A stretch of DNA of 54,489 nt from Chloroflexota bacterium (lineage in GTDB: Bacteria; Chloroflexota; Anaerolineae; UBA2200), in assembly GCA_014360905.1 (NCBI GenBank), contig JACIWW010000020.1:1-54489 (forward strand). The letters run 5' to 3'. Position numbers and translations under genes: made by a program. The notes beneath the pieces were generated by a model. The model did not search any database, was not told the origin of the DNA, and saw only the letters and a list, made by a program, of their open reading frames with translations. Position 1 is the first letter of the stretch. Each line of letters begins with the position of its first letter. Shown in pieces: positions 1 to 54,489 of the stretch.

Positions 1-192
1 CTGAGTGCGGACAACAATCTGGCCGAACGGAGCCTTCGTCCGCTGGTGGTAGCGCGCAAGATCAGCGGGGGTACGCGGAGTAGCCGCGGTAGCAGGATCA
101 CGTTGGCCCTGGCCAGTCTCTTTGAGACGTGGAAAGCACGTGGGCTCAATCCCCTTACGCAGTGCTTCAGTATGCTTGCTCAAGGCCCTTAA
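1..192 (+). pseudogene. 3' end of an IS66-type transposase gene (cut by window edge)
   Basis: Frame 1 is open from the first base to a TAA at 190-192 and gives 63 residues. They contain DNNLAERSLRPLVVARKISG followed by GTRSSRGSR and a helical tail with LASLFETWKARGLNP, the C-terminal signature of IS66-family DDE transposases. The start lies outside the window, so whether the element is whole cannot be told. No terminal inverted repeat could be assigned between its stop and the rpsO promoter. It marks one edge of the segment as a site of insertion. Confidence 0.8.
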
Positions 193-247
193 CCTCGAAG
201 CTGAAATTTCTTACCTCAAATCTGAACAGTTACTCAACTGCGTAAAT

Positions 248-276
248 TTGCATTTCACGCCAAAATGTGTTAAGAT
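248..276 (+). promoter_or_regulatory. sigma70-type promoter for rpsO-pnp
   Basis: A TTGCAT -35 box (248-253) and a TAAGAT -10 box (271-276) are separated by 17 bases. They lie 42 bases before the rpsO start, between the IS66 remnant and rpsO. Confidence 0.6.
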
Positions 277-318
277 TACTATTCGTGATTAATGTCGTAA
301 CGAGAAAGGAGGTGCGGC

Positions 319-588
319 ATGGTCTTAAGAAAGGACGAAAAGGAAGCCATCATCCAGGAATTCCACGTCCATCCAAGCGATACAGGATCGCCAGAAGTGC
401 AGATAGCGCTGTTAACCAAGCGCATCAATGCCCTGACTGAGCATCTCAAGATCCACAAGCATGATGAGGCTTCCCGGCGCGGCTTGCTGAAGTTAGTAGG
501 ACAGCGCCGCCGACATCTAGCCTATCTGAGCCGCACAGATGCCAAGCGCTATAAAGAAATTGTAGCACGGCTGGATCTGCGTAAATAG
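319..588 (+). CDS. rpsO: 30S ribosomal protein S15
   Basis: The 89-residue product has the standard length of S15, which binds the central domain of 16S rRNA early in small-subunit assembly. Family hallmarks are visible: [20 protein letters not shown] near residue 17, the H-K-H-D segment near 46, and [18 protein letters not shown] in the second half. The ATG follows a strong AAAGGAGGT site (305-313). It is followed by pnp, the widely conserved rpsO-pnp arrangement, with a structured 268-base spacer. Confidence 0.97.
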
Positions 589-628
589 CGATGTATGGCC
601 AGTACGCTGTAGAGATATAAAGGGATGG

Positions 629-659
629 ACGAGTAGATGGGCGGTTTTCATCTACTCGT
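629..659 (+). terminator. hairpin after rpsO, possible terminator or attenuator
   Basis: ACGAGTAGATG (629-639) pairs perfectly over 11 bp with CATCTACTCGT (649-659) around a 9-base loop. Only a weak T-rich stretch follows, so it may end part of the rpsO transcripts or stabilise the rpsO 3' end rather than stop all readthrough into pnp. Confidence 0.5.
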
Positions 660-721
660 TTCCTTACTAGGTCGTATACAGGGATATGCTGGCATTGATT
701 GGAGATCAGGAACGGGTGGTC

Positions 722-805
722 CAGGAATTGGGGAGTGCTTCGCATGAACGGGTAAAAACTCTGCTGTTATGATTCGCCACCATGCGGCGCAGTCCCCAGT
801 CCCTG
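722..805 (+). promoter_or_regulatory. long imperfect hairpin in the pnp leader (possible RNase III/PNPase autoregulation site)
   Basis: Bases 722-746 can pair with 781-805 over 25 positions. By eye there are 20 Watson-Crick pairs, 2 wobbles and 3 mismatches (726/801, 735/792, 739/788), closing a 34-base loop. It ends 51 bases before the pnp start. In enterobacteria the pnp leader forms a long duplex cut by RNase III and then degraded by PNPase, giving autoregulation. The position and shape here fit that model, but the function is inferred. Confidence 0.6.
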
Positions 806-856
806 ACTGCCCGTCTGATCTCGGAAATATGAAATAAGAAAAGGTAGGATCGAAAA

Positions 857-3055
857 ATGAATAATGTAAAAAGCTTTCAAGCGAAGCTAGGCAATTCAAC
901 AGTCATTGTGGAGACGGGCAAACTAGCAGGACAGGCCAATGGAGCAGTGACGGTGCGCTGTGGTGATACGGTGATCTTGGCCACAGCTACTGCAGCGCAA
1001 ACGCCACTGGAAGGTGCCACATTTCTACCCCTGACTGTGGATTACGAGGAGCGGCTATATGCTGCTGGCAAAATCCCTGGTGGTTTCTTCAAACGTGAGG
1101 GACGACCGTCCGAAGCGGCCATTCTGCTCTGCCGGCTGGTGGACAGACCACTGCGTCCGCTCTTCCCTAAAGGACTGCACAACGAAGTCCAAGTTATTGT
1201 AACAGCCCTTTCCGCAGACCAAGAGCACTATCTGGATATCCTGTCCATCATTGGTGCCTCGGCAGCTCTGACTATCTCGGACATCCCATTTGATGGGCCA
1301 TTGGGTGCAATCCGCATGGGCTATACCGATGGGAAATTGTTGTTCAATCCGACCGCTTCTGAAATGCAGCACAGCCTTCTGGACTTGCGCTTGGCTGGAA
1401 CTGCAGATGCGATCATCATGGTCGAGGCTGGAGCCAATGAGGTACCCGAAGACATTCTGCTACAGGCAATGCAGGAAGGGCACCAGGCATTCCAAGACGT
1501 CATCCGCATGCAGGAAGAAATGCGCCAGGCCGTTGGCAAGCCTAAGAAGGAATACCCGCTATCCCAGGTGAATCAAGAGCTTGCCCGTATTGTCCAGGAG
1601 CGTCTCGCTGACCGTCCAATGCAAGCGTTGGAGCAGGCACAGAACAAGGAGGAGCGCAACAAGGCTCTTGACCAACTGCGTGCCGAATTGCTCCAAGAGC
1701 TGGGTGAAACCTATCCCCAGTTGGAAATTCTGACGGCGTTTGAGGATTATCTGAAAAGCGTGGTCCGTGCGGCGGTGCTTGAGCGTGGCTATCGCCCGGA
1801 TGGCCGCAGCTTGAAGGATATCCGTCCCATCTACTGCGAGGTAGGATTATTGCCACGCACACATGGCTCTGGACTGTTCACTCGCGGTGAGACTCAAGTG
1901 CTGACGATTGCCACCTTGGGCACAGTGAGCGATGAACAGATCATTGACAGCCTGGATGCTACCGAGGAAACAAAGCGCTACATCCACCATTATAATTTTC
2001 CTCCTTACAGCACCGGGGAAACAGCAAGGCTCCGTCCACCTGGCCGAAGGGAGATCGGACACGGTGCACTGGCAGAGAGAGCTCTGCTGCCCATGATCCC
2101 TCCCGAAGAAGAATTCCCCTACACCATCCGCCTGGTATCGGAGGTGCTTTCGTCCAACGGTTCCACCTCGATGGCCAGCGTATGTGCTAGCACATTGGCT
2201 TTGATGGATGCGGGTGTGCCCATCAAGGAACCAGTTGCCGGCATTGCGATGGGGTTGATCAAAGAGGGAGAGCGTCATGCCATACTGACGGATATCCTAG
2301 GGATGGAAGACGCTCTGGGCGACATGGACTTTAAAGTAGCAGGCACAGCCAAAGGCATCACTGCCCTACAAATGGACCTCAAGGTCAGAGGAATCAATGC
2401 CGAGATCATATGCTCTGCCTTGGATCAAGCCAAGGAAGCACGGCTCTTCGTTTTGGATAAGATGCTCGCTGTGATTCAAAAAGCACGACCAGATTTGTCG
2501 CCCTATGCTCCACGCATCACGCTGATCAAAATTGATCCAGAGAAGATCGGAGCAGTGATTGGCCCTGGAGGCAAGACTATCCGCCACATCATCGAAGAGA
2601 CAGGAGCGAAGATTGATGTAGAGGATGATGGCACAGTCTATATTGCCTCCACCGATAAGGCGAGCAGTGAAAAAGCGGTAGCCATGATCCAAGCCTTGAC
2701 CGAAAAACCGGAAATTGGCAAAATTTACGTGGGCAAAGTAGTGCGCATCACGGACTTTGGAGCTTTCGTCGAAATCCTGCCCGGTACCGATGGGCTGGTG
2801 CATATCTCGCAACTGGCTGACTACCGAGTGGCAAAAGTCGAGGATGTGGTCAAGGTTGGCGATGAGATCATGGTCATGATCATAGACATTGATCAAGAAG
2901 GGAAGATCAAACTTTCGCGGCAGGCTGTCCTGGAAGGTTGGACAGCGGAAGAAGCCCGTGAGCGTGACCGCAAAACAAGAGGCGGTCATCGTGGCCCCAC
3001 ACCTACTCCCCGCCGTCCCAATAGGAGTATCCAAAGGCAACGCAGCCAACGATAA
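857..3055 (+). CDS. pnp: polyribonucleotide nucleotidyltransferase (PNPase)
   Basis: This is the cytoplasmic 3'-to-5' phosphorolytic exoribonuclease of RNA decay. At 732 residues it has full family length and order: first RNase PH core (about 10-140, with [10 protein letters not shown]), alpha-helical linker, second RNase PH core (about 320-460), KH domain from about 556 with the [11 protein letters not shown] loop, and S1 domain from about 620 ([18 protein letters not shown]). About 40 basic residues follow the S1 domain. The ATG at 857 follows AGGTAGGATC. It lies downstream of rpsO and 18 bases ahead of lepB, which is probably cotranscribed. Confidence 0.97.
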
Positions 3056-3073
3056 TTCTGGAGGATTTGCTAG

Positions 3074-3640
3074 ATGAGTGAGCATCCCGCTTCAACGCCA
3101 CCAGAGCACACTCCCGAGCCCTTGCAACGCATTATCCTACGCTGGATTCGAGAGACACTGGAGACCATACTGCCAGCTCTGCTCATCGTTTTGGTGGTCA
3201 ACTTGTTCCTGGCTCAGGCCACCCGGGTGGAGGGACAGAGCATGGAACCCAACTTGCATAACAACCAAAGATTGATCATCGAAAAAGTCTCTTATCATTT
3301 CCATCCCCCACGTCGTGGAGACATCGTCGTGATCAAATTTCCAAACAGGCACTCGGACCCGCTGATCAAGCGCGTTGTCGGTCTGCCTGGAGAAACGATC
3401 GAGATCAGAGACGGCCATGTTTATATCAATGGCCAGATCTTAGTAGAACCCTACCTGGATCAGCCGACCCTGGGCAATGTGGCACCACATGTCATTGCGC
3501 CAGGGCACGTCTTTGTCCTTGGTGACAACCGTAGTGCCAGCAACGATTCGCGCAGCTTCGGTGAAGTGAATATATCCTATGTTGTTGGGCGCGCCTGGTT
3601 CCGTTACTGGCCGTTGGATGAAATAGGCTTTCTGCGTTGA
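3074..3640 (+). CDS. lepB: signal peptidase I
   Basis: This membrane-bound serine protease removes signal peptides from exported proteins. The 188-residue product has one N-terminal membrane segment (about 32-47) and the family boxes: GQSMEPNL with the nucleophile Ser56, RRGDIVVIK (80-88), IKRVVGLPGE with the general base Lys99, and GDNRSASNDSRSFG near 149-162. It is the short Gram-positive type without the large insert of the E. coli enzyme. A GGAGG site (3060-3064) precedes the ATG. A strong terminator follows directly. Confidence 0.96.
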   Translation: MSEHPASTPPEHTPEPLQRIILRWIRETLETILPALLIVLVVNLFLAQATRVEGQSMEPNLHNNQRLIIEKVSYHFHPPRRGDIVVIKFPNRHSDPLIKRVVGLPGETIEIRDGHVYINGQILVEPYLDQPTLGNVAPHVIAPGHVFVLGDNRSASNDSRSFGEVNISYVVGRAWFRYWPLDEIGFLR

Positions 3641-3647
3641 ACAGAGC

Positions 3648-3690
3648 AAACCGCCAGAGTGGCTGCCGAAAAAGACTCTGGCGGTTTTTG
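3648..3690 (+). terminator. Rho-independent terminator after lepB
   Basis: AAACCGCCAGAGT (3648-3660) and ACTCTGGCGGTTT (3675-3687) form a perfect 13-bp stem with a 14-base loop, followed by TTG and TTT. It ends the rpsO-pnp-lepB unit. Confidence 0.92.
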
Positions 3691-3778
3691 TTTCGCTATA
3701 CACTTCACATCTTTGTATTGACAAGGCATTAAGCATAATCATGTGGTGCAAGATCTATGCTTCAGAGGAGAGGCCAGT

Positions 3779-4294
3779 ATGGGGCGAACGGTACTGCTGA
3801 GCGGACAACCAGGTGTGGGCAAGACCACGCTGATCAAACAAGCAACCGCGGTGCTTCCAGGGCATTGGGGCGGGTTCTACACGCAGGAAATCCGAGGTCC
3901 CAAGTCCCGGCTGGGTTTCGAAATTGTCACCCTAGATGGGCAGCAAGCACTTCTGGCCCACGTGAATAAGCCTGGCTCTCCGCGGGTCGGCAAATATGGC
4001 GTGTATGTGGAAAATGTGGACAAGGTAGCCGTGCCCGTACTGTACCGTGCGGTAGCAGAAGCAGATTATGTGGTGATTGATGAGATAGGCAAGATGGAAT
4101 TGCTATCTCAAAAGTTCCGCACCGCAGTACTCTATGCCGTGCAGAGCCCAAAAACAGTGTTAGGTACCGTAATATGGCAGCAACATCCATGGGCCGATGC
4201 TTTGAAGAACCTGCCAGGAGTATTCGTGGTCACCGTTACTCTGTCCAACCGACAGCAACTCTTAAATCAAATTCTTTCTTTGCTCACAGGCTAG
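3779..4294 (+). CDS. THEP1-type nucleoside-triphosphatase
   Basis: The product is a small P-loop NTPase of the THEP1/NTPCR family, which hydrolyses several NTPs in vitro; its cell role is unsettled. The 171 residues hold a Walker A (GQPGVGKTT, residues 9-17), the GGFYTQEIRGP segment, KYGVYVENVD, and the Walker B VIDEIGKMEL, all typical of the family. An upstream GTG at 3743 is possible, but the ATG at 3779 has a GAGGAGAGG ribosome site and matches the family N terminus. It stands alone between the lepB terminator and the next promoter. Confidence 0.88.
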   Translation: MGRTVLLSGQPGVGKTTLIKQATAVLPGHWGGFYTQEIRGPKSRLGFEIVTLDGQQALLAHVNKPGSPRVGKYGVYVENVDKVAVPVLYRAVAEADYVVIDEIGKMELLSQKFRTAVLYAVQSPKTVLGTVIWQQHPWADALKNLPGVFVVTVTLSNRQQLLNQILSLLTG

Positions 4295-4299
4295 TTTAT

Positions 4300-4328
4300 T
4301 TGACAATGATACATTGTTATGGTATGAT
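4300..4328 (+). promoter_or_regulatory. strong sigma70-type promoter for the LysM lipoprotein gene
   Basis: A consensus TTGACA (4300-4305) and a TATGAT (4323-4328) are separated by exactly 17 bases. They start 6 bases after the NTPase stop and lie 49 bases before the LysM ATG. Confidence 0.85.
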
Positions 4329-4376
4329 AATACCGTAACTCTCATTGGGAGATCGCTGGTTGAGAAAGGAGCGCGC

Positions 4377-5153
4377 ATGAAGAAAAGGATAATGGTAGCT
4401 TGTAGCGCCTGTGTCCTGTTGGCGGTCTTGATGTCCACTGGTTGCACGCGCGCCAAACCAGAGGTGTCCACTCCTACTCCTATCGCAGGGCAGGCCATGG
4501 TCATAACTCCCACTGCTTCTGCCATGCCCACGCAGGTATGGACGCCTCAGCCTCCTCCCACGACTATTTCCTTGCCACCCGGGCCAACCGTAGTCAGTGC
4601 AGCCGAAGCTTCCCCGACTCCGCTTCCTACAGCCATTCCGACCGTGTTCCCTACTGCTACAACCGTACCCGGCCAATTCGAATATACTGTGCAATGGGGA
4701 GATACCTTGTACTCCCTGGCTCGCCGTTTCAATACTACGGTGGATGCTCTCATGGCGCTCAATGGCTTGCAGAATCCGAATCTCATCCGAGTAGGCCAGG
4801 TGCTGAAAATAGTGGGGACACCTCCAAGTCCAGGTACGACCACAGAATATATTGTCCAACCCGGCGATACCTTGTTCTCCATTGCACGGCGATACAACAC
4901 CACAGTAGAAGCGATTAGCCGCGCCAATGGCATTGTCAACCCTTGGTATATCCGCGTTGGACAGAAGCTGGTTATCCCACAGAGCAGTACACCCGCTACT
5001 CCTTCTACGGGGTCTACTTACGTGGTGCAGCCCGGGGACACCCTATATGGCATTGCTGCACGCTTTGGCAAAAATGTCTGGGACATCATTGCAGCGAACA
5101 ACCTATCGGATCCCTACTGGATCTGGGTTGGACAGGTTTTGACCATACCCTGA
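4377..5153 (+). CDS. lipoprotein with three LysM domains
   Basis: The product is a surface protein expected to bind glycan (peptidoglycan or similar). The 258 residues begin with a lipoprotein signal (MKKRIMVACSACVLLAVLMS, then TGC as lipobox). A Thr/Pro-rich linker to about residue 97 follows, then three LysM repeats each starting with YTVQWGDTL, YIVQPGDTL or YVVQPGDTL and ending VGQ-x-L-x-I. The last repeat ends at the C terminus and no catalytic domain is present. The ATG at 4377 after GAGAAAGGAG is preferred over an in-frame upstream start at 4314, which would destroy the signal peptide. Confidence 0.9.
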   Translation: MKKRIMVACSACVLLAVLMSTGCTRAKPEVSTPTPIAGQAMVITPTASAMPTQVWTPQPPPTTISLPPGPTVVSAAEASPTPLPTAIPTVFPTATTVPGQFEYTVQWGDTLYSLARRFNTTVDALMALNGLQNPNLIRVGQVLKIVGTPPSPGTTTEYIVQPGDTLFSIARRYNTTVEAISRANGIVNPWYIRVGQKLVIPQSSTPATPSTGSTYVVQPGDTLYGIAARFGKNVWDIIAANNLSDPYWIWVGQVLTIP

Positions 5154-5192
5154 CTTGACAGTGAGCCAATTCGCGGGAAGGAATTGAACCTT

Positions 5193-5228
5193 TTGAGCAA
5201 CTCCTTTGTATATATAATGGGTGCTCAA
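5193..5228 (+). promoter_or_regulatory. -10 box flanked by an inverted repeat upstream of the ECF sigma gene
   Basis: A perfect TATAAT (5213-5218) lies 26 bases before the sigma-factor start. TTGAGCA (5193-5199) and TGCTCAA (5222-5228) flank it as 7-base inverted arms. No -35 box sits at ideal spacing: TTGAAC at 5184 is 23 bases away and TTGAGC at 5193 is 14. The arms could be an operator or a transcript hairpin. Confidence 0.35.
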
Positions 5229-5244
5229 GCTGGGGATATAGCCG

Positions 5245-5826
5245 ATGCATGAGCCGATAACTGAAGACGCAGAACTCGTCTCGCGCATTCGCTGTGGCAA
5301 TTTGGATGTTTTTGAAGCATTGTATCACAAGTACAAGCGGCCACTTTATCAAACAGCACTAGCAATCACGGGCGATCAGGGCGCAGCGGAAGAGATTCTG
5401 CAAGATTGTTTCGTGCGGGCTTATATGGCTTTGGAGAGAGTGGATGTTTCGACCTCGCTTTCTCCCTGGTTGCATCGTATCGTGATCAATTTGAGCGCCA
5501 ATTGGATAAACCGCAATCGGCCATTGCCATTGAACGAATGGATTGATCGCCTTATCGCTGGCCCAGTTGCTTCTCCTGAGCATATCATGGAGACATTTGA
5601 ACTGCGCCAAGTCGTGCGCGAAGCGATTGCTACGCTGAGCTTTACCCATCGCGCGATCATTGTGCTCTTTTATTTACAGGGTTTCAGTTTGTCCGAGATT
5701 GCGTATATTTTCGATTGTCCGGTCGGCACGGTCAAGTCCCGTTTGCACTATGCATGCAAAGCCTTGCGCAAGAAACTGCGTGAGGATAGACGCCTGGCAG
5801 GGGAGCTGGTCTATGGAACGTCCTAG
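5245..5826 (+). CDS. ECF-type (group 4) RNA polymerase sigma factor
   Basis: The product directs RNA polymerase to a regulon, usually in response to envelope or stress signals. The 193 residues show region 2 (FEALYHKYKRPLYQTALAI, AEEILQDCFVRAY, LHRIVINLSANWINR) and region 4 with its helix-turn-helix (GFSLSEIAYIFDCPVGTVKS near 150-170). There is no region 1 or 3. The downstream gene overlaps by 14 bases and encodes a one-pass membrane protein, the usual place for an anti-sigma partner. The target promoters cannot be read from this window. Confidence 0.92.
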   Translation: MHEPITEDAELVSRIRCGNLDVFEALYHKYKRPLYQTALAITGDQGAAEEILQDCFVRAYMALERVDVSTSLSPWLHRIVINLSANWINRNRPLPLNEWIDRLIAGPVASPEHIMETFELRQVVREAIATLSFTHRAIIVLFYLQGFSLSEIAYIFDCPVGTVKSRLHYACKALRKKLREDRRLAGELVYGTS

Positions 5827-6298
5827 CAATATAGGGGACAGCGGCGACGGAGCATCCGCCAAGGATGACCTTGGTGAACTGATCCGATGGAGCTTCGAGG
5901 GTTCGCTTTTGGTGGCAGAGCCTCCGGCGGATGTGTGGCCTAAGATCTTGGCACAAGTGAGGGAGATCAATGCTCCCAGCACTGTTCAACGCCAAAGGAG
6001 GCGATCCATATCACCTCTGACATCTTTTATACAGGCCGTTGTAATTTCCGCGCTTCTGTTGGCCTTCGGGTTAGAGATCGAACGCAACACACACTTGGCT
6101 CGAAGCCCTCATGTAATGAGTGTAACACCGACTACCCATAGGTTGAGCGTTCTGCAAGAAACCTATCAGGATATGCTGCGGGGGCACATGCTCCTGCAGA
6201 AGGAAAAGGAGCAACCCGTCCGCAGTGACCATGCAGAAGACTTTAACGAAATGCAGAAACCTCGGGAAGCTGTGCAGCGCCCAGCTTATGACAAGTAA
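5813..6298 (+). CDS. putative anti-sigma factor, single-pass membrane protein
   Basis: No family was recognised by sequence. The 161-residue product has a polar N-terminal part (1-70), one membrane segment (about 72-88, FIQAVVISALLLAFGLEI) and a charged tail. Its ATG lies inside the last codons of the sigma gene (14-base overlap), implying translational coupling. Small membrane proteins in this position usually hold the sigma factor inactive. There is no zinc HxxxCxxC motif, so it is not a classical ZAS anti-sigma factor. The role is inferred from position only. Confidence 0.6.
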   Translation: MERPSNIGDSGDGASAKDDLGELIRWSFEGSLLVAEPPADVWPKILAQVREINAPSTVQRQRRRSISPLTSFIQAVVISALLLAFGLEIERNTHLARSPHVMSVTPTTHRLSVLQETYQDMLRGHMLLQKEKEQPVRSDHAEDFNEMQKPREAVQRPAYDK

Positions 6299-6332
6299 TG
6301 CAATGAGAAAGGAGGTGGGATAGCGAGGCTAT

Positions 6333-6361
6333 TTGACAATTCGTGACCCATTTTCTGTATA
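6333..6361 (+). promoter_or_regulatory. possible promoter for the peptide-binding lipoprotein gene
   Basis: A consensus TTGACA (6333-6338) is followed after 17 bases by TGTATA (6356-6361), a poor -10 match. It lies 37 bases before the start at 6398. Confidence 0.4.
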
Positions 6362-6397
6362 CACAAGTTTATTCCACTTTGAGGAGGAAAAAGAGAG

Positions 6398-8047
6398 ATG
6401 TTTCGAAAAAGATTTGCTGTGATGGTAACGCTGTTGCTCGCTCTGGCCATGGTGCTTAGCTCCTGCAAGCCGGCGGTGAAACTGGCTAAGGAGATCAATT
6501 TGAACCATGGTACCGAGCCGCCTACTTTGGACCCGAACCTGGCCACGGATACCACTTCCGTGCAATGCGATTTCCTTTTGTTCATGGGGTTGACCAGACT
6601 TGACATCGAGACCGTCGAGCCCAAGCCGTGGCTAGCTACGGAGTGGTCGGTATCCCCGGATGGGCTGGTCTGGACCTTCAAGATGCGCAAGGATGTCTAC
6701 TGGGTGCGTTGGGATCCAGCCACACAGAAGGCGGAGAAGAAGCGCCCTGTCACGGCACACGACATCGTATATAGCGTCAGGCGCGCTGCTAACCCAGAGA
6801 CAGCCTCCGACTATGCTTACGTGGACTATATCATCAAGGGCGTTGAGGCTGTGAACACCGGTGAGAGCACAGACCTGGAGTCCATCGGCGTGCGAGCAGT
6901 GGACGATTATACCGTGGAGTTCACCTTGACCCAGCCTGCTGGCTACTTTGCCGCGATCGCTGGCATGTGGACCAACTATCCCGTGCCGAAGGAATCCATC
7001 GAAGCGTACGGCGACAAGTGGACCGAACCAGGGAATATCTGGACTTGTGGCCCCTACGTCTTGGATGTATGGGAACATGAGAACAGGATGGTTATGAAGA
7101 AGAACCCCTTCTGGTTCGACGCCAAGAATGTCAGCATCGAGCAAATCAACTGGGTCATGGTCACAGATGCTTCGACGGCGTTCGCCATGTACGAAAACGG
7201 CGAATTGGATGTGGAGGCTGTGCCACTGGCTGATATGGACCGCGTGAAGGCTGATCCGGTGCTGAGCAAAGAGCTGTACATCGCCCCCGTGCTGTGCACC
7301 TACTACTATGGCTTCAACACCACCAAGCCACCATTCGACAATCCTAAGGTCCGCCAAGCCTTCTCCTATGCTATGGACCGCCAGAAATTGATTGACACGG
7401 TGTTGAAGGGCGAGCAGAAGCCTGCCAAGACCTTTGCCTGCCCCGGCATCTTTGGCTCGCCAGCCGAGGATCCAAAGTTCGAGGGCATCACCTTCAATCC
7501 GGACAAGGCGCGGGCACTGCTGGCCGAAGCCGGCTATCCAGATGGCAAGGGTCTGCCGGACATCACGCTCATGTTTAATACCAGCGCCGGCCACCAGAAG
7601 ATCGCTGAGTTCTTCCAGGCGAATTGGAAGGAGGTCCTGGGTGTCGAGGTCAAGCTGGCCAACCAGGAGTGGAAAGTCTACCTGGCAACACTACACGAGG
7701 ATCCACCACAGATTTGGCGCCTTGGCTGGTGCGCAGACTATCCCGATGAGAACAACTGGGTGCTGGAGGTCTTCCACCCGACCAAGGGCGCGAATAATCC
7801 TAAGTGGTCCGGCCCTGATGCGGATGAGTTTGCCAGGTTGACCGAGCAGGCCGCAGCGGAAAGCGATCCGAAGAAACGCGCCGAACTGTACTTCCAGGCC
7901 GAGAAGATCTTGTGCGTGGATTCAGCGGTTATTGCTCCGATTTACTACTACACCCGCGTCACCTGCACCAAACCATATGTGGAGCGCACATTTGGCAAGC
8001 AGGGTGGGTTGGAAGAAATCTTCTACTGGAAGGTAAAAGCGCACTAA
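6398..8047 (+). CDS. ABC transporter peptide/solute-binding lipoprotein (SBP_bac_5 family)
   Basis: The product captures peptides or similar solutes outside the membrane for an ABC importer. The 549 residues begin with a lipoprotein signal ending in LSSC (Cys near residue 24). The family body follows: GTEPPTLDPNLATD, the WLATEWSVSPDGLVWTFKM segment and the C-terminal CADYPDENNW and FHPTKG region. A GAGGAGG site precedes the ATG. No permease or ATPase gene is next to it, and a strong terminator closes the unit, so it is an orphan binding protein served by components elsewhere. Confidence 0.9.
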   Translation: MFRKRFAVMVTLLLALAMVLSSCKPAVKLAKEINLNHGTEPPTLDPNLATDTTSVQCDFLLFMGLTRLDIETVEPKPWLATEWSVSPDGLVWTFKMRKDVYWVRWDPATQKAEKKRPVTAHDIVYSVRRAANPETASDYAYVDYIIKGVEAVNTGESTDLESIGVRAVDDYTVEFTLTQPAGYFAAIAGMWTNYPVPKESIEAYGDKWTEPGNIWTCGPYVLDVWEHENRMVMKKNPFWFDAKNVSIEQINWVMVTDASTAFAMYENGELDVEAVPLADMDRVKADPVLSKELYIAPVLCTYYYGFNTTKPPFDNPKVRQAFSYAMDRQKLIDTVLKGEQKPAKTFACPGIFGSPAEDPKFEGITFNPDKARALLAEAGYPDGKGLPDITLMFNTSAGHQKIAEFFQANWKEVLGVEVKLANQEWKVYLATLHEDPPQIWRLGWCADYPDENNWVLEVFHPTKGANNPKWSGPDADEFARLTEQAAAESDPKKRAELYFQAEKILCVDSAVIAPIYYYTRVTCTKPYVERTFGKQGGLEEIFYWKVKAH

Positions 8048-8128
8048 AAACGGTCCGATTGTGAGGAGCAGAGATGCTACCAACCAATGCACCTCTGTCT
8101 CTGATCACTTGGATTAGCCTTCGGAAGC

Positions 8129-8165
8129 GAAGCCACGTAGCGATATCGCTACGTGGCTTCTTTAC
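8129..8165 (+). terminator. terminator after the peptide-binding protein gene
   Basis: GAAGCCACGTAGCGAT (8129-8144) and ATCGCTACGTGGCTTC (8145-8160) form a perfect palindrome, which folds as a stem of about 14 bp with a 4-base turn, followed by TTTACTT. With T-poor flanks on the left it acts mainly rightward. The rest of 8048-8294 shows nothing else. Confidence 0.85.
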
Positions 8166-8294
8166 TTGATCGCTATAAAGCAATTATTGCCCTTAAATCT
8201 AGCAGAGGCAGTTCCCATGCCACTGAGCAAGAGGCATGGTAGCTCCACCCTTTCGCTTTGAGCCAGTTTGAGGGATGGAGAAGTAAGGCTTTCA

Positions 8295-9140
8295 CTATTG
8301 GCAGGGGATCTTCGGATTGGCGTAGCAATAGCGACATCCATTGGGACAGCGCATTAGGTAGGAGCCAATATCCACGCTCGGCGTGCAGCCACAGTCCGGA
8401 CGTTGGCCAGCATCCTTGCCCATAGGTGCTGGCAATCGGTATGGATGCAGGATGGAAAGCAGCTCGCCATCTATGCAGCGGGATGGTAATGCTTCTGCGA
8501 GACAGAGATCGCTCTGGCTACAAGCATAGAGCGTCAAACTAAGCGAATGGGCCAAAGCAACTAGTTGTTGCGTGATCTCCAGGCGTTGCGCAGGCGTAGG
8601 GTCATACCACCGCCACCCTCTGCGTTTACGCACTTTACTGTAGAGTGTGGCAAAGGATATGCGTACCGCTGTGATGCCTATCTTGCTGACTGCGCGCAGG
8701 ATGGGTTCGGCAAAGGGAAGATTGCTTTTGACTTCCTGTCCTTCATACCAATGCACAATAGGGTCATAGCGCACGGTGACACGGCGGGGATCTCCAGTCA
8801 ATTCAATCAACTCAGGCAACTGTGCTATCACTTCCTGCCAGGGTGCGATGCCCGGCTCCAATGCCGAACCCCCTAGCCCGGTGATGGTCAGATGACAAAA
8901 TATTTGGTCATAGCGTGCCAGGGCTTCCCTAACGCCGCCCATATTGCGCAAAAGCGGGCGAAAATCTTTCGACCACAAAACCAGCGTATGCACATCTTCA
9001 GGCAGCAAAGAAACGCGCCTTACACGCGCATTGTATGGCTGTGGCACGTCCACAAACCCTTGACGCACTACTTCCGCTAGCCAACGCGCGTAGTACAAAG
9101 GGATATCTGTGCGTCGCGAAGCTGAGATAACCTGCCTCAT
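8295..9140 (-). CDS. DUF1848 family protein
   Basis: The biochemical role of this family is unknown. The 281-residue product begins with the family signature RQVISASRRTDIPLYYARW and ends with the Cys motif CGCTPSVDIGSYLMRCPNGC and RYCYANP, a Cys cluster resembling an iron-sulfur site. The middle has VTVRYDPIVHW. An in-frame ATG at 9149 is also possible. The start at 9140 fits the family N terminus and is about 10 bases from an AAGGGG site. The gene stands alone, transcribed toward the terminator of the previous gene. Confidence 0.85.
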   Translation of the reverse strand: MRQVISASRRTDIPLYYARWLAEVVRQGFVDVPQPYNARVRRVSLLPEDVHTLVLWSKDFRPLLRNMGGVREALARYDQIFCHLTITGLGGSALEPGIAPWQEVIAQLPELIELTGDPRRVTVRYDPIVHWYEGQEVKSNLPFAEPILRAVSKIGITAVRISFATLYSKVRKRRGWRWYDPTPAQRLEITQQLVALAHSLSLTLYACSQSDLCLAEALPSRCIDGELLSILHPYRLPAPMGKDAGQRPDCGCTPSVDIGSYLMRCPNGCRYCYANPKIPCQ

Positions 9141-9160
9141 CTGTCTCATGCCCCTTGGGA

Positions 9161-9169
9161 ATTATAGCA
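9161..9169 (-). promoter_or_regulatory. extended -10 promoter of the DUF1848 gene
   Basis: On the minus strand the bases read TGCTATAAT, an extended -10 with no good -35. The predicted start of transcription near 9154 gives a leader of only about 14 bases. Confidence 0.45.
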
Positions 9170-9337
9170 GCGCATTGAGATGGTTGAAAAAGACCTTTGC
9201 CATACAGAGACAAAGCCGAAGCACCTTAACAGTATGGAGCGAGGGTTTCCTCACTGCCCCGGCGCTCTGCTCGGAATGAAAGGACCAGAAACTGGCAGGG
9301 ATGTCCCAACTTGTGTCCGAAGTTCTGATGCGCTGAA

Positions 9338-9365
9338 TTGACAGAGCAGCAAGAAAGGTTACAAT
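9338..9365 (+). promoter_or_regulatory. sigma70-type promoter for udk
   Basis: TTGACA (9338-9343) and TACAAT (9360-9365) are spaced by 16 bases, about 100 bases before udk. Apart from this and the DUF1848 promoter nothing else was found in the 325-base gap 9141-9465. Confidence 0.65.
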
Positions 9366-9465
9366 ATGCCTTATCGTTGCGAGTATGGATTCCGGTAAGC
9401 TCTAGCGATCCCAAAAGCGCCTTAGTTGGCTCTACGAGCAAGGATCAATTTCATATAGGCTGCAT

Positions 9466-10125
9466 ATGGCACGCGAACGAAACGCAACCAATCCCATCCT
9501 AGTGATTGGCGTTGCTGGAGGCACTGCTTCTGGCAAGACAACGGTGGTCCAAGCTATTCTCGACCGTGTAGGTCGCGAGCGGATCGCACATATCCAGCAC
9601 GATTCCTATTACAAGGACCTCAGTCATCTGCCGCTCGAAGAACGCCGGCAATTCAACTTTGACCATCCCGATGCTTTGGATACACCATTGCTAATCCAGC
9701 ACTTGAAGGAACTGCGTCAGGGGCACTCTATTGAAGTTCCTGAATACGACTTTGCCACCTATTGTCGCCTTCCCCAGACGCGCCTTGTCCATCCGTGTCC
9801 TGTTGTGATTGTAGAGGGCATTCTCATCCTGACCGAGCCAGCGCTGCGTGAGTTGATTGACCTCAAAATCTATGTAGATACAGATGCAGATTTGCGCTTG
9901 ATACGCCGCATCAAACGGGATATCGCTGAGCGCGGCCGCACCATCGAATCGGTCATCGAACAATACCTAGCGACGGTGCGTCCGATGCATCTGGAATTCG
10001 TGGAGCCTTCCAAACGCTATGCGGATGTCATTATTCCTCTTGGTGGACACAACGTGGCCGCACTGGAGTTAGTTACTGCCAGAATCTTGTCCATGTTGGA
10101 TGAAGTAGAGCAAGGAAAGAGCTGA
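9466..10125 (+). CDS. udk: uridine kinase
   Basis: The enzyme phosphorylates uridine and cytidine in pyrimidine salvage. The 219-residue product has the P-loop GGTASGKTT (about 18-26), the HDSYYKDLSHLP segment, NFDHPDALDTPLL, PEYDFATYCR and VEGILIL, all diagnostic of the Udk/PRK group. FVEPSKRYADVIIPLGG near the C terminus is also typical. The ribosome site is weak (AAGGATC about 27 bases upstream). A promoter lies about 100 bases upstream. Confidence 0.95.
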   Translation: MARERNATNPILVIGVAGGTASGKTTVVQAILDRVGRERIAHIQHDSYYKDLSHLPLEERRQFNFDHPDALDTPLLIQHLKELRQGHSIEVPEYDFATYCRLPQTRLVHPCPVVIVEGILILTEPALRELIDLKIYVDTDADLRLIRRIKRDIAERGRTIESVIEQYLATVRPMHLEFVEPSKRYADVIIPLGGHNVAALELVTARILSMLDEVEQGKS

Positions 10126-10210
10126 TGCTCTCCCAGGCTGCTGCGTCCCAAGCGTTTGGGTCATTCGTGCTCTTGTGCATCTTTTCTATACATCACCCTA
10201 AGGAGGGTAC

Positions 10211-11764
10211 ATGCCTGCTTTGCAGACTGCAAACCTGATTCTATGGAGTGCTGCTGCTATGCTCGTGCCCGTTGGTCTGGCATTCCTAGCCATTGGCGCA
10301 GCCCACGAGGAACGCGCCGAAGAGGTGGCAACAACAGCACTCCTGGCCCTGGCGACGGCCGCAATTGGTTATCTGGTTTGTGGCTTTGCTTTCCAGTTTG
10401 GTGGCGTAGCTTTCGTCTCTGGCATGCCGGGGCTGCAAAGCTTGACCGCTGAATGGTCGCCATTGGATGTAGCCTGGGGGCCAGGCTGGGGTGTGATTGG
10501 TCTGCGCGGATTTTTCCTTAGCGCTGAGGCCTATAATGCCGATGTGTACCTGCTTTTCTTCTCGCATCTCGCTGCGGTGACCACGGCCGTACTAGTGACG
10601 TTATTGGCACTTTGCCACCACGTAAAGCGCATCTATCTGCTTGCAATCGGTTTGCTGGTTTCAGGTTTGATTTACCCATTGGTTGGCAACTGGGTGTGGG
10701 GCGGAGGATGGCTAGCTAACCTAGGGTTGAACCTCGGTCTAGGTCATGGCTTTGTGGAAGTGGCTGGCGCAGGGACCACGTTCTTGTTAGGAGCGCTCGT
10801 GGCGCTGAGCGTTTTTCTCCTTATCAGGCCGCGTCGCGTTGCGGAGATAGGCCCAGCTAGATTGCCCCCAATCCATTTCCCCTTGCTGATGGTGCTAGGT
10901 GCATTGTTGGCTGTGGCAGGCTGGCCCGGATTGGTGCTGTCCAATCCATTGATCTGTGAACAAGTTACCGCACCAGTCATCATGGTGAACTTACTGCTCG
11001 GTGCTGCAGGTGCTGCCCTGTTCGTTTCCCTGTACTCTTGGTTTGTCACAGATAAACCAGATGCCCTAGCGATAGGACGGGGCACGGTGGCAGGTCTCAT
11101 CGCAGTAAGTGCGGCCTGCGCTTTTATTCCAGCCTGGGCTGCCCTTTTGACTGGCATGGCGAGCGGGCTTTTGTTCTTGCTGGGCTTGTATGTCATCGAA
11201 CATTGGTTACGGCTGGATGACCCTAGTGGGACGATAGCGACTTTTGGGTTGCCCGCTATTTGGGGTGTCCTCGCTGTAGCTATATTTGCCGATGGACGTT
11301 GGGGTGCGGGTTGGAATGGCGTAGGAGTAGGTGAGTATCTGGGTATACCCGGCCAAGGCATCTCAGGGTTGCTATTGGCCAGCGGTTACCAAGTTGCAGG
11401 AAAGGCTCAGCTATATGCTCAACTGACCGGCTTGGGTGCGCTCCTCGTTGCGGCGCTGCTTTTACCCTGGATGATTTGGAAAACGGCGCTTTGGATCCAT
11501 GCATTGGGTCAACGGGTCACCGCTGTGCAAGTGACAACGCCAGCCAGTATCGTTGCCGAGGAAGAAATGGCCAGTGCATCATCCACGGCTATTCCGCCAC
11601 TTTCTGATGTACCTGCCGAGGAGCAGCCGTCTCCTGTGGAAAAGATGCAGCGAGTCAATGACGTTCCTGAAGCAGGCGGATTACTTCCTCATCCGAAGTC
11701 TGATCAAAGACCGCATAGAAAGCACCAACAGCCCAGAAAATCTCCGGAGTGTACAGGCAAATAA
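10211..11764 (+). CDS. Amt-like (ammonium transporter family) membrane protein lacking the twin histidines
   Basis: The product is a polytopic membrane protein of 517 residues. Amt-family landmarks are clear: YPLVGNWVWGGGWLA near 155-169, AGCAF-like AACAFIPAWAALLTGMASG near 301-319, and the FG-x(7)-G segment near 344-353. The family's pore histidines (His168 and His318 in E. coli AmtB) fall on Phe191 and Phe345 by hand alignment. It may therefore not conduct ammonium in the usual way. AGGAGGG precedes the ATG. No glnK lies beside it. The last 36 codons overlap the convergent phosphoribosyltransferase gene by 110 bases. Confidence 0.75.
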   Translation: MPALQTANLILWSAAAMLVPVGLAFLAIGAAHEERAEEVATTALLALATAAIGYLVCGFAFQFGGVAFVSGMPGLQSLTAEWSPLDVAWGPGWGVIGLRGFFLSAEAYNADVYLLFFSHLAAVTTAVLVTLLALCHHVKRIYLLAIGLLVSGLIYPLVGNWVWGGGWLANLGLNLGLGHGFVEVAGAGTTFLLGALVALSVFLLIRPRRVAEIGPARLPPIHFPLLMVLGALLAVAGWPGLVLSNPLICEQVTAPVIMVNLLLGAAGAALFVSLYSWFVTDKPDALAIGRGTVAGLIAVSAACAFIPAWAALLTGMASGLLFLLGLYVIEHWLRLDDPSGTIATFGLPAIWGVLAVAIFADGRWGAGWNGVGVGEYLGIPGQGISGLLLASGYQVAGKAQLYAQLTGLGALLVAALLLPWMIWKTALWIHALGQRVTAVQVTTPASIVAEEEMASASSTAIPPLSDVPAEEQPSPVEKMQRVNDVPEAGGLLPHPKSDQRPHRKHQQPRKSPECTGK

Positions 11765-12290
11765 CCTGGTCAGCTTCCCGCGACAAAAGATGAATGGTGT
11801 CTTCTGGGCCAACAGGTACCGCTAGGATCAAGCGAGCAGGCTTGCGCTGCCTGAGCGCTCGTAAACTGGCCAAAATCGTCGCGCCTGTGGCCACCCCATC
11901 ATCCACCAGGATGACCGTTTTTCCCTCCAGTTGTGGTTCAGGCCGTGAGCCACGATATGCGGTCAGCCGCCTTTTGATCTCCTGACGTTGGCGTTCGGTT
12001 TCTTTTTGTACATAATCCTCAGGTACGCCAATGCGTTCGATGAGATTATAATCCAATACCAAGGTACCATCGCTAGCCACAGCTCCAATAGCCAGTTCTG
12101 GGTTATACGGTGCGCCGATTTTACGCGTAATGTACACATCCAGAGGTGCGCCCAATTTCTTGGCTACCTCGGAAGCGACCACTACACCGCCACGTGGGAT
12201 ACCTAGAACAATCAAATCTTTCTGACCGCGGAGCGAGGCCAATTCTTTGGCTAGAAGCTGTCCAGCTTCACGTCGGTCCCGAAAAAGCAT
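11655..12290 (-). CDS. phosphoribosyltransferase family protein
   Basis: This is a type I PRTase-fold protein of unknown substrate. The 211 residues show VLGIPRGGVVVASEVAKKLG near 32-51, TRKIGAPYNPELAIGAV near 55-71, and the PRPP-binding loop VILVDDGVATGAT near 123-135. This is the pattern of stand-alone PRTases often found beside dienelactone hydrolase or erythromycin esterase genes in other bacteria. AAGGAGG precedes the ATG. It is the last gene of a leftward group with the LOG-like, thpR and amidohydrolase genes. Confidence 0.88.
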   Translation of the reverse strand: MLFRDRREAGQLLAKELASLRGQKDLIVLGIPRGGVVVASEVAKKLGAPLDVYITRKIGAPYNPELAIGAVASDGTLVLDYNLIERIGVPEDYVQKETERQRQEIKRRLTAYRGSRPEPQLEGKTVILVDDGVATGATILASLRALRQRKPARLILAVPVGPEDTIHLLSREADQVICLYTPEIFWAVGAFYAVFDQTSDEEVIRLLQERH

Positions 12291-12314
12291 GATTGCCTCC
12301 TTGCAAGCAAGCCT

Positions 12315-12782
12315 TTAGGGCACAGCAAGCGCCAGGGCTTTTTCCACTGCTTCCAGTGCAGTCTGCACGCGGACAATAGCGTGATTTTCGTGGCCTTCCT
12401 TAGCTAGTTGCCAGGTGTGCAACCCAATCACCGGTATGCCCAGTTTAAGCGCATGGGCAATCTCCGAGAGGGTGCCATACTCGCCATGGATGGCGATCAC
12501 GGCTTGAGCAGATTGCACAACCAGCACATTGCGCGCTTCACCCATGCCTGTAACAATGGGGATATCTACATATGGATTGGCATCGCGGCGTGAGGTTCCC
12601 GGCAATATGCCCACGGTCAGGCCTCCGGCGGCTTTGGCTCCGCGGCAGGCGGCTTCCATAACTCCGCCCAATCCACCACATACCAATATGGCCCCGCGTT
12701 TCGCTAACTCTCGTCCTACTGCCTCGGCCAGCATCGCGACCTCTGCAGAACAACGGCCAGCACCAATTACTGCGATGAACAT
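12315..12782 (-). CDS. TIGR00725 / LOG-like Rossmann-fold protein
   Basis: The product resembles lysine-decarboxylase-like (LOG) proteins, some of which are nucleoside-5'-monophosphate phosphoribohydrolases. The 155 residues include VCGGLGGVMEAACRGAKAAGG (about 34-54; compare GG-x-GxMEA), PGTSRRDANPYVDI, and GEYGTLSEIAHAL near 100. The canonical LOG motif PGGxGTxxE appears here as HGEYGTLSE, a feature of the TIGR00725 subgroup. Its start lies 15 bases after the thpR stop, in the same leftward run. Confidence 0.85.
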   Translation of the reverse strand: MFIAVIGAGRCSAEVAMLAEAVGRELAKRGAILVCGGLGGVMEAACRGAKAAGGLTVGILPGTSRRDANPYVDIPIVTGMGEARNVLVVQSAQAVIAIHGEYGTLSEIAHALKLGIPVIGLHTWQLAKEGHENHAIVRVQTALEAVEKALALAVP

Positions 12783-12797
12783 TGCTCACTCCCAGGC

Positions 12798-13379
12798 TCA
12801 TCCCAGTGGTACTGTTGCCAAGCGGGTGTAAACTGCCCCTGTGGGGCGCAAGTCGCTGCGCATCAAATGCACTTCCCGCACCAGCATCGAGATGCTGGTC
12901 TCCACTTGTGTTGCTACAATGCGTTTTGCCATCTCCTCTCGTTCGTTAGGACGGGCATAATCCCGAATCCGTGCCAGAGTGAGATGGGGCTGAAAGCCGC
13001 GCTTTTCCGGAGGAAAGCCCAGAGCGTTCAACTCAGATTCCAAAGCACGTTGTAGCCGCTGCAATGCATCCATATCCCCTGTTAATCCGACCCAGACCAC
13101 GCGTAGCCGACGCGTATTGGGAAAGAAACCGGGTTGAGACAAAGCAATAGTGAACGGTGCGGTAGAACGACAGCCGCGTTCCATGGCCTGAATGATCTCC
13201 GGCAGACGCTCTGTAGATACATTGCCTAGGAATTTGAGGGTGAGGTGAATGCCATCTGGCGATACCCAGCGGCCAATACGGGATACAGGTGCGCGTTTCA
13301 GTTCTTCTTGCACCTGGCGGAGGGCATTTTTTAGGGCATCATCCAGTTCAATGGCAACGAAGGTGCGAATCTGCTCCAT
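12798..13379 (-). CDS. thpR: RNA 2',3'-cyclic 3'-phosphodiesterase (2H family)
   Basis: Proteins of this family hydrolyse 2',3'-cyclic phosphate ends of RNA and some ligate tRNA halves in vitro. The 193-residue product begins RTFVAIELDDALKNAL and has both HxTx catalytic motifs, HLTLKFLG near 47 and HLTLARI near 142. AGGAGG precedes the ATG. Family length and layout are normal. Confidence 0.93.
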   Translation of the reverse strand: MEQIRTFVAIELDDALKNALRQVQEELKRAPVSRIGRWVSPDGIHLTLKFLGNVSTERLPEIIQAMERGCRSTAPFTIALSQPGFFPNTRRLRVVWVGLTGDMDALQRLQRALESELNALGFPPEKRGFQPHLTLARIRDYARPNEREEMAKRIVATQVETSISMLVREVHLMRSDLRPTGAVYTRLATVPLG

Positions 13380-13408
13380 GATTGCCTCCTACGGCTCAAG
13401 TCCAATGG

Positions 13409-14260
13409 CTAAGATTTGTCACGGTGATCAATCCGCAACAGTTGGGCCGCATTGCCATACAGCAGAGATTCGAGCGTGTCAGTAGCAAGCCCTGCTTCAT
13501 GAATGTGCTGCAAGAATCGCCGTTGTCCAATTAATGGATAATCTGTGGCGAAGAGCATCTTTTCCGGAATGAGCTGTGCTGCTAGATGGTAGATTTCAGC
13601 GCGGTACAGGTACAATGAAGCGGCTGTGTCGTAGTAGACGTGCTGTAGCGCCTTCTGAACCTCTGGCATTAGTTCGTAAAAGAATAGACCCCCGCCCCAG
13701 TGTGCTGCAACAATGGTTGTTTCAGGATGGCGCAAAGCCAGTCCGTAGAGAGATTGCAGGGCAATCCTGCTCTTGCCAGGATAGCTGTGGCCCACTGGCT
13801 CGTTGGTGTGGATGAGTACAGGACGCTTCCAATGCGCCATTTGCTCCATTACATCGTCCAAACATGCGTCGTCTAAGGTATATCCCTGACCCTCTGGCAT
13901 CAATTCCCCCAGACCGTGCAACCCCTTTTGCATGCAACGCTCGAGTTCGGCACTCGCTCCCGCAACTGCTGGATTAACCACCGCAAAACCGACCAAGCGC
14001 TCCGGCCAGTGGGAAACCGCTTCCAGGACGTAATCATTGGACTCGCGGCACAATCCAGGATCGGACCACGCAAAACCAAAGGTCACTGCCATGTCCACCT
14101 CGCTCTGGTGCATCTCGGCGACGAGTTCATCCACGGTGGCCATCCTCGCCTGAGGATTTGCATACAACAGGCGAAACCAAGCATCGCGCTCCAGATAAAC
14201 CGCGCGTCTGGCGATCATCTCGGGCGGGAAAATGTGTGTGTGAAAATCAATGATAGGCAC
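13409..14260 (-). CDS. amidohydrolase-2 family metal-dependent hydrolase
   Basis: The product is a TIM-barrel hydrolase or decarboxylase of the ACMSD-related group; its substrate is unknown. The 283 residues start with the metal motif DFHTHIFPPE. Further ligands are likely in LIHTNEPVGH (about 160) and VAAHWGGG (about 196), with LFATDYPL (about 248) giving the last Asp. The start is a GTG with no clear Shine-Dalgarno site. It heads a leftward group ending with the phosphoribosyltransferase. Confidence 0.85.
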   Translation of the reverse strand: MPIIDFHTHIFPPEMIARRAVYLERDAWFRLLYANPQARMATVDELVAEMHQSEVDMAVTFGFAWSDPGLCRESNDYVLEAVSHWPERLVGFAVVNPAVAGASAELERCMQKGLHGLGELMPEGQGYTLDDACLDDVMEQMAHWKRPVLIHTNEPVGHSYPGKSRIALQSLYGLALRHPETTIVAAHWGGGLFFYELMPEVQKALQHVYYDTAASLYLYRAEIYHLAAQLIPEKMLFATDYPLIGQRRFLQHIHEAGLATDTLESLLYGNAAQLLRIDHRDKS

Positions 14261-14396
14261 AGTGGTATTTTCGCACAGGCAGGCATAAAAGTCAAAACAC
14301 CCTATGTTGGCAGATGTAATTCTGCCTGTAGGTAACTAAAGTCGTCCCTGTAGCAATTACATCCGGACATCTTATTTTTCCCCACTGGTGAAATTA

Positions 14397-14405
14397 TGAT
14401 ATAAT
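14397..14405 (+). promoter_or_regulatory. extended -10 promoter for secG
   Basis: TGATATAAT (14397-14405) is an extended -10 with consensus TATAAT; the -35 region is poor. It lies 33 bases before the secG start. Confidence 0.6.
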
Positions 14406-14438
14406 CATTTTATCTTACTACCAAGGAGGAATTTGCAG

Positions 14439-14660
14439 TTGGCTAAGTATTTCAACGTTGTGCAGATCATTTTGTCCGCGGCGCTCATTGTGCTGGTCAT
14501 CCTACAGAGCAAGGGGGGCAGCCTGAGCCGCATGTTCGGTGGTGAATCTGGGGTGTACAGAACGCGCCGTGGATTTGAACGGACACTGTTCAACATCACC
14601 ATTGTAGTCATCGTTGCTTTTTTCATCTTTTCTTTGCTCAGTGTGATATTCCAGGCGTGA
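14439..14660 (+). CDS. secG: protein translocase subunit SecG
   Basis: This is the small membrane subunit of the SecYEG channel. The 73-residue product has two membrane segments (about 5-22 and 51-71) joined by the conserved loop LQSKGGSLSRMFGGESG. Two in-frame TTG codons could start it. The TTG at 14439 is 9 bases from AAGGAGG and is preferred over the one at 14433, which is only 3 bases away. The next gene starts 1 base after its stop. Confidence 0.9.
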   Translation: MAKYFNVVQIILSAALIVLVILQSKGGSLSRMFGGESGVYRTRRGFERTLFNITIVVIVAFFIFSLLSVIFQA

Positions 14661-14661
14661 A

Positions 14662-16395
14662 ATGAACGGAGATGCGGCAAAAGACCTAGGTTTTGAAGAG
14701 GGCAGGTTTTGCCGCGTTCTTGAGAGTGATGACCTGGACAGAGACATGCGCTGGCAAGCCATTATCGCCATCTTGGCTATTCTCCTGATCCTGACACTGA
14801 CGGGGTATACGGCTTTTTACATGACCACGGTCGTCATCCCGGACTATGGTGGCACTTATCGCGAAGGTGTTGCCGGTAACCCTGGCTACATCAGTCCCTT
14901 ATTCAGCACGTACCACGACGTAGACCGCGATTTGGTTGCCCTTATTTTCAACGGCTTAACCAGGGCTGATGAAAATGGGCAAATCCAGCCGGATCTCGCT
15001 GATACCTGGGAAATCTCGCCCGACAACTTGACATATACCTTTCACTTGCGTCAGAATGTACGCTGGCACGATGGGACGCCCTTTACCGCGGACGACGTGG
15101 TTTTTACCATAAATATATTGCGTTCCCCTGACTTTCAGGGGCAGCCTCAAATAGCCGAACTATGGCAGATGGTTACAGTAGAGCGTTCCGACCGCTATAC
15201 AGTGCGCTTTACCTTGTCAGAGCCATTTGCGCCTTTTCTGCACTATACCACTATAGGCTTATTGCCAGCGCATCTGTTACAGGATGTGCCTATCAAGCAG
15301 CTATCCAGCCATCCCTTCAATCTACACCCTATAGGCACTGGCCCTTTCAAGATAGGAGAAGTTACCTCGAAGCATGCCCTCCTTGAGGCTAACGCGGATT
15401 ACTATGCTGGGCGGCCATACCTGGACAAAATCGAGTTTCTCTTCTATCCCGATTACCCCAGTGTGCTTGCTGCTTACCAACGGGGTGAAATCCATGGCAT
15501 CGGACGCGTTCCTCTGGAGTACCTACCAGAGGTCCTTGCCGAGGATGAACTGCAACTGTATTCGGCGCCGCTATCTGGTTATGGGCTTGTTTTCCTGAAC
15601 CTGGATCGCCCCGTTTTCCAGGAAAAGGAGGTAAGACAAGCTCTGCTTTGGGCTTTGGATCGGCAACGGATCATTGACCAGATTCTGGATGGCCAGGCTG
15701 TGCTCGCTCATGGGCCAGTTATGCCTTTTTCATGGGCTTACGAAGCTCACGCTCCCCAATACGCGTATGACCCAGTTAAAGCCAGGAATCTCTTGGAAAA
15801 AGCAGGCTGGATTGATGCCGATGGAGACGGCGTGCGGGAAAAGGGTGATCTCCGTCTGGAGTTTGCTCTCCTGACCAACGATGACGAGACACGCATCAAA
15901 ATCATCAACGAGATCACGCGCCAATGGGCTGAGATTGGCGTACGGGCCGTGCCACAGGCAGTGGGAGTAGCTGGCGTAGTGCGTGATTTCTTGATGCCGC
16001 GCAACTATGATGCCATCCTTTACGAATGGCAACAACTCCCGACGGATCCAGACCCCTACCCACAATGGCACTCTACGCAAAAACTGGGCATGGGACAGAA
16101 TTTCACCGGCTACAGCAATGAGCAGGCCGATCTGCTTATGGAGGAAGCGCGTCGCACGACAGATCCCGTGCGCAGAGCTGCTCTGTATCGCCAATTACAG
16201 CGCATCCTTGCTGAGGACGTGCCTGAATTGCCACTATATCATCCGGTTTACCACTATGCCGTTGATAAACGGGTGCAAAATGTACGTGTGGGACCTATGC
16301 AAGATTATGCAGACCGTTTCCGCACAGTTGCAGAGTGGTACATCAATATGCGGAGAGTCATCGTCAGCGAAGCTCCTTTATGGCAGCGTAAGTAG
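14662..16395 (+). CDS. membrane-anchored peptide/solute-binding protein (SBP_bac_5 family)
   Basis: The 577-residue product has a polar N-terminal tail (1-28), one membrane segment (about 30-54), and a full family-5 binding domain outside the membrane: DLADTWEISPDNLTYTFHL, WHDGTPFTADDVVF, HPIGTGPFKIGE and ALDRQRIIDQILDGQ. It lacks a lipobox, so it is held by an uncleaved anchor. It follows secG by 1 base and is probably translated by coupling. No ABC permease genes are nearby. The substrate cannot be told. Confidence 0.88.
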   Translation: MNGDAAKDLGFEEGRFCRVLESDDLDRDMRWQAIIAILAILLILTLTGYTAFYMTTVVIPDYGGTYREGVAGNPGYISPLFSTYHDVDRDLVALIFNGLTRADENGQIQPDLADTWEISPDNLTYTFHLRQNVRWHDGTPFTADDVVFTINILRSPDFQGQPQIAELWQMVTVERSDRYTVRFTLSEPFAPFLHYTTIGLLPAHLLQDVPIKQLSSHPFNLHPIGTGPFKIGEVTSKHALLEANADYYAGRPYLDKIEFLFYPDYPSVLAAYQRGEIHGIGRVPLEYLPEVLAEDELQLYSAPLSGYGLVFLNLDRPVFQEKEVRQALLWALDRQRIIDQILDGQAVLAHGPVMPFSWAYEAHAPQYAYDPVKARNLLEKAGWIDADGDGVREKGDLRLEFALLTNDDETRIKIINEITRQWAEIGVRAVPQAVGVAGVVRDFLMPRNYDAILYEWQQLPTDPDPYPQWHSTQKLGMGQNFTGYSNEQADLLMEEARRTTDPVRRAALYRQLQRILAEDVPELPLYHPVYHYAVDKRVQNVRVGPMQDYADRFRTVAEWYINMRRVIVSEAPLWQRK

Positions 16396-16433
16396 AACGT
16401 AGGGAATTACTTATCACTTTTAAGGAGGTTACC

Positions 16434-17837
16434 ATGAAACGGATGCGCTGGTATGATTACATCACTTATAACATCTATTGGCTTGGTCTGAGCATGGCTT
16501 CTGGTAGCCTGACGCCGATTATCCTGCCGTTTCTTGTGGCGCGGTTTGTCGGGGAGGCAGTAAAAGGTACCTATCTGGGTGTACTGCGTTCTGCCGGGCT
16601 CATTGTAGCCATCCTTGTCCAGCCAGCGGCAGGCTTGCTCAGCGACCGCAGTACGTTGCGCTGGGGGCGACGCAGGCCCTTCATTTTCCTGGGCACCGTG
16701 TTCGACCTGATCTTCCTGGCGCTTATTGGTCTGTCAGGCAACTACTGGATACTTTTCATGGCAGTGCTGCTTCTGCAAGTTTCGTCCAATGTAGGTCACG
16801 GGGCGCTGCAGGGCATTATCCCAGACCTGGTGCCCGAAGACCAACGCGGACGGGCCTCCGGAGTCAAGGCAGTGATGGAACTGCTACCCGTTATTTTGGT
16901 TTCTTTTACCACAGGTCGCTTGGTTGGGGCGGGAAATGTATGGGGAGCGCTACTGATCGTAATGGCTTTCTTTGCGCTCACAATGCTGATTACAGTAATT
17001 GCTGTTCGCGAAGAGCCATTGCATGAGAAGCCCAAAGAACCGCTTTCGCCTGCCCTAATGCGCATTGTCCTCCTTACTGCTATTTTCACGATCGTTACCA
17101 CTGCCTTCGGGGGGCTGGTAGGGATGGTGGGGAGGGTGCTTTCAGGAAAGGGCACCGCGCAGCTAGTCGCAGTAGGCATAGCTGGTCTGGTGGCAATGGC
17201 TGGTGCAATTATTGTGGGGGTATGGTGGAGTGCACGGGTCGGTGTCGGTGAGGGGGCGAAAAAGTATCCCTCCTTTACCTGGTGGGTGACCAACCGTCTT
17301 CTCTATCTAGCTGCCGTGGGCTCTATTCAGGGATTTGCCCTGTATTTCCTGCAAGATGTAGTGCGGGTGTCCAATCCCCCCAAGGCTACCGGGGATCTGA
17401 TGATGGTAGTTGGTATCTTCCTTCTGCTGGCAGCTTTGCCCAGTGGCTGGCTCTCAGATAGGGTAGGACGCAAACCGCTGGTTGCCGCGGCTGGTGTGGT
17501 TGCTGCCATTGGCACTTTTCTGCTGCTCCTCGCCCAAAATATGACCATGGTCACGATTAGTGGTGTGATCATCGGCCTCTCAGCCGGCATTTTCATGACT
17601 GTCAACTGGGCACTGGGAACAGACCTGGTGCCTTCCGCAGAGGCTGGTTTGTATCTAGGTGTTTCCAACTTGGCTGGCGCTGGCGCTGGTGTGGTGGGGG
17701 CAGGTATTGGTGGGCCAATGGCCGATTTCTTCAATGCCTATCAGAAAGGGCTGGGCTACCTGGTCATTTTTGGCATCTATGGCGCGTTATTCTTGCTATC
17801 AGCAATCATACTGCTAAAGGTGAAGGCCGAGCAATAA
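16434..17837 (+). CDS. major facilitator superfamily transporter
   Basis: The 467-residue product has about 12 predicted membrane segments. The cytoplasmic loop between segments 2 and 3 reads AGLLSDRSTLRWGRRRPFIF, the pattern of GPH/sucrose-type carriers, and the second-half counterpart is GWLSDRVGRKPLV. GIIPDLVPEDQRGRASG lies in the first half. The substrate is unknown; a sugar or glycoside is the best guess from the loop motif. AAGGAGG precedes the ATG. It is convergent with the LCP gene, with 25 bases between stops and no clear terminator. Confidence 0.87.
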   Translation: MKRMRWYDYITYNIYWLGLSMASGSLTPIILPFLVARFVGEAVKGTYLGVLRSAGLIVAILVQPAAGLLSDRSTLRWGRRRPFIFLGTVFDLIFLALIGLSGNYWILFMAVLLLQVSSNVGHGALQGIIPDLVPEDQRGRASGVKAVMELLPVILVSFTTGRLVGAGNVWGALLIVMAFFALTMLITVIAVREEPLHEKPKEPLSPALMRIVLLTAIFTIVTTAFGGLVGMVGRVLSGKGTAQLVAVGIAGLVAMAGAIIVGVWWSARVGVGEGAKKYPSFTWWVTNRLLYLAAVGSIQGFALYFLQDVVRVSNPPKATGDLMMVVGIFLLLAALPSGWLSDRVGRKPLVAAAGVVAAIGTFLLLLAQNMTMVTISGVIIGLSAGIFMTVNWALGTDLVPSAEAGLYLGVSNLAGAGAGVVGAGIGGPMADFFNAYQKGLGYLVIFGIYGALFLLSAIILLKVKAEQ

Positions 17838-17862
17838 CGGGAAGCCTAGAAATGCTCTCCGA

Positions 17863-19218
17863 CTACTGCAGGGGTGAAGCAGCATAATCCTGTCCCAATA
17901 TCAGTCGTATATCCACAGTGCTTTGAACATTGGTATAGCGAAGCACATTCTCAGGCTGGATACGAAAACGCTGCATTAGGGCGTTGACCGTGTTGGTCTT
18001 TCCCGAGTAGTCTATGAGCACGCTCTTGGCGTAATCAGAGCGGTCAGCGTTGCTGTAGGAGACTATATTATAACCTAGTCCTTTCAAGTACTCAGCAGTG
18101 CGCTGCGCCAAGCCAGGCATGAGGGTGCCATTCTGCACTTCGATCCTGGCTGCCTCTTGGGCGATGAACTCCTTTTCTGAAAGACCAGCCACGGCAGTCG
18201 GAGCAGGACCGCCAAATAACTCATCCACCAGTTCGCGCACAAGAGCACGATCGGGGATCAACACATGTGCGCCATCGGGGGTTACTTGGGATGTGGTCAT
18301 AGTTTCGTCGATTACCGCGTTCTTGATGTTTTCCCCTGGAATCTCGCGCCCAAGTTTAGCCAAAGCATACATTTCGCTCAGGCTTAGATCGGTCTGCACG
18401 GAATCCCCCACGATGCGGAGTATCTCGGGTATCTTGGTCAGGGGGATATTCAGGCTAAGCACCTTATCGCGGATGGCTTTCAAAACCTGCTGCTGCCGTC
18501 TGGCGCGCATGAAATCACTGCCGCCATGCCGCACTCGAGCATACTGCAGCGCGGTTTTGCCATCCATGTGCTGCGTGCCTGCCGGGATGTCAACAGTTAT
18601 ATACCCATAGTTGTCATCGGGGTACTTCTCATCGTGAATTGGCTCTTTCACGTCGATGGTAATGCCGCCGATGGCATCCACAAGTCTTTCGAAACCCTCA
18701 AAGTTTACTCGGATGTAATAGTGTATGGGTACACCAAGGGTATACTGGACCGTTTTCTTGGCCAGTGCTGGCCCTCCTCCGGGGTAATTGTCCCTCTCAC
18801 CGAGAAAATGAGCGGTATTGATGCGATTCTCGGAATAGCCAGGGATTGGCACCCACAGGTCGCGAGGTATGGAAAGCATTGCTGCCGTCTTGCTTCGCGC
18901 GTCCACCGTCACAACAATCATGGTATCCGTGCGACAGGGCCCTTTTTCGTTAGCACGCCTGTCTATCCCCAACAACAGGATATTCACACGCTCTTTGGCA
19001 ATGTCGGGCAATTCCTCTTCAGGTGCCCGACCCTGCTCGAGGCCAGATTGCGCAGGCATGCCTAACTGTGCGTGCGCGACAAAGTCTTTGACTGTGGTGT
19101 AAAAGAGATAGCCCGAATAAATACCACCAACTATAAAAACAACCAATAGTATGCCCGGGAGAAACCACTTCCAACGGGTCTTAGTTGTCCTTGATGTCTT
19201 CGGAGCTTTTCGAGCCAT
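17863..19218 (-). CDS. LytR-CpsA-Psr family cell-wall ligase with LytR_C domain
   Basis: LCP proteins move lipid-linked glycopolymers onto the cell wall. The 451 residues show a membrane anchor (about 19-40), the LCP core (ILLLGIDRR near 80; DTMIVVTVD; SIPRDLWVPIPG; GGPALAKKTV; YARVRHGGSDFMRARRQQ) and a C-terminal LytR_C domain with RIEVQNGTLMPGLA. The catalytic Asp and Arg residues of the core are present. The ATG at 19218 with GGAGGG is preferred to the TTG at 19236, whose reading would run through that site. Confidence 0.93.
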   Translation of the reverse strand: MARKAPKTSRTTKTRWKWFLPGILLVVFIVGGIYSGYLFYTTVKDFVAHAQLGMPAQSGLEQGRAPEEELPDIAKERVNILLLGIDRRANEKGPCRTDTMIVVTVDARSKTAAMLSIPRDLWVPIPGYSENRINTAHFLGERDNYPGGGPALAKKTVQYTLGVPIHYYIRVNFEGFERLVDAIGGITIDVKEPIHDEKYPDDNYGYITVDIPAGTQHMDGKTALQYARVRHGGSDFMRARRQQQVLKAIRDKVLSLNIPLTKIPEILRIVGDSVQTDLSLSEMYALAKLGREIPGENIKNAVIDETMTTSQVTPDGAHVLIPDRALVRELVDELFGGPAPTAVAGLSEKEFIAQEAARIEVQNGTLMPGLAQRTAEYLKGLGYNIVSYSNADRSDYAKSVLIDYSGKTNTVNALMQRFRIQPENVLRYTNVQSTVDIRLILGQDYAASPLQ

Positions 19219-19246
19219 GTACCCTCCGTAAAACAAGAATAATATT

Positions 19247-19275
19247 ATTATAGCATAATCGCTCTAGACGGACAA
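19247..19275 (-). promoter_or_regulatory. sigma70-type promoter for the LCP gene
   Basis: On the minus strand, TTGTCC (19270-19275) and TATAAT (19247-19252) are separated by 17 bases, about 29 bases before the LCP start. Confidence 0.75.
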
Positions 19276-19375
19276 AAAGTTCCTGCACTTGCAGACGAGC
19301 CAAAGATTAGTAAATCACACGCTCCGTGCTTGCTGCGCGATAGCATGAAGCACTGCATTGGCTGAGTTGCTGAGA

Positions 19376-20188
19376 TTAGGAAATATCAACCAGCGCAGAG
19401 ATGCGTTGAATCACCTCTTCAATGAATTGCTCGTTGCTTATGCTGATCTCAATCGCCCTCTCAGGACACGTGCCGACACAGCGTCCACAGCCCCGGCAAG
19501 CGTCTCCGATCACTGCACGTCCATCCACTAAGCGTAAGGCATTTACAAAGCAAACGTCCTGGGTGCATATGCCGCAGCCTATGCAGCGCTCGCTGACTGT
19601 GATGGTTACGCCAGGCATGCGGTGTATTTGTTCGCCCATCGCAGGTGCTACGTAGGGCAGCACACGCCACAGGCAGCAGCAAGGACAGCAATTGCAGATC
19701 GTCAATAGCTTGTCGCCTGGCCCAACGCCCAGCCAGACAGTATCCAGTTTGTTGCGGCCAATCAGGTGCACCAGCCCGGCTTCGCGACAGCGGCGCACGT
19801 GTTCGAGCGCTTCTTCTTTGCTCACACGCCGTCCAAGTCGTGGATTGATGCGCGAAGCAGCCTCGCCAAGGAATAGACACCCCAGATCTCTGGGGTAATT
19901 CTGGCACTTTTCTGCTTCCCGGCAGATGCAGAAATTCATGATCCAGTGGAAAGACGCTTTTTCAATGAAATAATCCACCACTTGGGATGGTAGCACCATG
20001 CTCTCTGTTTGCACTGCTTGATGGATGGGGATCACCTGGTCACGAGTCAGATAAATCAGGTCGTCGCCCTCGGCGAGCCAGTGTTGCATCAAGTTGCCAA
20101 TCAAAGGCCATCGGGTGAGCCGGGCTACAGTAAAACGCTTGGGGAAGGCCCTTTTGATTAGTTCGACGAACCATACCGGCGTAGCCAT
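19376..20188 (-). CDS. cysteine-rich 4Fe-4S ferredoxin-like protein
   Basis: The 270-residue product ends with two ferredoxin-type clusters: CIGCGICTQDVC and CRGCGRCVGTCPERAI. Before these lie two unusual Cys groups: FCICREAEKC with a later GC (about 107-124) and LLTICNCCPCCCLW (about 161-174), seven Cys within 11 residues. It probably carries electrons for a redox enzyme, and more than two metal centres are possible. It is the last gene of the leftward operon of an aldo/keto reductase, an acyl-CoA dehydrogenase-type protein and a crotonase, 25 bases after the crotonase gene. Confidence 0.8.
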   Translation of the reverse strand: MATPVWFVELIKRAFPKRFTVARLTRWPLIGNLMQHWLAEGDDLIYLTRDQVIPIHQAVQTESMVLPSQVVDYFIEKASFHWIMNFCICREAEKCQNYPRDLGCLFLGEAASRINPRLGRRVSKEEALEHVRRCREAGLVHLIGRNKLDTVWLGVGPGDKLLTICNCCPCCCLWRVLPYVAPAMGEQIHRMPGVTITVSERCIGCGICTQDVCFVNALRLVDGRAVIGDACRGCGRCVGTCPERAIEISISNEQFIEEVIQRISALVDIS

Positions 20189-20213
20189 GTGTTCTTTGCC
20201 TTTACGAGAACGA

Positions 20214-20999
20214 TCAGTATCGGAAGCGACTGAAATCGGGCTTGCGCTTCTCCAAAAAGGCGGTCATTCCCTCATGAAACTCTTCCGTACCGTATATGGC
20301 CGATAGCATCTCGATTGCCAGGTTGAAAGAACCGTATTGCCAATCGCTGGCGTAATTAAGCGCGAGCTTGGATACGCGCAGGGCTTGTGGGCTGAGTTCC
20401 AGGATGCGATCTGTCCAGGCTTTGAGCTCCGCCTCGAACTGTGCATCTGGCACCACCTTGTTACACCAGCCGAGCCGTTCTGCTTCAACCGCAGAGTAGC
20501 GTTGGCAGAGAAAGATGATCTCGCGTGCGCGCTTTTCTCCGACTAGACCTGGCAAGAATTGTGTGCCGCCAAAAATGGGAGCACTGCCCACTGTTGGCCC
20601 TACCTGACCAAAGATTGCACTGGCCGCAGCCAAGGTCAAATCGCAGGCTACGTTGATTTCGTTGCCTCCGCCCAGGCAATAGCCGCGCACTGCAGCGATG
20701 ACCGGCATTGGAGCTTGTCGAATGCGCCACAACAAATCCGTAAAGCGACGCAGAAAGAGCCGCCCACTATTGGGTGTCAGGTCGCGCATCTCTGTAATAT
20801 CTCCGCCGACGCAGAAAGCACGCTCCCCAGCCCCAGTAATCACGATGACTCCTATGGAACGGTCCGCGCTGGCATCCTCCAGAGCCTGGGTCATTTCCAA
20901 TATAGTCTGTGTGCGAAAAGCGTTGAGAACTTGAGGCCGGTTGATGGTGATGGTGGCAATGCCTTCGCTTTTCTCATAGAGGATATCGGTATAGGACAT
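20214..20999 (-). CDS. enoyl-CoA hydratase/isomerase (crotonase) family protein, MenB/BadI-like
   Basis: The 261-residue product has the crotonase oxyanion-hole segments AFCVGGDIT and RGYCLGGGNEI. DILYEKSEGIATITINRP at the start and EKRKPDF at the end resemble MenB (naphthoyl-CoA synthase) and BadI (ketocyclohexane-carboxyl-CoA hydrolase). MenB's conserved GSFDAGYG-type loop is replaced by GSAPIFGG, so the MenB catalytic Asp is absent and a MenB role is unlikely. The neighbouring hydroxyacyl-CoA dehydrogenase suggests beta-oxidation-type chemistry. The start at 20999 follows AGAAGGATTT; a longer in-frame reading lacks family similarity. Confidence 0.88.
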   Translation of the reverse strand: MSYTDILYEKSEGIATITINRPQVLNAFRTQTILEMTQALEDASADRSIGVIVITGAGERAFCVGGDITEMRDLTPNSGRLFLRRFTDLLWRIRQAPMPVIAAVRGYCLGGGNEINVACDLTLAAASAIFGQVGPTVGSAPIFGGTQFLPGLVGEKRAREIIFLCQRYSAVEAERLGWCNKVVPDAQFEAELKAWTDRILELSPQALRVSKLALNYASDWQYGSFNLAIEMLSAIYGTEEFHEGMTAFLEKRKPDFSRFRY

Positions 21000-21027
21000 G
21001 GGTAAATCCTTCTCTGCACCGCTGGGG

Positions 21028-21879
21028 TTAAGACGGATAGTCGTAGAAACCCTTGCCCGTCTTGCGTCCGAGATGCCCTGCTTGCACCATCTTACGCAGC
21101 AAGATAGGAGCACGGTAGCGGTCATCTTTGTAATTCGCATACAGAGCATCGAGGACATGCAGCACAATGTCAAGGCCAATCAAATCGGCAAGTGCCAGCG
21201 GCCCCATAGGCAGGTTGTAGCCCAGTTTCATCGCTTTGTCCAGAGCGTCGCGCTCAGCCACGCCCTCCTGCAAAGCGAAGATGGCTTCAGAGACCAGCAT
21301 CAATCCCACGCGGGTAGTCACAAAGCCAGGAAAGTCCTTCACCACCACTGGCTCCTTACCCACCTTCTTAGCGAATTCAACCACCGCTTGTACGGTAGCC
21401 TCGCTGGTTTCAACGGCCTGAATGATCTCGATAAGCTGCATGACTGGCGCTGGGTTGAAAAAGTGAATGCCAATCACACGGTCGCGCTTCTGTACGGCTG
21501 TGGCGATCTCAGTGATGGGCAGCGAGCTCGTGTTGCTGCCTAAAATGGCCTGAGCGCTCACGTGCTGTTCCATCTCATGGAACAACTTCTTCTTCAACTC
21601 GATATTCTCTGGTGCAGCCTCGATCACCAAATCCACCTTGGACAAAGCCTGCGCTAAATCGCCGGTGTACAGGATACGTGCGCTCGTTGCTTCTGCTTCG
21701 GCTTGCGCCAAACGGCCCTTTTCTACTTCTCGGTCCAATAGCTTACGATGGTATGCCTGCGCCTTGGCTAATTGCTCAGGGATGGGATCATACAGGCGAG
21801 TAGAAAGGCCAGCTCTTGCGGTAACGTAGGCAATGCCACTGCCCATTGTGCCACTGCCCATGACGGCTACATTCTGCAT
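21028..21879 (-). CDS. 3-hydroxyacyl-CoA (3-hydroxybutyryl-CoA) dehydrogenase
   Basis: The enzyme oxidises 3-hydroxyacyl-CoA with NAD(P), or works in reverse in butyrate formation. The 283 residues begin with the Rossmann motif VAVMGSGTMGSGIAYV. They contain LGSNTSSLPITEIA and the catalytic His segment GIHFFNPAPVMQLIEI near 137-152, and end with the helical C domain (TGKGFYDYP). GAGGAGG precedes the ATG at 21879. It sits between the aldo/keto reductase and the crotonase in one leftward operon. Confidence 0.93.
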   Translation of the reverse strand: MQNVAVMGSGTMGSGIAYVTARAGLSTRLYDPIPEQLAKAQAYHRKLLDREVEKGRLAQAEAEATSARILYTGDLAQALSKVDLVIEAAPENIELKKKLFHEMEQHVSAQAILGSNTSSLPITEIATAVQKRDRVIGIHFFNPAPVMQLIEIIQAVETSEATVQAVVEFAKKVGKEPVVVKDFPGFVTTRVGLMLVSEAIFALQEGVAERDALDKAMKLGYNLPMGPLALADLIGLDIVLHVLDALYANYKDDRYRAPILLRKMVQAGHLGRKTGKGFYDYPS

Positions 21880-21908
21880 CTTTGCCTCCTCTCTAAAGTT
21901 TTTAGATG

Positions 21909-23072
21909 TCAATATTGCATGCATTCCTCATAAGGGCGGCCCTGCGCCAATACCTGATCAATGCGCTTCATCCATTGACTTATGGGGATATGCTGCGGAC
22001 AAAGATCTTCACATTGCTGGCACTCCGTGCACTGATCCGCCCTGGATTGTGCCGGTATGTCCTTGTAACCAGACCGCGCTGCCTCCGCGTCACCATACAT
22101 TGCTCCGTAATTGAATTGGCGAATAACGCGTGGAATGTCCACGCCACTGGGACATGGCATACAATAACCGCACGCAGTGCAGGGAATAGGACACAGTTCG
22201 TTGTACTTGGCACGCACGCGCGCGATGATGTCCAGTTCTTCCTGGCTTAATATGCCAACCCCAGAACGGTCAGCGCTAACCAGGTTCTCTTTGACCTGTC
22301 GCATAGTGCTCATCCCGCTAAGTACCACGGATACCTCAGGTTGGTTCCACAGCCACTGCAATGCCCAATCCGCTGGCGTCCGCTTTTTGGGGGCACTGTC
22401 CCAAATTTGCTGCACGGCCTCTGGGGGATTGGCCAACCTGCCGCCGAGCAAGGGTTCCATGACCACCACTGCCAATCCTTTTGCGGCTGCATAGTGTAAA
22501 CCCTTGGTCCCAGCCTGATGTTCGATATCCATGTAGTTGTATTGTATCTGGCAGAAAGTCCAGTGGTCATACGCATCCACAATTTCTTGGAACACAGAGT
22601 AATCATCGTGGAAGGAAAAGCCTAGGTATCCAATGCGTCCATCGGCAATCGCTTTCCCTGCCCATGCCAATACTCCTAGGTCGCGCACTTTGACCCATTC
22701 CTGTTTGTTCAGGGAGTGCAGCAAATAGAAGTCAATGCGATCGGTTTGCAACCTGCGTAACTGCTCGTTCAAATAACACTCGAAATCGGCGGCGGTCTGC
22801 ACCAGCCAACAAGGTAACTTGGTAGCTAACTTCACTTTTTGCCGGTATCCATCCCGCAGCACACGACCTAGCAGAGGCTCGCTCTCTCCACCATGGTAGG
22901 GATAGGCGGTGTCAATGTAGTTCACACCGTGGTCAATAGCATAACGGATCATGCGGGTTGCTTCTGGTTCATCTATATCCGCCGGGTTCTGGCTTTTGGT
23001 AGGCAAGCGCATGCATCCAAACCCCAATGCGGATACTTTCCATTCCAGTTTGCCGAATTTGCGGTACTGCAT
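21909..23072 (-). CDS. aldo/keto reductase with C-terminal 4Fe-4S domain
   Basis: The 387-residue product has an N-terminal aldo/keto reductase barrel: LGFGCMRLPTK, DTAYPYHGGESE with the catalytic Asp/Tyr pair, and IDFYLLHSLNK. The C-terminal part has ferredoxin-like clusters in CTACGYCMPCPSGVDIP and CTECQQCEDLCP. This is the COG1453-type layout. It may couple NAD(P)H and ferredoxin electrons, but substrates are unknown. The start at 23072 follows AAAGGAT. It heads the operon that continues with the hydroxyacyl-CoA dehydrogenase. Confidence 0.9.
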   Translation of the reverse strand: MQYRKFGKLEWKVSALGFGCMRLPTKSQNPADIDEPEATRMIRYAIDHGVNYIDTAYPYHGGESEPLLGRVLRDGYRQKVKLATKLPCWLVQTAADFECYLNEQLRRLQTDRIDFYLLHSLNKQEWVKVRDLGVLAWAGKAIADGRIGYLGFSFHDDYSVFQEIVDAYDHWTFCQIQYNYMDIEHQAGTKGLHYAAAKGLAVVVMEPLLGGRLANPPEAVQQIWDSAPKKRTPADWALQWLWNQPEVSVVLSGMSTMRQVKENLVSADRSGVGILSQEELDIIARVRAKYNELCPIPCTACGYCMPCPSGVDIPRVIRQFNYGAMYGDAEAARSGYKDIPAQSRADQCTECQQCEDLCPQHIPISQWMKRIDQVLAQGRPYEECMQY

Positions 23073-23126
23073 CGTATCTATCCTTTCCCGGTCGTGATGG
23101 TTATAACCCTTGGGCAACGGACAAGA

Positions 23127-23146
23127 TAGAGTCCTATGCGACTCTA
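23127..23146. other. short inverted repeat between the sensor kinase and aldo/keto reductase genes
   Basis: TAGAGTC and GACTCTA form 7-base perfect arms around a 6-base centre. It lies between the kinase stop (23215) and the reductase start (23072), both leftward. It could be a weak terminator, since no T-run follows, or an operator for the downstream operon. Confidence 0.35.
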
Positions 23147-23214
23147 GGATAGCACATTATCTGCAGAGAAGCAAAGCGCGCTAGGATGATGAACAGCTGC
23201 AGAGATAGTAACTT

Positions 23215-24660
23215 TTAGCCAGCCCCGTTCTGGGCTAGGGGCAGCGTGAAGTGGAAGGTTGAACCTTTTCCTAGCGTGCTCTCGGCCCAGATGCGACCGC
23301 CGTGGGCTTTGACCAAGCTTTGGGCGATGGAAAGTCCCAATCCACTCCCTCCTGGCCAATGCTTATTGCGCGAACGGGAGGGGTCAGCGCGCCAGAAGCG
23401 CTCGAAAACAAAGGGTAAATCCTCAGGGGCAATGCCCTCACCAGTATCAGACACAGCAATTTCTACGCCTTCCTCCGTTGTCGATGCGCTGACCGCAATC
23501 GAGCCACCTTCGTGTGTATGCCGAAGGGCATTGACCAACAAGTTATGCAATACCTGAGCTACTCGGTCGGGGTCGGCATGCACGAGAGGCAAATCGTCGG
23601 GTACCTGTACGGTAAGCGTTACCTTTTGAGCCCCCGCAGCGGGGGTTAGGTACTCGCTTGTATTGAGCAATATTTTCCCCACATCAGTAGGAACCAGATT
23701 CATCTGCAATTTTCCGGCATCGGCCAGGGCTAACTCGCGCAAGTCGTCCACCAGGCGTGCGAGCAGGCGTGTTTGATCATAAAGACTGGCAATCTCAGCC
23801 TTGTCTAGTGCATACACATCATCCAGGATGGCCTGCAAGTTGCCCTGCAACACACTCAACGGAGTACGTAGTTCATGGGCTACGTCGGCCATGAGGTTCT
23901 TGCGCAATTGTTCGGCTTGCTCCAACGCGGCAGCCATCTCATTGAAAGCCTGCGATACCTCAGCTATCTCCGTACTGCCCCCTACTTCCACCCGTTGACT
24001 GAAATCACGATTGGCAACAGCACGCGCCGCAACTGCAAGTCGCTGCAAAGGGGCGGAGAGGGTACGGCTAAAGGCTACACCTAATAACACCCCTAGTATG
24101 CCTGCCAGAACTGCTCCAGCCAGCAAGAGCTGGCGCAAGCGCTCGAAGAAGCGTTGTTCAATAGGACCGAGGATGGCGGATTGGATGGGCAACGCAACTA
24201 CCAAACGGCCAACTACTCTACTGTCTACTTCGATATCAATCGCTGCAGCTGCCTCATCAGGGGTCAACTGCCGGCCGGGATGCCGCTGCATGCGGCTATA
24301 CAAAACGCGGCCGTTGGCATCCGTTAGGACAAGTTGTACTCGGCTGCCCCCAGCAAAGGTCATGCTGCGCATCCTTCCCATCATGGGCTGGGACATGCCT
24401 GGCATTTGCTGCAGGATGGTTTCCACTTCCTGCCAGCGCTCCAGCAGTACCTCAACTCCTTGCCAGGTGCCGTGAGTCTGATAGTAGAGGGCTAAAGCTT
24501 GCACTAAGGGTTCATATCGCCATGGATCTCGGTAAGATAGGTAAAAGCGGAAGGCCTCTCCAACGCGCGTATTCGCCAGCACGGCAACGACACCCAAGGT
24601 AAGCAGAGTAATTAGGGTAAAAGCCAGGGTCAATCGCACCCACAGGCGGTTCATAATCAT
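23215..24660 (-). CDS. sensor histidine kinase
   Basis: The 481-residue product has two membrane segments (about 7-29 and 178-196) around an extracytoplasmic sensor of about 145 residues. Next come a HAMP linker (about 197-250), a HisKA box with His262 in DVAHELRTPLS, and an ATPase domain with NLLVNALRHT, DTGEGIAPEDL and GGSGLGLSIA. It pairs with the preceding response regulator, whose stop codon overlaps its start as ATGA. The sensor domain contains a Met-rich stretch (PGMSQPMMGRMRSM, about 87-100), which could be tied to metal sensing; that is speculation. Confidence 0.94.
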   Translation of the reverse strand: MIMNRLWVRLTLAFTLITLLTLGVVAVLANTRVGEAFRFYLSYRDPWRYEPLVQALALYYQTHGTWQGVEVLLERWQEVETILQQMPGMSQPMMGRMRSMTFAGGSRVQLVLTDANGRVLYSRMQRHPGRQLTPDEAAAAIDIEVDSRVVGRLVVALPIQSAILGPIEQRFFERLRQLLLAGAVLAGILGVLLGVAFSRTLSAPLQRLAVAARAVANRDFSQRVEVGGSTEIAEVSQAFNEMAAALEQAEQLRKNLMADVAHELRTPLSVLQGNLQAILDDVYALDKAEIASLYDQTRLLARLVDDLRELALADAGKLQMNLVPTDVGKILLNTSEYLTPAAGAQKVTLTVQVPDDLPLVHADPDRVAQVLHNLLVNALRHTHEGGSIAVSASTTEEGVEIAVSDTGEGIAPEDLPFVFERFWRADPSRSRNKHWPGGSGLGLSIAQSLVKAHGGRIWAESTLGKGSTFHFTLPLAQNGAG

Positions 24661-25379
24661 CCTTCCTTCATCTGACGTGGTTCCGAATGCAGGCGGTAGC
24701 CCACACCGAATACTGTCTCGATCAATGCTGTTCCCATGCCATGGCCACCTACCTCGTCCAACTTACGGCGCAAGTTCTTGATATGGCTGTCTACAGTGCG
24801 ATCCAGCCCCTCATAGCTATAGCCCAGACCTTTCTCAATCAACTCCAGGCGGGTCAAGGCATGGCCAGGGTGTTCCGCTAACGCTCGCAGCAGGTTGAAT
24901 TCCGTAGGAGTTAGGTGCATGGGACGGCCATTTAGCAGTACTTCGTGACGGTCTATGTCAATGCGCAGTGGCCCGGTTTGGATCACTTTAGGGAGGAATG
25001 GTTCTCCCTGAGCGCGGCGCAACACCGCGCGCACGCGAGCGATCACTTCGCGCGGATTGAACGGCTTGGTTACATAGTCATCGGCACCTAGTTCCAGACC
25101 GAGAATCTTGTCTCCATCTTCAACACGGGCAGTAAGCATGATGATTGGTATAGCCGCCAGGTTGGCATCGCCGCGCACCACGCGAGTCACTCCCCAGCCA
25201 TCGCGATTGGGAAGCATCAGATCCAAGAGCACCAGATCAGGGCGCTCGCTGCGAATGATGTGCAACGCCATGTTTCCATCATAGGCGACGAAAACTTGGA
25301 ATCCCTCTTTTTCCAAGTAAGCGCGCAGCAACCGCACAATCTGTGGATCATCATCCACTACCAGAATCCGTTGGGGCAT
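24657..25379 (-). CDS. OmpR/PhoB-family response regulator
   Basis: The 240-residue product has a receiver domain with the acidic pair DD (9-10), phospho-acceptor Asp53 in LLDLMLP, Thr83 and Lys105 in TKPFNP. A winged-helix DNA-binding domain follows (LTPTEFNLLRALAEHPG, DRTVDSHIKNLRRKLD). It is translated together with the kinase (ATGA overlap). The HtrA gene and the DUF2680 gene just upstream are candidate targets by position. Confidence 0.95.
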   Translation of the reverse strand: MPQRILVVDDDPQIVRLLRAYLEKEGFQVFVAYDGNMALHIIRSERPDLVLLDLMLPNRDGWGVTRVVRGDANLAAIPIIMLTARVEDGDKILGLELGADDYVTKPFNPREVIARVRAVLRRAQGEPFLPKVIQTGPLRIDIDRHEVLLNGRPMHLTPTEFNLLRALAEHPGHALTRLELIEKGLGYSYEGLDRTVDSHIKNLRRKLDEVGGHGMGTALIETVFGVGYRLHSEPRQMKEG

Positions 25380-25414
25380 CCGTTAACTCTCCTTGCGGCC
25401 TGGTTCTTTGGTTT

Positions 25415-25423
25415 ATTATACCA
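25415..25423 (-). promoter_or_regulatory. extended -10 promoter of the two-component operon
   Basis: On the minus strand the bases read TGGTATAAT, an extended -10 with consensus TATAAT, about 36 bases before the regulator start. No good -35 is seen, which would suit an activator-dependent or autoregulated promoter. Confidence 0.5.
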
Positions 25424-25479
25424 ATGAAGTGACAAAAGCTCATACCAACAGCGGAAGTTCGTTCTGTTCATTTAGTGCA

Positions 25480-26763
25480 TCAGGAGGTTCGAGGTTGTTC
25501 TCCCACCCGCACCTCGATTATGCGCTCCTGCCCATCTCGGAGAATGGTCACTCTTACCGTATCACCGATGGTGGTTTTGGTCTCCAGGTAAACGGTCAGA
25601 TCTTGGAAGTTATGGACCGACTGTCCGTTGATTGCCACAATGACATCGCCATCTAGTGGTACCTGATAACGACCCAGACGAACGGTGCGGCTACTCCCCC
25701 GTATTCCTGCATTGTCGGCTGGTCCACCGCTCACTACCTTGATGACCAACAACCCAGCGTCCACGGGCAATTTCATGCCTGCCTCGCGCAGCATTCTGGC
25801 AGTTGAGGAGGTCAGGGACAACAACTCCACACCCAGCCAGGGATGGGGGTAATATCCCTGGGAAATGAGTTTGGGTACGACGCGCTGCACGGTATTCACC
25901 GGGATTGCGAAGCCCACTCCTGCCGAGGCTCCACTAGTACTGATGATTTGCGAGTTTACGCCGATGACATACCCATCCAGGTCGAGCAATGGCCCGCCGG
26001 AATTCCCAGGGTTGATCGCTGCATCAGTTTGAATCGCTTCACCGATAAAGCGATTGTCTTCAGGGCTTTGGATCACCCGTCCCAAGGCGCTGATTATCCC
26101 TGTAGTCAGCGTCTGTTGCAAACCGAAAGGATTCCCGATGGCGAGGACAATTTGCCCCACCCGCAGTTGATCTGAATTGCCCAAGATAAGTGGTTTAGGT
26201 AGGTCTGCACCAGCCTCTATGCGGATCACAGCCAGATCATTGGTCGGATCCACCCCCACGATCTTAGCCTCGTACGTTCCCCCTCCAGCGAGGGTAACGA
26301 GGAGTTCCTGCGCGTTCTCAACTACATGGTAGTTGGTGACGATGTGACCATCACTGTCATAGACAAAGCCCGAGCCGGTTCCTTCCTGTGGGATGGGCTG
26401 CATGAACCAGTCATAGGCATAGGTGCGTGTGGTGATATTGACAACTGCCGGCGCGGCTAATTCATATACACTGATGAACTGCATCTGCAAGGCTTTAGCT
26501 GCTGTTAATACGTCCAAGGCAAGTGGCACTGGTACAGCAGTTGTGGCAGTAGGCAAGGCAGCAAGTGGTGCCGCTGATGCATCCGTCGCCGCTTGCTCGT
26601 CTGAGGAGTGCGATACTGGCACGTCGAGCGTGGCAGTAGGCAAAGCAGCAACTGGCACGTCCGTTGCCCCTGCTGTAGCACGTGGCAGGCTACAACCAAC
26701 CACCATAAACAACAGGACAAGAGCGACAATCAGGCTCTGATATCCTCGCGATATTTTATTCAT
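25480..26763 (-). CDS. HtrA/DegP-type serine protease, lipoprotein, with PDZ domain
   Basis: The product is an envelope quality-control protease. The 427 residues begin with a lipoprotein signal ending in VVGC (Cys24), then an Ala/Thr/Pro-rich linker with a repeated PVAALPTAT-type unit. The trypsin-like domain has the triad His146 (TNYHVVEN), Asp176 (TNDLAVI) and Ser255 (GNSGGPLLD). One PDZ domain ends the protein (about 310-420, including GRYQVPLDGDVIVAINGQ). It lies between the two-component genes and the DUF2680 gene, all leftward. Confidence 0.93.
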   Translation of the reverse strand: MNKISRGYQSLIVALVLLFMVVGCSLPRATAGATDVPVAALPTATLDVPVSHSSDEQAATDASAAPLAALPTATTAVPVPLALDVLTAAKALQMQFISVYELAAPAVVNITTRTYAYDWFMQPIPQEGTGSGFVYDSDGHIVTNYHVVENAQELLVTLAGGGTYEAKIVGVDPTNDLAVIRIEAGADLPKPLILGNSDQLRVGQIVLAIGNPFGLQQTLTTGIISALGRVIQSPEDNRFIGEAIQTDAAINPGNSGGPLLDLDGYVIGVNSQIISTSGASAGVGFAIPVNTVQRVVPKLISQGYYPHPWLGVELLSLTSSTARMLREAGMKLPVDAGLLVIKVVSGGPADNAGIRGSSRTVRLGRYQVPLDGDVIVAINGQSVHNFQDLTVYLETKTTIGDTVRVTILRDGQERIIEVRVGEQPRTS

Positions 26764-26853
26764 TGTTATATTCCTCCTACTTGCTCAGATAAACAGCGCT
26801 CTCTACTACAGATTAGGGTCAAGAGATTTGAGCATCATTCGCTCTAGACAGAT

Positions 26854-26894
26854 AATGAGGGGCGAACCAACCTGCGGTCGGTTCGCCCCTCATT
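26854..26894 (-). terminator. terminator hairpin between the DUF2680 and HtrA genes
   Basis: AATGAGGGGCGAACC (26854-26868) and GGTTCGCCCCTCATT (26880-26894) form a perfect 15-bp stem with an 11-base loop, 27 bases after the DUF2680 stop. No long T-run follows, so termination strength is uncertain. Confidence 0.7.
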
Positions 26895-26920
26895 GAAGTG
26901 AGACTTCCACAAGCTTTGGG

Positions 26921-27631
26921 TTAGAACTCGCCCCAGCCGGGGAAGCCTCTACCGGGAAAGCCGCCAAACCGGCCGCGTCCGCCTCGCTCCATGAAACCAC
27001 CGACCCAGCAGCCACCACAAGCAGCATCCAACTGCTCCGCTACTGCTTCCTTCATCTGACTTAACATCAGGTCAGCTTGCTTCTGAGTGATGCGTTCATC
27101 CTTCACTGCCTCGTCCAGTTTCCCTTTGTACTTAGCTAGGTATTCATCGGCGATGGTTTGCGGATCTATCCCCTTCTCCTTAGCCACATCGCTAATGCTC
27201 TTTCCCTGCTTGAATTCTTCAATCAGGTCATCCAGCGACATATCCAGTTTGTCAGCAGCGATGGAGAGGAGCGATGTCCCGGCTATCCCACCGCATCCCC
27301 GGCCGCCCCAGAAGCCAAAGCGCTTGCCTATCCACGGACCTTTCCACTCCATTTCGAAACGTTCCTTGAGCATGTCAGCTTGCTGCTGGGTCAGCCAGCC
27401 ATCCTCAACTGCCTGCTTCAGTACCTGCTCCTTGGCTGACTCAACGGCTGCATCGTATTTCTCAACGCTGATGCCCAGGATGCTGGCAATGGCTTCGTGC
27501 ATCTTTTGCCGGAAGTTCCAGCCTGACGTCTCTGTGGAACCCTCCTGAGCGAGGGCAACGACGCCGACAGCAGTCATTCCAAGGATCACGACCAATGCGG
27601 CGATGCCCGCAAACTTCCAAAATTTCCTCAT
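26921..27631 (-). CDS. DUF2680-like exported helical protein with LTxxQ-type motifs
   Basis: The product is an exported protein of unknown function. The 236 residues start with a signal peptide (cleavage likely after ALA near 33). Two related helical units follow, each ending in a motif like WLTQQQADML or RITQKQADLM. These resemble the LTxxQ motif of Spy/CpxP periplasmic chaperones, though DUF2680 proteins carry a similar pattern. The C-terminal 30 residues are Gly/Arg/Phe-rich. One Cys lies in each half (GRGCGG and ACGGCW). GGAGG precedes the ATG at 27631. It stands between the efflux operon and HtrA. Confidence 0.75.
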   Translation of the reverse strand: MRKFWKFAGIAALVVILGMTAVGVVALAQEGSTETSGWNFRQKMHEAIASILGISVEKYDAAVESAKEQVLKQAVEDGWLTQQQADMLKERFEMEWKGPWIGKRFGFWGGRGCGGIAGTSLLSIAADKLDMSLDDLIEEFKQGKSISDVAKEKGIDPQTIADEYLAKYKGKLDEAVKDERITQKQADLMLSQMKEAVAEQLDAACGGCWVGGFMERGGRGRFGGFPGRGFPGWGEF

Positions 27632-27654
27632 AGTAACCTCCTTCCTTTTTGGTA

Positions 27655-27694
27655 GAGTGGATAGATTCCACTCCATTTTTCTATCGCTATTATA
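27655..27694 (-). promoter_or_regulatory. promoter and leader hairpin of the DUF2680 gene
   Basis: A consensus TATAAT on the minus strand (27689-27694) with a poor -35 is followed in the leader by GAGTGGA/TCCACTC arms (27655-27661 and 27667-27673) around 5 bases, just before the GGAGG site. The inverted repeat could be an operator or a leader hairpin. Confidence 0.4.
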
Positions 27695-27754
27695 GTAGCC
27701 ACTTATGTAGAAGTTATGGAGATAGATTGGAGAACATATGAAAAGATAAATGGA

Positions 27755-28969
27755 TCACTCATACCTCAACGCCTCAATGGGGTTGAGAGCAGCAGCGCGA
27801 CTGGCTGGGTAGATGCCGAAAAACAGGCCAACGGCAATGGACACACTTAGGGCCATGACCACGCTTCCAGGGGTAACAAGGGCCCGAGTACCTCCCAGCA
27901 GTGGAGTCACAACCCGTGCCGCACCATAGCCAGTTAGGACACCGACAATACCTCCCACTAGGCTGAGTATCACTGCCTCAACCAGGAATTGGGTCAAAAT
28001 GTCCCGCCGCTTGGCTCCTACTGCCTTGCGAATACCAATCTCACGCGTTCGTTCTGTAACCGAGACTAGCATAATGTTCATGATGCCAATGCCCCCCACT
28101 ACCAGGGAGATAGCAGCGATACTGGCCAAAAGCACCGTAAAGGTCTGCGATGTTTCCTGCACCATTTCCACGATCTGCGCTTGGTTTTGGATGATAAAGT
28201 CGTTAGATTGGCTGGCTGTTAATCCATGGCTAGCCCGTAGAATGGCAGTCAGCTCTGCTTGAGCCAAATCCATTTTATCTGCCGAGACGGCTTGCACGTT
28301 GATGGAGCTCAAGGTTCTGTTGCCTGCTCCACCAAATTTGAGTTGAGCCGTGCTCAGAGGGATGAAAAGCTGGTCGTCCATGCCGGCTCCCTTGCTGACC
28401 AGAATACCCACAATTTCGTAGTTCTGGCGGTTGATTTTGATTGTCTTGCCCAAGGGATCAATGAGCGTGCCTCCAAAGAGGTCCTCGACCACCGAGGACC
28501 CCAATACCGCCACCTTGGCCTGCGTGCTAAGATCCAACTCGTCAATAAAACGCCCTCGTTCTACCTGCCAGTTGCGCACCGGACGGTATTCTGGCGTGAC
28601 CCCTAGGATAGTGGTTTGCGTGTTCTTGCTGCCATAAACCACTTGAGCGCGGGTGGAATACTCAGGCGCGATAGCAGCTATAGAAGTCGCCAATCGCGCG
28701 ATAGACTCCACATCGTCATTGGTCAGACTGGGAGCTGTGGTGGTCATGGCAACACCACGGAAGACCATCCTCGCCGGAGAAACGACGAGCAAGTTGGAAC
28801 CCAGACTTTGAAACCGTTCCAGCACCTGGGCTTGGGCTCCAGCGCCGACTGCTACTAGAGCGATCACCGCTCCTACGCCGATGATGATGCCCAGCATGGT
28901 TAGCCCAGCACGTAGTTTATTGGCTGCCAAAGAGCGCAGCGCTATACGCACGCTTTCAATCACGTTCAC
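27755..28969 (-). CDS. MacB-type ABC transporter permease (FtsX domain)
   Basis: The 404-residue product has an N-terminal membrane segment (RAGLTMLGIIIGVGAVIALVAVGAG), an extracytoplasmic MacB_PCD domain (about 45-240) and three C-terminal membrane segments of the FtsX fold, with ERTREIGIRKAVGAKRRDIL between them. It works with the ATPase gene at 32754-33416 and the adaptors between them as an export system. The start is a GTG that overlaps the stop of the preceding adaptor gene by 4 bases. Confidence 0.93.
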   Translation of the reverse strand: MNVIESVRIALRSLAANKLRAGLTMLGIIIGVGAVIALVAVGAGAQAQVLERFQSLGSNLLVVSPARMVFRGVAMTTTAPSLTNDDVESIARLATSIAAIAPEYSTRAQVVYGSKNTQTTILGVTPEYRPVRNWQVERGRFIDELDLSTQAKVAVLGSSVVEDLFGGTLIDPLGKTIKINRQNYEIVGILVSKGAGMDDQLFIPLSTAQLKFGGAGNRTLSSINVQAVSADKMDLAQAELTAILRASHGLTASQSNDFIIQNQAQIVEMVQETSQTFTVLLASIAAISLVVGGIGIMNIMLVSVTERTREIGIRKAVGAKRRDILTQFLVEAVILSLVGGIVGVLTGYGAARVVTPLLGGTRALVTPGSVVMALSVSIAVGLFFGIYPASRAAALNPIEALRYE

Positions 28970-29801
28970 GGCCTCATCTCCCTAATAACTACTCCACCGC
29001 CAGGGATCATCTGACCGAAGCCACGGAAGGTACCGGTCTGTTGCGTGGAAGTCTGGTATTCAATGACCACACGATCTCCCTCGTTCAGCCCACGCAGTAC
29101 CTCCACATACGTCCCATCGCTCAACCCAACCTCCACCCGCGTCGCCATGACCGTGCCATCGGCATCCCGCACCATCACCACGTAGCCATCCTCCCCCTGT
29201 TGCAATGCCAACACTGGGAGCAACAACGCGTTCTCACGCCTCCCCACGATAATCTTCACATTCGCAGTCATCCCTGGCCGCAGTGACACTCCTTCCACTC
29301 CCTCCAGACTCACCGGCACCTTGTAGCTCACCACGTTCTGTATCAGCTGCCCCTCCAAAGGCACCTCCAACACTACGCCACGAAACTTGCGCCCCGGAAA
29401 GGCATCGAAGGTGATTTCTGCCTCCTGACCCACTTCGACTTTGCTGATATCTGTCTCATCCACCGTGGCAATGACGCGCAGATTGGACAGGTCTGCCAGG
29501 GTCACGATGATGGTGTTGGAGGAGACCAGATCGCCGATCTCAGCACCAACGGAGATGACTGTGCCATCGAAGGGAGCGATCATGGTAGCGGCCTCGAGAG
29601 CGGCTTGGGCTTTTTCGAGGGTGGCTTTGGCGGCGTCGTAGCGCGCCTGGGCCAGTTGCAGTGTTTTGGGGTCTGGTCCGGCAAGGATGTTGGCCAGGGT
29701 ATCCTTGGCTTTGGCGAGGTTGTACTCGGCTTGAGCGATCTTGTTGCGCACTTGAGCTTGGGCCAGACCAGCCTTTAACTGCTCCAACGTCTCCTCGGCT
29801 T
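28961..29801. repeat. tandem duplicated segment, copy 1 (3' part of adaptor gene 1)
   Basis: This segment matches 30603-31443 without gaps over 841 bases at high identity by eye, with scattered single differences. It covers the C-terminal halves of the two adaptor genes and runs past the stop into the first codons of the next gene. Confidence 0.9.
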
Positions 29802-30537
29802 TCTTAACCTTGTCCTCAGCAGCAGTCAGGGCAGCGTTGGCATTGGCCCGGGCTGCCTCCAACTTAGCCCTTGCTTTAGCCAGCGCCTCTGCTGCTTCGT
29901 CAACTGCTGCCTGCTCGACTTTGCCCTGCTGACGCTGTGCTTCGAGGTCTCGTAATTTACGCTCATACCAGGCTACTGTGTATTCCAGATCGCGTACTGT
30001 CTTGCCCACCGTCGAACTATGCTGGGTAATAAGCAAATTCAATCGGGCGCTTTCCAAGTCGAGCTCAGCCTGCTGCAAAGTTTTCTCTACAGTAGATTGT
30101 TTTGCTTCCAGCAGGGCAGCTTCTGCTAAGGCCACCTCCAGTTCGGCTTTCTGTCGGTCTAATTCTGTGTAGGGGTTCTTGGCTTTCTCCAGTGCCTCCT
30201 CAGCCGAAAGCAAATCCGCCTTCGCCTGATCCACTGCCCTCTGCAGCGAGGAGGGGTCAATGCGTGCCAGGACGGTTCCTTGCCGCACTTCCTGACCAGG
30301 TGCAACGTTCAGCTCAATCAAGGGAATCTGGCTGACATCGAAGCTCAGTTGCGCTTGACGTCTGGCGATAACCTCACCCGTAGGAGTGATGGCTGCTACC
30401 AGGCTGCCTCGCTCGACCGCGACCACTTGTGTGTAGCTAGTTGCCCGAGCAGCATTGCTGCGCATGCGCAGCACCAGCACCACAGCTCCGGCCAGGGCGA
30501 TAACTCCTACGATCACCCAAAATCTCCTATGTTTCAT
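28966..30537 (-). CDS. HlyD/MacA-type efflux adaptor (periplasmic-adaptor-like), copy 1
   Basis: The 523-residue product has an N-terminal anchor (about 6-23), a lipoyl/barrel-sandwich half (SFDVSQIPLIELNVAPGQEV), a long coiled-coil hairpin (about 80-290), the second lipoyl half (APFDGTVISVGAEIGDLVSS), a beta-barrel domain (VIATVDETDISKVEVGQEAEI) and a membrane-proximal domain. It is a paralogue of the gene just upstream. The coiled-coil middle (coded by about 29802-30100) is unrelated to that of the paralogue while both flanks are nearly identical. It overlaps the permease start by 4 bases. Confidence 0.92.
   Translation of the reverse strand: MKHRRFWVIVGVIALAGAVVLVLRMRSNAARATSYTQVVAVERGSLVAAITPTGEVIARRQAQLSFDVSQIPLIELNVAPGQEVRQGTVLARIDPSSLQRAVDQAKADLLSAEEALEKAKNPYTELDRQKAELEVALAEAALLEAKQSTVEKTLQQAELDLESARLNLLITQHSSTVGKTVRDLEYTVAWYERKLRDLEAQRQQGKVEQAAVDEAAEALAKARAKLEAARANANAALTAAEDKVKKAEETLEQLKAGLAQAQVRNKIAQAEYNLAKAKDTLANILAGPDPKTLQLAQARYDAAKATLEKAQAALEAATMIAPFDGTVISVGAEIGDLVSSNTIIVTLADLSNLRVIATVDETDISKVEVGQEAEITFDAFPGRKFRGVVLEVPLEGQLIQNVVSYKVPVSLEGVEGVSLRPGMTANVKIIVGRRENALLLPVLALQQGEDGYVVMVRDADGTVMATRVEVGLSDGTYVEVLRGLNEGDRVVIEYQTSTQQTGTFRGFGQMIPGGGVVIREMRP
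30105..30441. repeat. tandem duplicated segment, copy 1 (5' part of adaptor gene 1)
   Basis: This matches 31747-32083 at the same 1642-base offset as the 3' block, with fewer changes than the unrelated segment between the two blocks. Confidence 0.85.
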
Positions 30538-30611
30538 GCCTGACCTCCTACTATCCTATGGTCTCGTCGCAGGTAGTTCTGGCGGCAGCCCTCCGCCTCC
30601 GCCACGTTCAT
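30534..30611 (-). CDS. possible 25-codon coupling ORF between the two adaptor genes
   Basis: An ATG at 30611 overlaps the stop of adaptor 2 as ATGA. The frame starts M-N-V like the permease gene, runs 25 codons (MNVAEAEGCRQNYLRRDHRI, then VGGQA), and its stop overlaps the ATG of adaptor 1 as ATGA. The ribosome site GGAGGT for adaptor 1 lies inside it. It may be a relic of a permease start left by duplication. Whether it is translated is unknown. Confidence 0.3.
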   Translation of the reverse strand: MNVAEAEGCRQNYLRRDHRIVGGQA

Positions 30612-31443
30612 GGCCTCATCTCCCTAATAACTACTCCACCGCCAGGGATCATCTGACCGAAGCCACGGAAGGTACCGGTCTGTTGCGTGGAAGTCTGGTA
30701 TTCAATGACCACACGATCTCCCTCGTTCAGCCCACGCAGTACCTCCACATACGTCCCATCGCTCAACCCAACCTCCACCCGCGTCGCCATGGCCGTGCCA
30801 TCCGCATCCCGCACCATCACCACGTAGCCATCCTCCCCTTGGCGCAACGCCAACACCGGGATCAACAACGCATTCTCACGCCTCCCCACGATGATCTTCA
30901 CATTCGCAGTCATCCCCGGCCGCAGTGACACTCCTTCCACTCCCTCCAGACTCACCGGCACCTTGTAGCTCACTACGTTCTGTACAAGCTGCCCCTCCAA
31001 AGGCACCTCCAACACTACGCCACGAAACTTGCGCCCCGGAAAGGCATCGAAGGTGATTTCTGCCTGCTGACCCACTTCGACTTTGCTGATGTCCGTCTCG
31101 TCCACCGTGGCAATGACGCGCAGATTGGACAGATCGGCCAGGGTTACGATGGTGGTGTTGGAGGAGACCAGATCGCCAACCTCAGCGCCAACGGAGATGA
31201 CTGTGCCATCGAAGGGAGCGATCATGGTAGCGGCCTCGAGAGCGGCTTGGGCTTTTTCGAGGGTGGCTTTGGCGGCGTCGTAGCGCGCCTGGGCCAGTTG
31301 CAGTGTTTTGGGGTCTGGGCCGGCGAGGATGTTGGCCAGGGTATCCTTAGCTTTGGCGAGGTTGTACTCGGCTTGCGCGATTTTGTTGCGCACTTGAGCC
31401 TGGGCCAGACCAGCCTTTAGCTGTTCCAACGTCTCCTCGGCTT
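30603..31443. repeat. tandem duplicated segment, copy 2 (3' part of adaptor gene 2)
   Basis: Partner of 28961-29801, ungapped at offset 1642. Similarity stops abruptly at the junction with the coiled-coil coding region. Confidence 0.9.
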
Positions 31444-32185
31444 GGGCAACCTGATTCTGTGCATTCAGCAGATCCAGAGCTGCTCGGGCTTTGGCTGTCT
31501 CAAGGTTGTCTTTGGCATCCATCATGCGGTTGTAGGCCAAGACCTCGCGATCTTTGCCCTCCTCAGTGGTAATGGGACCTTCCAATAATTTACCGTGCTC
31601 TACCTCGGCAACATTGGCCAGCCACTGTAGGCGCTCAAGCTGCTCTTGGGTCGAAAGATCGTTTTGCAAAGCGGCGAGCTTGCCCTTGGTCTGTTGCAGT
31701 GCACGTTCTGCCTCTTGTATAGCTTCTCCTGCGGTAGCCCGTTTGGCCTCCAGCAAGGCAGCTTCTGCTAAGGCCACATCCAGTTCAGCTTTCTGCCGGT
31801 CTAATTCTGTGTAGGGGTTCTTGGCTTTCTCCAGTGCCTCCTCAGCCGAAAGCAAATCCGCCTTCGCCTGATCCACTGCCCGCTGCAGCGAGGAGGAGTC
31901 AATGCGCGCCAGGGCGGTTCCTTCCCGCACCTCTTGGCCTGGCGTGACATTCAACTCAATCAGAGGAATACGGCTAACGTCGAAACTCAATTGCGCCTGG
32001 CGTCTGGCAGTGACCTCACCTGTGGGAGTGATGGCTGCTACCAGGCTGCCTCGTTCGACCGTGACCACTTGGGTATAGCTTGTCGCTTGGCTCTGGCCTC
32101 GCCTCAACCGCAATCCCACCAGAACCAATATCCCAATTAGGACTACAGCCAAACCCCACTTGAACACACGCTTGAAAGATTGCAT
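30608..32185 (-). CDS. HlyD/MacA-type efflux adaptor, copy 2
   Basis: The 525-residue product has the same domain order as the neighbouring copy: anchor (about 7-25), lipoyl half, coiled-coil hairpin, lipoyl half, beta-barrel and membrane-proximal domain. The hairpin here contains AALQNDLSTQEQLERLQWLA and a predicted turn at LLEGPITTEEGKD, unlike copy 1. The start at 32185 after GAGGTAAG is used; an upstream in-frame extension to 32272 overlaps the preceding gene and lacks similarity. It belongs to the ATPase-adaptor-permease operon. Confidence 0.92.
   Translation of the reverse strand: MQSFKRVFKWGLAVVLIGILVLVGLRLRRGQSQATSYTQVVTVERGSLVAAITPTGEVTARRQAQLSFDVSRIPLIELNVTPGQEVREGTALARIDSSSLQRAVDQAKADLLSAEEALEKAKNPYTELDRQKAELDVALAEAALLEAKRATAGEAIQEAERALQQTKGKLAALQNDLSTQEQLERLQWLANVAEVEHGKLLEGPITTEEGKDREVLAYNRMMDAKDNLETAKARAALDLLNAQNQVAQAEETLEQLKAGLAQAQVRNKIAQAEYNLAKAKDTLANILAGPDPKTLQLAQARYDAAKATLEKAQAALEAATMIAPFDGTVISVGAEVGDLVSSNTTIVTLADLSNLRVIATVDETDISKVEVGQQAEITFDAFPGRKFRGVVLEVPLEGQLVQNVVSYKVPVSLEGVEGVSLRPGMTANVKIIVGRRENALLIPVLALRQGEDGYVVMVRDADGTAMATRVEVGLSDGTYVEVLRGLNEGDRVVIEYQTSTQQTGTFRGFGQMIPGGGVVIREMRP
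31747..32083. repeat. tandem duplicated segment, copy 2 (5' part of adaptor gene 2)
   Basis: Partner of 30105-30441. It codes for the anchor-proximal lipoyl half and the start of the coiled coil. Confidence 0.85.
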
Positions 32186-32201
32186 TTTCTTACCTCGCTT
32201 A

Positions 32202-32660
32202 TTATTGTCCGGAGGGCGTAGATGGGAATGCGCGCATGGACTGGATGGAGCGGGCGGTATAAGAGCCATCATCGTTCTTTGTGCCCATAACTACCACCCG
32301 TTCACCAACCTTCAGGTCACCTACAGTGACGGACATGAATTTCTCAATCAGGGTAGTATCGGTAGTTTGTACACGGATCGTTTCCTGTCCGGTGTTGAGG
32401 AGCACAGTGGTGCCTTGGATCTCCTCGATGGTGCCCGCGATGCCACCCTCTGTCCCTTGAGTGATTCTTTGCCCAGGTTGTGGAGTCTGGGACGGAGCAA
32501 AGAATTGACCACCTTCTCCCCGCATCCGCTGTTGAAAGAAGCGTGCCGGGTTCTGGATCACGCGGTTTTCTCCAACCTTGGTTCCAGCGTAGAAAGCACC
32601 GCCACCCACCGCAGCCAAAACTAGCACTACGATCAAGGCCATTGCGACTTTCTTCATCAT
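32202..32660 (-). CDS. exported DUF5666-like protein of the efflux operon
   Basis: The 152-residue product has an N-terminal membrane or signal segment (about 5-26), a Pro/Gln-rich spacer, and a beta-rich domain (about 70-140: GGIAGTIEEIQGTTVLLNTG, VGDLKVGERVVVMG) of the OB-like type seen in DUF5666 proteins. AGGAGGG precedes the ATG pair; the first ATG is used. It lies between the ATPase and adaptor genes and may serve as an extracytoplasmic accessory. Family assignment is tentative. Confidence 0.65.
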   Translation of the reverse strand: MMKKVAMALIVVLVLAAVGGGAFYAGTKVGENRVIQNPARFFQQRMRGEGGQFFAPSQTPQPGQRITQGTEGGIAGTIEEIQGTTVLLNTGQETIRVQTTDTTLIEKFMSVTVGDLKVGERVVVMGTKNDDGSYTARSIQSMRAFPSTPSGQ

Positions 32661-32753
32661 GCCATTCCCTCCTGAATTGAGTATGTAGTACTCGGATTAA
32701 ATCCAGCTAAAGGGTTGGTTTGCACTCTTCAGTTGGCGCGTTTCATCTCTCAG

Positions 32754-33416
32754 CTAATCCGCGACGATCTTTCCATCTCGCAAGCGGATGATGCGTTGAG
32801 CGCGTGCACCTATCTCGGGATCGTGGGTAACGATCACCACGGTGATCCCACGTTCGCGGTTCAAGGTCTCAAAGATGTCCAGGATTTCCGCACCTGCCTT
32901 TGAATCCAAGTTACCAGTGGGCTCATCAGCCAGGATGATCTCTGGATCGTTGACCAGAGCGCGCGCAATGGCAACTCGCTGTTGCTCACCGCCTGACAAC
33001 TCGTTTGGGTGGTGATGGGCCCGCTCAGCCAAGCCTACAGCCTCTAGAGCTTCTAGAGCTCGCTGCCTCCGCTTTGCGGTTCCAGCGTAAATCAAGGGCA
33101 ATTCCACGTTGACTAGGGCTGTGGTGCGGGGTAGCAAGTTGTAGGTTTGGAAGACAAAACCAACTTTGCGGTTGCGGATTTCTGCCAGTTGGTCGTCGCC
33201 CAGCCGGCCTACCTCCAAGCCATCCAGGTAATATGTGCCTGACGTAGGTTGGTCCAGACAGCCGATAATATTCATCAGGGTGGACTTGCCCGAGCCGGAA
33301 GGACCCATAATCGCTACCATCTCCCCTGCTTCTACCTGCAGAGAGACGCCTCGCAGAGCGTGTACTTCCACCTTGCCCAATTTGTAGACTTTGGTTATTT
33401 CTTGGATATTAATCAC
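32754..33416 (-). CDS. LolD/MacB-type ABC transporter ATPase
   Basis: The 220-residue ATPase powers the export system encoded downstream. It has Walker [10 protein letters not shown] (about 39-47), Q-loop [12 protein letters not shown], the signature [15 protein letters not shown], Walker [13 protein letters not shown], and the H-loop VTHDPEIG. The start is a GTG after GAGGAGG. It heads a leftward run with the exported protein, two adaptors and the permease. No clear promoter was identified in the 264-base gap on its upstream side (33417-33680). Confidence 0.95.
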
Positions 33417-33680
33417 AAATCCTCCTCATGCCCAAGCCTTTAATATCGCTGGATTGCAGTTGTTTTATGTTCCGCCAGTGAATGCAATGCATTTGGCGTG
33501 ACCTAGATGCAAATTGGTCCACCTCTGATCAATCATAACATGAAGTTGTGGAGATTTGATGGAGTAGGTTGTAGAGTGGGTGAACTTTTAGTGTCTGAGC
33601 CTTACACGGAAATCTAGATTATAAGAGGCGCTACTGTGCCAAGCATGCCTTGAATATTGCGGGGAATTCAATCAACAGAA

Positions 33681-35842
33681 CTACCTTAAGACTTGCCACA
33701 AGTTGCTGAAGTCATCCGTCCATGTGCGCAAGCTAGTGGGGATGGGCGGGCGTTGTGAAATACGCGCTGCAATAGCCGGCAGTTCCAGAAAGTCTTGTTT
33801 GTGCGTAAGCAGCATCCAGACAGAATCGTAGCTACGAATGCCATCACCTTTGTCCTCGATCAAAGCGGTGCTCAAGCTCATCAGCCATTCGATAAACCGC
33901 CCAATGGAGATTAAAGTAACGGTTGGAAACATGGATGGCCATAATACCATCTTGCTTGAGGTGCTTCAAATAGGTCACAAAGGCTTCTTTCGTGAGCAGG
34001 TGCAGTGGTACAGCATCGCCGCTGAACGCATCCAGAACCAACAGATCAAAATTCTGTGAACCGCCATCCACCAATTCGCGTTCCAGTGAAACACGTGCGT
34101 CTCCTGGGATAATGTCAATGTGCGCTTGCGAGTCTGCCAGAAACGAGAAATAACCTCCTTTGCCTTGCGCAATGCGAATGACATCTGGGTTAATCTCATA
34201 GAAACGGAAGATATCCCCTGGTTGCCCATAGCTGGTGATGACACCGATGCCCAGTCCAAGGGCGCCGATGCGCAAATTCCCAGGGCGAGTCGGATGATTC
34301 GAGATCGCCAGTCCAATCCCACTGCTCTCAGCATGGAACGTTGTTGGCCTATCGCGTAAGTCTTCATTCTCAAACTGAAAGCCGTGCACAGTCTTGCCAT
34401 GGGTGAGTTGGTAGGCATGCAGTTCTGGATGTTCCGCATTAATCTCCCAGACCCGCGATACGCCGTAGAAACTGCGCATTGCCAATAGCGCATCTGACGA
34501 AATTGCACGCATGATGAGGACAATCAAGCCGACCAGAACTACAATAAGCAGAGAAGTGACCGCGACGACTGACCGCAAACTCCAGCGCCGTGGACTGCCT
34601 GCCCGCTGGGATTTATCTGCCCGTCTGCGTTGTGCTCTGCTTGGTGGTTTGGCACGTGCCGGCGCGTGATCGGTTTGCATGACAATCACGAGAAGTACCC
34701 CGCAAGCGACCAACCCCCATTGCAGTTCCCAAAATCCGGTGGCGAATAGATACGGCGCAAGTAAGTTCACGTAAATTCCGCCTATCGCGCTCCCAATAGC
34801 AATCATTAGATAGAACGGGGGTAAGAAACGCGCATGTGGTCGCAACCTGAATAACTCACCGAGGCAGATCATACAGCTGACGAACAAGAGCAGTGCGTAA
34901 AGAGTGATCTGGGTCATCATGCTGAATGGGGGCCATTTCACGAGCATCCACAGGCTGACAAAGCTGAGGATAAAGAAGGCAATCCCATATAGTCGACGGG
35001 AATACCAACGTCCTCCTGAAAATGCAAGGATAAAGCTCAGTAAGTAGATCGTCAGTGGCAAAATCCATAAGAGGGGGATAACCGCCACTTCCTGTGTAAT
35101 CTGGCTGGTCACAGAAATCAGCAAAGTCGAGGCTCAAGCGGCCAAGCCAATCCAAAGGATGTGGACCCTATGCCAGGTCGCGTCTCCGCAGCGGGATAAG
35201 CGCTCTTATCCTTCTGCGCCACTATGTCTGGTACCCGGTGATAGGTTCTCCATGCCATATAGGCTGCGCTGAGCACAAAGCCGACATACCCTGCTGACCA
35301 GAGCCAGGCTTGCGCTCGGATAGTCAGATGGGGTTCAAAAGGATGGGATAACTGATCAGGGCCAGGAGCGACCCGAGATTCGACAGTACATACAAGCGAT
35401 AGGGAATTCGATCGCGATACTCGTTGCTGAACCATCCCTGCATCAGAGTGCTGTTGGATGAAAGCAGAAAATAGGGGATACCTACTGAAACCGCCAGAAC
35501 TTTCAGGATTCCCAGGATAGGCTGAGCATTGCCTTGCAGACGCCAACTGGCATCTGGGGTAAGGGGAGAAGTCCAAACCAGCGTCGTAACCAGTAATAGG
35601 CCAAGTGACAAGCACAGCAGAAGCAGGTGTATCATGCTTTGCAAGCGGTTACGCGGTCGTCCCAGCAGCCAATAGGCGTAGGCATAGCCGCCGGTCAAAA
35701 CGACCTGAAAGAAAAGCAACACCGTAGGCCATACTGTTGGCGTGCCACCAAACCAGGGCAGAATAACCTTTCCGATCATAGGCTGAACCAGAAAGAGGAG
35801 AAAAGCAGAGAGAAGAATGCTCAGAGCGTAGTAATATGGCAT
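33681..35842 (-). pseudogene. broken gene for a membrane-fused spermidine-synthase-like protein
   Basis: An intact relative would have N-terminal membrane segments followed by a methyltransferase-fold domain. The N part (35842 leftward, VILPWFGGTPTVWPTVLLFF) runs out of frame near 35337-35340, where one T appears lost. The next stretch (PFEPHLTIRAQAWLW) loses frame near 35164-35172. A TGA at 35134-35136 interrupts the third stretch. That stretch continues (TQEVAVIPLLWILPL; later LRIGALGLGIGVI and DLLVLDAFSGDAVPLHLLT) until it shifts again near 33870-33890. The true tail (TDDFSNLWQVLR) lies in another frame. Four lesions point to decay rather than one sequencing error. Confidence 0.85.
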
Positions 35843-35964
35843 TAATTGTTATCCCTGATAAGGAAAGTCGAAGAGCAGCCCGTTTCCACGCCTACCTCAA
35901 CTTTGATTGCTAGCTTCTTTCTCATAGCCAGGCGTGCCTCTTCGTAACCCGCCCTGGCGGCTTG

Positions 35965-35994
35965 ATTATACTGTACAAGTACACAGAAACCCAA
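35965..35994 (-). promoter_or_regulatory. likely old promoter of the broken spermidine-synthase-like gene
   Basis: On the minus strand TTGGGT (35989-35994) and TATAAT (35965-35970) are spaced by 18 bases, about 120 bases before the pseudogene start. Nothing else was recognised in the 278-base gap 35843-36120. Confidence 0.45.
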
Positions 35995-36120
35995 AACCTG
36001 CTTCTTATATTCGTAAGAACTCGTTCAGTCGGCTGGCAGTACCATAAAAGATGACGTTGTCGTTTGCCAAAGTAAGGAAGGCCTGATAGAATAACAAGCC
36101 AGCAAAGGACCCTGTGAGGC

Positions 36121-38520
36121 GTGATGACCCTTTTCTACCTTGCCTGTGCCTGGCTGCTGGGTATTTATCTCAGTTCTCTTATTCACCCTCCCGTGTGGGG
36201 CATTGCAGTGGCAGCCGGGGCATGCCTCGCGGTCTTTTTTATTCTGCGCAGGCAAATCCGTGTGCAGCTTTCGCAAACCAGAGCGATACAGCTCGCCAGC
36301 ATCTATTTCTTGATCCTACTGCTGGGCATTTGGCGCTATGATCTGGCACGTCCCACCCTGGTACCTGGACCACTGGCTGCCTACAATGAAGGTGAAAAGG
36401 TCGTGCTGCAGGGCATTGTTGTAAATGAGCCGGTGGCCCGTGACCGTTCAACTAGGCTGCAAGTCTCAGTATCCAGGCTCAAGGCTGGTGATTTGTGGAT
36501 GCCTATGCAGGATCAGGTCCTAGTGCAGATCCATAGCTATAAGACGTATCGTTATGGCGACGAACTAGAGATCCAAGGCAAGCTCCAGACGCCAAGCGAT
36601 TCCGATGGTTTCTCCTACCGCACCTACCTGGCCAGAAAGGGCATCCATTCGCTGCTCAGCTATCCTCACATCACGCTCCTAGCACGCGATCGAGGCAAGC
36701 GCCTGCCGGCTGTGCTCTATGCCATAAAGCGGCGCACGCAAAGCGTTATCGCGAGCATTCTTCCTGAGCCAGAGGCGTCTTTGCTGATTGGCATTTTGCT
36801 TGGCAGTGATGAGGGCATCCCGCGTTCTTTGCTGGACAAGTTCCAGGCTACCGGCACGGCGCACATTATTGCTATCTCTGGGTTCAATATTGCCATCATC
36901 TCCGCGGCATTGGTCAAAGTATTTACCCGCATGCTGCCGCGCTATGTGGCGTTGTTCATAGCAGTAGGCGCGATTGCACTTTATGCTGTTCTGGTCGGCG
37001 CTGATCCCCCAGTGGTGCGCGCGGCGATCATGGGTGGCCTGGCAGCATTGGCTTTGATCGTCGGACGGCCAAGCCATGCCCTGACGAGCCTGTTCGCTGC
37101 AGCCTGGTTGATGACGGCATGGCAGCCATTTCTCTTGTGGGACGTTGCTTTTCAGCTCTCTTTCGCCGCCACCTTGGGCTTGATTGTGTACGCTGAAAAG
37201 CTCCAAAGAGGGCTTGAAAACGCACTCTGTCGGTTTGTCCCTGTGGAAACTGCCCAGCAGGTAACGCGGCTGCTCAACGACACTCTGTTGGTCACATTGG
37301 CCGCGATGATTACGACCTTGCCCCTGCTCATGTATCACTTCCAGCAGTTCTCACCGCTCAGTTTGATTGCCAACCTGCTTATCCTGCCAGTGCAGCCTGC
37401 TATCATGTACCTCGGCAGCACTGCTGCCATAGCCGGGCTGTTGTCGCTACCTATGGGAAGATGGCTTGGCTGGGCAGCATGGTTATTCTTGACTTACACC
37501 ATCCGTGTCGTGGAGATCATGGCCCAGTGGGTGCACATTTCTGGGACGATAAGTCAGGTCAATCCTGCGGTTTATTTGGCTTACTACGCCATTTTGCTTC
37601 TCCTCAGTTTGAGGCCAGCAACAAATCTCTTTGCTTCGGTAAAGGCAGTACTGAGGCGTCTGCTGCACCAAGGGTTGACACGCAAACTGACTGCCTCGGC
37701 CCTGGCCATTGTCGCTATTCTAGTGTGGATGGAAGTAGCCCATTTGCCTGATGGCAAACTCCACGTGGTGTTCTTGGATGTGGGCCAGGGTGATGCCATC
37801 CTGGTGCAAACGCCAACGGGCAACCGCCTGCTGATAGACGGTGGCCCCAGTCCCGCTGCGCTGCTTGCAGCTTTTGGACGGCGATTGCCCTTCTGGGACC
37901 GACGGATAGACCTTATCCTGCTTTCACACCCGCATGATGACCATCTGTACGGGCTGCTACCCGTGGTGGAAAGGTACCAGGTCAGACAGGTGTTGATCAG
38001 CACTGCTACTTGCAATTCGCCACTGTGTGAGCAATGGCAGCAGCTCCTCCTAGAAAAGGATATCCCAGTGATGACGGTCGAACAGGCCATGCAAGTAGAC
38101 CTGGGCGATGGTCTAACCATGGAGGTATTGCCTCCTATCAATGGAGATGCCGATAAGCTCGACCAGACATCACTTGTCGCTCGCCTAGCCTGGCAAGAGA
38201 TATCCTTTCTGTTCACGGGCGATCTGGAGGCTGACCATCTGCTTGCTTTGCAGGATGCAGGGTGGTCATTGGACTGCACTGTGCTTAAGGTTCCTCACCA
38301 CGGCAGCGACCAGGCCATCAACGAGGCTTTGTTGGCTACGATCCATCCTGACATCGCAATTATCTCTGTAGGAGCGGATAACCGCTTTGGTCATCCCGCA
38401 GAGACGACCTTGTCGTGCCTAGATCATGCGGGGATACAGGTCCTGCGCACGGATCAAGTAGGAACCATGGAGGTGATTGCAGATGGACAGCATTGCCAGG
38501 TGCGGTCAGGGAAGCGTTGA
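36121..38520 (+). CDS. comEC: ComEC/Rec2-type DNA uptake channel protein
   Basis: The product is the membrane channel for single-stranded DNA in natural transformation. The 799 residues include an N-terminal DUF4131-type region with soluble OB-like part (about 30-200), a Competence domain of many membrane segments (about 220-490, starting SLLIGILLGSDEGIP and containing HIIAISGFNIAIIS), and a C-terminal metallo-beta-lactamase domain (about 550-790: LDVGQGDAILVQTP, SHPHDDHLYG near 601-610, VPHHGSDQA). The start is GTG 36121 or the adjacent ATG 36124. No other com genes are in view. Confidence 0.95.
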   Translation: MMTLFYLACAWLLGIYLSSLIHPPVWGIAVAAGACLAVFFILRRQIRVQLSQTRAIQLASIYFLILLLGIWRYDLARPTLVPGPLAAYNEGEKVVLQGIVVNEPVARDRSTRLQVSVSRLKAGDLWMPMQDQVLVQIHSYKTYRYGDELEIQGKLQTPSDSDGFSYRTYLARKGIHSLLSYPHITLLARDRGKRLPAVLYAIKRRTQSVIASILPEPEASLLIGILLGSDEGIPRSLLDKFQATGTAHIIAISGFNIAIISAALVKVFTRMLPRYVALFIAVGAIALYAVLVGADPPVVRAAIMGGLAALALIVGRPSHALTSLFAAAWLMTAWQPFLLWDVAFQLSFAATLGLIVYAEKLQRGLENALCRFVPVETAQQVTRLLNDTLLVTLAAMITTLPLLMYHFQQFSPLSLIANLLILPVQPAIMYLGSTAAIAGLLSLPMGRWLGWAAWLFLTYTIRVVEIMAQWVHISGTISQVNPAVYLAYYAILLLLSLRPATNLFASVKAVLRRLLHQGLTRKLTASALAIVAILVWMEVAHLPDGKLHVVFLDVGQGDAILVQTPTGNRLLIDGGPSPAALLAAFGRRLPFWDRRIDLILLSHPHDDHLYGLLPVVERYQVRQVLISTATCNSPLCEQWQQLLLEKDIPVMTVEQAMQVDLGDGLTMEVLPPINGDADKLDQTSLVARLAWQEISFLFTGDLEADHLLALQDAGWSLDCTVLKVPHHGSDQAINEALLATIHPDIAIISVGADNRFGHPAETTLSCLDHAGIQVLRTDQVGTMEVIADGQHCQVRSGKR

Positions 38521-38571
38521 TAGAGCCTGCTCTTTGCAAGGGCTTTGTCAAAAGAGGGTAGAGTGAGTATA

Positions 38572-39531
38572 ATGTCCAGGTGTATGGCCATCTTTTGTGT
38601 GCTTCTAGTGCTCCTCGCCGGTGAACTTCTGCTTCGTGTGTACCACCAGCAGACGTTAAGGCAGAGGCTCCCTATAGACTTGCGCGAGGAAACCCGCGCA
38701 TTGACCTGGGATGAGATCAAGGACAAATATCGCATCGTTTGCCTGGGGGATTCCATTACGTATGGCGAAGACCTGCCTTATGCTCAAACTTATCCCGCTG
38801 TGCTGGCTGATTTGCTGAGGCAAAGGCATGCCAACCTCGATGTCGTGGTGATCAATTCCGGCGTTCGGGGCCATACCGCAGTACAAGGACTGGCTCGTCT
38901 GGAGCGCGACGTGCTATGGTACAAGCCACATGTCGTCCTTATTGCTTTTGGCTTGAACGATGGGCGGTTGGGCTATTGGCCGCTGGACCCGATTCGCGAA
39001 CGCCAGATGCGCGGCAGTCCTGGATGGCGGGGACGAGTGGCGGCGCTTTTGCAGCGTAGCCATCTTTGGCTGACTCTTCGCGCCCGAACCCGGCGCCTGC
39101 TGCTGCGGCTGGGCTGGCGTGAGCGATTGCCAGAAGTGCGTATGGAGGGTGAACCCCAGCCACGGGTCTCGCGTGAGGGGTTTGCCATAGCCCAAGAGCG
39201 CCTGATAGAAGGAATAAAGCAAAATGGTTGCACTGCGCTGTTCCTTATGACGACCACTCCTGTGACGGAGGCATTCGATGCCTACCTGGACGCGGTCCAG
39301 CATCAACGTCAATTGTCCATTTATGAGGAATACAATCGCATTATCCGAGAGACCGCAGCAAAGCATGGTGTTTGCCTGCTGGATTTGCACAGCATCTTCA
39401 GCAACTATCAGTCGGAACAGCTCTCATTGCTGGCGGAAGATGGCGTGCACCTGACAGCGGCTGGTGAGCGCCTTGTTGCTCAGAGTGTATTGCAGGCACT
39501 GGAGGAGAATGGCCTGCTCGTAAGCAAATGA
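38572..39531 (+). CDS. SGNH/GDSL-family hydrolase, membrane-anchored or exported
   Basis: The product is an esterase or acylhydrolase of unknown substrate. The 319 residues start with a signal/anchor (about 5-22) and contain block I CLGDSITYGED with nucleophile Ser61, block III GLNDGR near 128, and the catalytic dyad DGVH (Asp290, His293). An in-frame TTG at 38545 and GTG at 38563 are alternative starts; ATG 38572 gives a normal signal segment, but the ribosome site (GAGGG at 38554) would fit the GTG about as well. It follows comEC by about 50 bases. Confidence 0.85.
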   Translation: MSRCMAIFCVLLVLLAGELLLRVYHQQTLRQRLPIDLREETRALTWDEIKDKYRIVCLGDSITYGEDLPYAQTYPAVLADLLRQRHANLDVVVINSGVRGHTAVQGLARLERDVLWYKPHVVLIAFGLNDGRLGYWPLDPIRERQMRGSPGWRGRVAALLQRSHLWLTLRARTRRLLLRLGWRERLPEVRMEGEPQPRVSREGFAIAQERLIEGIKQNGCTALFLMTTTPVTEAFDAYLDAVQHQRQLSIYEEYNRIIRETAAKHGVCLLDLHSIFSNYQSEQLSLLAEDGVHLTAAGERLVAQSVLQALEENGLLVSK

Positions 39532-39550
39532 TACCAAAGGAGGTCGAGCA

Positions 39551-41362
39551 TTGAAGAGGTTCTTGTCAGGCAATGAAGCTGTAGCCTGGGGGGCATGGGA
39601 AAGCGGGGTGCACGTGGCGGCTGCCTATCCTGGCACACCCAGTACTGAAATCCTGGAGACCTTTGCGCCGATGCCCGATGTATATGCAGAGTGGTCCCCC
39701 AATGAAAAGGTCGCACTCGACGTAGCAGTGGGGGCTGCTTATGCCGGCAGCCGTGCCATGGCGGTGATGAAGCATGTCGGACTGAACGTGGCAGCGGATA
39801 GCTTCTTCTATGCTTCTATGACTGGGCTGGAAGCTGGCTTGGTCATCGTCAACGCCGATGACCCTTTCATGCACAGCTCGCAGAACGAACAGGATAACCG
39901 CCGTTATGCCAAATTTGCCCGCATACCCTGCCTGGAACCAAGCGATAGCCAGGAAGCCCATGATTTGGTAGGCGTTGCCTTGGACATCAGCGAACAATTC
40001 GACACGCCGGTGATGTTGCGCCTGACCACCCGCATCTCCCATTCCAGCAGCTTGGTGGAATTGCAGGGCGTACGCCCTCCAGCACGTACGGAAAAGCCAC
40101 CTTACCGTATTGACACGACCAAGTACGTCATGGTGCCTGGCAACGCACGACGTCGCCATCCGGTGATCGAAGAGCGGGTTACCAAGCTGGCCCAATTCGC
40201 TGAGACATTTCCCTACAACCGTATGGAACTCAAGGACCGTGCATTGGGCATTGTATCCAATGGCGTGGCCTACCAGTACGCGCGCGAGGTCTTCCCAGAA
40301 GCCTCGATGCTCAAGTTAGGCATGACCTACCCCGTGCCGGCCAAGATGCTGCGCGAGTTTGCTTCTCAGGTGGAACGCCTCATCGTGATCGAAGAGTTGG
40401 ATCCATTCCTCGAGGAAGAGATTCGTTTGTTAGGCATAGCAGTGGAGGGGAAGAGCATTTTCCCCATTTGCGGTGAGTTGGATCAGCAGGTGGTGCGCGA
40501 GTGTGCCATCAAAGCAGGATTGTTGCCTCCTTCTGCGCGTGTCCCGGTTGTCACGCCAGAGAAAGGGCCGCTGCCATCTCGCCCTCCTATTTTATGTCCG
40601 GGATGCCCGCATCGTGGCACGCTCTATGTGGCGAAGAAGCTTGGATTAGTGGTGAACGGGGACATTGGCTGCTATACCTTGGCTTTTCAACCACCGCTGG
40701 GTGCGCTGCATACGTGCGGTTGCATGGGGGCAAGCATTGGCGTAGCGCATGGCGTGGCGAAAGCTGGCATTGCCCAGCGCAATATCGCTGCTCTAGGCGA
40801 TTCCACCTTTTTCCACACGGGCATGCCTGCCTTGCTCAACGTGGCTTACAACCGCAGTAATGTCACCACCATTATTCTCGACAATCGCACCACAGCTATG
40901 ACCGGCCATCAACAGCATCCAGGTACAGGACGCACACTGCAAGGAAGGGAGACGGTGCAGGTAGAATTTGAAGCGTTGGCCCACGCTATGGGCATTCAGC
41001 GCGTTCACACGGTGGATGCCTACGATCTAAAGGCAGTAGAGGCAGCGCTCAAGGACTGCTTAGAGGCTGATGAACCTGCCTTGATCGTTGCTCGACGCGA
41101 GTGCGCGCTGATGCCTGAAGCAAGAAAACAGTGGATGCCCTTGCAAGTGAACGCTGAGCGCTGTAATGGCTGTGGACTTTGTTTTCGCATAGGCTGCCCC
41201 GCGGTGGTCAAGAGCGGCGAGCTGGATGCCAAGACGGGCCGTCCAAAGGCGCGCATTGACCCACTGCTATGCACCGGTTGCGAAATTTGTGCTCAGGTAT
41301 GTACACGTCGGGCAATCCTTTTCCGTCATCAACTGATTGAGAACAAGGAGCAGCAACAATGA
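39551..41362 (+). CDS. iorA: indolepyruvate:ferredoxin oxidoreductase, alpha subunit
   Basis: The enzyme oxidatively decarboxylates aryl-pyruvates to aryl-acetyl-CoA, reducing ferredoxin, in anaerobic amino-acid breakdown. The 603 residues have the pyrimidine-binding domain (AAYPGTPSTEILETF, ALDVAVGAAYAGSRAM), a TPP domain (LCPGCPHRGTLY; GDSTFFHTGMPALLNVAYN), and two C-terminal iron-sulfur motifs with Cys538, 541, 544, 549 and Cys574, 577, 580, 584. The start is a TTG after AAAGGAGG. It overlaps iorB by 4 bases. Confidence 0.95.
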   Translation: MKRFLSGNEAVAWGAWESGVHVAAAYPGTPSTEILETFAPMPDVYAEWSPNEKVALDVAVGAAYAGSRAMAVMKHVGLNVAADSFFYASMTGLEAGLVIVNADDPFMHSSQNEQDNRRYAKFARIPCLEPSDSQEAHDLVGVALDISEQFDTPVMLRLTTRISHSSSLVELQGVRPPARTEKPPYRIDTTKYVMVPGNARRRHPVIEERVTKLAQFAETFPYNRMELKDRALGIVSNGVAYQYAREVFPEASMLKLGMTYPVPAKMLREFASQVERLIVIEELDPFLEEEIRLLGIAVEGKSIFPICGELDQQVVRECAIKAGLLPPSARVPVVTPEKGPLPSRPPILCPGCPHRGTLYVAKKLGLVVNGDIGCYTLAFQPPLGALHTCGCMGASIGVAHGVAKAGIAQRNIAALGDSTFFHTGMPALLNVAYNRSNVTTIILDNRTTAMTGHQQHPGTGRTLQGRETVQVEFEALAHAMGIQRVHTVDAYDLKAVEAALKDCLEADEPALIVARRECALMPEARKQWMPLQVNAERCNGCGLCFRIGCPAVVKSGELDAKTGRPKARIDPLLCTGCEICAQVCTRRAILFRHQLIENKEQQQ

Positions 41363-41976
41363 GCGAGCGATCCACAGAGCAGACTCCGATCAATTTCCTC
41401 CTTGCTGGGGTAGGCGGCCAGGGCACTATCCTTGCCAGTGATATATTGGCTGCTGTCGGTTTGTCCATCGGTCATGACGTGAAGAAATCCGAAGTGCATG
41501 GCATGGCACAGCGCGGGGGCAGCGTGACCAGCCAGGTGCGCTGGGCGGATAAGGTCTATTCCCCCTTGATTGGGCTGGGCGAGGCGGACTTTTTCCTCGC
41601 TTTTGAGAAGCTGGAAGCCCTGCGGCACATCGAAATGCTGCGTCCGGGCGGCACGGTGCTGGTCAATGACTATGCGATCCCGCCCCTTTCGGTGAGCTCT
41701 GGCAACGACGACTACCCGGATAACGCACGCATCGAACGGATCTTGAGCGCCGTAACCACACGCTATTATTGGGTGCCGGCCATTGCGTTGGCTGAGAGCC
41801 TAGGCAATGCCAGAGTGAACAATGTCGTGCTTTTGGGTGCCTTATCCCACTTCCTTCCCCATGTTCCCCTCGCGGTATGGCTGGAATCTGTCCGTGAGCG
41901 TGTTCCGCAACGATTTGCCGATTTGAATGAGCGGGCCTTCCTGGCGGGACGAGAGGCGATGGAAAAAGATCGATGA
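41359..41976 (+). CDS. iorB: indolepyruvate:ferredoxin oxidoreductase, beta subunit
   Basis: This is the gamma-type (POR_N_gamma) partner of IorA. The 205 residues begin with FLLAGVGGQGTILASDILA. They include EVHGMAQRGGSVTSQVRWA and the SPLIGLGEADFFLAFEKLEA segment, all typical of IorB. Translation is coupled to iorA by an ATGA overlap. pyrG follows after 27 bases. Confidence 0.95.
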   Translation: MSERSTEQTPINFLLAGVGGQGTILASDILAAVGLSIGHDVKKSEVHGMAQRGGSVTSQVRWADKVYSPLIGLGEADFFLAFEKLEALRHIEMLRPGGTVLVNDYAIPPLSVSSGNDDYPDNARIERILSAVTTRYYWVPAIALAESLGNARVNNVVLLGALSHFLPHVPLAVWLESVRERVPQRFADLNERAFLAGREAMEKDR

Positions 41977-42003
41977 TCAAACGACTAATGGACTAGCGAT
42001 AAA

Positions 42004-43611
42004 ATGGCTAAGTATATTTTTGTTACCGGTGGCGTGATTAGTTCGGTGGGCAAAGGCGTCACAGCAGCCTCTATTGGACGGCTGATCAAGAGCCGCGGCG
42101 TGAGCGTCTCCATTCAGAAGCTGGACCCCTATCTCAACGTGGACCCAGGCACACTGAGTCCCTACCAACATGGCGAGGTGTTTGTGCTGCAGGATGGCAG
42201 CGAGACTGACCTCGATTTAGGCCACTATGAACGTTTCATTGATGAGAACCTGCTAGCGTCAAGCAACGTGACTACAGGGCAGGTCTACTCCGAGGTGATC
42301 GCCAAGGAGCGTCGGGGGGACTTTTTAGGAGGCACGATCCAGGTGATTCCCCATATTACCAATGAGATCAAGCGCCGCATTGGCCGCGTGGCAGCGGAGA
42401 CAGGGGCAGAGGTGGTTATTGTCGAGGTAGGGGGTACGGTTGGCGATATTGAGGGCCAGCCCTTTCTGGAAGCGATCCGCCAGATGCGCAAAGATGTAGG
42501 GCGTGAAAATGTGCTCTATGTGCATGTCACTTACGTTCCCTACATCAGCACCACTGGCGAATTGAAGAGCAAGCCCACCCAGCATTCGGTAATGCAACTG
42601 CGCAGTTTTGGCATCCAGCCCGATGTGATTGTCTGCCGCTCTGATTATGACATAGACGAGGCCTTGAAGGATAAGATATCCCTCTTCTGCGATGTGGAAA
42701 AACGTGCCGTGATCCCTCTGGTTACGGCCAAGACCGTATACAAAGTGCCCCTTATCCTGGAGGAAGCAGGACTTGGACAATTCATCAGTGAGCGCCTGGG
42801 CTTGCCCTCAGAGCCTGATCTGACTTTCTGGCGTCATCTGGTAGCTGAGATCGAGCGCCCTAAGCCCGAGCTACGCATTGCGATCGTAGGCAAGTATGTA
42901 GCGCTCTTGGATGCCTATATCAGCGTGCGCGAAGCCTTATTCCATGCAGCGCTTGCTCATGGCTATAGCACACGCATCGAATGGATTAGTTCGGAGGACC
43001 TGGAGAGGGGGCGCGGCTTGGAGCGCCTGGAGCAGGTAGCAGGCATCATCGTGCCAGGCGGCTTTGGCTATCGGGGCATCGAAGGCAAGATCATCGCTGC
43101 CCGTTATGCCCGCGAGCATAAGAAGCCCTACTTAGGTTTGTGCTTGGGCATGCAAGTGATGGTCATCGAACTGGCGCGCCATGTGCTGGGCAGTGATGAG
43201 CCCAATAGCACGGAATTTGACCCATCTACCAAATATCCGGTGATCGATCTGATGCCAGAACAGCGGGCAATCACGGATATGGGCGGTACCATGCGCCTGG
43301 GGGTCTATCCGTGCCAGATGGTTCCAGGAACCAAGGTGGCTGCCGCATACGGAGAGCCACTGGTGTACGAACGGCATCGGCACCGCTTTGAGTTGAACAA
43401 CCAATACCGTGACTTGTTGGCAAGTGCGGGTATGGTGTTCAGCGGGCTCTCGCCAGATGGACGGCTGGTGGAGATCGTGGAATTGCGTGATCATCCCTGG
43501 ATGGTGGGATGCCAATTTCACCCTGAATTCCGATCGAGACCGGGCAAACCGCATCCCCTATTCAGTGGCTTTGTGGAAGCAGCGATACAATATACCAAGA
43601 GTGATGAGTGA
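42004..43611 (+). CDS. pyrG: CTP synthase
   Basis: The enzyme makes CTP from UTP, ATP and glutamine. The 535 residues hold the synthase domain ([51 protein letters not shown]) and the class I glutamine amidotransferase domain with the nucleophile Cys380 (LGLCLGMQV) and the His-Glu pair in CQFHPEF. Length and order are normal. It sits between iorB and the transaldolase-like gene. Confidence 0.97.
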
Positions 43612-43645
43612 TGATTGGGAGCCGGAGCACGCCTCACTCCTCACT
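43600..43645 (+). other. hairpin spanning the pyrG stop
   Basis: AGTGATGAGTGA (43600-43611) can pair with TCACTCCTCACT (43634-43645) at 11 of 12 positions around a 22-base loop. It covers the pyrG stop codon and lies just before the ribosome site of the next gene. No T-run follows, so it is not a classical terminator. Confidence 0.45.
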
Positions 43646-43667
43646 CTACCATCCCAAAGGAGGAGCC

Positions 43668-44414
43668 ATGGAAATCTTTCTCGATACCGCGAAACTGGAC
43701 GAAATTCGCGAAGCAGTGAAACTAGGAATTATTAGTGGGGTAACGACTAATCCCAGTCTGATGATGCGTGCGGGGCGCGGAGACTATAGAGAGGTTACAC
43801 GCGAGATCTGCTACCTGGTGCAGAATCCCATCAGTGCCGAGGTGGTGAGCCTCGATGCAGAAGGGATGTTGGCTGAGGCTAAGGAAATCGCCACCTGGTC
43901 GCCACACGTCGTGGTCAAGGTTCCTACCATTGCCGAGGGTCTCAAGGCAATGAAAATGATCAGCCGCGAGGAAGTGGACCTGGATCGGCTGTGCCAAGGT
44001 TGCCCATGGCTGGGGAAGTGCGACACGAGCATTGAACTTGCCCGAGAATTAGCATCTTCGTGGGGCATCCGCATCAACGCCACTTTGGTCTTTTCACCGA
44101 ACCAGGCATTGTTCGCCGCCAATGCTGGGGCCGATTTTGTCTCGCCCTTCGTGGGACGGCTCGATGACATCGGTGAGGATGGCATGCAGGTCGTTGCCGA
44201 TATTGTCCAGATCTTCGAGACCTATGGTATAGATACCCAGGTCATCGCTGCCAGCATCCGCCACCCTCTGCATATCACGCAGGCAGCGCTGGCTGGCGCG
44301 GACATCGCCACCGTGCCCTATGATGTCCTGATGAAAGCGCTCAAACATCCCCTGACCGACATTGGGGTAGAGCGCTTCCTGGCAGATTGGGCAAAGGTGA
44401 AAGGGAGCAAATAG
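43668..44414 (+). CDS. transaldolase / fructose-6-phosphate aldolase-like protein with Cys-rich insertion
   Basis: The product is a class I aldolase of the small transaldolase (FSA/MipB) group. The 248 residues begin [20 protein letters not shown]. They carry [15 protein letters not shown] and the Schiff-base Lys84 in VVVKVPT, and [19 protein letters not shown] follows. Relatives are usually about 215-220 residues. Here about 25-30 extra residues (about 99-128) carry Cys109, Cys112 and Cys118 in [11 protein letters not shown]. The start at 43668 after AAAGGAGGAG is preferred to a 43608 reading lacking family similarity. It lies between pyrG and the U32-like gene. Confidence 0.87.
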
Positions 44415-44463
44415 TAGGAATCTTGTACTTTGCCTAATCACATTCCAAAGAAGGAGGAGAACA

Positions 44464-45414
44464 ATGAAGTTCGACCATGTGATCAAAGCTATGGAGAAAG
44501 CGGGCATTCCAGGGCGTGATGCCTATGACTTGCCCACGAGCACGAAGCGCTTTCCAGACGGTGCTTGGTACCGCATGGAGGTGTCCGGAGTCGAGCGCCC
44601 ACAAGTGCTTGAAGCCGTGGTGGATGAAGCGGGAAAACGCAAGATGCCCATTCACCGCCTGATTTCCGTGGTGATGGGCGCCACCCTCTTGGACAAGGCG
44701 GAACTGCGCGATTTTGCTCAAATCGCTGCCAACGCCAAAATGGAGGTGATCCTCACCCCCGGCCCTCGCTCGGCTTGGGATACAGGACGCCAATTGGTTA
44801 CCCCAGAGGGTGGCCTTTCCGGCCTGCGCTTCCGCGGCTCTGACCAGTTGCGCTATGTCATCGCCGACATCATGCGCTGCATAGACCTGGGCTTTCGCGG
44901 TTTCCTGGTCATAGACGAAGGGTTGCTCTGGCTACTGAACGAAATGAAGAAGAACGGGGACATACCGCGCGATGTGGTGTTCAAAGTCTCTATCTATGCC
45001 GGGCACGCCTCGGCCGCTGGTGGCAAACTCTTGGAGATACTGGGCGCGAGTACATTCAATCCCTTGGGTGATCTCTCGCTGCCACAGTTGGCGTCCATCC
45101 GTCAGGGCTGCAACATCCCGCTGGATTTGCACATCTACCTGGCGGAGTCCTTTGGCGGATACAACCGCTTCTACGAAGGACCTGAGATGGCTCGTCTCTG
45201 TGCTCCCTGCTACTTCAAGATCGAGCCTGGGCCAGCCTGTGCGGCAGGGCCTGGGGCGCTGTACAAACCATGGACGAGCGTGGATGCCTTGGCTTTCCTA
45301 GCGCGCGAAAAGGTCAAATACGCGCAGATCATCCACGAACTGATCCAGGAGAACTTCCCAGAGGCGACTATGTCAGGCATCGGTCCGGCGGATTTGGCGA
45401 TTCCCAAGCCATAG
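44464..45414 (+). CDS. U32-peptidase-like TIM-barrel protein of unknown function
   Basis: I recognise this as a protein type often annotated as U32-family peptidase, but no catalytic evidence is visible. The 316 residues run through alternating hydrophobic strands and helices, with conserved-looking blocks GRDAYDLPTSTKRFPDGAWY, TPGPRSAWDTGR, GLSGLRFRGSDQLRYVIADI, DEGLLWLLNEM and YFKIEPGPACAAGPGALYKP. No membrane segment is present. AAGGAGGAG precedes the ATG. It lies between the transaldolase-like gene and the first aldolase-Fae fusion, so a role in carbon-skeleton metabolism is plausible. Confidence 0.65.
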   Translation: MKFDHVIKAMEKAGIPGRDAYDLPTSTKRFPDGAWYRMEVSGVERPQVLEAVVDEAGKRKMPIHRLISVVMGATLLDKAELRDFAQIAANAKMEVILTPGPRSAWDTGRQLVTPEGGLSGLRFRGSDQLRYVIADIMRCIDLGFRGFLVIDEGLLWLLNEMKKNGDIPRDVVFKVSIYAGHASAAGGKLLEILGASTFNPLGDLSLPQLASIRQGCNIPLDLHIYLAESFGGYNRFYEGPEMARLCAPCYFKIEPGPACAAGPGALYKPWTSVDALAFLAREKVKYAQIIHELIQENFPEATMSGIGPADLAIPKP

Positions 45415-45474
45415 GGCAAAAGAGCCGCATCCTTCTGTGAGTTTGATACCACGCTACAGGATGCGGCTCTTGCC
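45415..45474 (+). promoter_or_regulatory. strong hairpin before the first aldolase-Fae gene
   Basis: AAGAGCCGCATCCT (45420-45433) and AGGATGCGGCTCTT (45458-45471) form a perfect 14-bp stem around a 24-base loop, with GGC/GCC flanks adding 3 pairs across a small bulge. It ends 26 bases before the start codon. There is no T-run, so it is either a weak terminator of the upstream genes or a leader structure of the fusion gene. Confidence 0.6.
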
Positions 45475-45499
45475 AACTTATCTCAAAGGAGAGAATGAA

Positions 45500-46930
45500 A
45501 TGAAAAGCGTCGCATTCAAACCACGTGGCGTCATGCCCGCTTTAGTAACTCCTTTCACGGCCGATGAGGAGGTGGATGAAGCCGGTCTGCGCACATTGGT
45601 TCGTCACGTCTTGCCCCATGTGGATGGCGTTGTCCCGTGTGGCACAACGGGCGAGTTCGTCTATCTCACCCCAGATGAACAAAGGCGCATTATCGAGATT
45701 GTGATAGACGAAGTAGCCGGACGAGTGCCAGTAATCGCTGGCACGGGTGCTGCCTCGACCCGGCAGGCGGTGCAGTTGGCACGCGCCGCCCAGCAGGCGG
45801 AAGCTGATGCCTGCCTGGTGGTCACGCCCTTTTTCCTACATCCCGCTGATAAGGGCATCTATCAGCACTTCTATGAGATTGCCCAGGCTGTGGACTTGCC
45901 CATCATCATGTACAATATCCCCCAGACTGTGGATGCCTACCTTCCGCGCACGGTAATCGAGGATCTGGCCGATATCCCCAACATCGTCGCGCTGAAGGAT
46001 TCCTCCGGCAATCTCACCTATACCATGGAGGTGCTGGAAATGACCAAGGGTAGGCTAGATGTGCTTATCGGACATGACGAAGTGGTTCTGCCTGCCCTGG
46101 CCGCGGGCTGCAGTGGCATGATTCTGGCCAGTGCGCAGGTCTTTCCTGAGATATGGCAGAAGGTGTATGCTGCAGTCCAGGCAGGTGACCTGGAGACAGC
46201 ACGAACGCTGCAACTCAGCGTGCAAAAGCTAGCGCGCATCTTCTGCCGGCACGGTGGCGGAGTAGCCATCAAAGCAGCGCTGAACATGATGGGCATCAAA
46301 GTCGGTGGCCCCCGCCGTCCGTTGCTTCGGCAAGGCGGTGTGCTCATCAACGAGGTGCGCGCTGAGATACGCCTGGAGCTGGAAAAACTGGGCAAGATCA
46401 GCGCTACAGAGGTGGAGATCGAGGCTCCGAGTGCGCCTTTGCCGGAGCGGTTTGCCTCTCTGGGATTGCCAGCCGACCTCTTGCAATCGAATGGCGTGCG
46501 CATGGGCACTGCGGTAGTTGGCGAAGGTGTAGAAAGGGTACAGATTGACCTAGTGGCGGGCCCCAAAGATGGCCCAGTTGGCGATGCCTATGCGCTGCAA
46601 CTCACCTACCCGCGCCAAGGGCACGAGGCTTTGACTGCCATCCTTGAACCCAATTTGACCGTGCGCCCGGCTACGCTCATCGTGCCCGTCGTGGAACTGA
46701 AGGATCTGCGCCAGGCCAACATGATCTACGGGCCTACGCAGACGGCAGTGGGCAAAGCTGTTGTAGATGGCTTGGCTTCGGGGTTGATACCGACATCTGC
46801 CATGGAGGGAGAGATCATGCTAGCGCAAGTTACCGTGCATCCCCAGGCATTGGACCGCCATCAGATTTATTGGAATGCCTATAGAGCGATGAACGAGGCA
46901 CTGAACAATGCATACAATAGAGGACTCTGA
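45500..46930 (+). CDS. DHDPS/NAL-type class I aldolase fused to a Fae-like domain, copy 1
   Basis: The 476-residue product is a two-domain fusion. Residues 1-300 are a pyruvate-type class I aldolase: CGTTGEF (47-53), Tyr138 in MYNIP, Schiff-base Lys166 in ALKDSSG. The Arg that binds aspartate semialdehyde in true DapA is Thr143, so it is probably not lysine biosynthesis. Residues 332-476 match formaldehyde-activating enzyme (Fae): [49 protein letters not shown]. The AHIDL histidine of Fae is Gln348 here. The start at 45500 after AAAGGAGAG replaces a longer reading from 45437. It is followed by a small Cys-rich protein and a second fusion. Confidence 0.85.
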
Positions 46931-46931
46931 G

Positions 46932-47126
46932 ATGGAATGCAAACAAGAAAAGAACAAACAAACCTGCACCTGTACCTATGAACCATGCCCGCGTAAGGGC
47001 ATCTGTTGTGAGTGCATTGCCTACCACCGTCGCTACGGTGAACTACCTGGCTGCCTTTTCCCGCCAGAGGTAGAGCGCACGTACGATCGCTCTATTGCGC
47101 GATTTGTCGCGTGTTACAAACGCTGA
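46932..47126 (+). CDS. small Cys-rich protein (DUF6485-like)
   Basis: The function is unknown. The 64-residue product has eight Cys: [17 protein letters not shown] plus single Cys at the N end, in GCLFPP and near the C end, with a YDRSIARFV tail. The spacing suggests bound metal. The ATG at 46932 starts 1 base after the stop of the aldolase-Fae gene, which argues for coupled translation; an upstream ATG at 46908 overlaps that gene and is less likely. It sits between the two fusion genes. Confidence 0.75.
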
Positions 47127-47212
47127 GTGGAAGCACTGAGGTGCTCATTACGAGATTGCATTTTCCTGATCTGAGTTAAGAGGCTTTCTTCTCTGACGTG
47201 AAAGGAGCAAAC

Positions 47213-48682
47213 ATGAACAAGAAACCAGAGTGGTTCAAAGGGATCTTTCCGGCTCTGGTAACTCCATTTGTAAATGGCAGGGCTATTGATGAGGCAGCGT
47301 ACCGTGCCTTGATTCGCTTTGTCCTGCCCTATGTGAATGGGGTTGTGCCGGTAGGGACAACGGGCGAGTTCGTCTATTTGACCGAGGATGAGAAACGCCA
47401 GGCCATTGCCATCGCTCTGGATGAAGTGGCAGGGCGTGTTCCGGTGGTTGCGGGCACAGGCTGTGCCAGCACGCGCGATACCGTGGCCCTGACGCGCTAC
47501 GCCAAAGACGCTGGAGCGCAGGCAGCCCTTGTCGTGGCACCTTATTACCTCAAACCTACCTACAACGAGATCTACGAGCACTATGAGGCGGTGAGTAAAG
47601 TCGGCCTGCCGATTATCCTCTACAACATCCCCCAATGCGCTGGTACCCATTACGAATGGTGGACTGCGGAGGGATTGGCACAACTGGATAACGTGGTTGG
47701 CATTAAAGATTCCAGCGGGGACATGCCGTTTTTGATGGCTCTGTTTGAGAAAATAAAGGGGCTGGTCGGCATTTTCTGTGGCCACGATGAAATCATTACT
47801 GCGGCATTGGCAGCAGGAGCAGATGGCGCTATCCTTGCCAGTGCCAACCTTATCCCGGATGTCTGGCAGCAGATTTACGCTGCCGTGCGGAATGGCGACC
47901 TAGCCCAAGCGCAGGCTTTGCAAGCCAAGATCCAGATATTGGTGCGTCTCATCACCAGACAGGGTTCTGTTCAGGCGGTCAAAGAGGGGCTATGGATGAT
48001 GGGACTCGAGGTGGGCAATGCGCGCTTGCCTATGATGCCTGGCGATGCTTTCCGACGCGAGGATCGCGAAGACCTGCGCTGGCAACTGGAAAAGTTGGGC
48101 AAGATCCCGCTACGGGTAATGGAATATGAATTGCGCGGCAAAACGGTGCGTACAACCGTTCCTGCCACACCCCAAACGCCGCACCGGGTCAATGGGTTTG
48201 CTCTGAAGATTGGCGAGGGCTTTGCCGGACCACCTTTCTTCGAGTTGGCACATATTGACCTGCTGTTGGGCGAGCGAGGCGGGCCAGTGGACCGGGCTAT
48301 TGACCAGGCGCTCACTGTATCGCATCCTGGACACGAGGTGCGCGTCATTTACGAACGCCCGCGCACGTTGCTTGTGCCAACTGTTACCTTGCGCACGGAT
48401 AAGCAGGCAGAACACATTTACACTTGGGCCACCAATGGCATTGTGCAGGCTATCGAGGCCAGCATTGCCGATGGCTTCCTGCCTAAAGAGGCGCTGGACG
48501 ATCTGGTCATGATTGCCAATGCATTCGTTCACCCTGCAGCAGCCAACCGCAAGCGCATCGAGGTGAACAACTATAAGGCGATGCGCGCCGCCATTCGCAA
48601 AGCCATTGAGGGGCGTCCCACGCTCGAAGAGATGCTACACGAGAGACAAGCGGTGCGCCACCCATTCCGGTACGCGCCATAA
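47213..48682 (+). CDS. DHDPS/NAL-type class I aldolase fused to a Fae-like domain, copy 2
   Basis: The 489-residue product is a paralogue of the fusion upstream. The aldolase part has VGTTGEF (47-53), Tyr137 in LYNIP and Schiff-base Lys165 in GIKDSSG; the DapA Arg position is Cys142. Residues about 328-489 are a Fae-like domain that keeps the active-site-type histidine (His347 in AHIDLLLG). It also has RTLLVPTVTL, ANAFVHPAA and a C-terminal ERQAVRHPF like that of methylotroph Fae proteins. The start at 47213 follows AAAGGAG. It is the last gene of the rightward cluster and converges with the aldehyde oxidoreductase gene 15 bases away. Confidence 0.85.
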   Translation: MNKKPEWFKGIFPALVTPFVNGRAIDEAAYRALIRFVLPYVNGVVPVGTTGEFVYLTEDEKRQAIAIALDEVAGRVPVVAGTGCASTRDTVALTRYAKDAGAQAALVVAPYYLKPTYNEIYEHYEAVSKVGLPIILYNIPQCAGTHYEWWTAEGLAQLDNVVGIKDSSGDMPFLMALFEKIKGLVGIFCGHDEIITAALAAGADGAILASANLIPDVWQQIYAAVRNGDLAQAQALQAKIQILVRLITRQGSVQAVKEGLWMMGLEVGNARLPMMPGDAFRREDREDLRWQLEKLGKIPLRVMEYELRGKTVRTTVPATPQTPHRVNGFALKIGEGFAGPPFFELAHIDLLLGERGGPVDRAIDQALTVSHPGHEVRVIYERPRTLLVPTVTLRTDKQAEHIYTWATNGIVQAIEASIADGFLPKEALDDLVMIANAFVHPAAANRKRIEVNNYKAMRAAIRKAIEGRPTLEEMLHERQAVRHPFRYAP

Positions 48683-48697
48683 AAGAAACCAGGGTTT

Positions 48698-50665
48698 CTA
48701 TAAGGGATAGGGGTTATACAGCACTGCTTTCAATCCCAACGTTTTCACTGTCTCCGGCAGAGGCCAACCGGTGACTGGGTCAACGCCCATGATCTCGAAG
48801 TAGCTCTTGGACATCGCCTCTGTATCCAGCGTCACACCAGCCAGAGGACCTACCTCTAGAGGAGGTTCTCCGCGCTCGCGTGCTGGCAGCGTAACTTGCT
48901 TTGGCGAGATGCCCTCGCGGGCATTAAAGGCATGGCGCAGGGCCTGGATGCGCCTTCCGATGCGGAGCAAGTCCAGTTCGTCCACATCCCAGCCAGTAGC
49001 AGCTCGTAACCAATCCAGAACGGGTGGTTCACCCATCAACAAACTGAATTGACATAAGCCCAGGGAATCAAAGGCGCGCACCACTTGCATGGCCACGGCC
49101 GCTTCTGCTCCCTTGGCAGCGTAATCATAGCGGTCAGCCGGCTGGAGTCCACTCAGTTTGAGATAGCGCGCGATGGTGGGATTAGCCGTCATCCCGCTAA
49201 GAGTAGCAGTGTGACGACCCGGTGCCGGATCCAGCAGGTAACCAACGGCAACGATGGGCTCGTAGAGTCCGCGGTGCATCGGCAGTTCCTGGCCACCAGC
49301 GTGCACAGCGGCCTCTTGAGCAGCGGGATCGAGCCTCGCCGCGGCTCGCCGTACACCGTCGGCCAGCCATTCCCCGAGTCCTGGCTGACGAGCAGCAATG
49401 CGCCTGGTCAGCTCGATGATTGCTTGCCCATCTCCCCAACGAAGGTCAAGTTCATCAGCTAGTTCAGGCGGCAGACAGCCACGCTCAGCGCACTCGACGG
49501 CAAAAGCCACAGCCACGCCTGTGGAGATGGTATCCAATCCGGCCAGGTTACAGATTTCATTGCAGGCCACCACCGTATCCAGATCAGCGTTCATGAGCAA
49601 TGGGCCGAAAGCAGCCAGTGTCTCGTACTCTGGGCGGTGACCAGTGCCTCCGTCTGGCAATCGGATGGTTGCGCCACATGCGAGCGGGCAACTGTGACAG
49701 GCATATGGTTTAATCTTGGTGCGGATGACCGCCTCATCGCTGATGTTTTCAGCCATGCTGACCGGGTAGTCCCGTACGCTTGTACCCGTCCAATTGCGGA
49801 TAGGGGTATCCTCAAGAGCAACCAGCAAAGCGGTTGCTGATGCTGTCCCGTACAAGCGATAGGTGTCAATGATCATCTGTACTGGGCCGCTAGTGGGTTT
49901 GAAACTGAGACGGCGCAAAAGAGGAGCAAAGACATGGAGGAACTTGGGTACAATGGGTATCCAGCGGGCCGGTTGCCGGCGGAACAATTGGCGGTAACCT
50001 TTTACGCTTTGTTCAAAGGCGTTCTTGTGCGCAAGGGATAGCGTTGCCTTACCCCGTACAGCCACGGCTTTCAAGTTCTTGGTGCCCATCACTGCCCCCA
50101 AACCGCAGCGAGCGGCAATCCGACCGCCATCGTTGACAATCCCGGAGATGAGCGAGCGCTTTTCCCCCGCAGGACCGATGCAGGCCACCTGCACATCTGT
50201 CGAAGTAGCGTGTCGGATGGCTTCCTCCGTCGCGACTGTGTCCAGACCCCACAGCTCACCAGCATCGCGTAGTTCAGCATACTGGTCATCTACGTAGAGA
50301 TAGACAGGGCTCTCTGCTATGCCACGAACGAAGATGCCATCGTAGCCCGCCCCGCGCAAGGCTGGGCCAAATCTGCCTCCGCCATTTGCATCGCCCCAGC
50401 CCCCGGTGAGCGGCGACTTGGCCACCACCATGAAGCGGCCACTGAAAGGCGCGTTGGTGCCAGTGAGCAGACCGGGCAGGAATCCCAATATGTTGTCAGG
50501 GCCTAGAGGGTCAGCGTGGGTTGGGAGGCGTTCGTAGAGCACGCGCACGCCCAGTCCGTATCCTCCTAGATACTGGCGATAGATCTCATCTGGAAGCGTT
50601 TGTGCCTCAAGATGCCCAGTTGAAAGATCAACGAATAGTACCTTTCCCCAATATCCGTTCAACAT
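48698..50665 (-). CDS. aldehyde:ferredoxin oxidoreductase (tungsten/molybdopterin type)
   Basis: The enzyme oxidises aldehydes to acids with ferredoxin as acceptor. The 655 residues start LNGYWGKVLFVDLSTGHLEA. They show the pterin-binding N domain (GGYGLGVRVLYERLP, GGGRFGPALRGAGYDGIFVRG), the CHSCPLACG iron-sulfur motif near 330, and the later Cys in DSLGLCQFS. The layout matches AOR-family proteins of about 600-700 residues. An ATG at 50665 is used; a TTG at 50689 is an alternative that overlaps the previous gene. It ends the leftward operon. Confidence 0.93.
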   Translation of the reverse strand: MLNGYWGKVLFVDLSTGHLEAQTLPDEIYRQYLGGYGLGVRVLYERLPTHADPLGPDNILGFLPGLLTGTNAPFSGRFMVVAKSPLTGGWGDANGGGRFGPALRGAGYDGIFVRGIAESPVYLYVDDQYAELRDAGELWGLDTVATEEAIRHATSTDVQVACIGPAGEKRSLISGIVNDGGRIAARCGLGAVMGTKNLKAVAVRGKATLSLAHKNAFEQSVKGYRQLFRRQPARWIPIVPKFLHVFAPLLRRLSFKPTSGPVQMIIDTYRLYGTASATALLVALEDTPIRNWTGTSVRDYPVSMAENISDEAVIRTKIKPYACHSCPLACGATIRLPDGGTGHRPEYETLAAFGPLLMNADLDTVVACNEICNLAGLDTISTGVAVAFAVECAERGCLPPELADELDLRWGDGQAIIELTRRIAARQPGLGEWLADGVRRAAARLDPAAQEAAVHAGGQELPMHRGLYEPIVAVGYLLDPAPGRHTATLSGMTANPTIARYLKLSGLQPADRYDYAAKGAEAAVAMQVVRAFDSLGLCQFSLLMGEPPVLDWLRAATGWDVDELDLLRIGRRIQALRHAFNAREGISPKQVTLPARERGEPPLEVGPLAGVTLDTEAMSKSYFEIMGVDPVTGWPLPETVKTLGLKAVLYNPYPL

Positions 50666-50681
50666 ATGCCCTTGCTGTGGG

Positions 50682-51317
50682 TTAACCAATGCCCATTGTC
50701 TGTAACATTTCCACCATCTCGGGTGGCAGGTGAGCTGGCTCTTTGCCGAAAAGCTTGCAGGCTAGCAGAACCTGAACCACCTCCTCGATGGCCATGGTGC
50801 GGTTCGCTGCCTGGCGCAGCGTCCAGCCAACAGTCAGCAAGCCATGACATTGCATCAAAACCGCCGGGCTATGCTGCAGTGCCGCGACTACCGCCTCGCA
50901 TAACTCCGTTGAGCCTGATACGTAGTAAGGTATGACCTGTGTATTGATAAATGGAACCGCGTCTACTGTGATGGGTGGAATGCTGCCGTTTATCAGTCCC
51001 AATGCCGTGCATAATCTAGCGTGGCTGTGGATAACCGCTTCGATCTCCTGGTAGGCGGCATAGACAGCCAGATGCACCCTGGTCTCGACCGAAGGGCGCT
51101 GACGACGCTCGTAGGGTCGGCCTTTGCTATTCACCTTCACCATGTCTTCGGGTTTGAGGCCACCCTTGTAGAGCATGGTGGGCGTGATGAGGAAGGCATC
51201 TTCTTCATCGGGGATACGCACCGAAATGTTGCCGCCAGTGGGCGTAATCATCCCCATAGCAAACAGCTCATCAACAACACTGACAATTTCCTGACGCAAT
51301 TCCTGCTCTGTTGCCAT
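50682..51317 (-). CDS. class II aldolase/adducin-family protein (FucA/AraD-like)
   Basis: The product is a zinc-dependent aldolase or epimerase acting on sugar phosphates; its substrate is unknown. The 211 residues include the TPTGGNISVRIP motif near 26-37, ITPTMLYKG, the zinc site HSHARL near 97-102 and CHGLLTVG near 155-162 (usually NHG). ETRVHLAVY gives the conserved acidic residue. It lies between the kinase and the aldehyde oxidoreductase in a leftward operon, a place that suits an aldolase acting on the kinase product. Confidence 0.9.
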   Translation of the reverse strand: MATEQELRQEIVSVVDELFAMGMITPTGGNISVRIPDEEDAFLITPTMLYKGGLKPEDMVKVNSKGRPYERRQRPSVETRVHLAVYAAYQEIEAVIHSHARLCTALGLINGSIPPITVDAVPFINTQVIPYYVSGSTELCEAVVAALQHSPAVLMQCHGLLTVGWTLRQAANRTMAIEEVVQVLLACKLFGKEPAHLPPEMVEMLQTMGIG

Positions 51318-51345
51318 CTCTTTAACCCCTTCGTTAGCTCAGATG

Positions 51346-52842
51346 CTAAAGCGCACGTGCCTGCTCAAATAGCCTAGTCCATTTACGATATAACGCACGG
51401 TAAGCACGCGCGTTCTCGACATTTGGCTCCACCAGCGCTTCCTGGTGCACCATAGCTGCACTGGCTGAAGGTAAATCGTGGTATAGCCCCGCTCCCACGG
51501 CAGCACAGATTGCCGCACCAAGACTGCTAGCTTCGTGCACTCGCGGTACCTGCACCGGGTGTTGGCAAACATCCGCGACAATCTGCGCAAAGAGGCCCGA
51601 ATGGGCCAGACCACCGCACAAATTCAAGCAGCTCAGCTTCTGTCCACTGATCGCCTCTAGTTGCTCAACATTGCCGCGTACTGCATAGGCGATGTTTTCC
51701 AGGATAGCTCGGCCAAAAGCTCCGCGCGTTGGCGGATGCTCTGTGCCTCCTAGAAATGGGAAGACAAAAACGGATTTGGGTGGGAAAGCCAGTTCGCGGA
51801 AGTCAGCAATCTGTGGGCCTATCACGGCCAATACTTCTCCCGGCTGGGCTTGCTGCATTTCGTTCTCTAGTCTGTAATAATCAGCCCTGCCAACGCCGAC
51901 AAAGGTCTGGCAAAACCAACGATAAGCGCTACCAGCCAGCCCAGCATTGCTCTCCAAAACCCAACGACCTGGGATGACATAGGCTCCCAAATGCAAGCGG
52001 TGCAGTTCGTCGAAAACGGGCCGCGAAAGAACCATTTGCACTGGCATCGTCGTTCCCGCGATAACCGTGGTTGCGCCTTCCTCCCAAGCAGCACAACCCA
52101 AGCAGGCAGCTTGCGAATCTCCGGCCCCAGCAGCAACAGGGATGCCCTTTGGCAAGCCTAATGCCTCTGCTGCTTGTGCGGTCAATGCGCCTACGGTTTC
52201 CCCAGGCTGATGACAAGGGGGATAGAGTTGCTCGGAGTAACCTAAACAATGAGCCAATTCAGAGGACCAGGTGCATTGCACAACATCGAAAAGCATGGAG
52301 GAACTGGCATTCGTCGGCTCTGTACACATTTGACCACTGAGGCGATAGATCAGCCAATCACTGATCATCAAGACCCGTGCGACCCGCTCGTAGACCTCAG
52401 GACGATGAATCCGAAACCACCATAAGCGTTCTGCGGCGCCTAGACCCAATGGCCAGCGTCCGGCGATGCGGTAAACTATCTCGCCGAATTGGTTGGCAAT
52501 ATCTTCGGCATGCAGGACACCGCGTGCATCGCGATTGGTACTGCAGTGGAGTTCGCGACCTCCTGCGTCCAGAAAGACAACCCCATCGCGCTGACTAGTA
52601 GCACTGATGCCAAGCACATCCTGAGGGTGGATGCTGGCCTGAGACATGGCTTGCTTCGTGGTGCGACACAGGATAGCCCACATCTCTTGAGGATCGAATT
52701 CCGCTCCCAGGGGTTCATCTGCCGGAGTGCGCGGAGACCAGTCCTCTGCTGCTGAAGAGATCAGATTGCCCTGTAGGTCGAAGATGGCACTGCGTCCAGA
52801 GCCGCTGCCGGCGTCCAATGCGATTACACAATCAGTTTTCAT
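51346..52842 (-). CDS. FGGY-family carbohydrate kinase, LsrK-like
   Basis: The 498-residue product phosphorylates a small polyol or sugar. It begins DCVIALDAGSGSGRSAIFDL with the ATP-binding fold. It contains SATSQRDGVVF, NRDARG, the MISDWLIYRLSG segment seen in AI-2 kinase (LsrK), the GAGDSQAACLG motif and the C-terminal nucleotide segment LNLCGGLAHSGLFAQI. It is closer by eye to LsrK than to xylulokinase. No lsr transport or regulator genes are nearby. The start at 52842 after GAGGTT is preferred to a longer reading. Confidence 0.88.
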   Translation of the reverse strand: MKTDCVIALDAGSGSGRSAIFDLQGNLISSAAEDWSPRTPADEPLGAEFDPQEMWAILCRTTKQAMSQASIHPQDVLGISATSQRDGVVFLDAGGRELHCSTNRDARGVLHAEDIANQFGEIVYRIAGRWPLGLGAAERLWWFRIHRPEVYERVARVLMISDWLIYRLSGQMCTEPTNASSSMLFDVVQCTWSSELAHCLGYSEQLYPPCHQPGETVGALTAQAAEALGLPKGIPVAAGAGDSQAACLGCAAWEEGATTVIAGTTMPVQMVLSRPVFDELHRLHLGAYVIPGRWVLESNAGLAGSAYRWFCQTFVGVGRADYYRLENEMQQAQPGEVLAVIGPQIADFRELAFPPKSVFVFPFLGGTEHPPTRGAFGRAILENIAYAVRGNVEQLEAISGQKLSCLNLCGGLAHSGLFAQIVADVCQHPVQVPRVHEASSLGAAICAAVGAGLYHDLPSASAAMVHQEALVEPNVENARAYRALYRKWTRLFEQARAL

Positions 52843-52902
52843 GGCCAACCTCACACAGTGGTGATAACCCCGCAACAAGCGCATTTCAGACAGATGGACA
52901 TG

Positions 52903-53901
52903 CTACCACTGGAAGCGCTCCAGCACCTGTGGATTGGCGCAGTGCAACGGTCGCTGTCCTTCGAAGAGCCGCACCAAGTCCGCTGTGGCAATGCGCGATT
53001 GGTGGGTCACTACCTCGGCAGTGCTTCCGCCAATGTGAGGCGTGGCGATGACGTTCTCCAGGCTCAGCAATGGATGCTCTGGAGATGGGGGCTCGTCCTT
53101 GAATACATCCAGGGCTGCGCCACCCAGATGCCCATTGCGTAGGGCTTGATAGAGAGCTGTCTCATCTGTCAAATCTGCGCGAGCGGTATTGATGAAATAG
53201 GCTCCGTTTTTCATTAGGCTGAATTCGCGCTCACCGATCAGTCCGGTTGTTTCCTCTGTAACAGGTGCATGCAAACTAACGATGTCAGAGCACTGCAACA
53301 GTTCTTCCAAGCTCAACAATGTCACACCCAACTCCAGGGCCTCTTCGCGGGCGACGTAGGGGTCATACGCTACCACGCGGGCTCCGAAAGCACGCAAGCG
53401 AGTTGCTACAGCCCGCCCGACTGCTCCTAGTCCTACCAGGCCAACCGTCTTTTCCCAGAGCTCCGTGCCACGGTACTGGGTGAAGACACGAGCCAATTTC
53501 TCCATGCCATCACCGGGTTCACGCAGAATGCTTGCCACAGATAAGAAATGTCGCAACAGAGCGAGCATAAACAGCAACGTCAGATCGGCCACAGCATCGG
53601 CATTGCGTCCAGGGGTGATTAACACGGGGATGCCGTACTCAGTAGCAGCTTCAATGTCAATGTTCACTGGTGCACCACGGCAACAAGAAATAACCCGCAG
53701 GCTAGGTGCTTTGGAGAAGATATATCGGCGAACCTGGTCAACCTCGGTAACCAGGACGTTCACGCCCTCGAGCGCCTTGACTAGTTTGGAGCCAGCCAGG
53801 ACCTGCATCTGTTCGCCATAGCTGCTGTATTCCACTTCCCCATAACGGCGCAGGGTGGCTAGTGCCTCCTCGTCGAACTGAGCAGTGATCAGAATCTTCA
53901 T
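52903..53901 (-). CDS. D-isomer-specific 2-hydroxyacid dehydrogenase (phosphoglycerate-dehydrogenase-like)
   Basis: The product is an NAD-dependent dehydrogenase of 332 residues. The catalytic fold holds VISCCRGAPVNIDIEAA. The Rossmann motif is VGLVGLGAVGRAVATRLRAFG, and the catalytic Arg, Glu and His lie in NTARADLTD, DEPPSPEHPL and TPHIGGST. There is no ACT domain, so it is not a full serine-pathway enzyme. Its start overlaps the stop of the SCP2-like gene as ATGA. The substrate is probably a sugar acid or similar hydroxyacid from this operon's pathway. Confidence 0.92.
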   Translation of the reverse strand: MKILITAQFDEEALATLRRYGEVEYSSYGEQMQVLAGSKLVKALEGVNVLVTEVDQVRRYIFSKAPSLRVISCCRGAPVNIDIEAATEYGIPVLITPGRNADAVADLTLLFMLALLRHFLSVASILREPGDGMEKLARVFTQYRGTELWEKTVGLVGLGAVGRAVATRLRAFGARVVAYDPYVAREEALELGVTLLSLEELLQCSDIVSLHAPVTEETTGLIGEREFSLMKNGAYFINTARADLTDETALYQALRNGHLGGAALDVFKDEPPSPEHPLLSLENVIATPHIGGSTAEVVTHQSRIATADLVRLFEGQRPLHCANPQVLERFQW

Positions 53902-54290
53902 GAGCCTATTTCAGATTTTGCTTGCAGGTAGATGCGTTGAAAATCATCCATGAGGCTTTGCAGACGCATCGCGGCGGCAACATTGCCAGAAAAAGCCAGG
54001 TCCCCTTTCATCGCCGCTTTGGCAGCGTTCACCTTGCCGGTGAACATGCCATCGAAAATGTCGCTGTCCATCGTTAGTTGTGCGTCCGATTCTTCGAGCT
54101 CGCCCAATCCCGCTTCGATTTTGCCATCCAAAAAACGGGTGTAGAAGAAGACGTCCAGGTCGGGGAACTCGTAGCTCAGGGAGAGGTTCTTCCCCTTGCT
54201 GGCCTGGATGAGTGCGGCATCAGACTGCATCAACTCAGCCATCTTGGCCAATACTCGTTTCAATTCATCCGGTGTTTGATATACGGGCAT
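53898..54290 (-). CDS. SCP-2 sterol-transfer-family small protein
   Basis: The 130-residue product has the fold pattern of SCP2 domains: SKGKNLSLSYEFPDLD, DSDAQLTMDSDIFDGMFTGK (about 70-89) and NAAKAAMKGDLAFSGNVAAAM. Such proteins bind lipids or acyl-CoA-like ligands; its job here is unknown. The ATG at 54290 after GAGGAGGAG is preferred to a start at 54359, which would lie across the promoter. It heads the leftward operon and overlaps the dehydrogenase gene by 4 bases. Confidence 0.85.
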   Translation of the reverse strand: MPVYQTPDELKRVLAKMAELMQSDAALIQASKGKNLSLSYEFPDLDVFFYTRFLDGKIEAGLGELEESDAQLTMDSDIFDGMFTGKVNAAKAAMKGDLAFSGNVAAAMRLQSLMDDFQRIYLQAKSEIGS

Positions 54291-54330
54291 AACAATCTCC
54301 TCCTCTTCTGGAATGCAGCCACTATTGTGG

Positions 54331-54359
54331 ATATTACCACGAAATACCCATTCTGGCAA
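54331..54359 (-). promoter_or_regulatory. sigma70-type promoter of the SCP2-dehydrogenase-kinase-aldolase-AOR operon
   Basis: On the minus strand TTGCCA (54354-54359) and TAATAT (54331-54336) are spaced by 17 bases, and the -10 is preceded by TGG. The start codon lies about 40 bases downstream. Confidence 0.6.
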
Positions 54360-54434
54360 GGTTTCGTGTTCTTTTATCTAAAATGTCACTAAAGAGGTAT
54401 AGTTCTTTCAAATGATAATATCACCGGAGGGACT

Positions 54435-54489
54435 ATGCCTAACGAAGAGAAAATGACCATTGATGAGCGCTACAAGTATCTACGCATCA
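54435..54489 (+). CDS. start of a gene cut by the window edge, possibly a transposase
   Basis: GGAGG (54426-54430) precedes an ATG at 54435, and 18 codons are open to the window end (MPNEEKMTIDERYKYLRI). The segment resembles the N terminus of some DDE transposases, but 18 residues are too few to be sure. Confidence 0.4.
   Translation, partial: MPNEEKMTIDERYKYLRI

Follow-up and report, generated by a model that had tools for sequence, protein, structure and literature searches.

Two tandem aldolase-Fae fusion genes

The window analysed here is the whole 54,489-nt stretch of contig JACIWW010000020.1 (assembly GCA_014360905.1) from a Chloroflexota bacterium (Anaerolineae; UBA2200), whose genome (G000) is 2.83 Mb in size and 96% complete. 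An earlier note, made from the sequence alone, had described two tandem open reading frames of 476 and 489 residues, each encoding a DHDPS/NAL-type barrel with a Schiff-base lysine, followed by a C-terminal domain resembling formaldehyde-activating enzyme (Fae). Both frames are present at these lengths, with ATG codons at 45500 and 47213 and stop codons ending at 46930 and 48682; we refer to them as copy 1 (c1) and copy 2 (c2). The genes, their domains and two upstream neighbors are as follows.

43665..44414, + strand: fructose-6-phosphate aldolase/transaldolase of the TalC/FSA type (TIGR00875, 271 bits, above cut-off)
44464..45414, + strand: U, a 316-aa TIM-barrel protein, in most cases located immediately upstream of the fusions (AlphaFold model, homologues)
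45500..46930, + strand: c1, DHDPS-family barrel plus Fae domain, 476 aa (Pfam/NCBIfam, AlphaFold model, homologues L003-L012, L014, L100, L101)
45521..46330, + strand: c1 DHDPS barrel; Schiff-base Lys166 (xKDSSG); a residue other than Arg (YNIPQTV) at the DapA Arg138 position
46505..46921, + strand: c1 Fae domain; Gln348 in place of the AHID His, no C-terminal tail; EPNL loop and YGPTQ retained
47213..48682, + strand: c2, DHDPS-family barrel plus Fae domain, 489 aa (Pfam/NCBIfam, homologues)
47234..48049, + strand: c2 DHDPS barrel; Schiff-base Lys, YNIPQCAG
48209..48667, + strand: c2 Fae domain; AHID His347 and RHPFRYAP tail retained; PNL loop gapped, no GPxQ motif

Profile searches bear out both domain assignments. 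The Pfam DHDPS model (PF00701) covers residues 8-277 of c1 (E = 6e-73) and 8-279 of c2 (E = 1e-73), and the Pfam Fae model (PF08714) matches residues 336-473 of c1 (E = 1.6e-40, 139 bits) and 333-485 of c2 (E = 1.1e-34, 120 bits), above its curated cut-off of 27. The NCBIfam model TIGR03126 (one_C_fae) scores 138 bits for c1 and 134 bits for c2 (cut-off 118), and phmmer comparison with the solved Fae 1y5y gives E values of 2e-21 and 1.5e-22, respectively. Structure prediction, which the earlier note had named as a further check, is in agreement: the AlphaFold (AF2) model of c1 is confident across both barrel and Fae domain, with a mean pLDDT of 85. These two fusions are the only Fae genes in G000.

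Distribution of the fusion

The same fusion is carried by 13 genomes of Chloroflexota and by about 15 of Bathyarchaeota. In a scan of genome contigs, full-length relatives were identified in ten Chloroflexota/Anaerolineae assemblies (64-91% identity to c1) and in four Bathyarchaeota (50-55%). Among 400 genomes drawn evenly from the phylum Chloroflexota, any Fae was detected in seven and the fusion pair in three (G000, G192, and G011). Fae was detected in 60 of 300 genomes from the bathyarchaeal group; a second, weaker class of matches in these archaea (mostly E = 1e-58 to 1e-64) consisted of DHDPS-Fae fusions in all eleven genomes sampled. Many fusion-bearing Bathyarchaeota have an additional Fae gene, whose frame is in most of them of sufficient length for Fae-Hps, and the comparison that the earlier note drew with the archaeal Fae-Hps fusion was thus an apt one. 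We found no published description of a DHDPS-Fae fusion in the literature searched; the author of the earlier note likewise knew of none.

Evolutionary history

Trees of the DHDPS domain and of the Fae domain agree in placing all fusions in one group, in which c1 and c2 split after a single duplication. In both trees, the c1 and c2 proteins of one bathyarchaeon (L014) branch basally to the Chloroflexota c1 and c2 groups, respectively, and the standalone Fae proteins of other Chloroflexota form a distant branch. There was one fusion event and one duplication, and the duplicated pair is intact in a bathyarchaeon. On the simplest reading, fusion and duplication took place in Bathyarchaeota and the pair was then transferred to Chloroflexota, a direction that we infer; the neighboring gene U was probably transferred along with it.

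The ratio dN/dS between the window proteins and their relatives, where computable, is 0.02-0.13 for the barrels and 0.06-0.18 for the Fae domains, including that of c1, which lacks the AHID histidine. Given these values, the fusion genes are under strong purifying selection.

Neighboring genes

The product of gene U in the window has no match in Pfam or NCBIfam. Its AlphaFold model is a TIM barrel of moderate confidence (pLDDT 69), and a structure search with this model returned general TIM-barrel matches only (Z about 12-13; class II aldolases, MTHFR, pyruvate kinase, CutC), with no specific family. A divergent homologue (L128) matches Peptidase_U32 (PF01136) at 3.7e-7, above the cut-off; window U itself does not match this model. 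U is more conserved than the fusions, with 65-71% identity between the window and the Bathyarchaeota L013 and L014. It lies directly upstream in most Chloroflexota carriers and in these two archaea. In L007, L012, L100, L101, and several archaea, U and the fusion are not neighbors. A U-family gene is present in 36 of the 400 Chloroflexota genomes, including genomes without the fusion. Thus, U is a frequent but not obligatory partner.

The TalC/FSA-type neighbor has the same gene order in L003-L006 only. An AOR gene adjoins the fusion in the window and L003 and also in a bathyarchaeal clade (L109, L114, and as a fragment in L113); it was considered as a functional link, but the proteins are just 34% identical and probably different enzymes, which makes the link weak. 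A PLP gene beside the fusion in L110, considered as a threonine synthase, proved to be of the serine/threonine dehydratase type. No pathway clue was found among the genes near the fusion.

The barrel domain

Residues were compared across a set of 38 fusions. All 38 have the KDSSG motif with the Schiff-base lysine and the YNIP motif with the catalytic tyrosine, features of a class I pyruvate aldolase. In an alignment with 2yxg, the position of DapA Arg138, the residue that binds aspartate semialdehyde, reads YNIP-Q/S-T/C/V/A in all 38 fusions and is never arginine. The barrel sequences fit an aldehyde partner that would be small and lack a carboxylate; with Fae as the partner domain, formaldehyde is the obvious candidate. 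Aldol chemistry between pyruvate and formaldehyde is known for another pyruvate-type aldolase, RhmA, and promiscuous aldolases form 4-hydroxy-2-oxobutanoate (HOB) from these two substrates in an engineered homoserine cycle in E. coli (PMC8879981).

Reciprocal losses in the Fae domain

The Fae domains were compared with a reference set of 31 archaeal and bacterial Fae proteins. The AHID histidine, the proline of the PNL loop, the GPxQ motif, and the HP of the C-terminal tail are invariant or nearly so in the reference set and in the single-copy fusions. Most Bathyarchaeota have a single fusion gene that retains almost the full set of Fae-invariant residues; in the 14 single-copy archaeal fusions, the AHID histidine, GPxQ, and an HPF-type tail are kept, with small exceptions at most. 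In the duplicated forms, these features are divided between the copies. The AHID histidine (31/31 in the reference set) is kept in 10/10 c2 and 14/14 single-copy fusions and is replaced by Gln, Gly, or Ser in 14/14 c1; the C-terminal tail is likewise missing in all 14 c1 and kept in all 10 c2. Conversely, the PNL-loop proline and GPxQ, also present in 31/31 reference proteins, are kept in c1 and the single-copy fusions and lost in every one of the 10 c2. The c1/c2 pair of the bathyarchaeon L014 shows the same pattern of losses as the Chloroflexota pairs.

Of the positions invariant in Fae, 39 in all, c1 has lost 11 and c2 nine, with one lost in both; taken alone, this low overlap falls short of significance (hypergeometric P = 0.19). 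Eight of the nine c2 losses fall within positions 54-97, versus one of the 11 c1 losses, a clear split, but over a region picked after the data had been seen. In 1y5y numbering with the Met counted, the residues lost include 11, 22, 119, 134, 150, 164, and 165 in c1 and 58, 85, 86, 88, and 97 in c2. Judged by these residues, each window protein taken singly looks like an incomplete Fae. The published Fae structure has its active site between neighboring subunits. If the fusions share this arrangement, an interface between c1 and c2 would rebuild a complete site, whereas c1-c1 and c2-c2 interfaces would not, which suggests a c1:c2 heteromer sharing one composite Fae site.

One change is common to all fusions. 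Lys71, present in 31/31 reference proteins and in 4/4 standalone Fae proteins of Chloroflexota, is replaced throughout: by Thr in 14/14 single-copy fusions and 10/10 c2 and mostly by Thr or Val in c1, with Val/Ala also seen. The cofactor or the chemistry may therefore differ from that of classical Fae. The fusion domains are homologous to Fae, and the classical reaction (formaldehyde with H4MPT) is only a putative assignment for them.

Pterin cofactor

As a marker for the H4MPT pathway we used methenyl-H4MPT cyclohydrolase (Mch, TIGR03120). The earlier note had proposed a search for methanopterin biosynthesis genes. G000 has no TIGR03120 match, and the H4MPT route is not evident there. Thirteen of 15 bathyarchaeal carriers and three of 13 Chloroflexota carriers have Mch; in two of these three Chloroflexota, the genes near Mch resemble, by eye, other genes of the H4MPT pathway. 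The remaining ten Chloroflexota carriers include genomes rated 96% and 100% complete, and FolD is found in most Mch-less carriers. A second candidate marker, beta-RFAP synthase (TIGR00144), was above cut-off in none of 17 genomes, even those with Mch, and is uninformative. In the ten of 13 carriers that lack Mch, there would be no known way to oxidize methylene-H4MPT; the Chloroflexota enzymes may use H4MPT without oxidation, H4F, or no pterin.

Standalone Fae genes are also found in other Mch-less Chloroflexota, where their operons encode a mandelate-racemase-type enzyme and Zn-alcohol dehydrogenases as well.

A candidate bifunctional enzyme and its alternatives

We tentatively propose that c1 and c2 are subunits of one bifunctional aldolase-Fae enzyme in which formaldehyde is made or consumed in cis; its substrate, reaction direction, pterin, and heteromeric form are what we infer. 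The barrel would be a class I (Schiff-base) pyruvate-type aldolase whose small, carboxylate-free aldehyde is most likely formaldehyde, catalyzing the reversible reaction of pyruvate and formaldehyde to HOB or splitting a related 2-oxo acid. In the same protein, the Fae domain would take the formaldehyde onto a reduced pterin, or supply it from one. The enzyme would have originated as a single protein in Bathyarchaeota and then been duplicated, with c1 keeping the EPNL loop and GPxQ and c2 keeping the AHID histidine and the C-terminal tail, so that the working form would be a c1:c2 hetero-oligomer with composite sites. The earlier note had supposed that the barrel hands an aldehyde over to the Fae-like domain. 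The fusion is real and kept in two phyla, and a hand-over is plausible; on the other hand, c1 and c2 each lack Fae-invariant residues, Lys71 is changed, and G000 has no Mch, so that this part of the idea stands in qualified form.

A different reading of the same residues, which we consider possible but rather unlikely, is that the Fae domains of Chloroflexota no longer activate formaldehyde on H4MPT and serve as oligomerization or small-aldehyde-binding domains (or work with tetrahydrofolate), the barrel being an ordinary aldolase of the 2-keto-3-deoxy sugar-acid type. The absence of Mch from most Chloroflexota carriers, near-complete and complete genomes among them, with FolD in most, is in its favor, as are the universal loss of Lys71, the several invariant residues lost per copy, and the operon setting of standalone Fae in Mch-less Chloroflexota. 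However, the complementary retention of residues in c1 and c2 extends across all carriers, with or without Mch, and fits better with a composite Fae site that has been maintained; neither the AHID histidine nor GPxQ would be required in a simple scaffold.

The bifunctional enzyme might also run in the biosynthetic direction: Fae would free formaldehyde from methylene-pterin, the barrel would add it to pyruvate, and an aminotransferase would convert the resulting HOB to homoserine, replacing homoserine dehydrogenase in the archaeal carriers. This reaction sequence has been described for the engineered E. coli cycle (PMC8879981), and Mch is present in most bathyarchaeal carriers. Homoserine dehydrogenase (PF00742) was identified in 14/14 control genomes and in 0/11 fusion-bearing Bathyarchaeota, including genomes whose matches sit on contigs longer than 1 Mb, and it is missing in three of eight Chloroflexota carriers tested. 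Yet it is present in G000 and four other Chloroflexota carriers, and its absence from Bathyarchaeota was counted in fusion-bearing genomes only and may be lineage-wide; we consider this direction improbable. In the full scheme, a dedicated natural aldolase for pyruvate and formaldehyde would be physically linked to the one-carbon pool on pterins; it would make homoserine from methylene-pterin and pyruvate in archaea without homoserine dehydrogenase, and in bacteria it would have evolved into a heteromer encoded by two genes, whose formaldehyde site is split and shared. Taken as a whole, this scheme is distinctly improbable.

We regard as highly unlikely the view that the barrel is a dihydrodipicolinate synthase (DapA) with the Fae domain as a passenger. 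Both barrels do exceed the TIGR00674 (dapA) cut-off of 206 bits (c1 with 229, c2 narrowly with 210), their nearest solved structures are DapA enzymes, and the fusions are the only DHDPS-family genes in G192, G412, and G413. A role in lysine synthesis is rejected: none of the fusions retains the arginine for aspartate semialdehyde, and DapB (PF05173), known to be required by every DAP variant, was found in none of 15 carrier genomes, versus 11 of 14 controls.

Finally, that these are chimeric assembly products or decaying genes deserves practically no credence: one bathyarchaeal contig (L117) has a disrupted U gene together with a fragment of the fusion, and one in-frame TGA was flagged within the Fae match of the G011 c1, but the same architecture recurs across two phyla, in more than 25 genomes that were assembled separately, with dN/dS of 0.02-0.18, which rules out chimeric assembly.

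Comparison with known systems and significance

The closest parallel is archaeal Fae-Hps, in which a Fae domain is also fused to an aldolase barrel and formaldehyde could likewise pass between both sites and the pterin. However, the aldolase here is a Schiff-base DHDPS-type barrel unrelated to Hps, Fae is C-terminal rather than N-terminal, and the Chloroflexota fusions are two paralogues with reciprocal losses; the Fae-Hps model NF009833 (392 positions) matches the window proteins through its Fae part only, at positions 2-161. The Fae of Methylobacterium extorquens (1y5y/1y60) is matched by an archaeal single-copy fusion at 120 bits (E = 1e-33), and the single-copy fusions keep its AHID histidine, PNL, GPAQ, and HPF tail. 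It differs from the fusions at Lys71 and in standing apart from any barrel; each window copy lacks part of its conserved set, and Mch is missing from G000. With DapA and the DHDPS/NAL superfamily, the fusions share the barrel, the GTTGE motif, the Schiff-base lysine, and the YNIP tyrosine, DapA enzymes being the nearest solved relatives; they differ in the replaced Arg138, the carriers' lack of DapB, and the C-terminal Fae domain. The HOB aldolase activity of RhmA in the synthetic homoserine cycle (PMC8879981) is of the proposed reaction type, pyruvate plus formaldehyde, but RhmA is another aldolase and has no Fae domain attached. The description of that cycle treats HOB as a non-native metabolite (PMC8879981), and a dedicated natural enzyme would thus be new.

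The genes are a genuine, conserved fusion that joins a familiar type of domain to a new aldolase partner; its duplicated, reciprocally reduced form is one that we did not find described in the literature searched. The mechanism as proposed is moderately likely, and its substrate and cofactor are putative. In these proteins evolution has tied a second, unrelated aldolase to Fae, which points to a formaldehyde-producing or -consuming step, separate from methylotrophy, in uncultured members of the Chloroflexota and Bathyarchaeota. With their two copies, these genes provide a clear example of duplication accompanied by reciprocal loss, possibly within a shared site. The fusion also raises the question of what role Fae has in bacteria without methanopterin oxidation enzymes. 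If the aldol step does join pyruvate and formaldehyde, it would be a natural counterpart of a step so far described for synthetic one-carbon cycles.

Genes adjoining the fusion in bacteria and archaea

Two genes flank the tandem aldolase-Fae (formaldehyde-activating enzyme) fusions:

44464-45414, + strand, U, a member of the U family
48698-50689, - strand, aldehyde:ferredoxin oxidoreductase (AOR) gene, convergent with fusion copy 2

The U family comprises conserved TIM-barrel proteins present in 36 of 400 Chloroflexota genomes (loci L054-L069 and L118-L134, besides the window), and Peptidase_U32 is its distant relative. Divergent members often neighbor sugar-acid type enzymes (MR_MLE, MBL-fold, and Zn-ADH) and ABC transporters. 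At locus L117 (genome G659), a fusion fragment is adjoined by a U gene split in two, possibly through decay or an assembly error. An AOR also adjoins the fusion at loci L109 and L114, but it is a different one (34% identity).

Among archaeal carriers, homoserine dehydrogenase (PF00742) was not found in any of the 11 fusion-bearing Bathyarchaeota genomes searched (G410, G412, G413, G414, G472, G531, G555, G567, G573, G689, and G694), the Bathyarchaeota covered all being fusion carriers.

Fae outside the fusion, and Mch clusters

Residues 127-287 of PDB 8ub7 chain B, labelled Avd, are Fae sequence; the chain is presumably an engineered scaffold.

Two Chloroflexota clusters (L158 and L160, in G403 and G407) contain methenyl-H4MPT cyclohydrolase (Mch), and by eye their neighboring genes resemble others of the H4MPT pathway. 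Standalone Fae genes occur in Chloroflexota that lack Mch (L102, L103, L104, and L105), where their neighbors, namely mandelate-racemase-type enzymes, Zn-alcohol dehydrogenases, and transporters (of the OpuAC glycine-betaine type in L105), suggest a non-methylotrophic role for Fae.
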